Source: an uncultured Lachnoclostridium sp.
Lineage (GTDB): Bacteria; Bacillota; Clostridia; Lachnospirales; Lachnospiraceae
Direction: 5' to 3'
Assembly (NCBI GenBank): GCA_930986645.1
Contig: CAKNJS010000005.1
Span: 1 to 64,000 of the forward strand
DNA length: 64,000 bases
Each line of letters opens with the position of its first letter. The stretch's first letter is position 1. Position numbers and translations under genes: made by a program. Below, in pieces: positions 1 through 64,000 of this stretch. Under the pieces are notes generated by a model, which was not told where the DNA came from, did not search any database, and saw only the letters and a program-made list of their open reading frames with translations.

Positions 1-2
1 TA

Positions 3-878
3 GAGGCTATGAAAGACGGAGACGTTGTACTTCTTGAGAACACACGTTACAGAGCGGAAGAGACAAAGAACGGCGAAGAGTTCTCCAAAGAACTTGCATC
101 TCTCTGCGATGTATTTGTAAACGATGCATTCGGAACAGCACACAGAGCTCACTGCTCAAACGTAGGTGTCACAAAATATGTTGATACAGCAGTTGTCGGA
201 TATCTGATGGAAAAAGAAATTAAATTCCTCGGAAACGCTGTAGAGAATCCAGAGAGACCGTTTGTTGCTATTCTCGGCGGCTCCAAAGTATCCAGCAAGA
301 TCTCTGTTATCAACAATCTGCTTGAGAAGGTTGACACTCTGATCATCGGCGGCGGAATGTGCTATACATTTACAAAAGCTCAGGGCGGAAATGTAGGAAA
401 CTCTCTTCTTGAGGAAGATTATCTGCAGTATGCACTTGACATGGTTAAAAAAGCCGAGGAGAAAGGCGTAAAACTTCTTCTTCCTGTTGACGCGGTTGCA
501 GCAGACGCATTCTCAAATGATGCAAATACAAAAGTTGTTGCTCAGAACGAGATTCCGGACGGCTGGATGGGTCTTGATATCGGACCGAAGACAGCTGAGA
601 TGTTCGCTGATGCTGTGAAATCAGCTAAGACAGTTGTATGGAACGGACCGATGGGATGCTTTGAGATGCCGAAGTTTGCAGACGGAACAAAGGCAGTAGC
701 AGAGGCTCTTGCAAGCACAGATGCTGTGACGATCATCGGAGGCGGAGATTCCGCAGCGGCAGTTAACCAGCTTGGTTACGGCGACAAGATGACACATATC
801 TCAACAGGCGGCGGTGCTTCCCTTGAGTTCCTTGAAGGAAAGGAACTGCCGGGTGTAGCAGCAGCAAACGATAAGTAA
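3..878 (+). CDS. pgk: Phosphoglycerate kinase, 5'-truncated by the window edge
   Basis: Cytosolic glycolytic enzyme that transfers the acyl phosphate of 1,3-bisphosphoglycerate to ADP. About 290 residues are visible of a usual ~400, so the N-terminal part lies left of the window; the frame is open to base 3 and the ATG at 9 is internal. Family motifs seen are [11 protein letters not shown] (start of the visible part), [23 protein letters not shown], the [13 protein letters not shown] stretch and the nucleotide-binding [11 protein letters not shown] followed by [13 protein letters not shown] near the C-terminus. It is followed by tpiA in the same direction after a 135-bp structured spacer, the usual glycolytic order. 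Identification is secure; only the start is missing. Confidence 0.97.
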
Positions 879-996
879 AAAGCTTAGTGAAGCCAAGCCA
901 AGGGCGCAGGCCGAACTTAGCGTTTACTTAGTTCGGCGCACTTGGCAAGGTATTTTCGAGCCTAGTAAGGCGAACATACCCAAAAAGCTTAGTGAA
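877..996. repeat. Direct-repeat-flanked hairpin element between pgk and tpiA
   Basis: The 15-mer AAAAAGCTTAGTGAA occurs at 877-891 and again at 982-996. Between the copies is an imperfect hairpin: ccaag 898-902 pairs with cttgg 941-945, gcg 904-906 with cgc 937-939, and ccgaact 911-917 with agttcgg 930-936. No run of T follows, so it is not a classical terminator. The flanking duplication fits insertion of a small palindromic element, or an mRNA processing/stabilising structure between two glycolytic genes. Confidence 0.6.
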
Positions 997-1013
997 AATA
1001 GGAGAAGAGTAAA

Positions 1014-1763
1014 ATGGCAAGAAAGAAAATCATTGCAGGCAACTGGAAAATGAACAAAACTCCGAGCGAGGCAGTTGCACTGGTAGAAGAACTGAAACCG
1101 TTAGTAGCAAATGAAGAAGTTGACGTAGTATTCTGCGTACCGGCTATCGACATTGTTCCGGTTGTTGAGGCGGCAAAAGGAACAAACATCCAGGTTGGAG
1201 CTGAGAATATGTATTTCGAGGAGAGCGGAGCTTACACAGGCGAGATCTCACCGGCTATGCTTGTAGACGCAGGTGTTAAATACGTAGTTCTCGGACACTC
1301 TGAGAGAAGAGATTACTTCGGAGAGACAAATGAGGATGTAAATAAGAAAGTCCTCAAAGCATTCGAGCACGGTATCACACCGATCATGTGCTGCGGAGAG
1401 ACTCTGGAGCAGAGAGAGCAGGGCGTGACAATGGACTTCATCCGTCAGCAGGTTAAGGTCGGCCTTCAGAACGTAACAGCTGATCAGGCTAAGACAATGG
1501 TTATCGCTTACGAGCCGATCTGGGCAATCGGTACAGGAAAGACAGCTACAACAGAGCAGGCTGAGGAAGTATGCAAAGGCATCCGTGAGTGTGTTGCTGA
1601 AGTATATGACGAGGCTACAGCAGAAGCAATCCGCATTCAGTACGGCGGATCTGTAAACGCAGGAAATGCTGCAGAGCTGTTCGCTCAGGCTGACATCGAT
1701 GGCGGCCTTGTAGGTGGAGCTTCTCTGAAAGCTGATTTTGGTAAGATCGTAAATTACAAATAA
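1014..1763 (+). CDS. tpiA: Triosephosphate isomerase
   Basis: Interconverts dihydroxyacetone phosphate and glyceraldehyde-3-phosphate in glycolysis. The 249 residues match the usual full length. Catalytic residues are in place: N10 and K12 in AGNWKMNK, H95 in VLGHSERR and E167 in [13 protein letters not shown], plus the phosphate-gripping [10 protein letters not shown] segment near residue 210. The start has an AGGAGAAG ribosome site 7-8 bases upstream. It lies downstream of pgk, separated by the hairpin element, and is closed by a strong terminator. Nothing is missing. Confidence 0.98.
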
Positions 1764-1811
1764 GCTCCGGCATCTGGAATTCTCCGGATTCAGCTGAATA
1801 ATGTGATAATT

Positions 1812-1860
1812 AAAAAGGCGGTTTATCTTGTGTAATATCACGGATAAACTGCCTTTTTGC
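1812..1860 (+). terminator. Rho-independent terminator of tpiA
   Basis: A 16-bp stem with one mismatch pairs 1812-1827 (aaaaaggcggtttatc) with 1843-1858. The loop is 15 bases and the downstream arm ends in TTTTT. It separates glycolytic transcription from the ribokinase promoter. Confidence 0.9.
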
Positions 1861-1869
1861 AAATTAAAA

Positions 1870-1915
1870 ATGACATGTGTCATTTATAGTTAGTGATAAA
1901 CATGGTATATATAAA
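1870..1915 (+). promoter_or_regulatory. Putative Crp/Fnr-type operator and promoter of the ribokinase gene
   Basis: The palindrome ATGACATGTGTCAT occupies 1870-1883, with arms extended to AAATGAC/GTCATTT. A -10-like TATATA lies at 1906-1911, exactly 22 bp further on, and no recognisable -35 is present. With a start near 1918 the palindrome is centred at about -41.5, the class II activator position. The same half-sites and spacing recur at 4337-4378 beside the Crp-family regulator gene. Confidence 0.6.
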
Positions 1916-1949
1916 GCAAAATCAAGTGCGGTATTTAAAGGAGGATAAA

Positions 1950-2849
1950 ATGAAGAGAATACTCATTGTCGGCAGCCTGAATATGGATACGGTTCTTGAG
2001 GTTCCCTATCTGCCAAGAGCTGGTGAGACAATCACGGGTAAGAATATTACTCTGATACCCGGCGGAAAAGGCGCGAATCAGGCTTATGCCGCGGGAAAGC
2101 TCGGAGGAGACGTTGTAATGGCAGGTGCTGTAGGGGATGACAGCTTTGGAGACAGGCTCAGAGCGAATCTAAAAGAAGTGGGAGTAAATACGACTCCCAT
2201 TGTTGAGATTTCCGGTGTTCCAACAGGGCAGGCATACATTATTGTAGACGATAATGGAGAGAATTCCATTACGCTGATCCGGGGGACAAATGGAGAGGTT
2301 ACCTGTAAAATGGCAGAGAGCTGGAAAAAGTATATTGAAACATGTGATATTTTAATTATGCAGCTCGAAATCCCGCTGGATACAGTGCTGTATGTGAAAA
2401 ATCTGGCTGTCAATCTGGGAAAGACCGTGATACTAGATCCCGCTCCTGCAAAAAAAGAGTTTCCAGATGGATTCTGGCAGGGAATAGATTACATAAAGCC
2501 AAATGAGACAGAGCTTTCCATTTTGACAGGAAAAGCGATAGATACGAAGGAAAATATTATTAATGGCGCGTCAGAAATGTTGGATAAAGGCGTGAAAAAC
2601 GTAATTGTTACTCTTGGGGAAAAAGGATGCTTTCTTGTTAACAGGTCAGTACAAAAATTTTTCCCGGCAGAAAAAGTAAAAGCAGTGGATACGACAGCAG
2701 CGGGAGATTGTTTTACAGCGGCTTTTGCTCTTGCTTTAAGCCGCGGTGAAACTGAAGACGAGGCTGTAAATTTCGGACAAAAAGTTTCTTCCATTGCAGT
2801 GACGAGAAAAGGGGCCCAAACCTCAATACCGGATGCATCAGAACTGTGA
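1950..2849 (+). CDS. rbsK: Ribokinase (PfkB family sugar kinase)
   Basis: Phosphorylates ribose to ribose-5-phosphate with ATP in the cytosol. At 299 residues it is full length for RbsK. It starts with the typical ILIVGSLNMDTVLEVP strand, carries the substrate motif GGKGANQAYAAGKLGG around residues 40-55, and ends with the PfkB signature DTTAAGDCFTAAFALAL (residue ~250) holding the catalytic Asp. An upstream in-frame ATG at 1893 exists, but the ATG at 1950 has AAAGGAGG six bases upstream, and the upstream extension would overlap the predicted promoter. Its partner genes (nucleoside hydrolase, phosphorylase, deoB) lie 7-10 kb downstream and share its operator. A nucleoside kinase role is possible, but the N-terminus is ribokinase-like. 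Confidence 0.88.
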   Translation: MKRILIVGSLNMDTVLEVPYLPRAGETITGKNITLIPGGKGANQAYAAGKLGGDVVMAGAVGDDSFGDRLRANLKEVGVNTTPIVEISGVPTGQAYIIVDDNGENSITLIRGTNGEVTCKMAESWKKYIETCDILIMQLEIPLDTVLYVKNLAVNLGKTVILDPAPAKKEFPDGFWQGIDYIKPNETELSILTGKAIDTKENIINGASEMLDKGVKNVIVTLGEKGCFLVNRSVQKFFPAEKVKAVDTTAAGDCFTAAFALALSRGETEDEAVNFGQKVSSIAVTRKGAQTSIPDASEL

Positions 2850-2889
2850 AACCAAAAGTACGTCTGTGATCTTTCATGAAAATAATAAA

Positions 2890-2919
2890 AAACAGGGAGG
2901 CTGTCAAGGCTCCCTGTTT
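2890..2919. terminator. Bidirectional terminator between convergent rbsK and the TudS-like gene
   Basis: aaacagggag (2890-2899) pairs perfectly with ctccctgttt (2910-2919) around a 10-base loop. There are A-runs on the left and T-rich sequence on the right, which suits both converging transcripts. Confidence 0.8.
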
Positions 2920-2939
2920 ATTGTACATATGTGTAGTAA

Positions 2940-3503
2940 TCATATTGACTCAAGCATCTTCATACATTTTTCGGGCTCGGGAGCATAGAGAGAGGAAATC
3001 CGGACTTTATCGGATAATCCTTCCTCTTCAAGCATTTCTTTCAGTACCTGAATCAAGATACCGGAGCCTTTACCGAGTTTACACGAGGCAAGGGTTTCGT
3101 CCAGTCCGGTTCGACCATCAAAAGAACCATACCAGTCCGCATAACAGGTATAGTCTGCTCCGCAGCTTGGGCTGCCGTCTACGCCAACAAATCCCAGCAC
3201 TTCAAACATGTCATCATTTTGCAGATATTCTTTTAACTGCTGTATAATCGGTGTCAGGATATCGCGGCAATGTGTGCGGAAAAAGACATTATCAAACTGA
3301 TTGCTGACATGTCCCCAGCGTCTTGCACCATAGAGAGTGAATTCGGGACAGGGCAGCTGGATGAGCTGTATATCACTGTCGATTGCTTTGCGCATAAATT
3401 TTTTCCTGAGGTTCTCTTCAGCGTCAATCTCCTGCTGATTATACAGGACAACTTTGGCTGATGTATTCAGAATACAGTGAGATACAAATAAGATTTTTTT
3501 CAT
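2940..3503 (-). CDS. CD3072/TudS-like putative desulfidase (DUF523-related)
   Basis: A 187-residue protein related to the DUF523/TudS group, whose characterised members remove sulfur from thiouracils using a [4Fe-4S] cluster held by three cysteines. Three matching cysteines are visible: C10 in the N-terminal SHCILN, C52 in QLPCPEF and C114 in the hallmark VDGSPSCG. The start at 3503 was chosen because AAAGGAGG lies eight bases upstream; a 14-residue extension is open but has no ribosome site. It sits between ribokinase and the Crp-type regulator of a nucleoside salvage island, which fits a role in desulfurating thiolated nucleobases. The family call is firm; the substrate is inferred. Confidence 0.72.
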   Translation of the reverse strand: MKKILFVSHCILNTSAKVVLYNQQEIDAEENLRKKFMRKAIDSDIQLIQLPCPEFTLYGARRWGHVSNQFDNVFFRTHCRDILTPIIQQLKEYLQNDDMFEVLGFVGVDGSPSCGADYTCYADWYGSFDGRTGLDETLASCKLGKGSGILIQVLKEMLEEEGLSDKVRISSLYAPEPEKCMKMLESI

Positions 3504-3535
3504 AAAATCGTCCTCCTTTGTAAAATCTACAGACA

Positions 3536-3564
3536 AATCTAACACAATTGATTCTAAAATTCAA
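3536..3564 (-). promoter_or_regulatory. Sigma-A-like promoter of the TudS-like gene
   Basis: On the minus strand TTGAAT (3564-3559), a 17-bp spacer and TAGATT (3541-3536) precede the start by about 35 bases. No copy of the ATGAC-N4-GTCAT palindrome is present here, so this gene may be constitutive or read through from the regulator gene 93 bp upstream. Confidence 0.45.
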
Positions 3565-3596
3565 GAAAAATTTTAAGGCGTTACCGCAATTTTATA

Positions 3597-4292
3597 TCAT
3601 AGTATGACATCACCATATCGAACAGACAATTTTTCCAGATTCTTTTGCTCGATGATAATTTTCCCTTTTCGGAGTTCTATATAGCCTTTTCCCTCAAAGT
3701 CTGCGAGATGACGGTATAAGGTGCGCAGGTTGATATGGAGTATTTCGGCAAGATCTTTTCGGGTAAGCGGACAGACATAAGGTGTCTTCCGCTGTGCTTG
3801 AAGAAAAAGATAATGTCCCAGAATATCTTTGGAGTGAAACAGCTGGTTTGTTTCAGCACGATCCATGTTCGACTTGAGCGAGGCCCCCATGGTTACCAAA
3901 GTTTGGTAACAGATATAGGCGTTTTCCCGTATGATTGTTTCAAAAACAGATATAGGAATGCGAAGGATATAACATTTGCTCTGAGCGACTACAAAAGCTG
4001 TGTAAGCATTTATTTTGTTCAAATATTCAACCATTCCCATGATATCTAATGGTTCGATAAAGTCAATGACATTATCATTGTCCCAGCTGATACAGTTTAA
4101 AACACTGACACGCCCGGAGATAAGTATGTAGATATAGCGGCATGGATCGCCTTGGCTGATGATGGTTTCCTCTTTCTGAAAGTCCAGCAGACGTGCCTCG
4201 GATAGATACTCCTGAAGCGCGGGATATGGGTTTATAGGATTATACGCACCGGAAAAAATGATTTCTAATGCTTTGGAAGTTTTGCTGTACAT
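3597..4292 (-). CDS. Crp/Fnr-family transcription regulator (YeiL-like)
   Basis: A 231-residue regulator. Residues ~36-115 form the cyclic-nucleotide-binding fold (the QKEETIISQGDPCRYIYILISG strand series), and residues ~172-210 hold a winged helix with LTRKDLAEILHINLRTLYRHL as recognition helix. The start at 4292 is an ATG with a GGGG-type ribosome site; the longer frame to 4343 begins with TTG inside the operator. It is transcribed divergently from the ECF operon, and a palindromic site lies in the shared spacer, so autoregulation is likely. In E. coli the Crp-type regulator gene yeiL adjoins the nucleoside hydrolase gene rihB, a parallel to this context. The effector is unknown, and no cysteine cluster for Fe-S sensing is seen. 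Confidence 0.82.
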   Translation of the reverse strand: MYSKTSKALEIIFSGAYNPINPYPALQEYLSEARLLDFQKEETIISQGDPCRYIYILISGRVSVLNCISWDNDNVIDFIEPLDIMGMVEYLNKINAYTAFVVAQSKCYILRIPISVFETIIRENAYICYQTLVTMGASLKSNMDRAETNQLFHSKDILGHYLFLQAQRKTPYVCPLTRKDLAEILHINLRTLYRHLADFEGKGYIELRKGKIIIEQKNLEKLSVRYGDVIL

Positions 4293-4336
4293 ATGGCGAA
4301 TATACCCCTTTCTTTTGTTAAAAATAGTAGAGAAAG

Positions 4337-4378
4337 ATGACAAACGTCATTTTTTTAATTATACATATGTGCTAATCT
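4337..4378 (+). promoter_or_regulatory. Putative Crp/Fnr-type operator and extended -10 promoter of the ECF operon
   Basis: ATGACAAACGTCAT lies at 4337-4350, followed after exactly 22 bp by an extended -10 (TGC-TAATCT, hexamer 4373-4378) and no -35. The geometry equals that before ribokinase (centre about -41.5). A second, wider-spaced half-site pair, TGAC-N6-GTCA, lies at 4402-4415. The divergent regulator gene begins 45 bp away on the other side. Confidence 0.6.
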
Positions 4379-4490
4379 ACAGTCAAGTTAAAGGTCTCGG
4401 TTGACAAAAAAGTCATCCGTGCAGAACAACTTAGTCAAAAGGAGGACAGAAAGCAGTATGCAGACAAACAAAGGAAAAGGAGAGAGAAAA

Positions 4491-5102
4491 ATGCAGGAAA
4501 AAAAGTATTCAATTAAAACTGATTTTTCAATGTTAGCAATTCTGATTATTCCAATCAGTGTGGCCGTTAATTTTGTAGGAGGACAGCTGGCATCTATTTT
4601 GAAACTTCCGATGTATCTGGATACGATCGGAACGATTTTTGCCGGTATGCTGTGCGGTCCATGGGTCGGAGCAGTAGCAGGTGGTTTGACAAATGTTGTA
4701 ACTGGAATTGCAAACCCGGTCAACTTCGCTTTTATCCCGGTTAATATTCTGGCAGGTCTGGTTACCGGATTCCTCGCAAGAAAAAAAATGTTTAATGTAT
4801 GGTGGAAATGGATTATCTCTATGATCCTGATGGCAGTCGTTGCAGTAGTATCCTCAGCACCAATCGTAGTTCTTGTATACGGAGGTGTAACCGGAAGTGG
4901 AACATCATTGATCACAGCGGCGGCAATGGCAGCAGGAGCAAATATCTGGGCGGCATTTTTTGGAACAGAGGGAATTTTCCAGCTGCTTGACCGTGTGATT
5001 TCTTTTATCATCTGCCGCTTGGTAATTCAGGTAATTCCACCCAGAACACTTGTGAAATTCGGATGCGGAATGAATTACATTAAGGAGAAAGATAAAAAAT
5101 AA
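4491..5102 (+). CDS. ECF transporter substrate-binding S component
   Basis: Integral membrane protein of 203 residues with about five to six hydrophobic segments: LAILIIPISVAVNFVGG near the start, IGTIFAGMLCGPWVGAVAGG, the NILAGLVTGFLA turn, ISMILMAVVAVVSSAPIVVLVYG and a C-terminal FISF segment. S components give energy-coupling-factor importers their specificity. The small-residue-rich second segment and the following TNVVTGI are typical of the fold. It is the first gene of the island's ECF operon, followed by T, A and A' genes. The start at 4491 has AGGAGA seven bases upstream; an ATG at 4458 with GGAGG twelve bases upstream is the alternative. Substrate is not readable from sequence; nucleoside or ribose is inferred from the downstream enzymes. 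Confidence 0.75.
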   Translation: MQEKKYSIKTDFSMLAILIIPISVAVNFVGGQLASILKLPMYLDTIGTIFAGMLCGPWVGAVAGGLTNVVTGIANPVNFAFIPVNILAGLVTGFLARKKMFNVWWKWIISMILMAVVAVVSSAPIVVLVYGGVTGSGTSLITAAAMAAGANIWAAFFGTEGIFQLLDRVISFIICRLVIQVIPPRTLVKFGCGMNYIKEKDKK

Positions 5103-5173
5103 TAATTCTGCATCCTCCTTTTGACCTATGGCACAATGTTGTATTTGAGTAAAAAGAAAAGGAACGCTTGTTT

Positions 5174-5977
5174 ATGGAAAATTATATTGAAAAAATACAG
5201 ATACGAAAATCAAATAAACTTGCAGGACTTTACCCTTCGACAAAAGCGCTGATCGTACTTATGTATGCGGTCTGTACCTTTATCGTCAATACGATAGAGG
5301 TCACAGATATCGGCCTTCCGCTATTTCTTATTCCACAGTTTTTGGTGATTCTTATACTGTGCAAAGCAAGCGGAGTCCTTGGAAGGTGCATAAAAGCGCT
5401 GAATACGGTGGCTGTTGTAGCGCTGATCATCCTGCTGGTTCAGACGTTTCTTGTACCGGGCGGAGATCTGATATGGCGGTTCGGTATCTTGCGGATCTAT
5501 GAAAGAGGATTGCGGACAGCTGTCTCCCTGTCATTTTTGATTATGAATATTGCAGGAATTTTTGTATGGCTGTTCCAGACAACAGAAAACAAAGAAATAT
5601 CAAGAGCTCTTGAAGATTCTGGAATGAATTATAAGGCAGCATATGTATTTACTTCTACGCTTCAGATGATCGAAATACTGGGAAGAAACAGTAAAACGAT
5701 CATGAATGCACAGAAGGCAAGAGGTGTAGAGACGGAGGGTAATCTTATTGTCAGGGCAAAGGCATTCTTCCCTTCACTGGTGCCTTTGATCTTAGGGGCA
5801 GTCATTAGTTCAGAGGAGCGTGTTCTTACTCTGGAAGCAAGAGGATTTACAATGCAGGGGCCAAAGACACATTTGTTTGAACTGAAGAAAAGCGGCTGGG
5901 AAGGAAAGGCGGCCGCTGCGTCAGTTCTAATCACAGTGCTTCTGCTTGCAGGGAGGATTATGTTATGGCTGTTGTGA
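5174..5977 (+). CDS. ecfT: ECF transporter transmembrane T component
   Basis: Membrane scaffold that links the S component to the two ATPases. It has 267 residues. Several hydrophobic segments occur (LIVLMYAVCTFIVNTI, LFLIPQFLVILILC, VVALIILLVQTFL, SFLIMNIAGIFVWLF). Two coupling-helix motifs characteristic of EcfT are present, NAQKARGVETEG around residue 180 and LEARGFTMQG around residue 218. The start used is the ATG at 5174, with AGGA ten bases upstream; TTG at 5168 is too close to that site. Its 3' end overlaps the first ATPase gene by 13 bp, indicating translational coupling. Confidence 0.9.
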   Translation: MENYIEKIQIRKSNKLAGLYPSTKALIVLMYAVCTFIVNTIEVTDIGLPLFLIPQFLVILILCKASGVLGRCIKALNTVAVVALIILLVQTFLVPGGDLIWRFGILRIYERGLRTAVSLSFLIMNIAGIFVWLFQTTENKEISRALEDSGMNYKAAYVFTSTLQMIEILGRNSKTIMNAQKARGVETEGNLIVRAKAFFPSLVPLILGAVISSEERVLTLEARGFTMQGPKTHLFELKKSGWEGKAAAASVLITVLLLAGRIMLWLL

Positions 5978-6828
5978 TTGAATGTAAAGATGTGACTTAT
6001 TATTATCCATTGACGGAAAAGCCGGCAGTCGAGGACCTGAATTTAAAGATTGAAAGCGGTAAATTCTATGGAGTAGTGGGGGAAAACGGCGCTGGAAAGA
6101 CAACTTTCTGCGCACTGCTCAGAGGATTCGCTCCGGGATTTTACAAAGGTGAATTAAAAGGCGAGGTGCTGGTAGAGGGAAAGAAAACAATAGAATACGG
6201 AGGGGAACTGTCCGCTAAGATCGGATATGTATTCCAAAATCCATTTACACAGATAAGCGGTGTGAAAGATACCGTGTTTGAAGAAGTTGCTTACGGATTG
6301 GAGAACTTCGGTGTCCCTGTGGAAGAGATTGAGAGACGCGTGATCGAAGTTATGAAAATGACAGATATTGAGGCGCTTGCAGAAAAAAATCCCTTCGACC
6401 TATCGGGCGGACAGATGCAGAGAGTGGCGCTGGCATCCGTAATTGTGCTTGAGCCTGATATCCTGATTATTGATGAACCTACAAGCCAGCTCGATCCGGA
6501 GGGAACGGAGAGTGTATTCCGAATTATCAAAGCTTTAAAAGATAGAAAAAAGACGATCATTCTGGTAGAGCATAAGATAGATCTGATTGCGGAATATGCG
6601 GATGAGGTTCTGGTGTTTGAGAAAGGACACCTGATTAAATCAGGAGATAAAGAAAAGATTCTTTCTGATATTTCTCTCCTTGATCGCGGAGTGTCTCTTC
6701 CTCAGGTGGCCATTCTGGGAGCAAAGCTCAAAGAGAAAGGATTCCCGCTTCGGAAGATTCCGGTGACGGAGGATCAGGCTGTAAGGATGATCCGGGAATC
6801 GTTAAAGGAGGGTAAGCAGGATGCATGA
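5965..6828 (+). CDS. ecfA: ECF transporter ATPase A1
   Basis: ATP-binding subunit of 287 residues that powers the ECF importer on the cytoplasmic face. Motifs: Walker A GENGAGKTT (39-47), Q-loop in VFQNPFTQ (~90), intact signature LSGGQ (146-150), Walker B ILIIDEP (166-172), D-loop SQLD and switch His in LVEHK (~204). A C-terminal ~70-residue extension follows, as usual for ECF ATPases. It overlaps ecfT by 13 bp and the second ATPase by 8 bp, so the set is one tightly coupled unit. Confidence 0.92.
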   Translation: MAVVIECKDVTYYYPLTEKPAVEDLNLKIESGKFYGVVGENGAGKTTFCALLRGFAPGFYKGELKGEVLVEGKKTIEYGGELSAKIGYVFQNPFTQISGVKDTVFEEVAYGLENFGVPVEEIERRVIEVMKMTDIEALAEKNPFDLSGGQMQRVALASVIVLEPDILIIDEPTSQLDPEGTESVFRIIKALKDRKKTIILVEHKIDLIAEYADEVLVFEKGHLIKSGDKEKILSDISLLDRGVSLPQVAILGAKLKEKGFPLRKIPVTEDQAVRMIRESLKEGKQDA

Positions 6829-7633
6829 TTTGATACTTAAAAATGTAAGCTTTTCTTATCCGGGAGGATTTCTGGCAGTAGATGATATTAATATGGAGAT
6901 TAAGGCGGGCGAAAATGTAGCCATTGTAGGTCAGAACGGCGCCGGAAAAACAACTACTGTCAAGATGATGAATGGTCTGTTAAGGCCGACAAAGGGCGAT
7001 GTGCTGATCGGAGATATGAATACAAAAGATTATACGACCGCACAGGTATCAAGAGTAGTCGGCTATGTATTTCAGAATCCGGATGACCAGATTTTTCATT
7101 CTACTGTAGAAAGTGAAGTACGTTTTGGTCCGAAGATGATGAAACTAGAACCTGAGGAGGAAAATTCGCGGGTTGAAGAAGCACTTAAGATTACAGGGAT
7201 GGATAAGTATAGAGAAGAAAATCCATATAACCTTCCTCTTTCTACAAGGAAGTTTGTGACAATCGCTGCAGTTATCGCTATGAATACAGATGTTCTTATT
7301 TTTGATGAGCCGACTGCGGGACAGGATATGGAAGGAAATAAGAGATTGGCAGACATATTGCGCATCCTTCATAAGCAGGGGAAAACAGTGATCACTATTT
7401 CCCATGATATGGAATTTGTATCCATGAACTTTGATAAAGTAATCGTAATGGCAAAGAAAAAAATTGTAAGGACTGGCACTCCGCGGGAGATATTCTGGGA
7501 TATGGATGCTCTTGATAAGGCAATGTTAAAACAACCATATGTAAGCAGGGTATGCAGGGCTCTTGGCATAGAGGGTGGTGTGATCTGTATTGAAGATGCG
7601 ATAAATGAGATAATGAGCAGGGAGAATGTATGA
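6821..7633 (+). CDS. ECF transporter ATPase A2 with degenerate signature
   Basis: Second ATPase of the importer, 270 residues. Walker A GQNGAGKTT (37-45), Q-loop VFQNPDDQ and Walker B VLIFDEP (158-164) are normal, and the switch His is in TISHDME. The ABC signature reads LPLSTRK (138-144) in place of LSGGQ. This leaves one canonical and one altered ATP site in the A1/A2 dimer, a known theme among asymmetric ABC dimers. It overlaps A1 by 8 bp and the MFS gene by 4 bp (ATGA). The role is firm; the effect of the altered signature is inferred. Confidence 0.9.
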   Translation: MHDLILKNVSFSYPGGFLAVDDINMEIKAGENVAIVGQNGAGKTTTVKMMNGLLRPTKGDVLIGDMNTKDYTTAQVSRVVGYVFQNPDDQIFHSTVESEVRFGPKMMKLEPEEENSRVEEALKITGMDKYREENPYNLPLSTRKFVTIAAVIAMNTDVLIFDEPTAGQDMEGNKRLADILRILHKQGKTVITISHDMEFVSMNFDKVIVMAKKKIVRTGTPREIFWDMDALDKAMLKQPYVSRVCRALGIEGGVICIEDAINEIMSRENV

Positions 7634-8802
7634 AAAGGAATAATGTATTGACAGCGTTTCTTGCTTTTGGAATGTATTTTTTGACTGGTGCTGCGTGTAT
7701 TGTAGTGGGAAGCAGTTTGACGCATCTGGCAGAGATGTATGATATGAGTCTGGACAAGGTGGTTCTCCTCGGATCTGCATATGCATTTGGAAGAGTGCTG
7801 ACGGTTTACGGCACAGGACATCTGGTAGAAAAGATTGGAACCAAAAAAGTTCTGGGCATAGGGGTAATACTTATAATGGCATATCTGATCGGCCTGCCTC
7901 TGGTGGTAAATTTCTATGCCGGTATGTTCTTTGCATGTCTGGGCGGAATTGGAATGGGTGCCCAGGATACAGTGTGTCCGGTCCTATTAAGCGCGGTATT
8001 CAAAAGAAATTATGCCGGCTCGTTAAGTGTGGGTCAGGCAATGTTCGGTCTTGGCAGTTTTGCTACACCATTTCTGATCGGCATACTGCTCACATGGCAT
8101 CTTCCGTTTTATGGAGCCTATTATATATTACTGGTCATTCCAGTTCTGATGCTGATCTGCATTCCTTTTGTACATCTGCAGGAGCATAGTGCGGAGGGGA
8201 AAAAAACCGAACAGGTAGAGCCGCTGTATACAAAAAGCAAACTTATAGCATGGGGTGCGCTTTTGATCTTATGTGCAGCGTACAGTGCTGTTGTAAATAC
8301 GCTTGGACTCTACATATCAAGTTTTGCTGAAAGTATCGGTATTTCTTCCGCAAACGCAGCATTTATGCTCACTGTATATAATGTGGGAAGCGTGACAGGA
8401 TCATTTGTGTTTGTATTGATCCTGAGAAAAGTCAAACCACAGACTGTATTGATCATCAACAATCTTTTTGCATTAGCGGCAGTTGTGCTTGTCCTTGGTG
8501 TAGATCACACGGCAGCCTTATTTTCGGGATTTCTGTGTGCAGGATTTTTCCTAGGCGTGCTTTTCAGCGTAATCGTTACCGTAGCTACAAGGATTGGATA
8601 CGAGCGTATCAGTATTGCAAGCTCTATTGTGGCAACTGCAGGGGGAGGATCTGATATCCTGACACCTATCATAACAGGCTTTTTAGTGGGGCGGATGGGA
8701 ATTCGTATCTCGTTTTACTATACAGCTCTGATGATCGTAATAAGTCTTGCTGCGGCATTGCTCATAAAGATTAATACCAGTGAAAAGAAAAAGGAGGAAT
8801 AA
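7630..8802 (+). CDS. Major facilitator superfamily permease
   Basis: Polytopic membrane protein of 390 residues with about twelve hydrophobic segments. The conserved loop between helices 2 and 3 (GTGHLVEKIGTKKVLGIGV, residues ~58-76) is present, and a central cytoplasmic linker with charged residues lies around 190. The ATG overlaps the ATPase stop as ATGA, so it belongs to the same transcript. In a salvage operon it could be a second nucleoside or sugar importer, or exporter of unused base released by phosphorylase and hydrolase. Substrate cannot be read from the sequence. Confidence 0.82.
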   Translation: MKRNNVLTAFLAFGMYFLTGAACIVVGSSLTHLAEMYDMSLDKVVLLGSAYAFGRVLTVYGTGHLVEKIGTKKVLGIGVILIMAYLIGLPLVVNFYAGMFFACLGGIGMGAQDTVCPVLLSAVFKRNYAGSLSVGQAMFGLGSFATPFLIGILLTWHLPFYGAYYILLVIPVLMLICIPFVHLQEHSAEGKKTEQVEPLYTKSKLIAWGALLILCAAYSAVVNTLGLYISSFAESIGISSANAAFMLTVYNVGSVTGSFVFVLILRKVKPQTVLIINNLFALAAVVLVLGVDHTAALFSGFLCAGFFLGVLFSVIVTVATRIGYERISIASSIVATAGGGSDILTPIITGFLVGRMGIRISFYYTALMIVISLAAALLIKINTSEKKKEE

Positions 8803-8806
8803 GTTT

Positions 8807-9580
8807 ATGTCTATATCAAGTAAAGAAGTATTAAATAAGGAAGGAAAACAGTATCATATTTGTTGTGGCAAAGGTGATATCGGAAAATATGTTCTGCTTC
8901 CCGGAGATCCGTTCCGCACAGATATCATAGCAAAACATTTTGATGATCCGGTGCTTGTCGCTCACAACAGGGAGCATAAGACATGGACAGGAACGTTAAA
9001 CGGCGAAAAAGTTTCAGTGACAAGTACAGGGATGGGCTGCCCTTCAGCTGCGATAGCGGTCGAAGAATTGATCCACTGCGGAGCAGAAGTATTCATACGG
9101 ATAGGAACCTGCGGAAGAGTCTGCCCGGAGAGCTATGATGAGAGTCTGGAAGGTGTAATCATTACGGGATCTGTCAGGGATGAGGGAACGACTGTACACT
9201 ATGTGCCTATCGAATATCCGGCAATGGCGGACCGGCATGTGACAGATGCTCTGGCAAGGGCCTGTGCAGAGAAGGGATACAAATTTGCGGAGGGAATTGC
9301 TCAATCCAAAGATTCGTTCTATGGCCAGCATGATCCAGACAGTATGCCGAACAGCGGGCGTCTCCATCAGAGATGGGAGGCTTGGGAAAAGAGCAGAGTT
9401 ATGGCATCAGAGATGGAGACAGCAGCTCTGTTTATTGTTTCCTCTATACGCGGCGCAAGGGCAGGGGCAATCATGGCTTACGGAAGCATGAATGATCATA
9501 CGATTGAGCTTGCGTGTGATGCTGTCAAAATATTAATCGAAGAAGACAAAAAGAGGCAGGAAAAAGGCGATGATAAGTAA
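8807..9580 (+). CDS. udp: Uridine phosphorylase family enzyme
   Basis: Cleaves uridine (or a related nucleoside) with phosphate to base and ribose-1-phosphate. At 257 residues it has family length. It shows the NP-I series: VLLPGDPFR near residue 30 (phosphate loop), STGMGCPSAAIAVEEL (~75), RIGTCG (~100) and the ribose-binding EMETAALF (~205). It resembles E. coli Udp throughout. The start at 8807 has AAGGAGGAA seven bases upstream; the longer frame to 8780 starts inside the permease gene. It overlaps the next gene by 11 bp. The exact base is inferred. Confidence 0.88.
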   Translation: MSISSKEVLNKEGKQYHICCGKGDIGKYVLLPGDPFRTDIIAKHFDDPVLVAHNREHKTWTGTLNGEKVSVTSTGMGCPSAAIAVEELIHCGAEVFIRIGTCGRVCPESYDESLEGVIITGSVRDEGTTVHYVPIEYPAMADRHVTDALARACAEKGYKFAEGIAQSKDSFYGQHDPDSMPNSGRLHQRWEAWEKSRVMASEMETAALFIVSSIRGARAGAIMAYGSMNDHTIELACDAVKILIEEDKKRQEKGDDK

Positions 9581-10517
9581 AAAGAAAATTATAATTGATA
9601 CCGACTGCGGCTCAGACGATGCCATGGCTATTGCGATGGCTTTAAACGACCCTCACTACGAAGTGGTGCTTATTACGACCGTATCTGGAAATGTAGCAAT
9701 GGAGCAGGCGACACTTAATACGCTGACAACGATTGAATATGCAGGTACATACGAGCCGCCGGTGTATAAAGGCACAGCCAAGATGCTGTTAAAAGAACTT
9801 GTTTTTGCTCATGAGACTCATGGACTTGATGGAATGGGCGATATCGGTCTCAGGCCGCAAAGGCTGAAGGCGGCAGGAGAAAACGGAGTGGAAAAGATGC
9901 TTGAGACACTTCGGAACAGTGAGGACGGGGAAATTGATATTATAGCATTGGGACCCCTGACTAATCTGGCTCTGGCTATACGCTTGGATTATAAAGCAAT
10001 GATGAAAGCCGGCCGCATCGTAATTATGGGGAGTGCAGGTCTGGGAGCGGGAAATGTTTCTCCGGTGGCGGAGTTTAATATCTGGCAGGACGCGGAGGCG
10101 GCCAAGATTGTGACAGAATCGGGGCTGAATGAAATTGTATATGTCGGATGGGATGCGTGTCTGGGAGATTGTATGTTGAATCCGCAGGAGATAGAGGAGA
10201 TTCGTAACAGTGGAGAACTGGGGAAATTTGCAATAGACTGCAATAAGAATCTGCTGGAACTAAATAGAGAACGATTCGGCGACAGCTATCTTGATATGGC
10301 AGATCCATCCGCTGTAGCCGCCGCTCTTTATCCGGAATGCATTGAGCATTGTGAAAAATATTACTGCGAGGTAGATGTCTCGCCGGGGCCGAGCTATGGT
10401 GCAGTTCTGGTAGACGTAAATCATTTCAGCGAAAAAGAACCGAATGTATATATATGCAGTAAATTAAAGGCAAAAGAGTACAAGGATTATATTTACAGAA
10501 TGTTAAGAGTCAGATAG
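9570..10517 (+). CDS. Nucleoside hydrolase (inosine/uridine-preferring family)
   Basis: Hydrolyses nucleosides to base and free ribose using a tightly bound Ca2+. It has 315 residues. The N-terminal metal motif is DTDCGSDDA (residues ~10-18) rather than the common DTDPGxDDA, a change at the proline position only, so the metal aspartates are kept. The second hallmark, NVSPVAEFNIWQDAEAA (~150-166), carries the Asn/Glu/Asn ribose contacts and Asp. Having hydrolase beside phosphorylase means the locus yields both free ribose (for ribokinase) and ribose-1-phosphate (for DeoB). It overlaps udp by 11 bp. Confidence 0.9.
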   Translation: MISKKKIIIDTDCGSDDAMAIAMALNDPHYEVVLITTVSGNVAMEQATLNTLTTIEYAGTYEPPVYKGTAKMLLKELVFAHETHGLDGMGDIGLRPQRLKAAGENGVEKMLETLRNSEDGEIDIIALGPLTNLALAIRLDYKAMMKAGRIVIMGSAGLGAGNVSPVAEFNIWQDAEAAKIVTESGLNEIVYVGWDACLGDCMLNPQEIEEIRNSGELGKFAIDCNKNLLELNRERFGDSYLDMADPSAVAAALYPECIEHCEKYYCEVDVSPGPSYGAVLVDVNHFSEKEPNVYICSKLKAKEYKDYIYRMLRVR

Positions 10518-10529
10518 GAGGTAAACAGC

Positions 10530-11744
10530 ATGGAAGAACTCAAGGTAAAATTCTTAATGGGCCCGGCAGAGTGTAACGACAAATACATTCCGGAATATAG
10601 CAGACAGTTTCTTGCAGAGCTGGAAAAGGTGCTTGGCATGAAAGTATCCTGTGCTGAAATAGAGGAGGTAAAGGCTCAGCCGCTTCCTGTCTATTTTATC
10701 GCATCAGGCGGAGCAGAACAGGGATTTAAAGAATTGCATACTCAGACAAAAGAACCATATATCCTTCTGACAACACCTGCCTATAATTCTCTGGCGGCAG
10801 CTATGGAGATTATGGGGTATCTTCAGGAAAATGGAAAGAGAGGAGAAATTCTCCATGGTTCTATGGATAAGATTGCAGAACGTCTCAAAGTCCTTGTGAG
10901 AGCAGCGCGTGCCAAAGAAAAGTTAAATCATATGCGTCTGGGATGCTTTGGCACGCCCGGGGGTCTGATCGCGAGTGATGCAGATCCGGATGTACTCAGA
11001 GCTTCCAGCGGGATGGAACTAATCGTCTATGAACTGGAGGAACTGGTTGAAGAATACCAAAAAGGCGGATATCCGGAAAATCAGTATACAGAAGAACTGA
11101 AAAAGAAAAATTATGATCCGCAGGAAATTGAGAAAGCACTTAATGTGTATGGTGCGCTGAAAAGGTTGATCGAAAAACATGATCTTCATGCGGTATCTGT
11201 AAAATGTTTCGATCTGTTGGAACTCATCCATACTACAGGGTGTCTCGCTTTGGCAATCCTGAATGCGGAAGGCATTCCTGCTGCGTGTGAAGGGGATCAA
11301 AAGAGTCTGGTAAGTATGGCGATAATGAAAGTTTTGACAGGTAAATCAGGATTTATGGCAAATCCAAGCTGTATGGATCCGGATAACAATGAAATAATTT
11401 TTGCTCACTGTACACTTCCAATCGACATGCCTGACAGCTATTTCCTGACTACACACTTTGAGTCTGGAATTGGTGTGGCAGTAGCGTGTGATATTGAGCC
11501 CCAACAGATGACGATTTTTAAATGTGATGATACATTGACAAGATACTATGCTGGAAGAGCACAGCTGGTAGAGACTATGCATAGAAAAGATTTATGCCGT
11601 TCGCAGATGAAACTCCGGCTGGAGGATGGTACGGAGTATTTTGCAAAGCGCCCTGTAAGCAATCATCATATTATATGTAAGGGTGATTGGAAAGAGGTCA
11701 TTGATGAATATTTTAAAGAGGCGGGGCGGGTGACTGCTGTATGA
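10530..11744 (+). CDS. L-fucose/L-arabinose isomerase-like protein, substrate unknown
   Basis: A 404-residue protein of the fucose/arabinose isomerase fold. The C-terminal half is clearest: [22 protein letters not shown] (~236-256) with presumptive metal ligands E254 and D256, a [14 protein letters not shown] strand, and SNHH around residue 378 supplying the third ligand histidine. The N-terminal Rossmann-like part is shorter than in E. coli FucI (~590 residues). AGGAGG lies seven to eight bases before ATG. Its stop overlaps the deoB start (ATGA), so it is part of the salvage operon. Aldose-ketose isomerisation of ribose or deoxyribose is conceivable, but no such step is needed in known nucleoside catabolism. 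Fold call firm, function open. Confidence 0.72.
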
Positions 11745-12931
11745 ATAAGTTCAAACGGATTTTTGTGATTGTGATTGATTCACTGGGGATCGGTGCAATG
11801 CCGGATTCGGAGAAATTTGGAGATGTGGGAGTAAATACGCTTGGCCATATTGCGGAGTCGGTCGGTTCATTTCACATACCATTTCTGCAGAAATTGGGAC
11901 TGGCGAATTTATGCCCGTTAAAAACTGTTGTACCGGTGGAGCATCCGATCGGATATTATGGAAAATTAAATGAAAAAAGCCGTGGAAAAGATACTATGAC
12001 CGGTCACTGGGAAATGATGGGGCTGGAAGTAAAAGCACCTTTTAAAACCTTTACAGATAATGGATTTCCCCCTGAATTGATTGCTGAACTGGAAAAGCAG
12101 ACCGGAAGGAAAGTGATTGGGAATAAGAGTGCCAGCGGTACAGAAATTCTGGATGAGCTGGGTGAGGAAGAAATTGCAACTGGTCATATGATTGTATACA
12201 CCTCTGCAGATTCAGTGCTACAAATCTGCGGAAATGAGGAAACATTCGGCCTTCAGGAACTATATCGCTGTTGTGAAATCGCCAGAAAAATCACTATGAA
12301 AGATGAGTGGAAAGTAGGGCGTGTTATTGCCCGGCCTTATGTGGGGAAAAAGCGTGGAGAGTTTAGAAGAACAAGCAACCGTCATGACTATGCGTTGAAA
12401 CCTTTCGGAAAAACAGTGCTAAACAGTCTGAAGGAAAATGGATTTGATGTGATCTCAGTCGGAAAAATCAATGACATTTTTGCGGGAGAAGGAATTACTT
12501 GTGCATTGCATTCTAACAGTTCTGTACATGGAATGGAGCAGACGATTCAGATAACCAAAGAAGAGTTCCGCGGTTTGTGCTTTGTAAATCTTGTGGATTT
12601 CGATGCTTTGTGGGGGCACAGAAGAAATCCGGAGGGATATGCAAAAGAGTTAGAGCGCTTTGACGAGAAACTGGGAATATTGATGGGACAGTTAAAAAAG
12701 GAAGATCTTCTTATTATTACTGCAGATCACGGCAATGATCCCACTTATAAGGGAACGGACCATACAAGGGAAAAGACTCCTTTTCTGGCTTGGTCCCCGT
12801 CTTTTGAAAGGAGCGGCCTGCTTCCAGAAATGGAAACATTTGCTGTGATTGGAGCAACTGCAGCAGACAATTTTGATGTCCCTATCCCGGAAAACTGCAT
12901 AGGCTCTTCGTGCTTGCCCTTGTTAATATAA
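11741..12931 (+). CDS. deoB: Phosphopentomutase
   Basis: Converts ribose-1-phosphate (or the deoxy form) to the 5-phosphate using two Mn2+ ions. At 396 residues it has normal family length. Metal motif [11 protein letters not shown] is at residues 12-22, the catalytic threonine T85 sits in KDTMTGHWE, and the second metal cluster [18 protein letters not shown] is at ~330. T85 is at the same residue number as in the studied Bacillus cereus enzyme. Last gene of the ECF operon, overlapping the isomerase-like gene by 4 bp. It takes up the product of the phosphorylase encoded upstream. Confidence 0.95.
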
Positions 12932-12954
12932 TGAAGAAAGTCAGACGTTGATAC

Positions 12955-12983
12955 TTGACTCCTTTTTCCTATGGGCATAATAT
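12955..12983 (+). promoter_or_regulatory. Sigma-A promoter of the DUF6688 gene
   Basis: TTGACT (12955-12960), a 17-bp spacer and TAATAT (12978-12983) lie directly after the deoB stop. The TTG that would open the longest reading frame is part of this -35 box, so translation must start further on. Confidence 0.75.
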
Positions 12984-13026
12984 TTATACAAATTATGCTG
13001 ATAGGGGAGAGGAGTCATTTGCCATC

Positions 13027-14259
13027 GTGAATGAAAAGATTTTAAAACACAGTATTCTTTTATCCGCAGCGGTTTCCGTGATTCTGGGTGCTGCGGTTAC
13101 GTTTTTGCTTCTGGGAGAAGAAGACAGTCTTATAGAGGGCTTCATTGCAGGCCTTCTGATCGGAATTTTTGCAATTTATCCGCTCATACTGACTCTTGTC
13201 AATTTCGCGGCTGTATTTTGCGGCTGTACAGATCCCCGGCTGATCCGGAAGGGGAGACATTTTGAATGGATTACCATTGTACTGGGGGTACTCTATTCTT
13301 TATTTATACTTCCGTTTGCCGATATTACGTTTTCCGACTGGACAGTCACCCTCTGCAATACCCAGAAACACACGCCGGTCTGGACAGAAGGAGCGCTTAC
13401 TGTTGTGATTCTTGCAGTGGTCGGGATTTTGGGATATCTGTTTCTCTCATGCAGCCGGATTTCAAAGGTGCCGCCCCTCATTACAGTGCTGGAGATTGCG
13501 GCGATGTATCTGGGGATGCTGCAGTGTATTCTGTGGATTATTCAGATTATCCGTCTGGAAGCTGTCTATCTGTACTTGTGCCTTTTCCCATTGAATTGTA
13601 TTTTGATCGGGATTAAGGTAATCCGCCAGAAAATTATGGAGTGGGGTAAGATACAGCGTGAAGAGAGCGAAAAGGCCGGAGCGGTCAGCGGATTCCAAAA
13701 CCGTCATCTGGAATGGCTGAACCGTCATCTGGAACGCTCTTCTGTCTGGCCGGCGGCTGCGTTTCTCCTTATGTGGCCTATGCTGGGAATCATTATCTGT
13801 ATCCTGATCTTATTCGGCCAGCGGCCGGACAGTGCCATACGCGCGTGGACCGAGACGAGCGACTGGAATCTGTCCCGGGAAATCGCTCCGCAGAATATCT
13901 ATTATGATGAACACTATCTTTGCACCGTTGCCGCAGGCGGACACCGAAGGGTGGTAAAGCCGATACGTATGGGAGTGAGGCACGGTCATCCGGTGATCGT
14001 GAACCGGCAGCTCTGTGTGGCGAATGCATTTGAACAGATACTGGAGGAACGCATGCCGAACCTGCACCGGAATGTCAGAAACTTCTATGACAGATACGGA
14101 TTTCCGGTGGCTGAGATGATCCGTTCGCCATATATTGCCGACGTGATTTACATCGTGATGAAACCACTGGAATGGATTTTCTTAATCGTGATCTATATGA
14201 CGGATGTGAAGCCGGAGAATCGAATCGCTGTGCAGTACCTTCCAAAGAGAACGGCATGA
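13027..14259 (+). CDS. DUF6688-type multi-pass membrane protein
   Basis: About 410 residues. The first ~190 form a membrane region (ILLSAAVSVILGAAVTFLLL, FIAGLLIGIFAIYPLILTLV, ITIVLGVLYSLFILPF, VVILAVVGILGYLFLS), and two more membrane segments follow (~235 and near the C-terminus). The distal soluble part, with LCTVAAGGHRRVVKP, VNRQLCVANAFEQILEE and FYDRYGFPV, is what I recognise as DUF6688; its function is unknown. The GTG at 13027 follows GGGGAGAGGAG by 12 bases. The longer frame starting at TTG 12955 is rejected because that TTG lies in the -35 box. It has its own promoter and is probably independent of its neighbours. Confidence 0.68.
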   Translation: MNEKILKHSILLSAAVSVILGAAVTFLLLGEEDSLIEGFIAGLLIGIFAIYPLILTLVNFAAVFCGCTDPRLIRKGRHFEWITIVLGVLYSLFILPFADITFSDWTVTLCNTQKHTPVWTEGALTVVILAVVGILGYLFLSCSRISKVPPLITVLEIAAMYLGMLQCILWIIQIIRLEAVYLYLCLFPLNCILIGIKVIRQKIMEWGKIQREESEKAGAVSGFQNRHLEWLNRHLERSSVWPAAAFLLMWPMLGIIICILILFGQRPDSAIRAWTETSDWNLSREIAPQNIYYDEHYLCTVAAGGHRRVVKPIRMGVRHGHPVIVNRQLCVANAFEQILEERMPNLHRNVRNFYDRYGFPVAEMIRSPYIADVIYIVMKPLEWIFLIVIYMTDVKPENRIAVQYLPKRTA

Positions 14260-14323
14260 CAGGTGTATTTTGAGAGCCCTTTCGAAGCGGGAATGGTTCA
14301 TGGCTTAAGGATGATAGTGCATC

Positions 14324-14352
14324 TTGAAAAATGTATGAAAAGCGGTTACAAT
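14324..14352 (+). promoter_or_regulatory. Sigma-A promoter of gpmI
   Basis: TTGAAA (14324-14329), 17-bp spacer, TACAAT (14347-14352), about 48 bases before the gpmI start. Confidence 0.7.
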
Positions 14353-14400
14353 AAGTAACGGGACAAGGCTCCCAAATGTACAATAAAAGGAGATATGGAT

Positions 14401-15939
14401 ATGAGCAAGAAACCAACCGTATTGATGATATTAGACGGCTACGGCTTAAGAGATGACAAGCATGGCAATGCTGTTGCAGAGGCGGCTACACCGGTTATGG
14501 ACAAATTGATGGCTGAGTGCCCGTTCGTGAAAGGAAATGCCAGCGGTATGGCAGTAGGACTTCCGGACGGACAGATGGGAAACTCTGAGGTAGGACATCT
14601 GAACATGGGTGCAGGCCGTATCGTATATCAGGATCTTACAAAGATCACAAAGGCGATCCAGGATGGAGATTTCTTTGAGAATAAAGCACTTGTGGAAGCG
14701 TGTGAGAATGTAAAGAAAAATAATTCTGCACTTCATCTGATGGGACTTGTGTCTGACGGAGGCGTACACAGCCACAATACACATATTTACGGACTTCTCG
14801 AGCTGGCAAAGAGACAGGGAATCGAGAAGGTATATGTACACTGCTTCCTTGACGGACGTGACACACCGCCGGCATCCGGTAAAGAGTATGTAGAAGAGCT
14901 GGAAGCAAAGATGAAAGAAATCGGTGTGGGCGAGGTCGCTACAGTTGCAGGACGCTACTATGCAATGGATCGTGATAACCGCTGGGACCGCGTAGAGAAA
15001 GCCTACAGAGCTCTCGTAAATGGAGAGGGAGATCAGGCAGATTCCGCTGCAGAGGGAATTCAGGCTTCTTACGATAAGGACGTGACAGATGAGTTCGTTG
15101 TGCCGATGGTAATTATGAAAGACGGCGCTCCGACAGCGACGGTAAAAGACGGAGATTCCGTTATCTTCTTTAACTTCCGTCCGGACCGTGCAAGAGAGAT
15201 CACAAGAGCATTCTGCGATGATGATTTCACAGGATTTGACAGAGGCGAAAGAGTAAAGACCACATATGTATGCTTCACAGAGTATGATGTGACGATCCCG
15301 AATAAACTGGTTGCATTTGTGAAGGAAGAGATCACAAATACATTCGGCGAGTTCCTTGCAGCTCACAATCTGAAGCAGGCACGTATCGCTGAGACAGAGA
15401 AGTATGCTCATGTAACATTCTTCTTCAACGGCGGCGTAGAGGAGCCGAATCCGGGAGAGGACCGTATCCTTGTAAAATCTCCGAAGGTTGCCACATACGA
15501 CCTGAAACCGGAGATGAGCGCATACGAAGTGTGTGACAAGCTCTGCGAAGCGATCCGTTCCGGTAAATACGATGTAATTATCATCAATTTCGCAAACCCG
15601 GATATGGTAGGACACACAGGAGTTGAGAATGCAGCGATCAAGGCAATTGAGGCTGTTGACGAGTGTGTAGGAAAAGCAGTTGACGCCATCAAGGAAGTTG
15701 ACGGTCAGATGTTTATCTGTGCCGACCACGGAAATGCGGAGCAGCTGATCGACGAGGAGACCGGAGAGCCGTTTACAGCTCATACGACTAATCAGGTTCC
15801 GTTCATCCTTGTAAATGCGGATCCGTCCTATAAACTGAGAGAGGGCGGATGCCTTGCAGACATCGCTCCGACTCTGATCGAGATGATGGGAATGGAACAG
15901 CCGAAAGAGATGACAGGAAAATCTCTGATCGTGAAATAA
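14401..15939 (+). CDS. gpmI: 2,3-bisphosphoglycerate-independent phosphoglycerate mutase
   Basis: Interconverts 3- and 2-phosphoglycerate through a phosphoserine and two Mn2+ ions. The 512 residues are the family's usual length. The first metal motif is [12 protein letters not shown], the nucleophile S62 lies in [17 protein letters not shown], the substrate motif is FLDGRDTPP (~155), and [12 protein letters not shown] (~440) and [10 protein letters not shown] supply further metal ligands. Of the two ATGs, the one at 14401 is eight bases after AAAAGGAG; 14395 is too close. It is a glycolytic gene like pgk and tpiA but lies 12.6 kb away, with the salvage island between. A 574-codon antisense frame across it is a shadow. 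Confidence 0.97.
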
Positions 15940-15981
15940 GAATATCAGCGTCAATACAGAGGTCATAAATACAAATATATG

Positions 15982-16010
15982 CAGGGGCACGGCATAATGC
16001 CGCGCCTCTG
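15982..16010 (+). terminator. Strong hairpin after gpmI without a T-run
   Basis: caggggcacggcat (15982-15995) pairs with atgccgcgcctctg (15997-16010), two positions being G-U in RNA. Only moderately T-rich sequence follows, so it may be a weak terminator or an RNA 3'-end stabiliser. Confidence 0.45.
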
Positions 16011-16050
16011 TCTGTATGTCGGAAAGCTGCAGCCCGGCATTGATATAATA

Positions 16051-16119
16051 TAATACCGGCAGTGAAAGAACGGTAATACCGGCAGTGAAAGAATAGTAAT
16101 GCCGGAAGCGGATGAACCG
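16051..16119 (+). repeat. Three 23-bp tandem repeats upstream of the greA-type gene
   Basis: Units at 16051-16073, 16074-16096 and 16097-16119. The first two begin TAATACCGGCAGTGAAAGAA and differ only in the last three bases; the third is diverged (TAATGCCGGAAGCGGATGAA). They lie 33 bp before the greA-type start. Confidence 0.8.
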
Positions 16120-16151
16120 CAATAACAGCAGGAAAGAAGGAAACAGAACGC

Positions 16152-16655
16152 ATGCGTGAAAAACTGACAAAAAGTGACGTGGAGAAGATTCAGGCTGAGA
16201 TTGATCATCGCAAGCTTGTAGAGAGAAAAGAACTGATCGAAGCGGTAAAAGAGGCCCGTTCCCACGGGGATCTCAGTGAGAATTTCGAATACCATGCAGC
16301 AAAAAAAGAAAAAAACAGAAATGAAAGCCGCATCCGTTATCTGGAGAGAATGCTGAAAACAGCTATTATCGTAGAGGATCATTCCAAAGCCGACGAGGTA
16401 GGTCTGAACAATACAGTAGAGATATACTGTGAAGATGACGATGAAGTAGAAACTTACCGGATCGTAACATCCGTACGCGGCAGTTCTCTGAACGGACTGG
16501 TCAGTATCGAATCTCCGATCGGGAAAGCTCTTCTGGGGCATAAAGAAGGCGACAGGGTCTATGTTAAAGTGAATGACAACTACGGGTATTATGTCGTGAT
16601 CCGAAAAGTGATCAAGACAGAGAGCGAAGATGGAGACCAGATCAGGAGCTATTAG
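16152..16655 (+). CDS. greA: Transcript cleavage/elongation factor GreA family protein
   Basis: A 167-residue protein of the family that enters the RNA polymerase secondary channel and stimulates cleavage of backtracked RNA. The N-terminal coiled coil (residues ~1-75) is clear, with the acidic tip DLSENFEYHAAKKEK matching GreA's DxSENxEY tip. The C-terminal FKBP-like domain has ISIE-type VSIESPIGKALLGHKEGDRVYV. It is slightly longer than the usual ~158 residues owing to an acidic tail. Another GreA paralogue in the genome is possible, so the symbol is by family. GGAAAC-type ribosome site precedes ATG. Confidence 0.87.
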   Translation: MREKLTKSDVEKIQAEIDHRKLVERKELIEAVKEARSHGDLSENFEYHAAKKEKNRNESRIRYLERMLKTAIIVEDHSKADEVGLNNTVEIYCEDDDEVETYRIVTSVRGSSLNGLVSIESPIGKALLGHKEGDRVYVKVNDNYGYYVVIRKVIKTESEDGDQIRSY

Positions 16656-16675
16656 AAAAGAGGAAAGGGAAAAAG

Positions 16676-17332
16676 ATGAGATATACAACCGCTATTTTTG
16701 ATCTGGACGGAACAATCACAGATTCCGGACAGGGAATTATGAATGCCATCCGGTATGCAGTAAAAAAACATGGCCTTCCGGAAATTTCAGAGGAAGTGCT
16801 GCGCTCTTTTATCGGACCGCCGCTGAAAGAACAGTTTCAGTCCGTCTTCGGATTGTCAGAAGAAGAGGGTGCGGTTATGGTTGCCGCATATCGGGAATAT
16901 TACAGTGACAAAGGAATCTTCGAGAACCGGGTTTATGATGGTGTACAGGAGATGCTTGAAAGGCTGAAAAAAGCGGGAGTCAGGATATTGATGGCCACAT
17001 CAAAACCGGAGAAATATGCAAAACAGATTGCAGAACATTTCGGGTTTGATATGTATTTCGACTTTATTGGCGGTGCGTGCATGGACGGGAGAAGAACAGA
17101 CAAATACGAGGTGATCGAGTATGTACTCGAGTCCTGCGCTGTTGTCAGGGAAACGGCTGTCATGATCGGAGACCGCAGTCATGATATGATAGGAGCCGGA
17201 AAATCCGGACTCAACAGTATCGGTGTGCTGTACGGATATGGGAGCAAAGAGGAGCTTGAGAAAGCTGGCGCGCTGGAATTGGCAGCTCTTCCTGCTGATG
17301 TCGCAGAAATAGTACTGGGACAGACTGAATAG
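16676..17332 (+). CDS. HAD-family phosphatase, phosphoglycolate phosphatase-like
   Basis: A 218-residue haloacid-dehalogenase-type hydrolase. Motif I is FDLDGTITDSG (residues 8-18) with nucleophile and acid/base Asp, motif II Thr is in ILMATSKPEKYA (~105), and motif III/IV is MIGDRSHDMIGA (~168) after a Lys in the TDKYEVI stretch. The alpha-helical cap lies between residues ~18 and 90. Closest in style to Gph/PpaX phosphatases; substrate is not determined by the sequence. It follows greA by 20 bp with a good ribosome site (AGAGGAAAGGG), so is probably cotranscribed. Confidence 0.85.
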   Translation: MRYTTAIFDLDGTITDSGQGIMNAIRYAVKKHGLPEISEEVLRSFIGPPLKEQFQSVFGLSEEEGAVMVAAYREYYSDKGIFENRVYDGVQEMLERLKKAGVRILMATSKPEKYAKQIAEHFGFDMYFDFIGGACMDGRRTDKYEVIEYVLESCAVVRETAVMIGDRSHDMIGAGKSGLNSIGVLYGYGSKEELEKAGALELAALPADVAEIVLGQTE

Positions 17333-17340
17333 CTCCTATG

Positions 17341-17362
17341 CCGACCTGTGCGGTCGGTTTTA
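17341..17362 (+). terminator. Terminator of the greA-HAD unit
   Basis: ccgacc (17341-17346) and ggtcgg (17352-17357) close a 5-base loop, followed by TTTT. Confidence 0.75.
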
Positions 17363-17421
17363 CATAAATTTTTCAAAACATAGAGTATGGTTTTTACATT
17401 CTCCGTTTACACTAAAGATGT

Positions 17422-17455
17422 AACAGAAAACGAAAGCTGATTTTTCTGTTTTTAC
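17422..17455 (+). terminator. Leader hairpin with T-run before the small membrane protein
   Basis: aacagaaaa (17422-17430) pairs with ttttctgtt (17442-17450), followed by TTTT. It lies 40 bp before the next gene, so it could be an attenuator or the real end of upstream transcription. Confidence 0.45.
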
Positions 17456-17494
17456 AGATCAGATTTATATATTAAACGGATGGAGGATGTAAAA

Positions 17495-17740
17495 ATGTAC
17501 AGAGGACTTTGGAACATTATTACAAGACACATAGATAACAGCCATGCAGTATCAGTGTTTCTTCCGATCATGATCATAGGCTGGACTATAGCGGGTGTGT
17601 CAGCCGGACTTATTGTCTGCGCTGTTACCGGTACAGGTGTTGTTTCCGCACTTGCCGACCTGATCTGTGCCGGAGGGTATGCGGGGCTGATAATGGGACT
17701 TTTCGGAGGATGCCTCTTCCTCTACAGAATAGGAGTATAA
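17495..17740 (+). CDS. Small two-helix membrane protein, unknown function
   Basis: An 81-residue protein not recognised as a named family. Two long hydrophobic segments are visible, VFLPIMIIGWTIAGVSAGLIVCAV (residues ~22-46) and LICAGGYAGLIMGLFGGCLF (~58-77), both rich in Gly and Ala, with a short basic N-terminus. The start at 17495 has GGAGG eight bases upstream; the frame is open to an ATG at 17480 that overlaps the ribosome site. It is a single gene with no close partners. Confidence 0.65.
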   Translation: MYRGLWNIITRHIDNSHAVSVFLPIMIIGWTIAGVSAGLIVCAVTGTGVVSALADLICAGGYAGLIMGLFGGCLFLYRIGV

Positions 17741-17837
17741 TATAAAGATTTCTTCAAGGGATAAGCTTCCGGCGAAACTGGTTTTATCACTTTGTTGAAC
17801 AGAGTCGACTGCCGGAACTGACATAAAATTATATATT

Positions 17838-18045
17838 GGATGAGCCTGCGAGAAATACGGCCCCGCTGCGTGAGCGGTGCATTCAAGCGGAACGTTCCGA
17901 ATACACCCGGTTCTCCATGTTAGAGAAAGGAAATGCGAATTCCTATGGATGAGCATTTCCTTTTTCGTTACATGGATTCCGGGGGATGAGGCAGAGTGAA
18001 GCGGGCACTGCGATGCAGCAGGGCCGTATTTCTCGAGACGTTCTA
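17838..18045 (+). ncRNA. ssrS: Candidate 6S RNA (rod-like structured RNA)
   Basis: The segment folds as one long irregular rod. Closing stem: 17849-17863 pairs perfectly with 18021-18035 (15 bp, CGAGAAATACGGCCC). Then gctgc 17865-17869/18015-18019 and gcggtgc 17874-17880/18005-18011. A large asymmetric bubble follows; its 5' strand holds a small self-complementary hairpin (cggaacgttccg). Beyond it are cccgg 17906-17910/17979-17983, ccatgt 17915-17920/17970-17975, and an apical stem 17926-17936/17953-17963. Closing stem, central bubble and apical stem of about 200 nt are the diagnostic plan of 6S RNA, the sigma-A holoenzyme-binding regulator. No clear promoter was found, the strand is inferred, and a palindromic mobile element remains possible. 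Confidence 0.5.
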
Positions 18046-18056
18046 CATATAAAATA

Positions 18057-18083
18057 TCCCCTGCCAGTTTGTCCGGCAGGGGA
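18057..18083. terminator. Terminator of the dehydratase activase gene (possibly bidirectional)
   Basis: tcccctgcc (18057-18065) pairs perfectly with ggcagggga (18075-18083). Read on the minus strand it follows the activase stop and is trailed by TATTTTATAT. On the plus strand it would end the structured RNA. Confidence 0.75.
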
Positions 18084-18099
18084 TTCTCTGTGAAAATCT

Positions 18100-21000
18100 T
18101 TATTTTTCTTTCTCAAGATTTTTGAACGCTGTTGACAGCATCAGTTTGATTCTGTTCAGCTGGTTTACTTCACTTGCGCCCGGATCGAAGTCGATCGCGA
18201 CGATGTTTGATTCGGGATGGCGTCTTCTCAGCTCTTTGATAACTCCTTTACCTACTACGTGGTTCGGCAGGCAGGCGAACGGCTGTGTACATACGATGTT
18301 TCCGGCGCCGTTGTGGATGAGCTCGAGCATCTCTCCGGTCAGGAACCAGCCCTCTCCGGTCTGGTTTCCGATGGATACGATCTCGGATGCCATCTTAGCC
18401 AGATCTTCGATGTGAGCCGGCGGATCAAAGTGTTTGCTCTGGGCAAATGCTTTGGATGCCGGTGAGCGGAGCCATTCTACAGCCGCGATTCCCAGATTGC
18501 CGATCAGCGCCTTGGATTTCTTGAATCCCAGGTGCGATACCTTGAAGTTCTGGTTGTAGAAGCAGTACTGCATGAAGTCGATCAGGTCGGGAACAACCGC
18601 CTCGGCGCCCTCTGCTTCTAATAGGTCTACCAGATGATTGTTGGCAGCCGGCAGGAATTTTACAAGGATCTCGCCGACTACACCGACGCGCGGCTTCTTG
18701 ATATCAAGGATTTCAATGTTATCAAAGTCGTTAATGATATCGTGGCAGAGTTTTTTGAACTTCCGGCGTGACGGATATCCCTCGGATACAAACTTCTGTA
18801 CGACTTCAACCCATTTGCGGTGTACGGCGTTTGTTGTGCCGGGTACTGCCTCGTAGGGGCGCATCCGGTACACGCATTTCATAAAGATATCACCGAATAC
18901 GGCCGCATAAGCAACACGGATGGCGAGCGGCACAGTGATCTTGAATCCCGGGTTTGCCTCCAGACCGCTTAAGTTGATAGAGATAACCGGAATATGTGCG
19001 TATCCGGCTTTTTTCAGCGCACGGCGGATAAAGCCGATATAGTTGGATGCACGGCAGCCGCCTCCGGTCTGGCTGATAATAACGGCCAGATGGTCGGTAT
19101 CATAATTGCCTGAAAGGATAGCGTCCATAATCTGTCCGACAACGATGAGGGATGGATAACATGCATCGTTGTTTACATATTTCAATCCCATGTCAACTGC
19201 CTGGCGGTTGTCGTTTGGAAGCACTTCGATCTTATAGCCGGCAGCCCGGAATGCAGGCTCCAACAGCTCGAAATGAATCGGGGACATCTGCGGGCAGAGG
19301 ATCGTGTAGGTCTTTCGCATCTCTTTTGTAAACGGTACCTTCTCAATGGAAGCCGGACGGATCGTACGCTGGGCGTTTTTCTGTTCGCGCACACGGATGG
19401 CGGCAAGCAGAGAGCGCACACGGATACGGGCGGCTCCAAGGTTGTTCACCTCATCAATCTTCAATGTTGTATAGATCTTATCGGATCCGGTCAGGATATC
19501 GGCAACCTCATCCGTGGTTACGGCGTCCAGTCCGCAACCGAAAGAGTTGAGCTGGATGAGATCCAGATTCTCTGTTGTCTTTACATAGTTTGCCGCAGCG
19601 TACAGACGGGAATGATACATCCACTGGTCCATAACGTTCAGCGGGCGTTCTACCGGATTTAAGTGGGAGACAGAGTCCTCTGTCAGTACGGCAATGTTGT
19701 AGGATGTGATCATCTCCGGCAGACCGTGGTTGACTTCCGGGTCGATATGATACGGCCGGCCTGCAAGAACGATACCTCTGTTGCCGGTCTCGTTCAGGAA
19801 TTTGATCGTCTCCTCGCCCTTTTTGCGCATATCCTGACGGCATGCGGCAAGCTCATTCCACGCATCATGTACGGCGGATTTGATCTCGTTCTCACTTAAG
19901 GAGAATTTCTCGACCAGCTCCTCGATCAGTCGGTAGGAGAGTGTCTCTTCGCTCTGGAATGAGAGGAACGGATGGATGAAATCGACCTCGCCGTTTACGA
20001 TTGGATCCATATTGTTTTTTATGTTCTCCGGGTAGGATGTAACGATCGGACAGTTGTAGTGGTTGTTGGCGTCCTCAAATTCGTTGCGCTCGTAAGGAAC
20101 GGACGGATAGAAGATATGTTTTACGCCTTTGTTGATCAGCCACTGTACATGTCCGTGCGCCAGCTTGGCCGGATAGCATTCGGATTCACTCGGGATGGAC
20201 TCAATACCCAGCTCGTAGATCTTTCTTGTGGAAGCCGGTGAGAGTACCACGCAAAAGCCCAGTTTTGTAAAAAATGTAAACCAGAACGGATAGTTCTCGT
20301 ACATATTCAGGACTCGCGGGATACCGATCACGCCGCGTTTTGCTTCTTCTTCCGGAAGAGGTTCATAGTCAAAATAACGGTGGAACTTGTAGTCGAACAG
20401 GTTCGGCATGGTGTTCTTTGACTTTTCTTTTCCAAGTCCGCGCTCGCAGCGGTTTCCGGTGATGAACTTACGGCCGCCGCTGAAGTGGTTGATGGTCAGA
20501 CGGCAGGTGTTGGTACATCCGCGGCATTTTGTCATTGTCGTGGAGTATTCCATGTTCTTGATCTCATCGATTGAGAGCATGGTCGTACCTTCGCAGTCTG
20601 TATATCTCTCGCGGGCGATCAGGGCCGCTCCGAAGGCTCCCATGATACCTGCGATATCCGGGCGGATCGCCTCGCAGTCCGCAATCTTTTCAAAGCTTCG
20701 CAGGACAGCATTGTTGTAAAAAGTACCGCCCTGTACAACGATATGATTTCCAAGCTCGGATGCGCTGGATACTTTGATAACCTTAAAGAGCGCATTTTTG
20801 ATGACAGAGTAGGCAAGTCCGGCAGAGATGTCCGCAACGGAAGCCCCTTCTTTCTGCGCCTGTTTTACCTTGGAATTCATAAATACCGTACAGCGTGTTC
20901 CCAGATCAATAGGATTCTGGGCATAGAGAGCCTCATGGGCGAAGTCCTCTACTGTATAGTTCAGTGACTTGGCAAATGTCTCGATGAAAGAGCCGCATCC

Positions 21001-22347
21001 GGAGGAGCAGGCTTCATTGAGCTGTACACTGTCGACAGTCTGATTCTTGATCTTGATACATTTCATATCCTGACCGCCGATATCAAGGATACAGTCTACA
21101 TCGGGCTCAAAGAATGCTGCCGCATAATAGTGAGCGACCGTCTCAACCTCGCCTTCGTCCAGCATGAGGGCGGCCTTGATCAGCGCTTCGCCGTAACCGG
21201 TGGAGCAGGAGTGTACGATCTCTACGCCTTCCGGAAGTTTATCATAAATGTCTTTGACAGCGCTGATGGTTGTTCCCAGCGGGTCGCCGTCATTGTTGTG
21301 GTAGAAGGAGTAGAGAAGCGTTCCGTCTTCCCCTACCAGAGCGGCTTTTGTGGTCGTGGAACCAGCGTCAATTCCGAGAAATGCCTTTCCGCGGTAAGTG
21401 GCCAGATCTTTTACCGGCACCTGATGCTTCGCGTGGCGGGCAGTAAATTCTTCATATTCCGCATTCGTGGCGAACAGAGGATCCAGACGTTCTACCTCAA
21501 TCTCCATCTTTACTTTGCGCTCCAGTCTGTTCTGAAGCTCCCTTAAGGCTACAGGAGTATCCTTCTTTGAGTTCAGGGCGGAACCGATGGCGGCGAACAG
21601 ATGGGAATGGTTCGGGGCAATCGTGTGCTCATCATCCAGTTTCAGTGTGCGGATAAAAGCTGCTCGCAGTTCAGAGAGGAAATGAAGAGGTCCTCCGAGA
21701 AATGCCACGTGGCCGCGGATCGGTTTTCCGCAGGCAAGACCGCTGATCGTCTGGTTTACCACTGCCTGAAAGATTGACGCGGCAAGGTCTTCCTTTGATG
21801 CTCCGTCGTTGATGAGCGGCTGGATATCAGACTTGGCAAATACACCGCAGCGGGCCGCGATGGAGTAAAGCGCCTTATAGTTTTTGGCATACTCGTTCAG
21901 CCCGGATGCATCCGTCTGAAGCAGGGAAGCCATCTGGTCGATGAACGAGCCTGTACCGCCGGCACATACACCGTTCATTCTCTGCTCTACATTGCCGCCT
22001 TCAAAATAAATGATCTTGGCGTCCTCGCCGCCCAGCTCGATGGCAACATCTGTCTGGGGAGCGTAATCCTGAAGCGCCGTTGATACGGCTATAACCTCCT
22101 GAACGAAGGGTACGCCAAGATTCTTGGCAAGTGTCAGACCGCCGCTTCCGGTGATGACCGGGGAGACGTAGATCGGCCCGAGTTTGTACAGGGCGCGTCC
22201 CAGAAGGTCTGACAGAGTCTCCTGAATATTTGCATAATGCCTTTCATAGTCGGAGAAGAGTACTTCGTTTTCTTCGTCCAGAATCGCAATTTTGACTGTT
22301 GTAGAACCGATATCGATTCCAAGAGTATGTAATTCTTTCGGATTCAT
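18100..22347 (-). CDS. Giant acyl-CoA dehydratase activase-type protein (BcrAD/BadFG, HgdC family fusion)
   Basis: A 1415-residue cytosolic protein. Two ASKHA ATPase domains of the 2-hydroxyacyl-CoA dehydratase activator (HgdC) type occur in tandem: [14 protein letters not shown] at ~10 with [11 protein letters not shown] at ~130, and [14 protein letters not shown] at ~325 with [13 protein letters not shown] at ~450. Their cysteines are where the dimer-bridging 4Fe-4S ligands lie. Then come a cysteine cluster ([12 protein letters not shown], ~610), a DUF2229-type domain, and a C-terminal region related to the dehydratase HgdB/C fold. Known in anaerobic Firmicutes; the reaction is unassigned. 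The start at 22347 has GGAG ten bases upstream; a TTG fifteen bases earlier lies in the ribosome site. Monocistronic, with its own promoter and terminator. Confidence 0.85.
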
Positions 22348-22427
22348 TAATAAATTCTCCAATCTTCTGTATAATTTATATGTGTTATTTCCTATTTAAT
22401 GTGTTTCCACATTTTACAGCACCATAC

Positions 22428-22456
22428 ATTATACGACAGAATTTTTAAAAAGACAA
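22428..22456 (-). promoter_or_regulatory. Sigma-A promoter of the activase gene
   Basis: Read on the minus strand: TTGTCT (22456-22451), 17-bp spacer, consensus TATAAT (22433-22428). Leader length is about 75 nt. Confidence 0.7.
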
Positions 22457-22551
22457 TTGTTATTATTATGAGGTATTTGAAAATAATTCCTGCGGTTATG
22501 GATAAATTATATAAAGATTATGTTAAACACATGAAAAGGAATAACAACTGT

Positions 22552-22580
22552 TTGACAAACAGTAAGGCGGAATGTACAAT
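22552..22580 (+). promoter_or_regulatory. Sigma-A promoter of the rhomboid-like gene
   Basis: Consensus TTGACA (22552-22557), 17-bp spacer, TACAAT (22575-22580). It points away from the activase promoter; the 314-bp gap between the two genes holds only these promoters. Confidence 0.8.
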
Positions 22581-22661
22581 TGTAGAGGATTAACAGCCAA
22601 AATGCAGTACTGACAAATGCAGTTTAGAAACAATTTTTAAAGAAAGTAAGGAGTAATTTTT

Positions 22662-23507
22662 TTGAACTGGCTTGACAAATTAGAAAGAAAATTCGGACGT
22701 TTTGCTATTCCGAATCTGACTGTATATCTGCTTGCCGGATATGTGATCGGCTTCGGTATAGTATATCTTATGCCTGACATGATCGGGTATCTTACGCTGG
22801 AACCTGCGCTGATCTTAAGAGGGCAGGTGTGGAGAATTATCTCATGGATACTTATTCCGCCGACGACAAATTTGATTTCCCTTGTATTTCTTGTACTGTT
22901 ATATTATTCTCTGGGTACGGCGCTTGAGAGAACATGGGGAAGTTTCCGGTATAATGTATATATCTTTTCCGGATTACTGTTTACCGTACTTGCCGAGTTC
23001 GGTCTTTATGCGTATTTCCTGATCAGATATGGTGTGGAAATGCCGTTGTCCATGGTCGGACTTGTCAGCACGAACTATATTACAATGTCTATTTTCCTTG
23101 CTTTTGCAGCGATTTATCCCGATATGGAAGTGCTGCTGTACTTTATTCTGCCTATTAAGATGAAATGGATGGCACTTGTCTATGTGGTGATGGCAGGATA
23201 TTATTTCTTCAAGGGAGGAATGATGACGAAAGCGGCGATCGGAGCATCGCTCCTCAACTTTGTCATCTTTTTCCTGTCCAGCCGTAACATGAAACGGTTT
23301 GGTCCGAGAGAGCAGGCGAGAAAAGCGAGATTTAAGCGGCAGTCGGCACCTCATATGAAGTATTCAAATGGAGCAAAACACCGCTGTGCAGTCTGCGGCC
23401 GCACGGAGCTGGACGATCCGTGTCTGGAGTTCCGTTTCTGCTCGAAATGCAACGGCAATTATGAGTATTGTCAGGATCATTTATTTACACATGAACATGT
23501 AAAGTAA
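22662..23507 (+). CDS. Rhomboid-like membrane pseudoprotease with C-terminal zinc ribbon
   Basis: A 281-residue protein. Residues ~20-205 form a rhomboid-like bundle of about six helices, with LRGQVWRIISWILIP (~52-66) matching the loop-1 WR motif. The catalytic GxSG is replaced by GLVSTN (~133-138) and no histidine stands in the last helix (IGASLLNFVIFF), so peptidase activity is unlikely. Residues ~240-275 hold six cysteines (CAVC, C, CSKC, YC) and several histidines resembling a zinc ribbon. Translation starts with TTG at 22662, nine bases after AAGGAG. The gene has its own promoter and precedes pyk. Confidence 0.72.
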   Translation: MNWLDKLERKFGRFAIPNLTVYLLAGYVIGFGIVYLMPDMIGYLTLEPALILRGQVWRIISWILIPPTTNLISLVFLVLLYYSLGTALERTWGSFRYNVYIFSGLLFTVLAEFGLYAYFLIRYGVEMPLSMVGLVSTNYITMSIFLAFAAIYPDMEVLLYFILPIKMKWMALVYVVMAGYYFFKGGMMTKAAIGASLLNFVIFFLSSRNMKRFGPREQARKARFKRQSAPHMKYSNGAKHRCAVCGRTELDDPCLEFRFCSKCNGNYEYCQDHLFTHEHVK

Positions 23508-23574
23508 AAGTTTGAAATTCTGAGTAAATCTCAGCGACAGCAACGCAGTATGACATGAAAGGAATGGATTATTT

Positions 23575-25011
23575 ATGAAAAAAACAAAAGTAGTATGTAC
23601 TATGGGGCCGAATACAAATGACAGAGAGCTGATGAAAAATCTGATACTCAACGGCATGGACGTAGCCCGTTTTAATTTTTCACACGGAGATCATGAAGAG
23701 CAGAAGAGCCGTATGGATCTGCTTAAACAGCTCAGAGAGGAACTTCATACAAATACAGCAATTCTTCTGGACACGAAAGGACCGGAGATCCGTACCGGAA
23801 AGCTGAAGGATGGAAAGAAAGTTATTCTGGAAAACGGGGCGGCTTTTACACTGACTACAGAGGAAATCGTTGGAGATGAGACAAAAGTGTCCATTACCTA
23901 TGCAGGACTTCCGGAAGATGTGGATACAGGGAGCACGATCCTTATCGACGACGGTCTGATCGGGCTGAAAGTTGTTTCAAAGACAGGAAAAGAGATCCGC
24001 TGTGAAGTGGTAAACGGCGGTGAGCTTGGTGAAAAGAAGGGGGTCAATGTTCCGAATGTGGCAGTGCGCCTTCCTGCGATCACAGAGAAGGATAAGGATG
24101 ATATCAGATTCGGAGTGGAGCAGGGCATCGACTTTATCGCGGCTTCTTTCGTGAGAAATGCCGAGTGTGTTCTTGAGATCAAGGCCTTCCTGAAAGAATT
24201 GAGGGCTCCGTATACTCCGATCATCGCGAAGATTGAGAATGCAGAGGGAATCCGCAACATTGACGAGATTATCCGAGCGGCAGACGGTATCATGGTTGCA
24301 AGAGGTGATCTGGGCGTGGAAATCCCGGCGGAGGAAGTGCCTTATCTGCAGAAGATGATGATCCAGAAATGTAATAATAATTTTAAGACTGTTATTACGG
24401 CGACACAGATGCTTGACTCTATGATCCGCAATCCCCGCCCGACACGAGCGGAAGTGACAGATGTTGCAAATGCGGTTTATGACGGAACAGATGCGGTGAT
24501 GCTCTCCGGCGAGACAGCTCAGGGCAAATATCCTCTGGAGGCGCTTCAGATGATGGTGCACATTATCGAGAATACAGAGCAGCATCTGGATTATGATACA
24601 ATGCTGAACAAATCGGGTGAGCAGTTAAAGAGCGGACTCTCCAGTGCAATCGGATATTCTTCGGTTCTGGCGGCTGCAAATCTGAATGCGAAATGTATTA
24701 TTACTCCGACTGTGAGCGGCGCGACGACAAGAGTCGTATCAAACCTGCGCCCGAAACAGGATATCCTCGGCGTAACTCCGAACGACAGAACTCTGCGCAG
24801 AATGTCTATTTACTGGGGGGTGCGTCCTCTTAAGACTATACAGTATAATACTACGGATGATATGTGCAACGGAGCAATCGAACTTGCAACAGTGAAGCAG
24901 TATATTGAGCCGGGCGATGTGGTTGTGCTGACAGCGGGCATCCCGTCCCAGAATATCAGTCAGGAGCGTACGGCAACGAGCAATATGATGAGAATCGCAA
25001 CCGTAGAGTAA
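23575..25011 (+). CDS. pyk: Pyruvate kinase
   Basis: Final glycolytic step: phosphoenolpyruvate and ADP to pyruvate and ATP. The 478 residues match the short form without the C-terminal PEP-utiliser-like domain. Seen are TKVVCTMGPNT at the N-terminus, LLDTKGPEIRTG, the active-site signature IIAKIENAEGIRNIDEI (~218) with catalytic Lys, MVARGDLGVEIP, and the ATQMLDSM segment. The C-terminal domain (~350-478) is where allosteric effectors bind. The start has AAAGGAATGG upstream. It follows the rhomboid-like gene by 67 bp. Confidence 0.97.
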   Translation: MKKTKVVCTMGPNTNDRELMKNLILNGMDVARFNFSHGDHEEQKSRMDLLKQLREELHTNTAILLDTKGPEIRTGKLKDGKKVILENGAAFTLTTEEIVGDETKVSITYAGLPEDVDTGSTILIDDGLIGLKVVSKTGKEIRCEVVNGGELGEKKGVNVPNVAVRLPAITEKDKDDIRFGVEQGIDFIAASFVRNAECVLEIKAFLKELRAPYTPIIAKIENAEGIRNIDEIIRAADGIMVARGDLGVEIPAEEVPYLQKMMIQKCNNNFKTVITATQMLDSMIRNPRPTRAEVTDVANAVYDGTDAVMLSGETAQGKYPLEALQMMVHIIENTEQHLDYDTMLNKSGEQLKSGLSSAIGYSSVLAAANLNAKCIITPTVSGATTRVVSNLRPKQDILGVTPNDRTLRRMSIYWGVRPLKTIQYNTTDDMCNGAIELATVKQYIEPGDVVVLTAGIPSQNISQERTATSNMMRIATVE

Positions 25012-25043
25012 TCGGATCTGAATGAAATAAGGAGATAAAACTG

Positions 25044-26324
25044 ATGATAAAGAAACCATTTGTAACGAAAGAACAGGTTGAAGAGATTGTTAAGACATAC
25101 CCGACTCCTTTCCACCTTTATGATGAGAAAGGGATCAGAGAAAATGCAAAAGCGTTGAAAGAGGCGTTTTCATGGAATCCGGGATATAAAGAGTATTTTG
25201 CCGTAAAGGCAACTCCCAATCCGTTCCTTATCAACATTTTGAAAGAGTACGGCTGCGGCTGCGACTGCTCTTCTTATACAGAGCTGATGATGTCGGAGGC
25301 GCTTGACATTACCGGAGAAGACATTATGTTTTCTTCCAATGACACACCGGCGGAGGATTTTATTCTCGCTGATAAGCTGGGCGCGATCATTAATCTTGAT
25401 GATATCACGCATATCGAGTTTCTGGAAAAGGCCATCGGACACATTCCGGAGACGATCAGCTGCCGTTTTAATCCGGGCGGACTTTTTAAGATCAGCAATG
25501 ATATTATGGATAATCCGGGAGATGCAAAATACGGCATGACTGCGGACCAGATCCTTGAGGCGTATAAAACACTGAAGGAAAAAGGTGCGAAGGAATTCGG
25601 ACTGCACGCATTTCTTGCAAGCAATACAGTGACGAACGATTACTATCCGATGCTGGCGAAAGTGCTGTTCGAGCAGGCGGTACGGCTTTCAAAAGAAGCG
25701 GGAGTACACATTAAATTTATTAACCTTTCCGGCGGTATCGGCATTCCCTACAGACCGGATCAGGAGCCGAATGATATTTATGCGATCGGCGAAGGTGTGC
25801 GCAAGGTTTACGAAGAAGTGCTTGTTCCGGCAGGAATGGGCGATGTGGAAATTTACACCGAGCTGGGCCGCTATATGATGGGACCGTACGGATGTCTGGT
25901 AACAAAAGCGATTCATGAAAAACACACTTATAAAGAATATATCGGTGTGGATGCCTGTGCGGTCAATCTGATGCGTCCGGCTATGTATGGGGCGTATCAC
26001 CATATTACTGTTCTCGGTAAAGAGGACGAGCCGTGTGACCATAAATACGATGTGACAGGTTCTCTGTGTGAGAACAACGATAAGTTTGCCATTGACCGTA
26101 TGCTTCCGAAGATCGATATCGGTGATTATCTTGTTATTCACGATGCAGGGGCACACGGATTTTCCATGGGATATAATTATAATGGAAAATTAAAATCCGC
26201 TGAACTGCTCTTAAAAGAAGACGGAAGCGTCCAGCTGATCCGGAGGGCTGAGACGCCGGCAGATTATTTTGCTACTTTCGATTGCTTTGATATCGGAAAA
26301 AAACTGCTGAATGCGGATAAGTAA
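25044..26324 (+). CDS. lysA: Diaminopimelate decarboxylase family PLP enzyme
   Basis: Fold-type III PLP enzyme, 426 residues. It decarboxylates meso-diaminopimelate to lysine if the family assignment is right. PLP Lys lies in YFAVKATPNPF (~52), the Gly-rich phosphate loop is NLSGGIGIPY (~225), ELGRYMMGPYG (~274) is the family motif, and the substrate-binding Cys lies in GSLCENNDKF (~339), typical of ornithine/DAP decarboxylases. It diverges from classical LysA, and carboxynorspermidine-decarboxylase-like specificity cannot be excluded by eye. It starts with AAGGAG nine bases upstream and lies 32 bp after pyk. Confidence 0.8.
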   Translation: MIKKPFVTKEQVEEIVKTYPTPFHLYDEKGIRENAKALKEAFSWNPGYKEYFAVKATPNPFLINILKEYGCGCDCSSYTELMMSEALDITGEDIMFSSNDTPAEDFILADKLGAIINLDDITHIEFLEKAIGHIPETISCRFNPGGLFKISNDIMDNPGDAKYGMTADQILEAYKTLKEKGAKEFGLHAFLASNTVTNDYYPMLAKVLFEQAVRLSKEAGVHIKFINLSGGIGIPYRPDQEPNDIYAIGEGVRKVYEEVLVPAGMGDVEIYTELGRYMMGPYGCLVTKAIHEKHTYKEYIGVDACAVNLMRPAMYGAYHHITVLGKEDEPCDHKYDVTGSLCENNDKFAIDRMLPKIDIGDYLVIHDAGAHGFSMGYNYNGKLKSAELLLKEDGSVQLIRRAETPADYFATFDCFDIGKKLLNADK

Positions 26325-26342
26325 AGAAAAAATACAGCGAGG

Positions 26343-26371
26343 TTGCAGTTCCTTTCTATGTAGGGTATAAT
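26343..26371 (+). promoter_or_regulatory. Sigma-A promoter of the lipoprotein gene
   Basis: TTGCAG (26343-26348), 17-bp spacer, consensus TATAAT (26366-26371), 75 bp before the start. Confidence 0.75.
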
Positions 26372-26446
26372 GATATTGGCTATGTATACGTACTGCTCCC
26401 GTATTTAAAATAATACAGGGCTGCAGGGAAAGGAAGGAAAAAGCAA

Positions 26447-27082
26447 ATGAAAAAGAAGAAAATTGCAGGAGTTGTGCTCGCAGCCGTAACAGCATTAAGC
26501 ATTACGGCCTGTGGAGGATTCAGCGCGGAGGATGCATCTGCGTATGTAAAATCTGCACTGGATGCTGAGTACAAGGCAGATTTTGATGAGTATGTCAAAC
26601 AGACGGATTCCACTCAGGAAGAGGCTGAAGCAATGTATCAGGAAGGTCTGGATACGATAACAGCAGGCTTCGGGCTTGATTCACTGGGAATTTCAGATGA
26701 GCTGGCAGAACAGTATCGTGATGTTGCAGCAGATCTGCTGGCACTTGCCAAATACGAAGTGAAAGACGCGTCGGAAGATGGAGACGGGTATGCAGTAGAA
26801 GTATCCTATGAACCATATGTGGGAATGCAGACCATTGATCAGGACTTAAATGCTGCTTTGGAAGAAATTACCGCATCGATATCAGATGTTCAGAGTGAAG
26901 AAGAATTAAATGAGATGGTGTATCAGAAAGTGTTGGAAATTCTTCAGCAGAAGGTTGCAGAGCCGGAGTATGGAGATGCAGAAACGTACACGATACATGT
27001 AACGAAAGGATCAGATAACGTGTACAGTATCAATCAGGATGATCTGGTTGGACTGGATTATGCGATGTTCCCGAGTGAATAA
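26447..27082 (+). CDS. Putative lipoprotein, DUF5105-like
   Basis: A 211-residue exported lipoprotein. A basic N-terminus (MKKKK) and a hydrophobic stretch end in the lipobox SITAC at residues ~17-21, which would be cleaved before Cys and lipidated. The mature part is acidic, predicted mostly helical (residues ~24-110), followed by strands. It resembles DUF5105-type proteins of Lachnospiraceae but I am not certain of the family. Monocistronic with its own consensus promoter. Function unknown; it would sit on the outer face of the membrane. Confidence 0.7.
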   Translation: MKKKKIAGVVLAAVTALSITACGGFSAEDASAYVKSALDAEYKADFDEYVKQTDSTQEEAEAMYQEGLDTITAGFGLDSLGISDELAEQYRDVAADLLALAKYEVKDASEDGDGYAVEVSYEPYVGMQTIDQDLNAALEEITASISDVQSEEELNEMVYQKVLEILQQKVAEPEYGDAETYTIHVTKGSDNVYSINQDDLVGLDYAMFPSE

Positions 27083-27090
27083 TTTGTGTA

Positions 27091-27119
27091 TTGCAATTGG
27101 TTTTTAAAGATGATATAAT
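27091..27119 (+). promoter_or_regulatory. Promoter of tRNA-Leu(CAA)
   Basis: TTGCAA (27091-27096), 17-bp spacer, TATAAT (27114-27119). A small hairpin (tggtttcc/ggaaacc) lies in the leader before the tRNA. Confidence 0.75.
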
Positions 27120-27153
27120 CATATCTGGTTTCCTGCGGGAAACCGGATGATAA

Positions 27154-27235
27154 GCCGCTGTGGCGGAATTGGCAGACGCACTTGACTCAAAATCAAGCGG
27201 TTCACCCCGTGCCGGTTCGAGTCCGGCCAGCGGCA
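27154..27235 (+). tRNA. tRNA-Leu, anticodon CAA
   Basis: An 82-nt tRNA with a long variable arm. Acceptor GCCGCTG (27154-27160) pairs with CAGCGGC (27228-27234). The anticodon stem cttga/tcaag encloses loop ctCAAaa, giving anticodon CAA (codon UUG). The T arm gccggTTCGAGTccggc is intact. CCA is not encoded. Confidence 0.95.
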
Positions 27236-27246
27236 TTTACAAATTC

Positions 27247-27280
27247 AGCTCTTTAGCTTCCGGCTAGAGAGCTTTTTCTT
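27247..27280 (+). terminator. Terminator of tRNA-Leu(CAA)
   Basis: An 11-bp stem, agctctttagc (27247-27257) with gctagagagct (27263-27273) and one wobble pair, followed by TTTTCTTTTT. Confidence 0.85.
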
Positions 27281-27320
27281 TTTGAAGTTCACTGAATTTT
27301 AAAATATATTGACCTGATCT

Positions 27321-27366
27321 AAAAATTTCCAGTATTGCATACTTGTATACAATACTGGAAATTTTT
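27321..27366. repeat. 46-bp near-perfect palindrome
   Basis: Perfect 17-bp arms 27321-27337 (aaaaatttccagtattg) and 27350-27366, with inner atac/gtat around a TT apex. A-rich and T-rich ends would make a bidirectional terminator, but tRNA-Leu already has one 50 bp upstream. Confidence 0.75.
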
Positions 27367-27463
27367 ATCTTGCATCTTTTTATACTTAATGTTAATCTAA
27401 ACTTGTATCAGTATCTATATCTATAAATAATTAGTAAGGTGTAAGGAGGGAAGTATACATACG

Positions 27464-29713
27464 ATGAAGAAAAACAAATTACTGATATGTGCGCTTTTCA
27501 TGTCGATGGTTCTGACTGTACTGCCGGGCATGGAAAGCTATGCGGCCGGAGAAACGGGGGAGAATGCCGCATCGACAGAGCTTCAGGATGAGAACAGTCA
27601 GCGTCTGGAAACGGTTACCGCCATGGATGAGGAAGGAGACATCTATGAGGTAGGGGAGACAGACGGAACGGTAGAAGAAAGCTCCGCTCAGTCTGCTGAA
27701 GATGAATCGGACGATACAGAACCAGCTCCGAAAAACGGGATTGCACTGTTTTCCATGAGATCTGCTGACAATGTCAGCATGAAAGTTGTTAATTTTAACA
27801 CGAAAGGAAATGATACTACAGATTTCAGCTATTCGGGAGGAAGCGGTTACACGAACGGCGCCTACGGTGCGGATGCGGCATATCTGGGCACAGATAAAAG
27901 CGGCAATATCCGGTTTATGCTTGGCGGTGTTACAGGAACCGTGAAAAAATCTGAGGTTCAGGTGCTGGATTACAGCTCGATTGGGAATAATGTAAGTTAT
28001 TATCAGGTCTCGGGCGGAAAACTGATCCATTATATATCCTATAATCTGAATCAGAAACCGAAGTCTTCTATAAATAACGGACCGGCTCCGTCATATTTGA
28101 GTGAAGGCGTTAAGTATTACAGCTACGACGGCCACTATTTTTATGATGATTATAAAACGATGCTTGGAGATTATCAGAATAGTGCAAATGGTACTTCGGC
28201 TGTGAATTCGGGAAATCCATTTTATAATTATTTCCAGTTTCTTGATATGAACAGTTCCACAAGTTATAGTGGAGATGAACTGAATGATATCCTGAACAGT
28301 AAAATAACCTCATCAAGTTCAAAGCTTAAGGGAACAGGCACACTTTTTGTTAAATACCAGAATCAATACAGTGTAAATGCACTTCTTTCCCTTGGAATTG
28401 CTGCAAACGAAAGCGCATGGGGGACAAGCAATATTTGCATGAAAAAAAATAATCTGTTCGGCCTCAGTGCATTTGATAAAACACCGGGAGAAAGCTCGAA
28501 TTATTTCGCAAGTGTTGAAGATTGTATACGTGAATTCATGTCCGAATGGATGGCTGACGGATATCTCAGTTCCAGTGATTGGAGAAATCATGGTGAACTT
28601 CTGGGAAATAAAGGTGAAGGTATTAACGTAAGTTACGCATCGGATCCTTACTGGGGCGAAAAAGCGGCTGCAATTGCATGGGAACTGGATGCAGCAGGCG
28701 GAAGTCATGACTATCTTGGAATCAGCTCCGATGACAGCAGTGACTCAAGTGATGTATCAGACACACCGGATTCCGGTAATACACCGCCGGCAGATACGGA
28801 GCAGCCATCGGATACAGATACATCCACGGGTACAGACCAGCCGGAAAAACCGGAGACTCCGTCAGACGGTGAAATCGTAACGGATACAGATACAACCACA
28901 GAAGCGGACCAGCCGGAAAAACCGGAGACTCCGTCAAACGGTGAGATCGTAACGGATACAGATACAACCACAGAAGCGGACCAGCCGGAAAAACCGGAGA
29001 CTCCGTCAAACGGTGAGATCGTAACGGATACAGATACAACCACAGCGGCGGACCAGCCGGAAAAACCGGAGAAACCTGCGGATGACGAAATCGTATTGGA
29101 TGCAGATACAGGCGAGCCGTCTGTGAAAGATGAAAAACCGTCAGATGACGCGGAAACTCCGCAGACTGTAAATGATCCGGCTTCCAATGCCGCAGAGACG
29201 CCGTCAGCAGCGGCTTCAGACAGAACTCTTGTAAATACGGATCAGAAGATTAAAGTCAGCGGGAAGCTCTCAGCGGATGCTGCATTAGATATCCGGCAGG
29301 TTGAACCAAACTCAGAACAATACAATTCTTATGTATCTGCTGATCCGGTAAAAGGCAAAGAAATTCTCGGAGTGTATGATATCAAACTGACAGGAACGCT
29401 GGACGGCAATGCTCAGCTTACATTCCAGATCGGTACGGAATACAATGGAAGAAACGTGATTATCCTTCATTATGCCGATGACGGAAGTTATGAAACTTAT
29501 AGGGCAGTTGTGAAAAACGGGCAGGTATCAATCAGTGTGAAAGGTTTTTCCCCGTATGTCATCGCACTGGATGACGCGTCCCTTGGTACTGATACGGGAA
29601 GCAGGGCTCCTCAGACCGGAGATACAGGAAATCCGGGATTGTGGATTGCTTTGATGGTATTATCTGCATCCATCTGCACATCGGCGCTTTTGAGGAGAAA
29701 GATGGCCGGATAG
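27464..29713 (+). CDS. Cell-wall-anchored N-acetylglucosaminidase-type surface protein with tandem repeats
   Basis: A 749-residue exported protein. A signal peptide ends near residue 28 (MESYAA). An acidic linker follows, then an SH3-like/structural part and a glucosaminidase-family domain (~260-425), with NALLSLGIAANESAWGTS carrying the presumed catalytic Glu and KKNNLFGLSAFD the family's follow-up motif. Residues ~458-537 are three exact-length 24-residue repeats (DQPEKPETPSNGEIV...) plus a partial fourth. A strand-rich domain (~590-700) precedes a sortase-type tail: APQTGD, hydrophobic segment, RRK. It probably trims peptidoglycan at the surface. The start has AAGGAGGG upstream. Confidence 0.82.
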   Translation: MKKNKLLICALFMSMVLTVLPGMESYAAGETGENAASTELQDENSQRLETVTAMDEEGDIYEVGETDGTVEESSAQSAEDESDDTEPAPKNGIALFSMRSADNVSMKVVNFNTKGNDTTDFSYSGGSGYTNGAYGADAAYLGTDKSGNIRFMLGGVTGTVKKSEVQVLDYSSIGNNVSYYQVSGGKLIHYISYNLNQKPKSSINNGPAPSYLSEGVKYYSYDGHYFYDDYKTMLGDYQNSANGTSAVNSGNPFYNYFQFLDMNSSTSYSGDELNDILNSKITSSSSKLKGTGTLFVKYQNQYSVNALLSLGIAANESAWGTSNICMKKNNLFGLSAFDKTPGESSNYFASVEDCIREFMSEWMADGYLSSSDWRNHGELLGNKGEGINVSYASDPYWGEKAAAIAWELDAAGGSHDYLGISSDDSSDSSDVSDTPDSGNTPPADTEQPSDTDTSTGTDQPEKPETPSDGEIVTDTDTTTEADQPEKPETPSNGEIVTDTDTTTEADQPEKPETPSNGEIVTDTDTTTAADQPEKPEKPADDEIVLDADTGEPSVKDEKPSDDAETPQTVNDPASNAAETPSAAASDRTLVNTDQKIKVSGKLSADAALDIRQVEPNSEQYNSYVSADPVKGKEILGVYDIKLTGTLDGNAQLTFQIGTEYNGRNVIILHYADDGSYETYRAVVKNGQVSISVKGFSPYVIALDDASLGTDTGSRAPQTGDTGNPGLWIALMVLSASICTSALLRRKMAG
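28835..29075 (+). repeat. 72-bp coding tandem repeat, three full copies plus a partial
   Basis: Copies at 28835-28906, 28907-28978 and 28979-29050, each starting gaccagccggaaaaaccgga, and a partial copy from 29051. The in-frame period gives 24 residues, so copy number can change without a frameshift. Confidence 0.92.
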
Positions 29714-29772
29714 CGGAGAAATGTCTTGAAGGACAAGAAGTAACAAATATAATATAGATAAATGATACATAG

Positions 29773-29820
29773 AAAAAAGAACCGCAGCAGCAGGAACTTC
29801 CAGCTGTTACGGTCCTTTTT
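29773..29820. terminator. Bidirectional terminator between convergent genes
   Basis: An imperfect long stem (AAAAAGAACCGcagcag with ctgttaCGGTCCTTTTT) has an A-run on one side and a T-run on the other. It serves the surface protein and the HAD gene. Confidence 0.75.
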
Positions 29821-29844
29821 CTGTCCGCTGTTATCGATGCCCTG

Positions 29845-30465
29845 TTACGGGAGCAGTTTTGTGAGATCGGAAAATGCATGGATCCGGGTCTGGGCATCCG
29901 GCACATCGCCAAATCCGTATTCTGCAAAAATAAAAGGAATGCCGGCTGCCTTGCAGGAATCAGCGTCTCCCTGCGTATCTCCCACGTATACGGGAGACTG
30001 CAGGTTGTTCCTTTCAATCAGCATGCGGATTGTTTCGCCCTTGGGAACCTGTGTCTCCCCAAAGCAGAGATGATCCCGGATGTATGGAGCGAGTCCTGTT
30101 GTGCGGAGCATGACCTCGATGTACCCGCACTGGCAGTTGCTCACAATATAGAGGGGGCAGCTGAGAGAAAGCTCTTTTATGGTTCTGGCTACATCCGGAT
30201 AGAGAATTCCGGGATGGTCTTCCAGATAGCGGTTCTCCTCATCGAAACATACATCAAGAAGTTCCATGCGTTCTTTTACACTCAGGCCGGGAAAGAGTGT
30301 GTCAGCAATCTCGGTCATTGTCTTGCCGAATACCCTGCTCAATGAAACCGGTTCAAGAGTGAGATTGAGAGAGGAATGTTCCCTGATTGCTTTATTCCAA
30401 GACTCAGCCACGGATTTTGTAGAATCCCAGAGAGTCCCGTCTACATCGAAGATAATGCTGTCCAT
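29845..30465 (-). CDS. HAD-family hydrolase
   Basis: A 206-residue haloacid-dehalogenase-type phosphatase. Motif I FDVDGTLWDST at residues 5-15, motif II in LYIVSNCQCGY (~106), motif III/IV VYVGDTQGDADSCKAAG (~163) after Lys in VPKGETI. The helical cap is at residues ~16-85. It resembles PGMB/phosphoglycolate-type phosphatases; substrate unknown. It is convergent with the surface protein gene and divergent from polA. The ATG at 30465 is preceded by a ribosome site reading AAAGGAGCC on the minus strand. Confidence 0.83.
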   Translation of the reverse strand: MDSIIFDVDGTLWDSTKSVAESWNKAIREHSSLNLTLEPVSLSRVFGKTMTEIADTLFPGLSVKERMELLDVCFDEENRYLEDHPGILYPDVARTIKELSLSCPLYIVSNCQCGYIEVMLRTTGLAPYIRDHLCFGETQVPKGETIRMLIERNNLQSPVYVGDTQGDADSCKAAGIPFIFAEYGFGDVPDAQTRIHAFSDLTKLLP

Positions 30466-30620
30466 AATAATCTGGCTCCTTTACAATTGAAATGTTACAT
30501 TGTCTTTCATGATACCACAAAAACATCCTTTTAAAAAGAAGATTTTTAGTGTATACTTGAGTAATGGCTATGGGCGGCCGCGGTCTGCGGTATGCCCGGA
30601 TACGGATGGAGGCAGAGCTG

Positions 30621-33236
30621 ATGAGCGAAAAAATCGTACTGATAGACGGACACAGCATATTGAACCGTGCATTCTACGGCGTACCGGATCTGACGAATTC
30701 GGAAGGGCTGCACACAAATGCCGTGTATGGATTTTTGAATATTATGTTTAAAATACTGGACGAAGAACAGCCGGAGTATCTGACTGTCACTTTTGACGTG
30801 CATGCGCCTACTTTCCGGCACAAGATGTATGCGGATTATAAAGGAACCCGTAAGCCGATGGCAGAGGAGTTAAGACAGCAGGTACCGGTGATCAAGGAAG
30901 TGCTTCAGGCGATGGATATCGAGATTATCGAGAAAGAAGGTCTTGAGGCTGATGATCTGCTTGGTACAATCTCCCATCTGTGTGAGGAAAAGGGAATGGA
31001 TGTATCCATTATTTCCGGAGACCGTGATACGCTTCAGCTTGCGACCGAACATGTGAAGATCCGGATTCCGAAGACAAAGCAGGGCAGAACAGAGGTGGAA
31101 GATTATAATGCCGCCGACGTGAAAGAGCGCTATGGGGTCACGCCGAAAGAGTTTATTGATGTGAAAGCGCTGATGGGAGATGCTTCTGATAATATACCGG
31201 GTGTACCCGGAGTAGGTGAGAAGACAGCTACCAAAATCATACAGCAGTACCAGACTATCGAAAATGCGTATGCCCATGCGGATGAACTGAAACCTCCGAG
31301 GGCGAGCAAAAATCTGAAAGAGTACTGGGAACAGGCAAAGATGAGCAAAGTGCTGGCTACGATCGACATCCATGCAGATATTGATTTCGATCTGGAGAAA
31401 GCCCGGCATGGGAATCCGTATACAAGTGCGGCGCATGAGTGGTTTCAGAGACTGCAGTTCAAGAATATGCTCAGCAGGTTTGATGTGGAAGCGGTGTCCA
31501 ACGATGTAGAGGCATCTTTTCGGGAAGTGACGGAGATAAAGGAGATCGAAGCCGTATTTGCCGAGGCAGAGCGGGCGGAGTGCGTTGGCGCTGCATTTTC
31601 CAGAGATCCGGGAAATGTGCTGCCGCTTTTTGCCCATCCGTCGGGATATGGCAGAATATCTCTTGCGTGGGGAAAGGACAGGATCGTCTCGATTCCCTGT
31701 GACATGGATATGAATTTTGAGAAGCTTGCAGAACGTCTGTCACATCTCGCAGGAAAGGTGAAATGTTTTTCCATGTGCGGACTGAAGGAGAATCTTTCAT
31801 GGCTTCCAGATGTAAAGCGTGACAGCAGTTTTGACGTCATTGTGGCGGCTTACCTGCTCAATCCTCTGAAGAGCGACTATGATTACGAAGATGTGGCAAG
31901 AGAACATCTGGGACTTATGATTGACGAAAAACTGGATGACGCCGCGAAATCCTGCTATGAAGCATATACTGCTTACGCGGCCGTACCTGTCCTTGAGAAA
32001 AAACTGGAGGATGCAGGGATGGACCGCCTTTTCCGCGATATTGAAATGCCCCTTGTATTTACCTTATACAATATGGAACAGGCAGGAGTAAAAGTAGAGG
32101 CGGAAGCTTTGAAAGCATATGGCGATCAGCTGGGAACAAGGATCGCAGAGCTGGAAAAAGAGATCTATGATCTGGCAGGGGAGGAATTCAATATTAACTC
32201 TCCAAAGCAGCTGGGGGTCATTCTTTTTGAAAAGCTGGGGATGCCCCACGCAAAGAAAACGAAGACTGGGTATTCGACAGCGGCAGACGTGCTGGACAAG
32301 CTTGCGCCGGACTATCCGATCGTGGCAAAGATACTGGAATACAGGCAGCTTTCCAAATTAAAATCCACTTACGCGGATGGCTTGGCAGCTTTTATTGGTC
32401 CGGACGGACGGATACATGGAAAATTCAATCAGACAGTGACTGCGACGGGGAGACTCAGCAGCACAGAGCCGAATCTCCAGAATATTCCGGTGAGGATGGA
32501 ATTGGGACGGCTGATCCGGAAAGTCTTCGTGCCGAAGGAAGGATGTGTGTTCGTGGATGCGGATTATTCCCAGATCGAGCTTAGAATCCTCGCGCACTGC
32601 TCCGGAGATGAACAGCTCATACAGGCGTACCGGGAGGCGAGAGATATCCACAGAATGACGGCGTCACAGGTATTCCATACACCGTTTGACGAGGTGACAG
32701 ATCTGCAGCGGCGCAATGCCAAAGCGGTAAACTTCGGTATCGTATACGGGATCAGTTCCTTCGGCCTGAGTCAGGATCTGAGTATTACGAGAAAGGAAGC
32801 GGCTCAGTATATCGACCATTATTTTGAAACATATCCCGGGATTAAGAAGTTCCTTGACGACTCGGTGGCCAATGCAAAAGAAAAAGGATATGCCGTAACT
32901 CTGTTCGGGAGAAGAAGGCCGGTTCCGGAATTGAAATCCAGCAATTTCATGCAGCGCAGTTTCGGAGAAAGGGTTGCTATGAATGCCCCGATTCAGGGAA
33001 CGGCAGCTGATATTATCAAGATCGCCATGATCGGCGTGGATGAAGAACTGAGAAAGAGAAAGATGAAATCCAGACTGATCCTTCAGGTGCACGATGAACT
33101 TCTGATTGAAGCGGCTGAGGATGAAGAGGAAGAAGTAAAAGCAATTTTAAAAGATAAGATGGAGCATGCGGCAGATCTTTCCGTGCCGCTGATTGCGGAT
33201 ATGCATACCGGAACGAACTGGTATGAGGCAAAATAG
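30621..33236 (+). CDS. polA: DNA polymerase I
   Basis: Repair and Okazaki-fragment-maturation polymerase, 871 residues. N-terminal 5'-nuclease domain (~1-290), with LIDGHSILNRAFYG, EADDLLGT, SGDRDTLQL and the GVPGVGEKTA helix-hairpin-helix. The middle 3'-5' exonuclease fold (~300-470) lacks the DEDD carboxylates, so proofreading is probably absent, common in Firmicutes PolA. The polymerase domain has motif A DADYSQIELRILAH, motif B RRNAKAVNFGIVYG and motif C LQVHDELLIEA. The start at 30621 has GGAGG nine bases upstream; the frame extends 19 codons further without a ribosome site. It is followed by coaE and walJ. Confidence 0.96.
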   Translation: MSEKIVLIDGHSILNRAFYGVPDLTNSEGLHTNAVYGFLNIMFKILDEEQPEYLTVTFDVHAPTFRHKMYADYKGTRKPMAEELRQQVPVIKEVLQAMDIEIIEKEGLEADDLLGTISHLCEEKGMDVSIISGDRDTLQLATEHVKIRIPKTKQGRTEVEDYNAADVKERYGVTPKEFIDVKALMGDASDNIPGVPGVGEKTATKIIQQYQTIENAYAHADELKPPRASKNLKEYWEQAKMSKVLATIDIHADIDFDLEKARHGNPYTSAAHEWFQRLQFKNMLSRFDVEAVSNDVEASFREVTEIKEIEAVFAEAERAECVGAAFSRDPGNVLPLFAHPSGYGRISLAWGKDRIVSIPCDMDMNFEKLAERLSHLAGKVKCFSMCGLKENLSWLPDVKRDSSFDVIVAAYLLNPLKSDYDYEDVAREHLGLMIDEKLDDAAKSCYEAYTAYAAVPVLEKKLEDAGMDRLFRDIEMPLVFTLYNMEQAGVKVEAEALKAYGDQLGTRIAELEKEIYDLAGEEFNINSPKQLGVILFEKLGMPHAKKTKTGYSTAADVLDKLAPDYPIVAKILEYRQLSKLKSTYADGLAAFIGPDGRIHGKFNQTVTATGRLSSTEPNLQNIPVRMELGRLIRKVFVPKEGCVFVDADYSQIELRILAHCSGDEQLIQAYREARDIHRMTASQVFHTPFDEVTDLQRRNAKAVNFGIVYGISSFGLSQDLSITRKEAAQYIDHYFETYPGIKKFLDDSVANAKEKGYAVTLFGRRRPVPELKSSNFMQRSFGERVAMNAPIQGTAADIIKIAMIGVDEELRKRKMKSRLILQVHDELLIEAAEDEEEEVKAILKDKMEHAADLSVPLIADMHTGTNWYEAK

Positions 33237-33291
33237 GAATCTGCGCGGATGAAAAATATAAATGGACAGAGATGAGAGGCAGGAACACAGG

Positions 33292-33876
33292 ATGAAAGTG
33301 ATCGGTATCACAGGAGGAGTGGGCTCGGGCAAAAGCAGAGTCCTCGCGTATCTGGAGGAGGCGTACGGCGCTGTTATCTGCCAGATGGATGAAACTGCGC
33401 GGAGCCTGCAGAAAAAAGGAACCCGGTGTTTTGAACGGATTGTAGAAGTGTTCGGACATGAAATCCTTGATGCGCAGGGCGAACTGGACCGCGCAGCTCT
33501 GGGCGGTATTGTGTTTGCCAGTGAAGAGAAGCTGGCGCAGTTGAACGGGATTGTACATCCGGAGGTGATCCGGCATGTGGCGCAGGATATACAAAGTAAA
33601 AAAGCGCAGGGCAGAAGTCTGTATGTGGTGGAAGCCGCGCTGCTCCCGGATGTGGGAAAAGAGCTGTGCGACGAGCTGTGGTACATTTACGCTGATGAGA
33701 GTGTCCGCAGAAAGCGCCTGAAAGCATCCAGGGGATATACGGATGAAAAAATATCGCAGATGATCGCATCCCAGCCGCAGGAAGAACGGTTCCGTTCAAC
33801 CTGCAGCGTGGTAATCGACAACAGCGGTTCATTTGAGGATACTATGAAACAGATAGGAGACAGTTTGAAATTATGA
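33292..33876 (+). CDS. coaE: Dephospho-CoA kinase
   Basis: Last step of coenzyme A synthesis: phosphorylates the ribose 3'-OH of dephospho-CoA. It has 194 residues. The P-loop ITGGVGSGKS lies at residues 5-14, DETARSLQKKG (~33) is the substrate motif usually reading DADxIAR, and the lid region VRRKRLKASRGYTDEKI follows at ~130. The start at 33292 is taken because family proteins begin with MxxIGLTGG; an ATG at 33262 is in frame but has no ribosome site. polA-coaE is a common Firmicutes pair. It overlaps the next gene by ATGA. Confidence 0.92.
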   Translation: MKVIGITGGVGSGKSRVLAYLEEAYGAVICQMDETARSLQKKGTRCFERIVEVFGHEILDAQGELDRAALGGIVFASEEKLAQLNGIVHPEVIRHVAQDIQSKKAQGRSLYVVEAALLPDVGKELCDELWYIYADESVRRKRLKASRGYTDEKISQMIASQPQEERFRSTCSVVIDNSGSFEDTMKQIGDSLKL

Positions 33877-34670
33877 GAATGTGCAGCATTGCCAGCGGAA
33901 GCAGCGGCAACTGTATCTATGTGGGGAGCTACGATACGCATCTTCTTATCGATACAGGGATCAGCAAAAAGAGAATTGAGGAAGGGTTAAAGAAACTGGA
34001 AATAAAAGGGGACGAGCTGGACGGAATCCTGATCACCCATGAACATTCCGACCATATTCAGGGACTGGGAGTGTTCAGCAGAAAGTATGAGATACCGGTA
34101 TATGCCACGCCGGGGACGATAGAGGGAATCATGAGTTATTCCGGACTGGGACGCATGCCTGAGGGGCTGCTTCATCCGATTCACACGGATGAGCCGTTTG
34201 CGCTCGGGGATGTCACTGTAAATCCCTTTGCTATCTCCCATGACGCAAACGAACCTTCCGGGTACCGTCTGGAGTGCGGCGGAAAATCGGTTGCCGTTGC
34301 AACAGATCTAGGAAAGTACGATGACTATACAGTAAAACATCTGGAAAATCTGGATGCAGTACTTCTGGAGGCAAACCATGACATACATATGCTGGAAGCA
34401 GGAGGATACCCGTACTATTTAAAACAGCGGATACTCGGCGATAAAGGGCACCTGTCAAATGAATTGTCAGGGCGGCTGCTTTGTGATATACTACATGATA
34501 ATCTGAAGCACATTGTCCTTGGACATCTGAGCAAAGAGAATAACTATGCAAAACTTGCATATGAGACAGTAAAACTGGAAGTCACGCTTGCGGACAATGA
34601 TTACCGGGGAGAAGATCTGGATATGTTTGTTGCCAGCCGTGATACTGTTTCGGATATTATTACAGTCTGA
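33873..34670 (+). CDS. walJ: MBL-fold metallohydrolase of the WalJ/YycJ type
   Basis: A 265-residue cytosolic metallo-beta-lactamase-fold protein. The N-terminus SIASGSSGNCIYV is the YycJ hallmark. The HxHxDH metal motif reads THEHSDHIQG (~55-62), with further ligands in ISHDANEPSGY (~114), ATDLGKYDD (~143) and LEANHD (~170). YycJ-type proteins are DNA 5'-exonuclease-like and linked to coordinating replication with division in Firmicutes; that role is known for the family, not seen here. ATGA overlap with coaE indicates coupling. Confidence 0.87.
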   Translation: MRMCSIASGSSGNCIYVGSYDTHLLIDTGISKKRIEEGLKKLEIKGDELDGILITHEHSDHIQGLGVFSRKYEIPVYATPGTIEGIMSYSGLGRMPEGLLHPIHTDEPFALGDVTVNPFAISHDANEPSGYRLECGGKSVAVATDLGKYDDYTVKHLENLDAVLLEANHDIHMLEAGGYPYYLKQRILGDKGHLSNELSGRLLCDILHDNLKHIVLGHLSKENNYAKLAYETVKLEVTLADNDYRGEDLDMFVASRDTVSDIITV

Positions 34671-34687
34671 ATAAGGAGGAAAACAAA

Positions 34688-34960
34688 ATGAAAAAATGTA
34701 TTGTCACAGTGCTTGGAAAAGATACAGTTGGAATTGTCGCAAAGGTATGTACTTATCTGGCGGACAATAAGATCAATATTCTGGACATTTCCCAGACAAT
34801 TGTTCAGGGATATTTTAATATGATGGTGATCGCCGATGTCACAGAGCTCGGAAAAGACTTTACGGCGCTCTGCGACGAGATGGAGAAGCTGGGACAGGAA
34901 ATCGGTGTGAGCATTCACTGTCAGAGAGAAGATATTTTTGAAAAAATGCACAGACTGTAA
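34688..34960 (+). CDS. ACT-domain protein (UPF0237)
   Basis: A 90-residue single ACT domain beginning MKKCIVTVLGKDTVGIVAKVC, with NINILDISQTIVQGYFNMMV as the second strand-helix pair. ACT domains bind amino acids or similar small ligands. It lies directly before the UPF0210 gene, and the two families are commonly paired, suggesting joint function. AAGGAGG precedes the ATG. Ligand unknown. Confidence 0.9.
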   Translation: MKKCIVTVLGKDTVGIVAKVCTYLADNKINILDISQTIVQGYFNMMVIADVTELGKDFTALCDEMEKLGQEIGVSIHCQREDIFEKMHRL

Positions 34961-35059
34961 AAGGTGCCGTGCATTGCACCCGGACTGGAGCTTACATACA
35001 TCGGTAAAATATACGGCAAATATGCTGACAGTATAGAAAAGATTGCGAGGATATATACT

Positions 35060-36424
35060 ATGATTAATATGTATGAGGTGTCAGAGACGAATGAGATGAT
35101 CGAACATGAGAATCTGGATGTGAGGACGATCACTCTGGGAATCAGTCTCTTAGACTGCATTGACTCTGATTTAAATGAACTGAACCGTAAAATCTATGAC
35201 AAAATTACGACTACTGCAAAAGATCTTGTCTCTGTCGGTCAGGATATCGAGAAGGAATTCGGTATTCCGATCGTAAATAAAAGAATATCGATCACGCCGA
35301 TTGCTCTGGTGGGAGCGGCTGCATGCAGGACTCCGGAAGATTATGTCGAGATAGCAAAGACTCTTGACCGCGCGGCTGAGACTGTGGGCGTCAACTTTAT
35401 CGGAGGATATTCTGCGCTTGTGTCCAAGGCAATGACGGCAAGCGACGAGAATCTGATCCGCTCTATTCCGCAGGCACTCGCCGTGACAGAGAGAATCTGC
35501 AGTTCCGTAAATGTAGGCTCTACAAAGACAGGTATCAATATGGATGCGGTCCGGCTGTGCGGTGAGATTGTCAAGGAAGCGGCAGAGGCAACAAAAGACA
35601 GAGATTCTCTCGGATGCGCAAAACTGGTTGTATTCTGCAATGCTCCGGATGACAACCCGTTTATGGCAGGCGCTTTCCTCGGAGTGACAGAGGCGGACGC
35701 AGTAATTAATGTCGGTGTCAGCGGCCCCGGGGTTGTTAAGAAAGCGTTAGAGAAGGTACGCGGAAAAGGTTTTGAGGAGCTCTGTGAGACAATCAAGAAG
35801 ACCGCTTTTAAGGTAACACGTGTAGGACAGCTTGTAGCAGGAGAGGCATCGGAACGTCTCGGTGTTCCTTTTGGTATTGTAGATCTTTCACTGGCTCCGA
35901 CCCCCGCGGTGGGAGACAGTGTAGCAGAGATCCTTGAGGAGATTGGTCTGGAGAGAGTGGGAGCTCCGGGAACGACGGCGGCACTGGCTCTTCTCAATGA
36001 TCAGGTGAAAAAGGGCGGTGTGATGGCCTCTTCTTATGTAGGCGGCTTAAGCGGCGCATTTATTCCGGTCAGCGAGGATCAGGGGATGATCGATGCAGTC
36101 CATGCGGGATCTTTGACATTGGAGAAACTGGAAGCAATGACCTGTGTCTGCTCGGTAGGACTTGATATGATCGCCATACCGGGAAAAACTCCGGCAAGTA
36201 CAATCGCCGGTATTATAGCGGATGAAATGGCAATCGGCATGGTAAACCAGAAGACAACAGCGGTTCGGCTTATTCCGGTTATCGGAAAAGATGTCGGAGA
36301 CATGGCAGAGTTCGGAGGCCTTCTCGGATATGCGCCGATCATGCCTGTCAATGAGTTCGGCTGTGAAACGTTTATCAGCAGAAAAGGCAGGATACCTGCT
36401 CCGATCCACAGCTTTAAGAATTAG
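35060..36424 (+). CDS. UPF0210 (PFL/DUF711) family protein
   Basis: A 454-residue protein of the UPF0210 family, distantly related to glycyl-radical/PFL-like folds but without an obvious glycyl-radical motif. Seen are [14 protein letters not shown] near the N-terminus, [12 protein letters not shown] (~145), [14 protein letters not shown] (~198), [26 protein letters not shown] (~280) and [22 protein letters not shown] (~325). The frame is open back to 34964 (GTG), but the ATG at 35060 has GAGG nine bases upstream and gives family length. Cotranscribed with the ACT protein. Biochemical role unknown. Confidence 0.9.
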
Positions 36425-36485
36425 ATTTTGATATTATATCCGGGAATCAGCTTTAGAAAACAGTTTTAAGAATCAGGAGAGAAAA

Positions 36486-37343
36486 ATGAGTAAAATTGCC
36501 ATTGTTACTGACAGCAACAGCGGAATTACACAGGCAAGGGGAAAAGAACTTGGAATATATGTACTCCCCATGCCGTTCTTTATCGATGGAAACATTTATT
36601 ATGAAGATATCACTTTGACACAGGAGCAGTTTTACGAGAAACTGGGAGCGGACTCTGATATATCCACATCCCAGCCGTCTCCCGGAAATGTGATGGAACT
36701 GTGGGAAAAGATACTCAAAGACTATGATGAGATCGTCTGCATCCCCATGTCAAGCGGATTGAGCAGCACCTGCGCCACGGCATCGTCTATTGCAGCTGAG
36801 TATAAAGGAAGAGTGCAGGTCGTAGATAACCAGAGAATCTCTGTTACTCAGGAACAGTCTGTGTATGATGCTATGTATCTGCGCGATCAGGGAAAATCGG
36901 CAGCAGAGATCAAAGAGGTGCTGGAGAGAGAAAAACTTCAGGCCAGCATTTATATTACAGTAGATACGCTGAAGTATCTGAAAAAGGGAGGAAGAATTAC
37001 TCCGGCAGCCGCAGCCATTGGAACTGTTCTGAACCTTAAGCCCGTACTTCAGATTCAGGGAGAAAAACTGGATGCATTTGCAAAAGTGCGCGGCTGGAAA
37101 GCGGCAAAGAAAACAATGCTGAATGCCATTGAGAAAGACCTGAACGAACGGTTCGCAGATGTGAAGGATAAGATGGTGCTGGGAATGGCATATACCTGCT
37201 CGAAAGAAGACGCCAAGGAATGGAAACAGGAGATCATGGACCGTTTTCCGGGATATGATATAGTGGAAGGCCCGCTTTCATTGAGCGTGGCGTGCCATAT
37301 CGGACCAGGCGCAATGGCTGTGACGTGCATGAAGAAAGTGTGA
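36486..37343 (+). CDS. DegV family fatty-acid-binding protein
   Basis: A 285-residue protein of the DegV/FakB type, which binds a fatty acid and presents it to the kinase FakA in Firmicutes. The two family motifs are present: IVTDSNSGI at the N-terminus and TSQPSPGNV (~61) with the acyl-carboxylate-contacting Ser, then IPMSSGLSSTCATA (~88) and YLKKGGRITPAAAAIGTVLNLKPVL (~160-184). Many DegV paralogues exist per genome, so the bound lipid is not predictable. Its stop codon touches a 14-bp inverted repeat described separately. Confidence 0.92.
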   Translation: MSKIAIVTDSNSGITQARGKELGIYVLPMPFFIDGNIYYEDITLTQEQFYEKLGADSDISTSQPSPGNVMELWEKILKDYDEIVCIPMSSGLSSTCATASSIAAEYKGRVQVVDNQRISVTQEQSVYDAMYLRDQGKSAAEIKEVLEREKLQASIYITVDTLKYLKKGGRITPAAAAIGTVLNLKPVLQIQGEKLDAFAKVRGWKAAKKTMLNAIEKDLNERFADVKDKMVLGMAYTCSKEDAKEWKQEIMDRFPGYDIVEGPLSLSVACHIGPGAMAVTCMKKV

Positions 37344-37383
37344 AATTCGTATTTATTGAACAAATACCGCCGTAATAGAAAAG

Positions 37384-37643
37384 TCATACTGATCGAACAG
37401 CAGACGCAGAAAAAGAAGATACTGCAGCGCCATTCTTCAACATGTACTCATACAAATCGGAAGCAGCCGGAACTTTATCGATAAAGCCCGCCTTTTCGAT
37501 TAATTTTCTGTAAATTACGTGATTACCGGAGAGGCACTTTCGATCGGATGAATGCAGAAAATCAGTTGGATACAGCTCTTTTGATAAACCTATCGGGACG
37601 GGCGGGGAGGGAATGCTGACGGTGACTGTGAAAGAATATTAGA
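37384..37643 (-). pseudogene. Possible protein remnant on the minus strand
   Basis: A stop-free minus-strand stretch of about 83 codons ends at TGA 37384-37386 and has no suitable start codon near its 5' end. Its translation contains LIEKAGFIDKVPAASDLYEY, which reads like real protein, but I recognise no family. It may be a decayed C-terminal fragment, or chance. Confidence 0.25.
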
Positions 37644-37757
37644 CAAAGTTAAAACCTGTGATGCAGCGTTAATCAGGGAAATGAAGTTGTCTGAGTGAAA
37701 CGAGTTCTTCGTTTTCCTGATTGCATTTAGCTGTATCACAGGTTTGTTACTTTGTCT
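37641..37757. repeat. 117-bp imperfect long hairpin
   Basis: AGACAAAGT (37641-37649) pairs with ACTTTGTCT (37749-37757). Going inward, aacctgtgat pairs with atcacaggtt, cagc with gctg, and aatcagg with cctgatt, closed by a loop with gaagttg...agttcttc. The two arms align as diverged inverted copies over about 45 bp. MITE-like or a structured RNA. Confidence 0.65.
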
Positions 37758-37882
37758 TATGTTCTGTAACCGGAGCCGGAAGCATCCACTCCCCGTATGT
37801 CCTGAATACGTGAGTCAATCTGCTGTATCTGAGTGATTTTCGGACGTTTTACCGAGAATATGTCTCTCAGATAAATACGAAT

Positions 37883-39220
37883 TTAACCAATACCTCCAAA
37901 GAAGATCCCGAGTACATACACCACCAGTGCCACCCCGCAGAACACATACTTTGTCATGGGTTCGAACCAGCGCCCCAGTGTGCGCCTGCGCCCCAGCTGT
38001 ACGGCATTGCGGGCAAATGTCTTTCCGCATACCCAGAACATGGTGATGCCTGCAAGCAGCGCGCCGAGCGGAATGACATAGATGGAGATGGAATCCATCC
38101 ACGGGCTTAAAAGATTGCCCTCCACGAAGAGTCCGACAGCTGCGGTTACCGCTCCTACAAGGATCAGGGCAGAGCGTCTGGACCATCCGAATCTGGACTG
38201 CAGAGCTTCCACCGGGCTTTCCAGCAGATTGATCAGTGATGTCGTTCCGGCAAAGAGCACCGCAAGGAAGAACAGGATGGCAAATAGCTGTCCGAAAGGA
38301 ATGCTCCGGATAACTGCGGGAATTGTAATGAAGAGAAGTCCCGGGCCGGAATTCGGTTCCATGCCGTAGGCGAAGACGGCGGGGATGATGACCAGACCTG
38401 CAAGGAGGGCGGCAATGGTGTCAAAAAATGCCACATACTTTGCACTGCTGACAATATCTACATCTGATTTCAGATAGCTTCCGTATACAACTGTCCCGCT
38501 GCCGGCAATGGAGAGGGAGAAGAAGGCCTGTCCCATAGCATATACCCATGTCTGCGGATCGGCCATGGCTGACCAGTCCGGTTTGAACAGATAGGCATAG
38601 CCCTCTGCCGCTCCGTCAAGGAAGGCAACCCTTATCGCAAGAAAAAGGAACAGGACAAAAAACGCAGGCATCATGATCCTGTTTACTTTCTCAATGCCCC
38701 GGGCAATGCCGAAAGACGTGCAGATCAGCGCGAGCACAAGCCCCAGCAGATGCCACGGAATACTTCCGAAGTCACGGGAAAGTATGCTGAATACCTGTGC
38801 GGGATCCTCGTCATTGACAATTGCTCCGGTGACGGAATCTGCAAGGAACTTTAAGATCCAGCCGATGATCACACTATAGCCGATGGCGATACCAAGGGAG
38901 CCTATGACGGGAATCAGACCGATAACTGTTCCGATGCGGGATTTTTTCTGAGGACTTTTCATATCGAAAGCTTTTTTAAATGCTCCAAGGGGGCCTGAAT
39001 GCATGGCGCGCCCGAATGCCATTTCACCGATCACGCCGGTAAAACCGATGAGCAGTACAAAGATAATATACGGGATCAGGAATGCCGCGCCGCCGAATTC
39101 ACCGATACGGTACGGGAACATCCATATATTTGCCATGCCCACGGAGCTGCCGATACAGGAGATGACAAATCCACACTTGTTATTGAATTTATCTTCTGAT
39201 ACAATATTTTTTGAACTCAT
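37883..39220 (-). CDS. Sodium-dependent neurotransmitter-symporter family (NSS/SNF) transporter
   Basis: A 445-residue membrane protein of the LeuT fold. The first helix region CGFVISCIGSSVGMANIWMFPYRIGEFGGAAFLIPY (~16-51) is the classical NSS signature, with the unwound GSSVG substrate/Na+ site; about eleven or twelve helices follow. NSS proteins take up amino acids or amines with Na+. Substrate is not readable. GGAAAGAGAG precedes the ATG on the minus strand. Its stop lies inside the right copy of the 14-bp inverted repeat, converging with the DegV gene. Confidence 0.92.
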   Translation of the reverse strand: MSSKNIVSEDKFNNKCGFVISCIGSSVGMANIWMFPYRIGEFGGAAFLIPYIIFVLLIGFTGVIGEMAFGRAMHSGPLGAFKKAFDMKSPQKKSRIGTVIGLIPVIGSLGIAIGYSVIIGWILKFLADSVTGAIVNDEDPAQVFSILSRDFGSIPWHLLGLVLALICTSFGIARGIEKVNRIMMPAFFVLFLFLAIRVAFLDGAAEGYAYLFKPDWSAMADPQTWVYAMGQAFFSLSIAGSGTVVYGSYLKSDVDIVSSAKYVAFFDTIAALLAGLVIIPAVFAYGMEPNSGPGLLFITIPAVIRSIPFGQLFAILFFLAVLFAGTTSLINLLESPVEALQSRFGWSRRSALILVGAVTAAVGLFVEGNLLSPWMDSISIYVIPLGALLAGITMFWVCGKTFARNAVQLGRRRTLGRWFEPMTKYVFCGVALVVYVLGIFFGGIG

Positions 39221-39361
39221 GGATATATTACTCTCTTTCCTTATATTAGAAGTGTTACAGGAAGTATTGGTACTATAGGAGTATGCAGCTGTAACAGCAG
39301 TATTATAACATCTTTGCCTGATGAAGGGGCAGGAAAATATAGAAAATTATTCAGGATATAG

Positions 39362-39390
39362 TTGACAAAGCAGATTGGGTATGGTAAATT
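39362..39390 (+). promoter_or_regulatory. Promoter of the infC-rpmI-rplT operon
   Basis: Consensus TTGACA (39362-39367), 17-bp spacer, TAAATT (39385-39390). The leader to infC is about 195 nt long and structured. The rest of the 371-bp gap (39221-39361) shows only a 7-bp inverted repeat gttacag/ctgtaac. Confidence 0.75.
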
Positions 39391-39399
39391 AAACACTGC

Positions 39400-39540
39400 G
39401 TGAAGCAAAAAACAAAGTAGAGTATCCACTCTCACCATAGCACAATCGGGTGACTATTGGTCTGATATTGATGCAGCGGTTCCGAAATCCGGGACGTTTT
39501 ATTGATTGTCGGGTGGATATGATATTCACTCGTTTTTTTG
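39400..39540 (+). promoter_or_regulatory. infC operon leader with attenuator (L20-leader type)
   Basis: The leader ends in a 10-bp stem, cgggtggata (39510-39519) with tattcactcg (39523-39532), followed by seven T (39533-39539): an intrinsic terminator 50 bp before infC. Upstream repeats of its arm (cacaatcgggtga around 39440 against gattgtcgggtgg at 39504) could form a competing fold. Firmicutes infC operons are commonly controlled by L20 binding to such leaders; that link is inference here. Confidence 0.55.
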
Positions 39541-39591
39541 TGTTTTCGCATAGGAAACCTGAAGGAATTCATGTGACGGAGGTATACGACA

Positions 39592-40098
39592 ATTAGCGAT
39601 TTAATGATTAACGAGCAGATCAGAGACAGAGAAGTACGTCTGATCAGCGAGAATGGAGAGCAGTTAGGTATCATGTCAGCCCGGGAGGCTTTTAAAATCG
39701 CACAGGAAGCAGAACTCGATCTGGTGAAGATCGCGCCCATGGCGAAACCGCCGGTCTGCAAGATCATTGACTACGGCAAGTACAAGTACGAGCAGACGAG
39801 GAAAGAAAAAGAGGCGAGAAAGAAGCAGAAGACGGTCGAGATCAAAGAGGTCCGTCTGTCACCGAATATCGACACAAATGACCTGAACACGAAGATAAAC
39901 AACGCCAAGAAGTTTATCTCCAAGGGAAATAAAGTGAAGGTTACACTGCGTTTCCGCGGAAGAGAGATGGCTCACGTTCAGCAGAGCAAGCATATCCTCG
40001 ATGATTTCGCAGAGACTCTTGCGGACATTGCGGTCGTTGAGAAACCGGCCAAGATGGAAGGAAGAGCGATGAGCATGGTTTTAACTGAAAAACGTTAA
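39592..40098 (+). CDS. infC: Translation initiation factor IF-3, ATT start
   Basis: Binds the 30S subunit and checks start-codon pairing. Starting at the ATT (39592) it has 168 residues beginning with ISDLMINEQIRDREVRLI, the usual N-terminus. A GGAGG at 39578-39582 is nine bases before this ATT but 21 bases before the first ATG (39604). An AUU start for infC is the textbook device by which IF-3 represses its own translation. N-domain with GEQLGIMSAREA, linker Lys-rich KEKEARKKQK (~80), C-domain with KVTLRFRGREMAHVQ (~122). First gene of infC-rpmI-rplT. Confidence 0.95.
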   Translation: MSDLMINEQIRDREVRLISENGEQLGIMSAREAFKIAQEAELDLVKIAPMAKPPVCKIIDYGKYKYEQTRKEKEARKKQKTVEIKEVRLSPNIDTNDLNTKINNAKKFISKGNKVKVTLRFRGREMAHVQQSKHILDDFAETLADIAVVEKPAKMEGRAMSMVLTEKR

Positions 40099-40154
40099 AT
40101 TTGATATGTCCGGGATGAAGTCCGGCAGGCAGCACAATAAAGGAGGAAATTATC

Positions 40155-40352
40155 ATGCCAAAAATCAAAACAAACAGAGCAGCAGCAAAGCGCTTCAAAA
40201 AGACAGGTACAGGAAAACTGAAAAGAAATAAAGCTTACAAGAGCCATATCTTAACGAAGAAGTCTACAAAGAGAAAAAGAAATCTCAGACAGTCTACGAT
40301 TACAGATGCTACAAACGTAAAGAACATGAAGAAAGTTCTTCCGTATCTGTAA
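40155..40352 (+). CDS. rpmI: Ribosomal protein L35
   Basis: Large-subunit protein of 65 residues, very basic, with the family start [20 protein letters not shown] and the [17 protein letters not shown] segment in the middle. AAAGGAGG precedes the ATG. It lies between infC and rplT as in most bacteria. Complete. Confidence 0.98.
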
Positions 40353-40440
40353 ATTGCGGTTCGGCTTTGCAAATGGCAGGTCTGAACGGAAAGACACGAT
40401 TACAGACACACTGTTTTAAATGAAATAGGAGGATTAAGAA

Positions 40441-40797
40441 ATGGCAAGAATCAAAGGCGGAATGAACGCTAAGAAGAAACATAACAGAACACTGAAACTG
40501 GCAAAAGGATACAGAGGAGCACGCTCCAAACAGTACAGAGTGGCAAAACAGTCTGTCATGAGAGCTCTTACTTCTGCATATGCAGGAAGAAAACAGCGCA
40601 AACGTCAGATGAGACAGCTCTGGATCGCACGTATCAATGCTGCAGCAAGAATGAACGGTCTGTCCTACAGCAAATTCATGCACGGTCTGAAACTGGCCAA
40701 CGTTGATATGAACAGAAAGATGCTGGCTGAGCTGGCTGTAAATGACAAAGAAGCATTTGCAACACTCGCAGCACTTGCAAAAGAGAAAGTAGCGTAG
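40441..40797 (+). CDS. rplT: Ribosomal protein L20
   Basis: Large-subunit assembly protein of 118 residues that also represses its operon by binding the leader in several Firmicutes. The N-terminal basic tail has [23 protein letters not shown] shifted as usual; [26 protein letters not shown] (~60-85) is the family signature. ATAGGAGG precedes the ATG. Last gene of the operon, followed at once by a terminator. Confidence 0.98.
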
Positions 40798-40811
40798 TAG
40801 AATAAAGGCAG

Positions 40812-40842
40812 AAGCCCGGTCCCGGTTGGGATTCGGGTTTTT
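40812..40842 (+). terminator. Terminator of infC-rpmI-rplT
   Basis: agcccggtccc pairs with gggattcgggt across loop ggtt, followed by TTTTTC. Confidence 0.85.
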
Positions 40843-40947
40843 CTTTTTCTGCAGGAAATCTCAGAGAAATTATCCTGTGCGCTGAGGGAAGAATAAACTG
40901 CGGTGAAAAAGCATTTGATATTTCACCGGAAACGGGGTGTGACAGAT

Positions 40948-41967
40948 ATGAGAAATCATGAAGTAACGAAAGAACAGCCGCTGCTTGGAGAAGACGGCAG
41001 GATTGCGGAACCGGGCTGGGCACGCCGCCAGGTCTGGAAGTATGACAGAAAGCGTATTCAGTCACCTGCTTTCCGTATCAAGGAGTGGGACTACTATCTG
41101 GTGATGAATGAGGATTATGCTGCGGCATTTACCTTGTCTGACGACGGATATATCGGACTTCAGTCGGTATCTCTTTTGAACTTTAAAGAGAGATGGGAGC
41201 ATACAGAGACGATCCTTACGCCTTTTCCATTGGGAAAGATGAAGATGCCGTCTTCTTCGTCAAAGGGAGATATCGTTTACCGCGATAAAAGGATGCGTCT
41301 GGAATTCCGCGTGGATTCGGGGAGGCGCATGATTTCCTGTGACTTCAAAGATTTTTATGACGGAAAACCATTCTACTGTGAGATCGCACTGGATCAGCCG
41401 GATATGGATACCATGACGATCGCGACTCCGTGGAGCGGAAAGAGAGCCTTTTACTATAATCAGAAGATCAATTGTATGCCTGCGGAGGGCTATATGTCTT
41501 TTAACGATATCACTTACTGGTTCAGCCCGGATAAAGATTATGGCACACTTGACTGGGGGAGAGGCGTCTGGACCTACGATAATACGTGGTACTGGGGATC
41601 GGGGAATGGCACGGTAGGAGGAAAGCCTTTTGGATTCAATATCGGATACGGGTTCGGCGATACTTCTGTCGCCACGGAAAATATCCTTTTCTATGACGGG
41701 AAAGGGCATAAGCTGGACGATGTGGCATTCCATATACCTGAGGACGACTATATGAAGCCGTGGAGATTTTCCTCCAGTGACGGACGGTTTGAGATGGAAT
41801 TTGAACCTGTGCTGGACCGTGCGACCGCCATGTCCGCTTTACTGGTGTCCTCAGACCAGCATCAGGTGTTCGGCAGAATGAGTGGAAAGGCTGTACTGGA
41901 TGACGGGAAGTTTATAGAGCTGAAAGATTTCATGTGTTTTGCAGAAAAAGTGCATAACAGATATTAA
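40948..41967 (+). CDS. DUF2804 family protein
   Basis: A 339-residue soluble protein with the features I associate with DUF2804: an aromatic-rich, beta-strand-heavy sequence with IKEWDYYLVMNEDYAAAFTLSD (~35), CEIALDQPDMDTMTIATPW (~135) and TLDWGRGVWTYDNTWYWGSGNG (~195). The fold is thought to be lipocalin/galactose-mutarotase-like; function is unknown. The start is uncertain: ATG at 40948 has a weak GGGGT ribosome site, and a GTG at 40903 is in frame. A standalone gene between the ribosomal operon and the T-box. Confidence 0.72.
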   Translation: MRNHEVTKEQPLLGEDGRIAEPGWARRQVWKYDRKRIQSPAFRIKEWDYYLVMNEDYAAAFTLSDDGYIGLQSVSLLNFKERWEHTETILTPFPLGKMKMPSSSSKGDIVYRDKRMRLEFRVDSGRRMISCDFKDFYDGKPFYCEIALDQPDMDTMTIATPWSGKRAFYYNQKINCMPAEGYMSFNDITYWFSPDKDYGTLDWGRGVWTYDNTWYWGSGNGTVGGKPFGFNIGYGFGDTSVATENILFYDGKGHKLDDVAFHIPEDDYMKPWRFSSSDGRFEMEFEPVLDRATAMSALLVSSDQHQVFGRMSGKAVLDDGKFIELKDFMCFAEKVHNRY

Positions 41968-42035
41968 GCTGCTGACTGAGCATGAGACATTCCATTGAGA
42001 ATTGAGAATTTTCCACCAAGGATGAGAATTTGTGG

Positions 42036-42064
42036 TTGACATCCATGTTGTGACGTGGTAAAGT
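42036..42064 (+). promoter_or_regulatory. Promoter of the T-box/trpB2 transcript
   Basis: TTGACA (42036-42041), 17-bp spacer, TAAAGT (42059-42064), just after the DUF2804 gene and before the T-box leader. Confidence 0.75.
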
Positions 42065-42069
42065 CACTT

Positions 42070-42391
42070 TAAACCGATGACGAAGAGCAAGTAACTTCAA
42101 CGAAAGTTTCACAGAGAGCCGTAATTGGTGGAAATCGGCAGACGGACGTGAAGTGAATGGGCTTCTGAGGGCGAACTGAAAGCATATTGCAGACAAAATG
42201 ATGTGATTTATAGTTCTTGCTGCAGGTGAGTAGGTGAGACGGAGAATGTAACTTCGTTAAGAAAAGCAGCATATGTCGGTATGCGATGAGTGGATGCAAA
42301 AGCATCAAGCCGGGTGGCACCGCAGGAGTTTTAAATGTATATAAGCTCTTGTCCCTGCAATAGTTTAATTGTATGGGGCGAGAGTTTTTTT
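42070..42391 (+). promoter_or_regulatory. T-box leader, tryptophan-specific
   Basis: A riboswitch that senses uncharged tRNA. The specifier TGG (tryptophan codon) lies at 42158-42160 in GTGAATGGGC, the usual context in Stem I. The T-box GGGTGGCACCGCAGG is at 42312-42326; its NCCA-pairing TGGCACC is clear. The terminator is ctcttgtccc (42346-42355) with ggggcgagag (42375-42384) and seven T. The gcagg of the T-box can pair with ccctgc of the terminator arm to form the antiterminator. It controls trpB2 directly downstream. Confidence 0.92.
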
Positions 42392-42454
42392 ATTTGCAGA
42401 ATACTCACAGCATTCTCGAGTCCCGCATAGAAATGTTTGAAAGGAGAAAGGAAA

Positions 42455-43840
42455 ATGAACGAAAAGAAGATCCCTTACAAAATCTACCTTGAAGAGAGCG
42501 AGATGCCGAAGGAATGGTACAATGTCCGCGCAGATATGAAGAACAAACCGGCGCCGCTTCTCAATCCGGCTACGTTAAAGCCGATGACAGCAGAGGAACT
42601 TGGCGTTGTATTCTGCGAAGAGCTGGTGAAACAGGAGCTTGATAACGACAATCGTTATATTGAAATCCCGGAGAAGATCCGTGATTTTTATAAAATGTAT
42701 CGTCCGGCGCCGCTTGTCAGGGCTTACTGCCTTGAGGAGAAGCTTCAGACCCCGGCGAAGATCTACTATAAATTCGAAGGAAATAATACATCAGGAAGCC
42801 ATAAACTTAATTCAGCTATTGCACAGGCTTACTATGCAAAAGAGCAGGGGCTGAAAGGCGTTACGACAGAGACAGGAGCAGGCCAGTGGGGAACGGCACT
42901 TTCCATGGCGTGTGCATACCTTGATCTGGACTGTAAAGTGTTCATGGTAAAATGCTCTTATGAGCAGAAACCGTTCCGCCGCGAGGTGATGCGGACATAC
43001 GGAGCGAGTGTAACTCCGTCACCGTCTGATACGACAGAGGTCGGAAGAAAGATCCTTGCCGAGCATCCGGGCACTACAGGAAGTCTTGGATGCGCGATCT
43101 CCGAGGCAGTCGAGGTGGCGACACATACAGAAGGCTACAGATATGTTCTCGGCAGTGTGTTAAATCAGGTACTCCTGCATCAGTCCATTATAGGAGTGGA
43201 GACAAAGATCGCGATGGATAAATACGGAATTAAGCCGGATATTATCATCGGCTGTGCCGGCGGCGGTTCCAACCTGGGAGGGTTGATCTCTCCGTTTATG
43301 GGCGAGAAGCTCCGCGGTGAGGCTGATTATCAGTTTATCGCAGTAGAGCCTGCATCCTGCCCGAGCCTCACGAGAGGTGTGTTTGCATATGATTATTGTG
43401 ATACCGGAATGGTGTGCCCGCTGGCGAAGATGTATACACTCGGAAGCGGATTTATCCCGTCGGCGAACCATGCGGGAGGACTGAGATACCATGGTATGAG
43501 CTCAACACTGTCACAGCTCTATGCTGATGGATATATGGAAGCCCGTTCGGTAGAGCAGACTTCAGTATTCGAGGCTGCGGAGCAGTTCGCGAGAGTAGAA
43601 GGCATCCTGCCTGCACCGGAGAGCAGCCATGCGATCCGCGTTGCAATTGACGAAGCTGTGAAGTGCAAAGAGACGGGAGAAGAAAAGACAATCCTGTTCG
43701 GACTCACAGGAACCGGATATTTTGATATGGTTGCATACGAGAAATACAATAATGGCGAGATGACAGACTATATTCCGACAGATGAGGACCTTCAAGCCGG
43801 ATTTGACGGCATCCCCAAATTTGACGGAAACATGCAATAA
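42455..43840 (+). CDS. trpB: TrpB2-type tryptophan synthase beta chain
   Basis: A PLP enzyme joining indole and serine to tryptophan. At 461 residues it is longer than TrpB1 (~400) and has the TrpB2 features: the N-terminal extension NVRADMKNKPAPLLNPAT, the RPAPLVRAYCLEEKL segment, PLP Lys in NNTSGSHKLNSAIAQ (~113), Glu in TTETGAGQWGTALS (~137) and the phosphate loop IGCAGGGSNLGG (~270). No trpA adjoins it, consistent with TrpB2 using free indole. ATG at 42455 has AAAGG nearby; 42437 is an upstream alternative. Its T-box ties expression to tRNA-Trp charging. Confidence 0.93.
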   Translation: MNEKKIPYKIYLEESEMPKEWYNVRADMKNKPAPLLNPATLKPMTAEELGVVFCEELVKQELDNDNRYIEIPEKIRDFYKMYRPAPLVRAYCLEEKLQTPAKIYYKFEGNNTSGSHKLNSAIAQAYYAKEQGLKGVTTETGAGQWGTALSMACAYLDLDCKVFMVKCSYEQKPFRREVMRTYGASVTPSPSDTTEVGRKILAEHPGTTGSLGCAISEAVEVATHTEGYRYVLGSVLNQVLLHQSIIGVETKIAMDKYGIKPDIIIGCAGGGSNLGGLISPFMGEKLRGEADYQFIAVEPASCPSLTRGVFAYDYCDTGMVCPLAKMYTLGSGFIPSANHAGGLRYHGMSSTLSQLYADGYMEARSVEQTSVFEAAEQFARVEGILPAPESSHAIRVAIDEAVKCKETGEEKTILFGLTGTGYFDMVAYEKYNNGEMTDYIPTDEDLQAGFDGIPKFDGNMQ

Positions 43841-43855
43841 GCATTGAGCCATGCA

Positions 43856-43964
43856 CAGGAAGAGAGGGAGTGCTGTTTGTGCTTGCACAAATACAGCACT
43901 CCCTCTCTTCCTGTATAGGGCGAAAGCCCGCAGTGAGATGGAGCAAAGCGGAATCGAACTGGCA
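43856..43964. repeat. Long palindrome plus first copy of an 86-bp direct repeat
   Basis: A near-perfect 63-bp palindrome starts here: acaggaagagagggagtgct and its complement agcactccctctcttcctgt enclose the inner palindrome TTTGTGCTTGCACAAA. The first 86-bp repeat copy, 43879-43964, starts at the apex and runs through gggcgaaagcccgcagtgag to aatcgaactggca. No T-run follows the hairpin. Confidence 0.85.
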
Positions 43965-43980
43965 TGGCGGAAGAGGAGAA

Positions 43981-44066
43981 GTGCTTGCACAAATACAGCA
44001 CTCCCTCTCTTCCTGTATAGGGCGAAAGCCCGCAGTGAGATGGAGCAAAGCGGAATCGAACTGGCA
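43981..44066. repeat. Second copy of the 86-bp direct repeat
   Basis: Identical to 43879-43964, 102 bp downstream, with a 16-bp spacer (tggcggaagaggagaa). This copy has the apex and right arm but lacks the left arm of the palindrome, so it cannot form the long hairpin alone. Confidence 0.9.
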
Positions 44067-44145
44067 GAATATTATTGTCGAAATTTTCGGTAATTTTATA
44101 AAAATATGAACAAATTTCGAACTTTAATTTTTTAGCGAATAATAG

Positions 44146-44174
44146 TTGACATTTTGCACTTGTAAGAGTAATAT
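44146..44174 (+). promoter_or_regulatory. Promoter of tRNA-Leu(AAG)
   Basis: TTGACA (44146-44151), 17-bp spacer, TAATAT (44169-44174). Confidence 0.8.
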
Positions 44175-44225
44175 ATCACTTGTGGTCAGCACGAGAGATC
44201 AGAAAGGCCACAGTAAATATGGAAT

Positions 44226-44309
44226 GCGGAAGTGTCGGAACTGGCAGACGAGCAAGACTAAGGATCTTGTGACATTCGTGTCGTGTGGGTTCAAGTCCCA
44301 TCTTCCGCA
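44226..44309 (+). tRNA. tRNA-Leu, anticodon AAG
   Basis: An 84-nt tRNA with a long variable arm. Acceptor GCGGAAG (44226-44232) pairs with CTTCCGC (44302-44308). Anticodon stem caaga/tcttg, loop ctAAGga, anticodon AAG (reads CUU/CUC). T arm gtgggTTCAAGTcccat. CCA is not encoded. It is single, with its own promoter and terminator. Confidence 0.95.
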
Positions 44310-44315
44310 CGAGGG

Positions 44316-44349
44316 AAAAAGTCTTGAGTTATCAAGGCTTTTTCTTTAC
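44316..44349 (+). terminator. Terminator of tRNA-Leu(AAG)
   Basis: aaaaagtcttga (44316-44327) pairs with tcaaggcttttt (44332-44343), one wobble, followed by T-rich sequence. Confidence 0.85.
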
Positions 44350-44372
44350 TATAAATACCGGAGATGATTGGC

Positions 44373-45095
44373 ATGAGAAGAAAAATGGTGATATTTATTT
44401 TAGCAGGTGTTTTAGCCTTAGGTGCTGCCGGATGCAGTGATGAGAAGAAAGCGGGAGAGTCTATTACTGAAGAAGTGGATGGATATACCGAAGAGGCAAA
44501 GGAAGCCTTGGGTGGACAGCTCAGCGCACCAAGCGAGGCTGTTACAAATGCTGTATCAAATACATGGGTTGTTCCGGGCAGTGATGATGTGTATGAGTTG
44601 AAATCAGACGGTACAGGAAAAAAGAATGAGGAAGATCTGACCTTCGAGTGCGGTTTTGATGATGAAAAAAATATTACACTTCAGATGAAAATCGGAGATA
44701 AAGAACAGCTGTATGCAATTTCGACGGATGACACTGGATATGGAATTAATTTGACCTCTCTTGACGGCGGCAAGGATCTTTATTTCCTTCCGGCTGATCT
44801 TGAGTTCCTTGAAATGAACGATGAGAGGGCAAAGGGAATTATTGGTGAATGGGCGGATGAGAGCGGTAATATTTACCGGTTCGATAAAGATAAGAAGCTG
44901 AAGATTAAGGGGAGCAGTACAGATACGGATGGTACATACAGTGTTGTTGAAGACGAAAACGGAACTCTGCTTCTGCGGCTCGTTGTGCCGGGAGGCTCTC
45001 TGGAGTATGCATATACGCTGAACGCGGATAACACGCAGATGGATCTGATCAGTCCCGGAACAGATACTGTACATACATGGACAAAAAATCAGTGA
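44373..45095 (+). CDS. Putative lipoprotein with repeated lipocalin-like modules
   Basis: A 240-residue exported lipoprotein. A basic start (MRRKM) and a hydrophobic segment run to the lipobox GAAGC (residues ~17-21). The mature part has an acidic linker, then two similar strand-rich modules of the form W-x-gSDDVYELKSDGTGKK (~70) and GEWADESGNIYRFDKDKKLKIKG (~165), as in DUF5640/DUF4923-type small beta proteins. The ATG at 44373 has GGAG nine bases upstream; 44364 is too near. Function unknown. Closed by a perfect terminator. Confidence 0.7.
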   Translation: MRRKMVIFILAGVLALGAAGCSDEKKAGESITEEVDGYTEEAKEALGGQLSAPSEAVTNAVSNTWVVPGSDDVYELKSDGTGKKNEEDLTFECGFDDEKNITLQMKIGDKEQLYAISTDDTGYGINLTSLDGGKDLYFLPADLEFLEMNDERAKGIIGEWADESGNIYRFDKDKKLKIKGSSTDTDGTYSVVEDENGTLLLRLVVPGGSLEYAYTLNADNTQMDLISPGTDTVHTWTKNQ

Positions 45096-45127
45096 TTTTA
45101 CAAAAGACAGCAAGGATAATAGAAATT

Positions 45128-45173
45128 GAAGGATGTTTCAAAGTTTTAGGTGTTGAAACATCCTTCTATTTTT
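45128..45173. terminator. Terminator between the lipoprotein and the Xre gene
   Basis: gaaggatgtttcaa (45128-45141) pairs perfectly with ttgaaacatccttc (45153-45166), followed by TATTTTTTATT. Confidence 0.9.
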
Positions 45174-45189
45174 TATTATTACGGGGAAA

Positions 45190-45408
45190 TTACCTCACTC
45201 TCCCGGTAAGTTCATCAAGCGATACATCAAAAAAATCGGCAATCTGTATAAGCAGATAAATATCAGGAATGGTAACTCCCCGTTCGTAGGCAGAAATTGA
45301 CTGCCTTCCGATATGGAGCTCCAGAGCTAAAGCGTTCTGTTTCATTTTTTTTTGTCTGCGCAGATTCCGTATGTTTTTGCCGATTATGTTATCTATATAT
45401 TTTTTCAT
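45190..45408 (-). CDS. Xre-family helix-turn-helix regulator
   Basis: A 72-residue protein consisting of a single lambda-repressor-type HTH domain (residues ~8-65). KNIRNLRRQKKMKQNALALELHIGRQSISAYERG gives the helix-turn-helix, and IPDIYLLIQIADFFDVSLDELTG is the family's closing helix pair. It has no effector domain. It is convergent with the lipoprotein gene; target genes are not evident. A short open spacer (45409-45681) follows with only an AT-rich promoter region. Confidence 0.88.
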   Translation of the reverse strand: MKKYIDNIIGKNIRNLRRQKKMKQNALALELHIGRQSISAYERGVTIPDIYLLIQIADFFDVSLDELTGRVR

Positions 45409-45681
45409 TATTTATTCTTTTGACTGAAACCTCATGCTGGTACAACTGTATTCTTTCTTATTCTAGCATTATTTATACATAAAATTCATAATATTCTGAA
45501 AATAAGTGCTTCAATACGTTGCATGCAAGAATGTGAAAGCAGAATACAAATTTTATCCAGTGGTGAAAAGGAAGAATATTGTATAGTTTTTTTCCTTCTT
45601 TTAATTAAATATATGGTATAATTACAATAATTTATAGGAACCGGTCAATAATATCAGAATAAGAGCGATGGAGGATGTATT

Positions 45682-47232
45682 ATGTTAGAAAAAGTTGATC
45701 TGACGAAAAAGGTTTCAAAGGAAGAATATAAAAAGAAGATGGAGCAGCTGGAAGTGAAGCTGGGAAGACTCCAGAGAGAGTGCAAGGCGCTTGGGATTCC
45801 TGTTCTGATCGTGTTTGAAGGTTTTGGCGCTGCAGGAAAAGGCCTTCAGATCGGACGGCTGATCCAGAGTATGGATCCGAGAGGGTTTGAAGTGCATCCG
45901 ATCAAGAATGAGACGGAAGAAGAACGGATGCATCCGTTTATGTGGAGATTCTGGACAAAGACACCGGCCAGAGGCAGAATCGCTATTTTTGACGGAAGCT
46001 GGTACAGAAGGGTTTTGATAGACCGGTTTGAAAAGAGAACGAAAAGCAAAGATCTTCCTGCTGCATTCCATTCAATCAATTCATTCGAACAACAGCTTGC
46101 CGAGGACGGAAACCTGATCATAAAATTATTCCTTGACATTGATAAAAAAGAGCAGAAAAAGAGATTTGACAAACTCGAGAAAAATGAAGAAACCGCATGG
46201 CGTGTCAGTCAGGGGGACAGGGAGAGAAATGCCCGTTATGATGAGTATGCGTCTATGATGGAGGATATGCTTTTTAAGACGGATACCGATTATGCTCCAT
46301 GGACGATTATTGAGTCAATGGACCGCAGGTTTGCTGCTTTAAAGATATATACAACAGTAATCAAGGCAATGGCCGATCAGATTGAAAAAGTAAAAGAACA
46401 AAATGAAGAGAAAGCGGCAAAAAAGGCCTTTATTTCAAAAGATACATCCGCGGCAGACGATCCTGTCGGTGAGATAGCCCGTGAAGCAGATGTACAGATG
46501 AAAGAACTGCAGGTTTCAATTCTGTCCAAGGCTGATCTGAGTCTGAGTTATACCAGAGAAGAATATAAGGAGAAGCTGGATAAGCTCCAGAAGAAACTGG
46601 AAAAGCTTCACGGAGAACTGTATCGCAGGAGAATTCCGGTGATACTCGGATTTGAAGGCTGGGATGCGGGCGGTAAAGGCGGCGCAATCAAGAGACTTAC
46701 GGATAGAATGGATCCCAGAGGATATGTTGTGAATCCGACTGCATCTCCCAATGATATTGAGAAGGCGCATCACTATCTCTGGAGATTCTGGCGGGCAATG
46801 CCGAAAGACGGTCATGTGGCTATTTTCGACAGAACATGGTATGGCCGTGTGATGGTGGAGAGAATCGAAGGGTTCTGTACAACTGAAGAATGGAAAAGAG
46901 CATATAAAGAAATTAATGATATGGAAAAAGACCTGTATGATGCCGGTGCAATTGTGATTAAGTTCTGGATGCATATTGATAAGGATGAGCAGGAACGCAG
47001 ATTTAAAGAACGTCAGGAAAATCCGGAAAAACGGTGGAAGATTACCGATGAGGACTGGAGAAACCGGGAAAAATGGGATCAGTACGAAGATGCGGTAAAT
47101 GAGATGCTGATGCGGACCTCCACAGATTATGCACCGTGGGTGGTCGTAGAGGGGAACAGTAAGTATTATGCCCGTGTAAAAGTACTTAAAACTGTAGTTG
47201 ACGCTATTGAAGCACGTCTGAAAGAGGACTGA
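45682..47232 (+). CDS. pap: Polyphosphate:AMP/ADP phosphotransferase with two PPK2 domains
   Basis: A 516-residue cytosolic enzyme that transfers phosphate from polyphosphate to nucleotides. Two PPK2 domains lie in tandem (~10-240 and ~280-510). Each has a P-loop (FEGFGAAGKG and FEGWDAGGKG), the following MDPRGFEVHP / MDPRGYVVNP, the lid-region WRFW motif, and the FDxSWY/RTWYGR segment. The two-domain layout is that of polyphosphate:AMP phosphotransferases, which make ADP. GGAGG lies eight bases upstream. A TATAAT-like element lies at about 45619 without a clear -35. Nucleotide preference is inferred. Confidence 0.88.
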   Translation: MLEKVDLTKKVSKEEYKKKMEQLEVKLGRLQRECKALGIPVLIVFEGFGAAGKGLQIGRLIQSMDPRGFEVHPIKNETEEERMHPFMWRFWTKTPARGRIAIFDGSWYRRVLIDRFEKRTKSKDLPAAFHSINSFEQQLAEDGNLIIKLFLDIDKKEQKKRFDKLEKNEETAWRVSQGDRERNARYDEYASMMEDMLFKTDTDYAPWTIIESMDRRFAALKIYTTVIKAMADQIEKVKEQNEEKAAKKAFISKDTSAADDPVGEIAREADVQMKELQVSILSKADLSLSYTREEYKEKLDKLQKKLEKLHGELYRRRIPVILGFEGWDAGGKGGAIKRLTDRMDPRGYVVNPTASPNDIEKAHHYLWRFWRAMPKDGHVAIFDRTWYGRVMVERIEGFCTTEEWKRAYKEINDMEKDLYDAGAIVIKFWMHIDKDEQERRFKERQENPEKRWKITDEDWRNREKWDQYEDAVNEMLMRTSTDYAPWVVVEGNSKYYARVKVLKTVVDAIEARLKED

Positions 47233-47236
47233 TGTT

Positions 47237-48238
47237 ATGACGATCCGGGAGCAGCTTGAAGAAAGGGAAAGAAAAAATTTAAGCGTTTATGCCACATTGA
47301 GCAGCAGCACAAAAGGGCGGCTGCGGGATGAACCGCAGTGCGATATCCGGCCGGTCTTTCAAAGAGACCGGGACCGGATACTGCACTGCAAGTCTTTCCG
47401 CCGGCTGAAACAGAAGACTCAGGTGTTTCTCCTGCCAAGCGGCGATCACTACAGGACAAGGCTTACTCATACGCTGGAAGTGTCCCAGAATGCTAGGACA
47501 ATCGCCAGAGCACTGCGTCTGAATGAGGATCTTGCAGAGGCAATCGCACTGGGGCATGATCTGGGACATACGCCGTTTGGCCATGCAGGGGAGAGAGCCC
47601 TGAATACCGTGTATCATTTCTCCCATAGCAAGCAGAGTCTGAGGGTTGTCGACTGTATTGAAAAAGAAGGAAAAGGTCTTAATCTGACATGGGAGGTCAG
47701 GGATGGAATCTTAAATCATCAGACGGCAGGACATCCACATACGCTGGAAGGACAGGTCCTTAGAATATCAGATAAGCTTGCTTATATTTACCACGATATG
47801 GATGATGCGATAAGGGGAGGAATCCTGACGGAAGAGGATATTCCGGCTGATATCCGCAATACGCTGGGAGGCTCATGCAAGGAGCGGCTTAATAAGCTGA
47901 TACATGATGTGATCATAAACAGTATGGACCGGCCTCAGATCTGTATGTCTCCGCCGGTGGAAAAGGCTATGACGGATCTTCGCAGATTTATGTTTGAAAA
48001 TGTGTATCTCAACCCAAAAGCGAAGGGAGAGGAAGATAAAGCGGTACATATGATCGAACAGCTTTTTGAATATTATATGAAACGGCCGGAAGCGCTTCCC
48101 CAGCAGTTCAGGAATGTTTTGGAAAATACAGATATCAGCAGGGAGCAGGTTGTCTGTGATCACATTGCGGGGATGACAGATTCTTATGCTGTGAAGAAAT
48201 TTCAGGATTATTTTGTTCCAGAATCATGGAAAATTTAA
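47237..48238 (+). CDS. dgt: dGTP triphosphohydrolase-like HD-domain protein
   Basis: A 333-residue metal-dependent HD hydrolase that splits dNTPs to the nucleoside and triphosphate. R-rich N-terminus, HCKSFRRLKQKTQVF, RLTHTLEVSQNARTIARAL (metal His), ALGHDLGHTPFGHAGE (HD pair, ~105-120), and the late metal Asp in ISDKLAYIYHDMDDA (~180). The type is the short Firmicutes/proteobacterial deoxyguanosinetriphosphate triphosphohydrolase-like protein. It lies 4 bp after pap and overlaps no gene once dnaG is started at 48306. Standing before dnaG-rpoD is its usual place. Confidence 0.92.
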   Translation: MTIREQLEERERKNLSVYATLSSSTKGRLRDEPQCDIRPVFQRDRDRILHCKSFRRLKQKTQVFLLPSGDHYRTRLTHTLEVSQNARTIARALRLNEDLAEAIALGHDLGHTPFGHAGERALNTVYHFSHSKQSLRVVDCIEKEGKGLNLTWEVRDGILNHQTAGHPHTLEGQVLRISDKLAYIYHDMDDAIRGGILTEEDIPADIRNTLGGSCKERLNKLIHDVIINSMDRPQICMSPPVEKAMTDLRRFMFENVYLNPKAKGEEDKAVHMIEQLFEYYMKRPEALPQQFRNVLENTDISREQVVCDHIAGMTDSYAVKKFQDYFVPESWKI

Positions 48239-48305
48239 AAAAATAAAGGAAACCAAAAACTTTTGTCGAATATATATTATAGGGTATTCTTTATGGAGGC
48301 GGAAC

Positions 48306-50087
48306 ATGTACTATCCTGATGAGCTGATAGAAGAGATAAGGACAAGAAATGATATAGTAGATGTGATCTCCGGCTATGTCCGGCTGCAGAAAAAGGGCAG
48401 TTCATATTTTGGACTCTGCCCTTTTCATAATGAAAAATCACCGTCTTTCTCCGTGAGCAGACAGAAACAGATGTATTACTGTTTCGGATGCGGGGCGGGA
48501 GGAAACGTATTCACATTTTTGATGGAATACGAGAATTTTTCCTTCGTGGAGGCAGTAAAGTTTTTGGCAGACCGTGCAGGAATCAAGCTTCCGGAGATGG
48601 AATACTCGAAAGAGGCAAAAGAAAAGGCAGATCTTAAGGCCTCTATCCTCGAGGTGAATAAAAAGGCGGCAAAGTATTATTATGTACAGCTGAAATCGGA
48701 ACGCGGGCAAAAAGCCTATAAATATTTGACAGACAGGGGACTGTCTGATGATACGATAAAGGCTTTCGGCCTTGGATATTCCAATGTATTCAGTGATGAT
48801 CTGTATAAATTTCTGAGACAGGAAGGATACAGTGAGGAAGTGATCCGTCAGGCGGGACTGATTAATACAGATGAGAAGAAAGGCGTCTATGACAAATTCT
48901 GGAACCGTGTGATTTTTCCGATCATGGATGTGAACAGCCGTGTGATTGGTTTCGGAGGGCGTGTAATGGGAGATGCCAAGCCGAAATATCTGAACTCTCC
49001 TGAAACGCCGGTCTTTGACAAGAGCAGAAATCTGTACGGGCTGAATCGTGCCAGAACATCGAAAAAGCCATATTTCCTGCTTTGCGAAGGTTATATGGAT
49101 GTAATATCCCTGCATCAGGCGGGATTTACAAATGCTGTGGCGTCTCTTGGAACAGCACTCACTCCGGGACATGCTTCTCTGATCAAGAGATATGTTAAGG
49201 AAGTGTATCTTACATATGACAGTGATGACGCTGGTACACGGGCGGCACTGCGGGCGGTGCCTATCTTAAGAGAAGCCGGGATTTCTGCCCGGGTTATACG
49301 CATGGATCCGTATAAAGATCCGGATGAATTTATAAAAAACCTTGGGGCTGAGGAATACGAGAAGCGGATACAGAGTGCGAGAAATGGATTTATGTTCAGT
49401 CTCGAGATGCTGGAGAGGGATTACGATATGGCTTCTCCGGAGGGAAAGACGGAATTCTTCCGCGAGACGGCAAGGCGGCTTCTGCAATTTGAGGACGAGC
49501 TGGAGCGCAATAACTATATAGAGGCAGCGGCTTCTGCATATAAAGTGAGCAGGGAGAGTCTTGAAAAGCTTGTGGCAAAGACAGCGGTGAGTTCCGGGAT
49601 GGCCAGACCGGCTGCAAGGCCGAAACGTGCGGAAGGTATGGCAAATGAGAAGCGGAAAGAGGATGGTATCCTTACATCCCAGAAAGCACTGCTTACTTGG
49701 ATGATCGAGGATGAGAAACTTTTCAGCAAGATCAGCAGTTATATACATCCGGATGATTTTGCGGAAGGTATTTATCGTAAAGTAGCTGAATTGCTTTATG
49801 AACAGCACGAAAACGGCAGTGTGAATCCGGCAGGCATCTTAAATCATTTCACTGAGGAAGAGGAGCACAGAGAAGCGGCCGCTCTCTTTAATACGAAGAT
49901 CAGGCAGCTGAAGACAAAAGAGGAAGAGGAACAGGCCTTGAAGGAGATTATTCTCCGGGTAAAGAGTCACAGCATTGATGAACGGACGCACAGACTTGAT
50001 CCCACGGATATGGCCGGGCTGCAGAGGCTTATGGAGGAGAAGAGAAAGCTTGAGGGCTTGAGAACACTGCATATTTCTATTGATTAA
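48306..50087 (+). CDS. dnaG: DNA primase
   Basis: Makes RNA primers at the replication fork. It has 593 residues. The N-terminal CHC2 zinc finger is seen as LCPFHNEKSPSFSV...YYCFGCG (~35-62). The TOPRIM core has LLCEGYMDVISLHQAG (~258) with the catalytic Glu and YLTYDSDDAGTRAALRA (~300) with the Asp pair. The C-terminal ~140 residues form the helicase-binding region. The start at 48306 has GGAGG six bases upstream; the frame extends 31 codons upstream over the end of dgt without a ribosome site. Part of the macromolecular-synthesis operon with rpoD. Confidence 0.96.
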   Translation: MYYPDELIEEIRTRNDIVDVISGYVRLQKKGSSYFGLCPFHNEKSPSFSVSRQKQMYYCFGCGAGGNVFTFLMEYENFSFVEAVKFLADRAGIKLPEMEYSKEAKEKADLKASILEVNKKAAKYYYVQLKSERGQKAYKYLTDRGLSDDTIKAFGLGYSNVFSDDLYKFLRQEGYSEEVIRQAGLINTDEKKGVYDKFWNRVIFPIMDVNSRVIGFGGRVMGDAKPKYLNSPETPVFDKSRNLYGLNRARTSKKPYFLLCEGYMDVISLHQAGFTNAVASLGTALTPGHASLIKRYVKEVYLTYDSDDAGTRAALRAVPILREAGISARVIRMDPYKDPDEFIKNLGAEEYEKRIQSARNGFMFSLEMLERDYDMASPEGKTEFFRETARRLLQFEDELERNNYIEAAASAYKVSRESLEKLVAKTAVSSGMARPAARPKRAEGMANEKRKEDGILTSQKALLTWMIEDEKLFSKISSYIHPDDFAEGIYRKVAELLYEQHENGSVNPAGILNHFTEEEEHREAAALFNTKIRQLKTKEEEEQALKEIILRVKSHSIDERTHRLDPTDMAGLQRLMEEKRKLEGLRTLHISID

Positions 50088-50144
50088 GGATAAAATAAAA
50101 CAAGATAGCCCGCGCTTGTGCCCGGGCGAAGGAAGGATGGACAC

Positions 50145-51263
50145 ATGGAAGAAAATGCACAGAAATTTCTGGAAAGAATGAATGAACTTGTAGCGCTGGG
50201 AAAGAAAAAGAAAAGCATACTGGATGTTCAGGAGATCAATGATTTCTTTACAGATATGGAGCTGACAACCGATCAGATGGAAAAAGTCTTCGATTATCTG
50301 GAGGCAAATAATATCGATGTCCTGCGCATCAGCGGTGATACGGAAGATGATACAGATATGGATATCGATGGCATTATATCCGAAGAGGAAGATGTCGATA
50401 TGGAAAACATCGATCTGTCCGTCCCGGAAGGTGTTAGTATAGAAGATCCGGTTCGTATGTATTTGAAAGAAATCGGAAAGGTTCCTCTTTTAAGTGCCGA
50501 ACGTGAGATCGAGCTTGCCCAGAGAATGGAGCAGGGAGATGAAGAGGCCAAGAAGGAACTGGCTGAAGCCAATCTCCGTCTTGTAGTCAGTATTGCCAAG
50601 AGGTATGTGGGCAGAGGAATGCTTTTTCTTGATCTGATTCAGGAAGGAAATCTGGGACTGATCAAGGCGGTTGAAAAATTTGATTATCACAAAGGTTATA
50701 AATTCAGTACCTATGCGACATGGTGGATCCGTCAGGCAATTACAAGAGCAATAGCGGATCAGGCCAGAACAATCCGTATTCCGGTGCATATGGTGGAGAC
50801 GATCAATAAATTGATCCGTGTGTCCAGACAGCTGCTTCAGGAACTGGGAAGAGAACCACTTCCGGAAGAGATCGCAAAAGAACTGGATATGCCTGTCGAA
50901 AGAGTGCGTGAAATCTTGAAAATCTCACAGGAACCGGTATCTCTGGAAACGCCGATTGGTGAGGAAGAAGACAGTCATCTGGGAGATTTTATACAGGATG
51001 ACAACGTACCGGTGCCGGCTGAAGCTGCAGCGCAGACGCTTTTAAAGGAACAGCTGGACGAGGTGCTGGATACACTGACAGAGAGAGAGCAGAAAGTGCT
51101 CCGGCTGCGTTTTGGCATGAATGACGGCCGTGCCCGCACGCTTGAAGAAGTGGGCAAAGAGTTTGATGTCACGAGAGAGCGTATCCGCCAGATCGAGGCA
51201 AAGGCATTAAGAAAACTGAGACACCCGAGCCGCAGCAGAAAACTGAGGGACTACTTAGACTAA
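50145..51263 (+). CDS. rpoD: Primary sigma factor RpoD (sigma-A)
   Basis: Housekeeping sigma factor of 372 residues. Short region 1.1 (~1-75) and an acidic linker lead to region 1.2 ([17 protein letters not shown]), region 2 ([38 protein letters not shown]...[17 protein letters not shown]), region 3 ([14 protein letters not shown]) and region 4 ([46 protein letters not shown], given in parts). The promoter boxes listed in this window match what it recognises. The start at 50145 has AGG eight bases upstream; a GTG at 50118 is an alternative. It follows dnaG by 57 bp. Confidence 0.97.
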
Positions 51264-51419
51264 CAGTTCAGCCATGCGCGGCTGTATCCAAAGGAATATG
51301 CTTGCATATTCAACTGGATACAGCCGCGCATGGAGTGAGCGCCTTTCTATGAGGAAATCAGCGGCGGCAGCCGCGGGAAGCACGGAGTGCGGATTTCCGA
51401 ATGGCGCGTCTGAACTGTG
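51264..51419. repeat. Structured multi-hairpin element after rpoD
   Basis: The 168-bp gap before trmK is almost all base-paired. cagttcag (51264-51271) pairs with ctgaactg (51412-51419). Inside, a perfect 19-bp stem 51272-51290/51315-51333 (ccatgcgcggctgtatcca) encloses the inner palindrome GAATATGCTTGCATATTC (51294-51311). Then ggaaatc/gatttcc encloses gcggc-ggca-gccgc and gcac-gga-gtgc. No T-run is seen. Its apex TGCTTGCA equals that of the palindrome at 43856. Confidence 0.7.
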
Positions 51420-51431
51420 GATGGAGAAAAC

Positions 51432-52205
51432 ATGGAATTATCAAAACGTTTAAATGCGGTTGCCTCTCTTGTAACTGACGGGTATCGTCTGGCCGATATC
51501 GGGACGGATCATGCATACATTCCGATCCGCCTGATTCAGGACGGTCGGATACCGGGAGCAGTCGCCATGGATGTAAACAGAGGTCCGCTTCTGCGGGCAG
51601 AGGAGAATATCAGGTTATACGGACTGGAAGGAAAGATAAAGACCCGCATTTCCGACGGATTCGCATCACTGGAGAGAAACGAGGCGGACTCAGCGGTGAT
51701 TGCCGGAATGGGCGGTCCGCTGACAATACGTATTCTGCGGGATGGATTACAAACCGTCACCGCATTAAAGGAATGCATTCTTCAGCCTCAGTCTGAAATT
51801 GAAAAAGTAAGAGCCTTTCTTTTAGAGGAAGGTTTTTTCTTTCTTCAGGAAGATATGGTGGAAGAAGACGGGAAATATTATCCAATGATGAAACTCAGAC
51901 CGCCCGGGACGGGAGGCGCTGCTGAAGAAAAGCACTGTATAAAGGTGTCGGAATCTTCAGGGATAAGGAAGAGCGGAAAACATAATACGGATGGATGGAG
52001 TGAAGTGGAACTTCGCTATGGAAAACTTCTGCTGAAGGACAAAAATCCTGTGCTCAGGGAGTATCTGGAGAGAGAAATCCGTATATACATCCGTATTCTG
52101 GACAAATTGAAGGATAATACTTCGGAAAAAGCGGCAGTACGCCGGATAGAACTGGAAAAAGAACTGAAAATAGCAGAGAAAGGGATGGACTATTATGCTG
52201 TGTAA
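51432..52205 (+). CDS. trmK: tRNA (adenine-22-N1)-methyltransferase, TrmK family
   Basis: SAM-dependent methyltransferase of 257 residues that makes m1A22 in tRNAs of Firmicutes. SAM motif I is LADIGTDHAYIP (~23), then AMDVNRGPLLRAEENI (~46), RISDGFASL (~73) and the NPPY-like position AGMGGPLTIRIL (~90). The C-terminal half is a helical hairpin with many Glu/Lys. The start at 51432 has GGAG seven bases upstream. trmK-nif3 adjacency behind rpoD is a common Firmicutes arrangement; it overlaps nif3 by 11 bp. Confidence 0.92.
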   Translation: MELSKRLNAVASLVTDGYRLADIGTDHAYIPIRLIQDGRIPGAVAMDVNRGPLLRAEENIRLYGLEGKIKTRISDGFASLERNEADSAVIAGMGGPLTIRILRDGLQTVTALKECILQPQSEIEKVRAFLLEEGFFFLQEDMVEEDGKYYPMMKLRPPGTGGAAEEKHCIKVSESSGIRKSGKHNTDGWSEVELRYGKLLLKDKNPVLREYLEREIRIYIRILDKLKDNTSEKAAVRRIELEKELKIAEKGMDYYAV

Positions 52206-52977
52206 AGAGATCATACAGGTAATTGAAGCGACTTATCCGAGAAGCGCGGCACTGGATTTTGATAATGTCGGCCTGCTTGCCGGCAGGGAGGATAAAGAAG
52301 TATCCAGAGTATACCTTGCTCTGGACGCAACAGACGGAGTGATTGACAGGGCGATCGAAGCCGGTGCAGATATGCTGATTACACATCACCCGCTCATTTT
52401 CTCCCCAATGAAAAAGGTGACGGACGAAGACTTTATCGGCAGGAGGGTTGTCAGGCTGATTCAGAATGATATTGCGTATTATGCTATGCATACGAATTAT
52501 GATGTGCTGGGAATGGCCTCTCTTGCGGAAAAGATTCTGGAAATTAAAAATGCACAGGTGCTGGATGTTACAATGAGCGCGGACGGACATGAAGAGGGGA
52601 TCGGCCGTGTGGGAGATCTGGAAAAGTCTATGACGCTCGAAGAATGCTGCATCTACGTGAAGCATAGACTGAAACTGGGCAGCTTGAAAGTTTTTGGAGA
52701 TATGGACCGTAAAGTTTCACGACTGGCGGTTTCACCCGGATCAGGTAAATCTGCCGTTGCTCCTGCTATTGCAAAAGGAGCGGATGTTCTGGTGACGGGG
52801 GATATCGGACATCACGACGGACTGGATGCCGTGGAGCAGGGACTGGCTGTTATCGATGCGGGACATTATGGTACGGAATATATCTTTATTGATGATATGA
52901 AACAATTTCTGAACGGCAAGCTTCCTGTATTGGACGTAATCACGACGCCGATTATTCATCCGTTTCAGATTATTTAG
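52195..52977 (+). CDS. Nif3-like dinuclear metal-centre protein
   Basis: A 260-residue NIF3/YqfO family protein. DFDNVGLLAGR (~20) and the metal motif ITHHPLIFSPMKK (~62) with histidine ligands are present, and the C-terminal GDIGHHDGLDAVEQGLAVIDAGHYGTEY (~200-227, in parts) supplies the remaining His and Glu ligands. The short form, without the inserted PII-like domain found in some Bacillus homologues. It may be a GTP cyclohydrolase I type 2-like hydrolase; activity not established. Coupled to trmK by overlap. Confidence 0.92.
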   Translation: MLCKEIIQVIEATYPRSAALDFDNVGLLAGREDKEVSRVYLALDATDGVIDRAIEAGADMLITHHPLIFSPMKKVTDEDFIGRRVVRLIQNDIAYYAMHTNYDVLGMASLAEKILEIKNAQVLDVTMSADGHEEGIGRVGDLEKSMTLEECCIYVKHRLKLGSLKVFGDMDRKVSRLAVSPGSGKSAVAPAIAKGADVLVTGDIGHHDGLDAVEQGLAVIDAGHYGTEYIFIDDMKQFLNGKLPVLDVITTPIIHPFQII

Positions 52978-52993
52978 TGATAAGGAGGAGTAT

Positions 52994-54664
52994 ATGTCTG
53001 AGCAAATGTGCAGAGTTACAGCAGCAGGGAAAACCAGAGAATACAGGGCGGGAACTTCTTATCAGAAGATAGCCGAGGATTTTCAGCCTGGATATGAACA
53101 TCAGATTGTCCTTGTGTTTGTCGACGGATTTCACCTGCAGGAACTCAGAAAAACAGTAGAGAGAGACTGCGAACTGAGATTTGTGACGACGGCAGATGCC
53201 ATCGGGCACGCGGCATATAAGAGAAGTATGAGCTTCCTGCTTGTCAAAGCTGTTCATGATGCTGCAGGACACGATAAGGTCGAACGGGTAAGGATTCATT
53301 TTTCCCTTGGAAAAGGGTATTATTGTACGGTGGAGGGCGATGTAAAGCTTGATGAAGCTTTCCTGCAGAAGGTGTCTGCCCGTATGAGAGAGCTGTCCGC
53401 GCAGAGGATCAGGTTTGATAAGAGATCCGTACACACGGACGATGCGGTTGAGCTCTTTCACAGACACGGAATGTATGATAAAGAAAGACTGTTCGAGTAC
53501 AGACGTGTCTCAAAAGTAAACATATACAGCATTAATGAATTTGAAGATTATTATTACGGCTATATGGTTCCGGATGCAGGCTGCCTGAAATATTTTTCTC
53601 TGCATCTTTATGATGAAGGGTTTGTACTGCAGATGCCGGTAAAAGAGAAGCCGGAGGAGGTGCCTGAGTTTAAGCCGAGCCCGAAGCTTTTTCAGGTTAT
53701 GAAAGAGTCAGTGGAGTGGGGAGACTGTCAGGATATAGAGACGGTAGGTGCACTCAACGATATGATTACTAAGAGCGATATGCGGGAAGTGGTGCTTGTG
53801 CAGGAAGCTCATCAGGAACGTCAGATTGGTGAGATTGCAAAGCGCATAGCGGAAACGGGAGATACGAAGTTTGTGCTGATTGCAGGACCGTCGTCTTCAG
53901 GCAAAACTACATTTTCACACAGACTGTCCATACAGCTTCGGGTTAACGGATTGCGGCCGCATCCCATTGCAGTGGATAATTATTTTGTGGACAGAGAGCA
54001 TACTCCGAGAGACAAGGACGGCAATTATAATTTCGAATGTCTTGAGGCAATTGATATAGAAAAATTCAATGAAGATATGGAAGCTCTCATTCGAGGAGAA
54101 GAAGTGTACCTTCCCATATTTGATTTTAAGACCGGAAAGAGAAAATATGATACCCGCCCGAAAAAACTGGGGCCGGATGATATCCTTGTCGTAGAAGGAA
54201 TCCATTGCCTGAACCCGAAACTGACAGAAGCGATGCGTGATGAATGCAAGTTCAGGATTTATATCAGCGCGCTGACCCAGCTGAATATAGATGAACATAA
54301 TCGTATTCCCTCTACAGATGGGCGTCTGATCCGCCGGATCGTAAGAGATGCCCGCACACGGGGATCATCGGCTATGAAGACGATTGCCATGTGGCCTTCT
54401 GTGCGCAGAGGAGAAGAAGAAAATATTTTCCCTTATCAGGAAGAAGCGGATGTAATGTTTAATTCATCACTTCTCTATGAATTGGCAGTGCTGAAGCAGT
54501 ATGTAGAACCGTTGCTTTTCGGAGTAGACAGAGATTCGGAGGAGTATCTCGAGGCAAAACGTCTGTTGAAATTTTTTGATTATTTTGTGGGAATCGGAAG
54601 CGAATATGTGCCGACGAATTCCCTTTTGAGAGAATTCATCGGCGGAGGGTGCTTCCGTGTATGA
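52994..54664 (+). CDS. Nucleoside kinase with threonyl-tRNA-synthetase-like N-terminal domains
   Basis: A 556-residue fusion protein. Residues ~1-65 look like a TGS domain, ~66-190 like the second additional domain of threonyl-tRNA synthetase (with GHAAYKRSMSFLLVKAVHD and YYYGYMVPDAGCLKYF), and ~290-550 is a uridine-kinase/phosphoribulokinase domain. The last has P-loop GPSSSGKTTFS (298-308), VDNYFVDREHTPRD and VVEGIHCLNPKLT. Uridine or cytidine phosphorylation is likely for the kinase part. The fusion is conserved in Clostridia as nucleoside kinase. AAGGAGG precedes the ATG; it lies 17 bp after nif3. Confidence 0.85.
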   Translation: MSEQMCRVTAAGKTREYRAGTSYQKIAEDFQPGYEHQIVLVFVDGFHLQELRKTVERDCELRFVTTADAIGHAAYKRSMSFLLVKAVHDAAGHDKVERVRIHFSLGKGYYCTVEGDVKLDEAFLQKVSARMRELSAQRIRFDKRSVHTDDAVELFHRHGMYDKERLFEYRRVSKVNIYSINEFEDYYYGYMVPDAGCLKYFSLHLYDEGFVLQMPVKEKPEEVPEFKPSPKLFQVMKESVEWGDCQDIETVGALNDMITKSDMREVVLVQEAHQERQIGEIAKRIAETGDTKFVLIAGPSSSGKTTFSHRLSIQLRVNGLRPHPIAVDNYFVDREHTPRDKDGNYNFECLEAIDIEKFNEDMEALIRGEEVYLPIFDFKTGKRKYDTRPKKLGPDDILVVEGIHCLNPKLTEAMRDECKFRIYISALTQLNIDEHNRIPSTDGRLIRRIVRDARTRGSSAMKTIAMWPSVRRGEEENIFPYQEEADVMFNSSLLYELAVLKQYVEPLLFGVDRDSEEYLEAKRLLKFFDYFVGIGSEYVPTNSLLREFIGGGCFRV

Positions 54665-54678
54665 GGTGCTGAACCGAA

Positions 54679-55773
54679 TTAGTAGATCTTTTTGAGGTAA
54701 TCCATACGGGCAGTCATATTCTGGAGGAGCAGATCTGCAAGAGTAATTGCAGTCATGGATTCCACGACTACGACTGCACGGGGGACGATGACGGGATCGT
54801 GGCGTCCAAGTACCTTGATTTCGGTATTTTCACCTGAAATATTGACTGTATGCTGGGTTCTGGCTATTGAAGAAGTCGGCTTAACTGCTGCTCTTAAAAT
54901 CAGTCTGGAACCGTCGCTCATACCTCCGAGCGTACCTCCGGAATGGTTTGTCTTTTTGAAAATCTGCCCGTTCTCGGAATAAAAAGCATCGTTGTTTCTG
55001 CTTCCGGAAGACAGCGGTGCTTTAAAACCGTCTCCGATTTCCACGCCTTTGACTGCCCCGATTGACATAACCGCCTGTGCAAGGAGTGCATCGAGCTTGT
55101 CGAATACCGGTTCTCCCAGACCGACAGGAAGATGATCGGCGGTACATTCGATGATGCCGCCGCAGGAGTCTCTGTCCGCCATCAGGGAAGCAATATATTC
55201 ACCAGCCTGTTCCGCTGTCGTATTATTCGGCATATACAGGCTGTTTTCTTCGATTTCAGAATAATGAATATCTTCATCGTTTACTGCATACGGGCCGATT
55301 GCTTTTGTGTATGCGCGCACGGTAATGCCAAGTTCGCTCAGAAGCAGAGAAGCAATGGCACCGGCGGCAACGCGGCCGATCGTCTCTCTTCCGGAAGAAC
55401 GTCCGCCGCCGCGGTAGTCGCGGAAGCCGTACTTCTCGGTAAATGGATAGTCGGCGTGCCCGGGACGGAACAGCTCGGCAATATTTCCGTAATCGCGGGA
55501 ACGCTGATCCTGATTGCGGACTAGAAGAGAAATAGGAGTACCTGTTGTCTTCCCTTCGAAGACACCGGAAAGGATTTCGACGGAATCCGCTTCGTTTCTT
55601 CTGGTTGTAAATTTGCTCTGACCGGGTCTTCTGCGGTCGAGGAACTTCTGGATCTGTTCCTCGCAAAGTGCAAGTCCGGCGGGACATCCGTCTATTACAA
55701 CACCGATCCCGGGGCCGTGGGATTCTCCCCATGTAGTTATGCGAAATATTTTCCCAAATGATGAACCACTCAT
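54679..55773 (-). CDS. aroC: Chorismate synthase
   Basis: Last shikimate-pathway step: EPSP to chorismate with reduced FMN. It has 364 residues. Signatures are GKIFRITTWGESHGPGIGVVIDG at the N-terminus (in parts), RRRPGQSKFTTRRNE, RPGHADYPFTEKYGFRDYRGGGRSSGRET (~100-128), and GGTLGGMSDG with RHDPVIVPRA near the C-terminus. Active-site histidines are in ESHG and GHAD. The ATG at 55773 is preceded by AAAGGAG thirteen bases upstream; upstream in-frame codons to 55827 are unlikely. Tail to tail with the nucleoside kinase gene. Confidence 0.96.
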   Translation of the reverse strand: MSGSSFGKIFRITTWGESHGPGIGVVIDGCPAGLALCEEQIQKFLDRRRPGQSKFTTRRNEADSVEILSGVFEGKTTGTPISLLVRNQDQRSRDYGNIAELFRPGHADYPFTEKYGFRDYRGGGRSSGRETIGRVAAGAIASLLLSELGITVRAYTKAIGPYAVNDEDIHYSEIEENSLYMPNNTTAEQAGEYIASLMADRDSCGGIIECTADHLPVGLGEPVFDKLDALLAQAVMSIGAVKGVEIGDGFKAPLSSGSRNNDAFYSENGQIFKKTNHSGGTLGGMSDGSRLILRAAVKPTSSIARTQHTVNISGENTEIKVLGRHDPVIVPRAVVVVESMTAITLADLLLQNMTARMDYLKKIY

Positions 55774-55826
55774 AATAATTGATGTTCTCCTTTCTGAATC
55801 TGTACATGAATCAGTACACAAGGTCA

Positions 55827-55856
55827 ATTATATAGGAAAGAACCTGTTGTTGACAA
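55827..55856 (-). promoter_or_regulatory. Promoter of aroC
   Basis: On the minus strand: TTGTCA (55856-55851), 18-bp spacer, consensus TATAAT (55832-55827). Confidence 0.6.
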
Positions 55857-55868
55857 GTATAAGTGCAC

Positions 55869-55897
55869 TTTACTTTTTAATCGTATCGTACTATAAT
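55869..55897 (+). promoter_or_regulatory. Promoter of the L,D-transpeptidase gene
   Basis: TTTACT (55869-55874), 17-bp spacer, consensus TATAAT (55892-55897), divergent from the aroC promoter. Confidence 0.65.
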
Positions 55898-55933
55898 GAA
55901 ACAGAAATTGTATAAAGGAGATTAGACTGACTG

Positions 55934-57520
55934 ATGAGTGAAAAAAGAAAACATGATACCGATCTGCATCAGGACAAAATAGATTCAAAAGATGATACTG
56001 TACTCAATGAAGTCTCAGAAGACATATCTGATCTCCCGGGGGGAGATAAAAACGGTACAGTTTCTGAAAAATCTAGAAAGAAAAGGCGCAGGTCAAGACG
56101 CAGAGGAAGAAGAAATAAAGAAAAAAAGAGTATGGGGAAAAAGCCATGGATTATTGCCGGAAGTATTGTGGGCGGACTTCTCGTGATTTATCTCGGGGCG
56201 GCAGTTTTTTTCATGAGCCATTTCCTTATAAATACAACAGTTAACGGAAAAGATTTTTCCGGAAAAACTGTGGCTGATGTGGAGAAATATCTCAAAAATC
56301 AGGTGGCGGACTACGAATTGACTATATCAGAGCAGAATAATGTCTCTGATGTGATCAAAGGTTCGGAGATATCGCTGACCTATCAGGAAAACTCTCAGGT
56401 CGCTGATGCGCTTAAAGCGCAGAACCAGCTGCTCTGGATCACCTCACTGTTTACAAAATCCGATACGGACCTGACAGTTCAGGTTGATTATGATGAGGCG
56501 GCATTGAACGAGAAGATCCAGAATCTTCAGGCGGTAACTGGGGAACAGACAGATCCCGTGCCGGCTCATCCGGAATTTGACGGCAGCTCATTTGTTGTTG
56601 CGGCGGAGCAGTACGGAACAAAGGTGGATATGGATACTCTGACGGCAAAGATTGAGCAGTATATTACAGAGTTCAAAACAAATCTGAATATGATGGATGA
56701 GCAATGTTATGTGATGCCGGCATATACTTCAGATTCGCCGGAGGTACAGGCTGCCTGTGATGAGATGAATTCATACCTTAAGGCAAGCATTACCTATCCG
56801 ATGGATGAAAATGTGGTGGTAGACAAGACTCTGATCTCCGAGTGGGTCACATATGATGATAATATGCAGGTTACATTCAATGAAGATGCCGTGAAAGCTT
56901 GGATGAGAGAGTTTGGCAGCAAATATGATACAGTCGGTACAACGAGGTCCATCACCACGCCGACAGGCAAGACCGCACAGGTATCCGGCGGCACATACGG
57001 CTGGATTGTCGATGAAGCAGCAGAGACGACAAATCTGATCAACAGCATTAAAAACGGCGAAGTGACGGAGCGCCAGCCGGCATATAAGCAGACTGCAGCA
57101 TCTCATGCAGCTCAGGACTGGGGAAACACTTACATTGAAGTTGATATTGCTGCACAGCATATGTGGTATATAGTAGACGGTTCGATCGCTATGGAATCCG
57201 ATGTCGTAACAGGACTTCCGGACGGTGACAGGGATACACCGACAGGCGTTTATTCCATATTATATACGGAACGGGATTCCACATTAAAAGGTGCAATTAA
57301 TCCGGCAACAGGCAAGCCCAGTTACGAGACACCGGTCGCATTCTGGATGCCGTTTACATGGCAGGGGCACGGATTTCACGATGCAACATGGCAGGCTCAG
57401 TTTGGCGGTTCATGGTATCAGTCACATGGCTCTCACGGCTGTGTGAATATGCCATACAGTAAAGCGGAACAGCTCTTCGGTATGATCAGTGCTGGAACTC
57501 CGGTTATCGTGCATAATTAG
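55934..57520 (+). CDS. Membrane-anchored L,D-transpeptidase (YkuD) with peptidoglycan-binding domains
   Basis: A 528-residue type II membrane protein. A charged cytoplasmic part (~1-75, with a run of Lys/Arg) is followed by one membrane helix (PWIIAGSIVGGLLVIYLGAAVFF, ~71-93), an extracellular PG_binding_4-like region (~100-370), and a YkuD catalytic domain (~395-528). The active site HGSHGCVNMP holds the nucleophilic Cys, preceded by GHGFHDATW. It makes 3-3 cross-links or attaches proteins to peptidoglycan outside the cell. The ATG has AAAGGAG upstream. Single gene. Confidence 0.92.
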   Translation: MSEKRKHDTDLHQDKIDSKDDTVLNEVSEDISDLPGGDKNGTVSEKSRKKRRRSRRRGRRNKEKKSMGKKPWIIAGSIVGGLLVIYLGAAVFFMSHFLINTTVNGKDFSGKTVADVEKYLKNQVADYELTISEQNNVSDVIKGSEISLTYQENSQVADALKAQNQLLWITSLFTKSDTDLTVQVDYDEAALNEKIQNLQAVTGEQTDPVPAHPEFDGSSFVVAAEQYGTKVDMDTLTAKIEQYITEFKTNLNMMDEQCYVMPAYTSDSPEVQAACDEMNSYLKASITYPMDENVVVDKTLISEWVTYDDNMQVTFNEDAVKAWMREFGSKYDTVGTTRSITTPTGKTAQVSGGTYGWIVDEAAETTNLINSIKNGEVTERQPAYKQTAASHAAQDWGNTYIEVDIAAQHMWYIVDGSIAMESDVVTGLPDGDRDTPTGVYSILYTERDSTLKGAINPATGKPSYETPVAFWMPFTWQGHGFHDATWQAQFGGSWYQSHGSHGCVNMPYSKAEQLFGMISAGTPVIVHN

Positions 57521-57580
57521 AACGGTGCGGCCGGACATAAAAGCATAGAATAAAACAGACAGAGACAGGATATATAAAAT

Positions 57581-58711
57581 ATGTATGAATTACTGAAAAA
57601 AGACGGAATGGCAAAGCGGGGCCGGTTTCATACCGTGCACGGTACAATTGAAACGCCCGTATTTATGAATGTGGGAACGGCTGCGGCAATTAAGGGAGCA
57701 GTGTCCACAGATGATCTCAGGACGATTAAAACGCAGGTGGAACTGTCAAATACATACCATCTGCATGTTCGTCCGGGAGATGAGATCGTGAAGAAACTTG
57801 GCGGTCTGCACCGTTTTATGAACTGGGACAAGCCGATTCTGACTGATTCGGGCGGATTTCAGGTGTTTTCCCTTGCTTCGCTTAGGAAAATCAAGGAAGA
57901 GGGCGTTCACTTCCATTCCCATGTTGACGGACGGAAAATCTTCATGGGACCGGAGGAGAGCATGCAGATCCAGTCCAATCTGGCATCAACCATTGCAATG
58001 GCGTTTGACGAGTGTCCTTCCAGCGTAGCGGATAAGAAATATATGCAGAATTCCGTGGAGCGCACTGCCCGGTGGCTGAAGCGCTGCAAGGATGAGATGC
58101 AGAGGCTGAATTCACTTCCGGATACGATCAACCCCCATCAGATGCTTTTCGGCATTAATCAGGGCGGTGTATATGAAGATATCCGTATTGCCCACGCACA
58201 GATGATCACAGAACTGGATCTTGACGGATATGCCGTGGGAGGTCTGGCTGTCGGAGAAAGTCATGAGGAAATGTACCGGATACTGGATGCGGTCGTACCT
58301 TACCTGCCCGATAATAAACCTACTTACCTTATGGGGGTGGGCACTCCGGCTAATATTCTGGAGGCGGTTGACCGAGGCGTTGATTTCTTCGACTGTGTAT
58401 ATCCGTCCAGAAACGGCAGACACGGACACGTGTATACAAACCATGGCAAAATGAATCTCTTCAATGCAAAATATGAACTGGATGACCGGCCGATCGAAGA
58501 GGGATGCGGCTGTCCTGCATGCAGAAGCTACAGCAGGGCATATATACGTCATCTGCTTAAGGCGAAGGAAATGCTGGGAATGCGGCTCTGTGTGCTTCAT
58601 AACCTGTATTTTTATAATACGATGATGGAAGAAATCAGGGATGCAATTGATGCAGGAGAATACAAAGCGTATAAAAAACGGAAGCTGGATGCAGCAGCGG
58701 GGCGTCTTTAA
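57581..58711 (+). CDS. tgt: Queuine (preQ1) tRNA-guanine transglycosylase
   Basis: Swaps G34 in GUN anticodons for preQ1 during queuosine formation. It has 376 residues. TPVFMNVGTAAAIKG at the N-terminus, catalytic Asp in LTDSGGFQVFSL (~90), LMGVGTPANILEAV and the second Asp in FFDCVYPSRNGRHG (~265), and the zinc site CGCPACRSYSRAYIRHL plus a later His (~305-340). Full length. It precedes yajC, a common pair linked to the sec genes; no secDF lies within the window. Confidence 0.97.
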   Translation: MYELLKKDGMAKRGRFHTVHGTIETPVFMNVGTAAAIKGAVSTDDLRTIKTQVELSNTYHLHVRPGDEIVKKLGGLHRFMNWDKPILTDSGGFQVFSLASLRKIKEEGVHFHSHVDGRKIFMGPEESMQIQSNLASTIAMAFDECPSSVADKKYMQNSVERTARWLKRCKDEMQRLNSLPDTINPHQMLFGINQGGVYEDIRIAHAQMITELDLDGYAVGGLAVGESHEEMYRILDAVVPYLPDNKPTYLMGVGTPANILEAVDRGVDFFDCVYPSRNGRHGHVYTNHGKMNLFNAKYELDDRPIEEGCGCPACRSYSRAYIRHLLKAKEMLGMRLCVLHNLYFYNTMMEEIRDAIDAGEYKAYKKRKLDAAAGRL

Positions 58712-58755
58712 CGATGTTTTTCGGCGGCTTATTGCCATGATTTTCAAAAAGACTC

Positions 58756-58784
58756 TTGAAGTAAATGGGGTTTTTGTGTATAGT
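58756..58784 (+). promoter_or_regulatory. Promoter of yajC
   Basis: TTGAAG (58756-58761), 17-bp spacer, TATAGT (58779-58784), about 40 bases before the start. Confidence 0.6.
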
Positions 58785-58823
58785 AGACTTATTGCCGGAT
58801 AGAAAGTTAGGAGGAAATATATT

Positions 58824-59102
58824 ATGGGTGAAATGGCTAGTATGCTGATATTATGGGTCGTTGTGATCGGACTGATGTGGTTCCTGCTCATGCGTCCTCA
58901 GAAAAAAGAGCAGAAAAGAGTACAGGCAATGCTTGCTTCCATGGAGGTTGGCGATACAGCACTGACAACAAGCGGGTTCTATGGCGTGATCATTGATATC
59001 ACAGATGATGACGTTATCGTTGAGTTCGGAAATAATAAAAACTGCCGTATTCCGATGCAGAAAGCGGCGATTGCTCAGATTGAGAAACCGAGCGCAGAGT
59101 AA
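58824..59102 (+). CDS. yajC: Preprotein translocase accessory subunit YajC
   Basis: A 92-residue protein of the Sec accessory complex. One N-terminal membrane helix (MLILWVVVIGLMWFLLM, ~6-22) is followed by the family motif RPQKKEQKRVQAML and a small cytoplasmic domain with GDTALTTSGFYGVI and DDDVIVEFGNN. AGGAGG precedes the ATG. It follows tgt, but it has its own promoter and terminator. Confidence 0.94.
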   Translation: MGEMASMLILWVVVIGLMWFLLMRPQKKEQKRVQAMLASMEVGDTALTTSGFYGVIIDITDDDVIVEFGNNKNCRIPMQKAAIAQIEKPSAE

Positions 59103-59121
59103 AATAGAAATGTTTTATTGA

Positions 59122-59162
59122 GTGAAAATCTGTCAGAATGGCGGATTTTCACTTTTTTTATG
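59122..59162 (+). terminator. Terminator of yajC
   Basis: agtgaaaatc (59122-59131) pairs with gattttcact (59145-59154), continuing into seven T. Confidence 0.85.
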
Positions 59163-59205
59163 ATATTATATTTTAGAGCGCCCTCTATTTTTTACACTGT
59201 ACCAC

Positions 59206-59234
59206 TTGAAAGACGTACAGAAATGAGGTATGAT
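59206..59234 (+). promoter_or_regulatory. Promoter of the leuB-ilvD-ilvB-serC genes
   Basis: TTGAAA (59206-59211), 17-bp spacer, TATGAT (59229-59234), 38 bases before leuB. The short leader leaves no room for a T-box or an attenuation peptide. Confidence 0.65.
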
Positions 59235-59271
59235 AGACAGTGACATTTTAGATTTGGAAGGGTGAGCGGTT

Positions 59272-60357
59272 ATGAATATGAAGATCGGAGTAATAAAAGG
59301 GGATGGAATCGGACCGGAGATTGTGGACGAGGCACTGAAAGTTCTCGACCGGATCGCAGAGGTATACGGCCATTCCTTTTCTTATACGCAGCTTTTAATG
59401 GGAGGGGCGTCCATTGATGTGAACGGCGTGCCGCTTACGGAGGACACACTTGAGGCAGCGAAGGCAAGCGATGCAGTGCTGATGGGATCGATCGGAGGAG
59501 ATGCGAAGACATCCCCGTGGTACCAACTGGAGCCGTCCAAGCGCCCCGAGGCAGGGCTTCTGGCGCTCAGAAAAGGTCTGAATCTGTTCGCAAATTTAAG
59601 ACCGGCTGTACTCTATCAGGAATTAAAAGGTGCATGTCCCCTGAAAGAGGAGATTGCTGACCGCGGATTTGATATGATGATAATGAGGGAACTGACCGGG
59701 GGTCTCTATTTTGGAAAACGAAGCACGAAGGAGGAAAACGGCATCCTTGTGGCGAGAGACGAACTTACATACAGCGAGGAAGAAATCCGGCGTATCGCAA
59801 AGCGCGGATTTGACATTGCCATGAAGCGCAGAAAGAAAGTGACAAGTGTGGATAAGGCAAATGTTCTGGATTCTTCCCGGCTCTGGAGGAAAGTTGTGGA
59901 AGAAGTATCCGCAGATTATCCGGATGTGCAGCTGGAGCATATGCTTGTAGACAATTGTGCAATGCAGCTTGTCAAGGATCCTGCACAGTTTGATGTGATC
60001 CTGACGGAAAATATGTTCGGAGATATTCTTTCAGATGAGGCGAGCATGGTGACCGGTTCTATCGGAATGCTTGCAAGTGCAAGCCTGAATGAGACAAAAT
60101 TCGGCCTTTATGAACCAAGCGGCGGTTCTGCGCCGGATATTGCGGGCAGAGGAATTGCAAATCCGATTGCCACGATTCTTTCTGCAGCTATGATGCTGAG
60201 ATATTCTTTTGACCTTGACGCAGAGGCAGAAGCTGTCGAGAACGCAGTCTCGGCAGTGTTAAGAGACGGATACCGTACGGTTGACATTATGTCCGAAGGA
60301 ATGAAACAGATCGGGACGAAGGAGATGGGAGACCGGATCTGTTCCTATATCAAATGA
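59272..60357 (+). CDS. leuB: 3-isopropylmalate dehydrogenase
   Basis: NAD-dependent oxidation and decarboxylation in leucine synthesis. It has 361 residues. [21 protein letters not shown] at the N-terminus, the substrate motif [13 protein letters not shown] (~101), [15 protein letters not shown] (~137), [12 protein letters not shown] (~200), and the metal Asp region [21 protein letters not shown] (in parts, ~245). The YFGKR set and hydrophobic residues favour isopropylmalate over isocitrate. Full length, GGAAGGG-type ribosome site. leuC/leuD are not within the window. Confidence 0.93.
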
Positions 60358-60424
60358 AAGATAACCGCATAAAAAGAATTGGATAAACATATAAAGACAT
60401 TACAGGAAAGCGAGGAAATGACAT

Positions 60425-62101
60425 ATGAGAAGTGATACAGTGACAAAAGGCGTTCAGCAGGCGCCCCACAGATCTTTATTTAACGCGCTCGGAATGACAA
60501 AAGAAGAGCTTGAAAGACCGCTGATCGGAGTGGTAAGTTCTTACAATGAGATTGTTCCGGGACATATGAACCTTGATAAAATCACCGAAGCGGTAAAAAT
60601 GGGCGTTGCAATGGCGGGCGGAACTCCGATCGTTGTTCCTGCGATTGCCGTATGTGACGGAATTGCCATGGGACACATCGGGATGAAATATTCCCTTGTG
60701 ACAAGAGATCTGATCGCTGATTCCACAGAGGCTCTTGCCATGGCGCATCAGTTTGACGGTCTTGTAATGATCCCTAACTGTGACAAGAACGTGCCCGGGC
60801 TTTTGATGGCAGCGGCGCGTGTGAATATTCCGACGATTTTTGTCAGCGGCGGCCCGATGCTGGCCGGCCATGTAAAAGGAGGACGCACCAGTCTTTCCAG
60901 TATGTTTGAGGCTGTAGGAGCTCATGCGGCAGGAAAGATTACGGATGAGGAACTGTGCGAATACGAGAACAAGGCCTGCCCGACCTGCGGCTCCTGTTCC
61001 GGTATGTATACGGCTAACAGTATGAACTGTCTGACAGAAGCACTGGGTATGGGGCTTCGAGGAAACGGTACCATTCCAGCCGTATATTCTGCAAGACTCC
61101 AGCTTGCAAAACATGCGGGCATGCAGGTGATGGAACTTGTGCGGAAAAATATCAGGCCTCGAGATATTATGACTGAGGATGCAATTCTCAACGCTCTGAC
61201 AGTTGATATGGCGCTTGGATGTTCTACGAACAGTATGCTGCATCTTCCGGCAATTGCCCATGAGATCGGCATGGATTTTGAAATCGATTTCGCAAACAGT
61301 ATCAGTGAGAAGACGCCGAATCTGTGCCATCTTGCACCGGCAGGCCACACTTACATTGAAGACCTTAATGAGGCGGGCGGTGTATATGCTGTCATGAATG
61401 AACTGAGTAAAAAGAACCTTCTGAATCTGGACTGCATGACAGTTACAGGAAAGACAGTAGGAGAAAATATTGCGGGCTGTGAGAATCTGAACCCCGAAGT
61501 CATCCGTCCGATTGATAATCCATACAGTGAGACGGGCGGTCTTGCAGTGCTCAAAGGAAATCTGGCTCCGGACGGCAGCGTAGTAAAGCGTTCTGCGGTC
61601 TGCGATGAGATGCTGGTGCATGAGGGACCGGCAAGAATCTTCGAGAGCGATGAAGAGGCAACAGAGGCAATCAAGAGCGGAAAGATCAATCCGGGCGATG
61701 TTATTGTTATCCGTTACGAAGGACCGAAAGGCGGCCCGGGCATGAGAGAGATGCTTAACCCGACTTCAGCTATTGCAGGATACGGCCTTGGCTCTACCGT
61801 AGCGCTGATCACGGACGGAAGATTCAGCGGCGCATCCCGCGGCGCATCCATCGGACATGTATCACCTGAAGCAGCTGTGGGCGGTCCGATCGCTCTCGTG
61901 GAAGAGGGAGATATTATTAAGATAAATATTCCGGAACTGAAGCTGGAGCTTGATATCTCAGATGAAGAGATGGCTGCAAGAAAGGCAAAATGGCAGCCGA
62001 GAGAGCCGAAAGTCAAGACCGGATATCTTGCCAGATATGCAGCGATGGTTACATCCGGAAACCGGGGGGCTATTCTGGAAGTACCGGGAAAGAATGAGTG
62101 A
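60425..62101 (+). CDS. ilvD: Dihydroxy-acid dehydratase
   Basis: Fe-S enzyme of valine/isoleucine synthesis that dehydrates dihydroxy acids to 2-keto acids. It has 558 residues. N-terminal [21 protein letters not shown], cluster cysteines in [10 protein letters not shown] (~118) and [19 protein letters not shown] (~186-204), and C-terminal [12 protein letters not shown] and [15 protein letters not shown] (~465). Full length. It follows leuB by 67 bp and ends 24 bp before ilvB, so the set is one branched-chain operon. Confidence 0.97.
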
Positions 62102-62125
62102 TTGGAAGGAGCGAAAGAAAAAAGA

Positions 62126-63814
62126 ATGCAGTTAAACGGAGCTGAGATAGTAATAGAATGCCTGAAAGAGCAGGGGGTGGATACCATCTTCGGATATCCG
62201 GGCGGAGCGATACTCAACGTGTATGATGAACTGTACAAACACCGCGATGAGATCCGGCATATCCTGACCTCCCATGAGCAGGGGGCGTCCCATGCGGCAG
62301 ACGGTTATGCAAGAGCTACAGGAAAGGTGGGCGTGTGTCTGGCAACCAGCGGTCCGGGCGCCACAAACCTTGTGACCGGAATCGCAACAGCGTATATGGA
62401 TTCCATTCCGATTGTTGCGATTACATGTAATGTAGGTGTATCGCTTCTTGGAAAGGACAGCTTTCAGGAGATAGATATTACAGGCATTACAATGCCTATC
62501 ACAAAATACAGTTTTATTGTAAAAGACGTGACAAAGCTGGCGGATACGATCCGTAAGGCATTCCGGATCGCCAAGACCGGACGGCCGGGACCGGTGCTGA
62601 TCGATATTCCGAAAGATGTGACGGCTGCGGTGACAGAGTATGAGCGTCAGGAACTGGGGAAATATGTCCCCGAGCATCCCCACATCAATGAAGAGAAGAT
62701 AAGAAATGTGCTCTCCATGCTGGAAGAGTCTGAGAAACCTTATGTTTTCGTAGGAGGAGGAGCGGTTCTTTCCGGCGCAAGTGAAGAACTGAAAGAATTT
62801 GTGGATAAGCTGGATGCACCGGTTGCAGACACCCTTATGGGAAAAGGCGCTTTTCCGGGTACGGATCCCCGCTATACAGGTATGCTCGGCATGCACGGAA
62901 CAAAGACGTCCAATTACGGTGTCAGCGAATGTGATCTCCTTGTCGTACTGGGAGCAAGATTCAGTGACCGTGTTACGGGAAATACAGCAACTTTTGCGAA
63001 GAATGCTAAGATTCTGCAGATTGACATAGATGCAGCGGAGATTAATAAAAATATCATTGTATCAGAAGAAATTATCGGAGATGTAAAAGAAGTACTGAGT
63101 ATTCTGAACCGGCATCTCGGCCAGCAGGATCACACAAAATGGCTGGAGCATATACAGTCCTATAAGGAGAAGTATCCGCTGAGGTATCATCCGGATGTGC
63201 TTACAGGACCGTTTATCGTTGAGGAAATCTACCGTCAGACAAATGGTGAGGCTCTGATCGTCACGGAGGTAGGACAGCATCAGATGTGGGCTGCCCAGTA
63301 TTATAAATATACGAAACCAAGAACACTGCTTACATCGGGCGGTCTTGGGACAATGGGATACGGACTTGGCGCATCCATGGGAGCAAAGGTCGGCTGTCCG
63401 GATAAGACTGTTGTAAATATTGCCGGTGACGGATGTTTCCGCATGAATATGAATGAGATAGCTACGGCAGTCAGACACAATATCCCGATTATAGAAGTTG
63501 TGGTCAACAACCATGTGCTCGGTATGGTCCGTCAGTGGCAGGATCTTTTCTACGATGAGAGGTATTCGGCTACAGTGCTGCGCGATGCCGTTGATTTTGC
63601 AAAACTGGCTGAAGCCATGGGGGCTGTGGGTCTTCATGTGGAGACACAGGATGAATTCAGGGAGGCATTCAAAAAGGCGTCCGCCCTTAATCGTCCGGTC
63701 GTGATCGACTGTCAGATCGGCAGCGATGATAAAGTGTGGCCGATGGTTGCTCCGGGAACAGATATTAAAGAAGCGTTTGATGAGGAGGATATGAAAAATG
63801 AGCAGAGTGTATAA
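62126..63814 (+). CDS. ilvB: Acetolactate synthase large subunit
   Basis: ThDP-dependent enzyme that condenses pyruvates, first common step of branched-chain amino acid synthesis. It has 562 residues. [19 protein letters not shown] with the ThDP-activating Glu in [21 protein letters not shown] (in parts, ~45), [13 protein letters not shown], the FAD region [32 protein letters not shown] (in parts), and the ThDP/Mg motif [19 protein letters not shown]...[10 protein letters not shown] (~430-460). ATG 62126 lies 14 bases after AAGGAG; TTG 62102 is a weak alternative. It overlaps serC by 17 bp. The small subunit ilvN is not adjacent. Confidence 0.95.
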
Positions 63815-64000
63815 TTTTTCAGCAGGTCCGGCAGTGCTGCCGGAGGAGGTGCTTAAAGAAGCCGCCGATGAAATGCTGGACTACAGAGGAACAGGGATGT
63901 CCGTGATGGAGATGAGCCACCGCTCAAAAGCATTTGAAGAGATCATTACAACAGCAGAGCAGGATATTCGTGATCTGATGGGGATTCCAGATAATTATAA
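63798..64000 (+). CDS. serC: Phosphoserine aminotransferase, 3'-truncated by the window edge
   Basis: PLP enzyme of serine synthesis. Only the first ~67 residues are visible of a usual ~360, beginning [19 protein letters not shown], followed by [19 protein letters not shown], both classical SerC N-terminal motifs. The ATG lies inside the end of ilvB (17-bp overlap) behind GAGGAGG, so translation is probably coupled. The rest of the gene is beyond the right edge. Confidence 0.95.

Follow-up and report, generated by a model that had tools for sequence, protein, structure and literature searches.

The window, that is, the whole 64-kb stretch of DNA analysed, carries a compact group of genes between tpiA and gpmI. 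The initial annotation had listed these genes at 1864–12,931 and had seen nucleoside and ribose salvage as their theme. All of them are present there as open reading frames that match the expected families, and these families fit the theme. The ribokinase gene rbsK (1950–2849, + strand) is separate and upstream, and has an ATG start and a Shine-Dalgarno-like GGAGG recognised by eye. Two genes follow that are oriented opposite to the operon: one for a TudS-like putative desulfidase of the CD3072 family (2940–3506, − strand) and one for a YeiL-like Crp/Fnr regulator (3597–4298, − strand). The operon lies on the + strand and encodes an ECF substrate-binding S component (4491–5102), an ECF T component (5174–5977; Pfam CbiQ), the ECF ATPases A (5965–6828) and A' (6821–7633), both with family matches, and an MFS permease (7630–8802; Pfam MFS_1, and TsgA-like, though under the TsgA family cut-off). 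It continues with a uridine phosphorylase (UP)-family protein (8807–9580), a nucleoside hydrolase (NH; 9570–10,517), an isomerase-like protein with the AraA/FucI fold (ISO; 10,530–11,744), and a phosphopentomutase, deoB (11,741–12,931), which is the genome's second copy. From T through deoB, adjacent genes overlap or are at most 12 bases apart, and the S–T gap is 71 bases. Here and below, gene names given by eye have no family search behind them.

These genes occupy an insertion of approximately 11.2 kb (1764–12,977, no strand assigned), as defined against an empty site in a relative (G680, locus L101) whose gpmI is 99% identical and whose gene order is pgk-tpiA-DUF6688-gpmI. In the window, the DUF6688 gene lies between deoB and gpmI. 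The window segments 982–1762 and 12,978–15,969 match L101 with 97.4% and 94.5% identity (BLAST) and are only 70 bases apart there. The spacing of tpiA and gpmI, a comparison that the initial annotation had proposed and for which it described the two genes as usually close, was examined in 15 gpmI stretches, 11 from the same genus and four from other families of the order. In 13 of these, tpiA lies upstream of gpmI; the other two end at a contig edge, and island genes occur in none of the 15. The proposed left edge, 1864, was also well placed, as an operator-like site 5' of rbsK begins at 1869. The GC content of the island is 0.42–0.45, compared with 0.47–0.48 for the flanking genes. Among genus relatives (L102–L106, L110, L111), the tpiA–gpmI interval differs in gene content from genome to genome, which marks the site as variable and makes it look like an insertion hotspot. 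Since the source genome is a draft of 95 contigs (89% complete, 2.4% contamination), a wrong join may be present; an operator common to rbsK and the operon argues against one inside the island.

The regulator matches Pfam cNMP_binding and HTH_Crp_2, and its score against PRK10402 (56.8 bits) is far under the cut-off of 180. The palindrome AATGACANNTGTCATT lies 5' of the operon in nine aligned intergenic regions, and eight of these carry its core TGACANNTGTCA without a mismatch. The window copy (4336–4351, no strand), found between yeiL and S by alignment and site search, has two mismatches, one of them in the core. An exact copy of the 16-mer occurs at 1869–1884 (no strand), 5' of rbsK. With a third match at 22,449, the window holds three matches with at most two mismatches, against a mean of 0.36 expected, and none of 100 dinucleotide shuffles reached three. 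The exact core was found in 17 of the 179 loci examined, L148 and L152 included, and in none outside this operon family; the 17 represent 11 distinct genomes, some loci being repeated. It is absent from L145 and L149, which have a GntR-like regulator (by eye), and from L151, which has a 30% YeiL-like gene. The YeiL-like protein would be expected to act at these AATGACANNTGTCATT sites. At Rfam gathering scores, the only matches in the 64-kb window are two tRNAs, so no listed riboswitch controls the island. A wider regulon was considered and rejected: searching for the 16-mer with at most one mismatch returned 27 forward matches in 14 genomes compared with 17 for the reversed control, and as nine of the 27 are the known operon and rbsK sites, the remaining 18 are at control level. 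Six other operator-like sites were examined, of which five fall within coding sequences and the sixth lies between genes without an evident link.

The enzymes of the island are assigned with differing precision. Ribokinase (TIGR02152, 355.6 bits; cut-off 299.65) and phosphopentomutase (TIGR01696, 546.1 bits; cut-off 341.2) score above their family cut-offs, and the NH matches PF01156 with 267.6 bits. The UP matches Pfam PNP_UDP_1 and falls outside the TIGR01718 equivalog (240.4 bits; cut-off 280.3), and its best solved relative is the uridine phosphorylase 3qpb (242 bits, E 4.9e-71; the next scores 133). ISO has the AraA/FucI fold (VIA-align) and matches AraA_central (28.0 bits; cut-off 24), with a score far from the L-arabinose isomerase equivalog (PRK02929, 30.9 bits; cut-off 622). 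It differs from AraA and FucI in sharing just 11–17% identity with them, in its length of 404 aa, and in its place within nucleoside operons; the second acidic AraA motif is not conserved in ISO in that alignment. Distant ISO relatives adjoin unrelated genes. Given its fold, ISO probably isomerises a pentose of the pathway. Similar sulfatase-family genes lie near ISO in two lineages (L243:461–8654, by eye; L152:7273–9009, Pfam Sulfatase).

The TudS-like protein scores 161.8 bits against NF045597, the CD3072 family (cut-off 130), and retains the Fe-S cysteines C11, C53, and C115, together with E55, S112, and S114. An alignment of 15 homologues shows no variation at C53, E55, S112, P113, or C115, nor at C11 in the 14 sequences that extend to it; only the two most divergent proteins lack S114. 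These conserved residues fit the three cluster cysteines and the catalytic Glu and Ser of TudS, as given in the accessible parts of PMC10611767, and Lys18 might correspond to the phosphate-binding Arg17 in our own placement of the alignment. A phmmer search returned no solved structure at E ≤ 1 even though a TudS structure is published (PMC10611767), which points to a divergent TudS branch. Judging from its motif, the protein is predicted to desulfurise thio-uridines. For the known TudS enzymes, PMC10611767 describes a preference for 4-thio-UMP and weak binding of 2-thio forms, which argues, by analogy, against a 2-thio substrate here. In 299 genomes of the family, 15 CD3072-type tudS matches were found at E ≤ 1e-33, and nine of these have an S match no more than 1.2 kb away according to a manual comparison of match positions. 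None of the remaining six has an S nearby among the matches listed, and five of the six adjoin an ABC transporter of the L144/L171 kind. At a separate locus (L174:8397–13,843), a 36% TudS-like gene is accompanied by an amino-acid ABC transporter, a gene weakly related to ISO (26%), and one of the cysteine-desulfurase family.

The ECF transporter has a dedicated module, its S and T components and both ECF-type ATPases being encoded in the same operon, as had been proposed. The S component scores above the Pfam ECF_trnsprt cut-off (46.9 bits; cut-off 30.7) and below that of its best named family, CD3073 (NF045596, 124.7 bits; cut-off 180). In a FastTree phylogeny of 36 S proteins, obtained from 42 by removing six same-genome repeat loci, the S components of ISO operons (including L034) form a clade with support 0.987. 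Four solo S genes paired with tudS form a clade of their own (1.0); tudS is therefore paired with more than one S clade. A further separate clade (1.0) consists of six NH-adjacent S genes, five of which also adjoin a radical SAM gene that we take to be QueL-like on the basis of a weak TIGR01210 match and background literature. This arrangement raises the question of whether the operon is a variant of queuosine or queuine salvage (QrtT-QueK-QueL). The distant S and NH relatives next to the QueL-like gene (L045, L048, L133–L135) favour such a variant, and so does the NH tree, a small sample in which the operon NHs form a subclade (0.832) joined as sister to the QueL-linked NHs (1.0), with E. coli RihB outside. 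Against it, the S components of the two kinds fall in separate clades, in a tree that holds no characterised QrtT; the tested ISO operons have no QueL-like gene, and UP and TudS belong to families that are not known to act on a deazapurine. Queuosine salvage is highly improbable on this evidence and was set aside because of the S tree and the QueL-like neighbours, despite the NH tree. In many Lachnospiraceae, S-like stretches also occur within open reading frames of about 700–1600 aa, which are perhaps fused ECF proteins.

The gene set recurs. Of the 299 genomes of the family, four others carry an S orthologue with more than 65% identity and four others an ISO with more than 50%, and a scan of genome contigs for ISO returned 17 loci. 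Genes at these loci were counted by tblastn because the ORF caller missed genes at some of them. UP and NH are each present at 12 of the 17 (one NH partial), tudS at 11, a complete S-T-A-A' at 10 (one more is cut by a contig end and one is degenerate), the MFS permease at 10, a TenA-like gene at seven, and an adjacent deoB at two. The recurring layout has tudS and yeiL divergent from ECF S-T-A-A', MFS, UP, NH, ISO, and sometimes deoB. The hosts include other Lachnospiraceae, such as Faecalicatena contorta, Diplocloster agilis, D. modestus, and ‘Candidatus Bariatricus faecipullorum’, as well as an Erysipelotrichaceae MAG; a locus in a ‘Leptolinea’ MAG may reflect incorrect binning. A close rbsK is seen in the window only (in L145 and L149, a 35% rbsK lies about 8 kb downstream in another cluster), and the island deoB duplicates the genome's second deoB at C57 (79% identical). 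rbsK and deoB are optional extras of the operon. The co-occurrence that the initial annotation had suggested checking in Lachnospiraceae is thus found, and its salvage theme, its ECF module, and its insertion all stand. Its picture of a self-contained island does not, and the set is no one-off, as the core of tudS, yeiL, transporter, UP, NH, and ISO is found in other genomes.

The importer is the more changeable part of this core. L144 keeps tudS, yeiL, UP, TenA, and ISO, but the ECF set is replaced there by an ABC transporter and a HAD-like gene; these two names rest on inspection by eye and on resemblance to L171, where the HAD and Ugp-like ABC genes were family-scanned. Similar HAD and ABC genes flank tudS in L172 and L173, and in L147 and L152 ISO has BMP-family (PnrA-like) lipoproteins in its vicinity. 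The exchange of ECF for ABC and the BMP lipoproteins elsewhere suggest that the enzymes are constant while the importer varies. At L151:11,385–12,718, S and T, and likewise both ATPases, appear fused by internal deletions beside ISO, in what looks like a decaying ECF module.

The TenA-like gene of relatives, like the shared operator, had not been part of the earlier picture. In seven relatives' operons, the TenA-like protein has Asn at the Asp44 position (7/7) and retains Tyr47, Tyr112, Cys135, Tyr163, and Glu205. Controls were 30 TenA loci from a search of the phylum (matches in 40 of 398 genomes), and 29 of them have Asp44 plus the same five residues. Asn occurs in a single control, which is also the closest of them (39% identity, L204), and it adjoins an NCS1-like permease and two amidohydrolases in L234 (by eye). 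According to the text available from PMC5623701, Asp44 of TenA binds amino groups of the pyrimidine ligand, and D44A greatly reduces activity. An Asn at this position would suit a ring with a 4-oxo group, for example uracil. The window's genome, an 89% complete draft, gave no TenA match, so its own version of the operon would be expected to act on thio-uridines or unmodified ones.

Where the ligand of an ECF S component is known, it is mostly a vitamin, and the TenA family includes thiaminase II; both points favour a thiamin or HMP ECF system that includes TenA in relatives. The L031 TenA scores 120.9 bits against TIGR04306 (thiaminase II), under the cut-off of 130, and the residue said to bind the pyrimidine amino group, in the part of PMC5623701 that was available, is Asn in all seven operon TenAs. 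UP, NH, DeoB, RbsK, and TudS would be a poor fit to such a system, and the window has no riboswitch match. S homologues in vitamin loci had been named in advance as an observation that would count against nucleoside transport; the neighbours of the island S are nucleoside genes, not vitamin genes, and its clade is apart from the queuosine-type loci. A vitamin system is scarcely credible and was set aside on the Asp44 change, the gene context, and the absence of a riboswitch.

What the initial annotation picked out is real and hangs together: a mobile operon for nucleoside salvage, probably under YeiL control, that belongs to a recurrent type. The preferred reading, given a probability of roughly 60%, is that of a horizontally acquired operon for pyrimidine-nucleoside salvage, controlled by the YeiL-like protein at AATGACANNTGTCATT, with thio- or otherwise modified uridines as the likeliest reason for the TudS gene. 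The regulator would act at the sites 5' of the operon and 5' of rbsK, and the dedicated ECF S-T-A-A', perhaps with the MFS permease, would move nucleosides. The TudS-like protein would strip sulfur from thio-uridines. As their families suggest, UP would split uridines into base and ribose-1-phosphate, which DeoB would convert to ribose-5-phosphate; NH would split other nucleosides into base and ribose, to be phosphorylated by RbsK, and ISO would isomerise a pathway pentose. The desulfidase, together with the altered TenA of relatives, suggests that the natural substrates may be modified uridines released by RNA turnover. In favour of this reading are the recurrence of the gene set, the operator common to the operon and rbsK, the nine of 15 strong tudS matches close to an S, the retained TudS residues, the Asn44 TenA of relatives, the exchange of the importer in L144 where UP, TenA, and ISO are kept, and the neighbourhood of yeiL in E. 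coli. Counting against it are the six of 15 strong tudS matches without a nearby S, the S score under the CD3073 cut-off, the substrate preference of known TudS enzymes, the lack of a TenA match in the window's draft genome, the chance of a wrong join in that draft, and the unrelated neighbours of distant ISO relatives.

A rival reading, close to that of the initial annotation, is plain salvage of uridine, inosine, and ribose, in which TudS would be a minor, co-regulated detoxifier of thiouridine. UP, NH, DeoB, and RbsK all fit ordinary nucleosides, and one stretch (G179, L034) has S-T-A-A', MFS, NH, and yeiL without tudS, UP, or ISO. However, tudS is the usual divergent partner and is paired with more than one S clade, and relatives carry the altered TenA in addition, so plain salvage is possible though somewhat doubtful. 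A more speculative and rather unlikely proposal is that operons of this family break down hypermodified wobble uridines of tRNA (such as mnm5s2U or cmnm5s2U), the window version being without the TenA step. The ECF transporter would import the nucleoside, TudS would remove the thio sulfur, UP or NH would free the sugar, and the Asn44 TenA relative, accommodating a 4-oxo ring, would cleave the amine from the 5-methylene group. No catabolic route for hypermodified uridines was found described in the literature searched; if true, the proposal would supply one, along with the first nucleoside role for this S clade.

Under the preferred reading of modified-pyrimidine salvage, several known systems are comparable. 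In E. coli, yeiL adjoins rihB, nupX, and pseudouridine genes (nupX-rihB-yeiL-psuTGK), so that, as in the island, a YeiL-type regulator lies by a nucleoside hydrolase, a nucleoside transporter, and genes for a modified nucleoside. That cluster lacks an ECF transporter, UP, TudS, and ISO, and the island regulator is a weak YeiL match. The C. difficile pair CD3072/CD3073 (NF045597/NF045596), for which the literature search found no paper, would place a TudS-related protein next to an ECF S, as in the island, if adjacency is read from the names. In contrast, the island S scores too low for the CD3073 family and comes with a T-A-A' module of its own, and solo S-tudS pairs belong to another clade. 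QrtT-QueK-QueL, as far as the accessible text of PMC11130926 describes it, shares the broad ECF S family and a nucleoside hydrolase that acts on an RNA-derived modified nucleoside; the island differs in its separate S clade, its UP and TudS, and its lack of a QueL-like gene. A search of the open-access literature, at the level of listings and the openings of abstracts, found no published description of this gene set. The parts are mostly known; their combination recurs in gut bacteria and suggests recycling of modified RNA nucleosides. Modified nucleosides of many kinds are released in the gut by RNA turnover, and what bacteria do with them is poorly understood. With a transporter, a regulator site, and enzymes of its own, the operon is a candidate that can be tested, and it offers a substrate hypothesis for the named, uncharacterised CD3072/CD3073 pair and for a divergent TenA group.

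Some related loci have further neighbours. In L033:9617–18,304, as in L145 and L149, a second ECF module directly follows ISO, with a dihydroorotase-like gene and, by eye, M20 peptidase, LacI regulator, and ribokinase-like genes. The stretch L147:6329–8642, upstream of ISO, contains genes that by eye are IscS-like and ThiI-like. Lastly, L039:7105–16,312 has a row of genes for UP, an ECF module, a PfkB-type kinase, a member of the ribose-1,5-bisphosphate/MTR-1-P isomerase family, BtpA, and a SIS-like protein, perhaps a bacterial pathway that takes nucleoside sugars through a bisphosphate.
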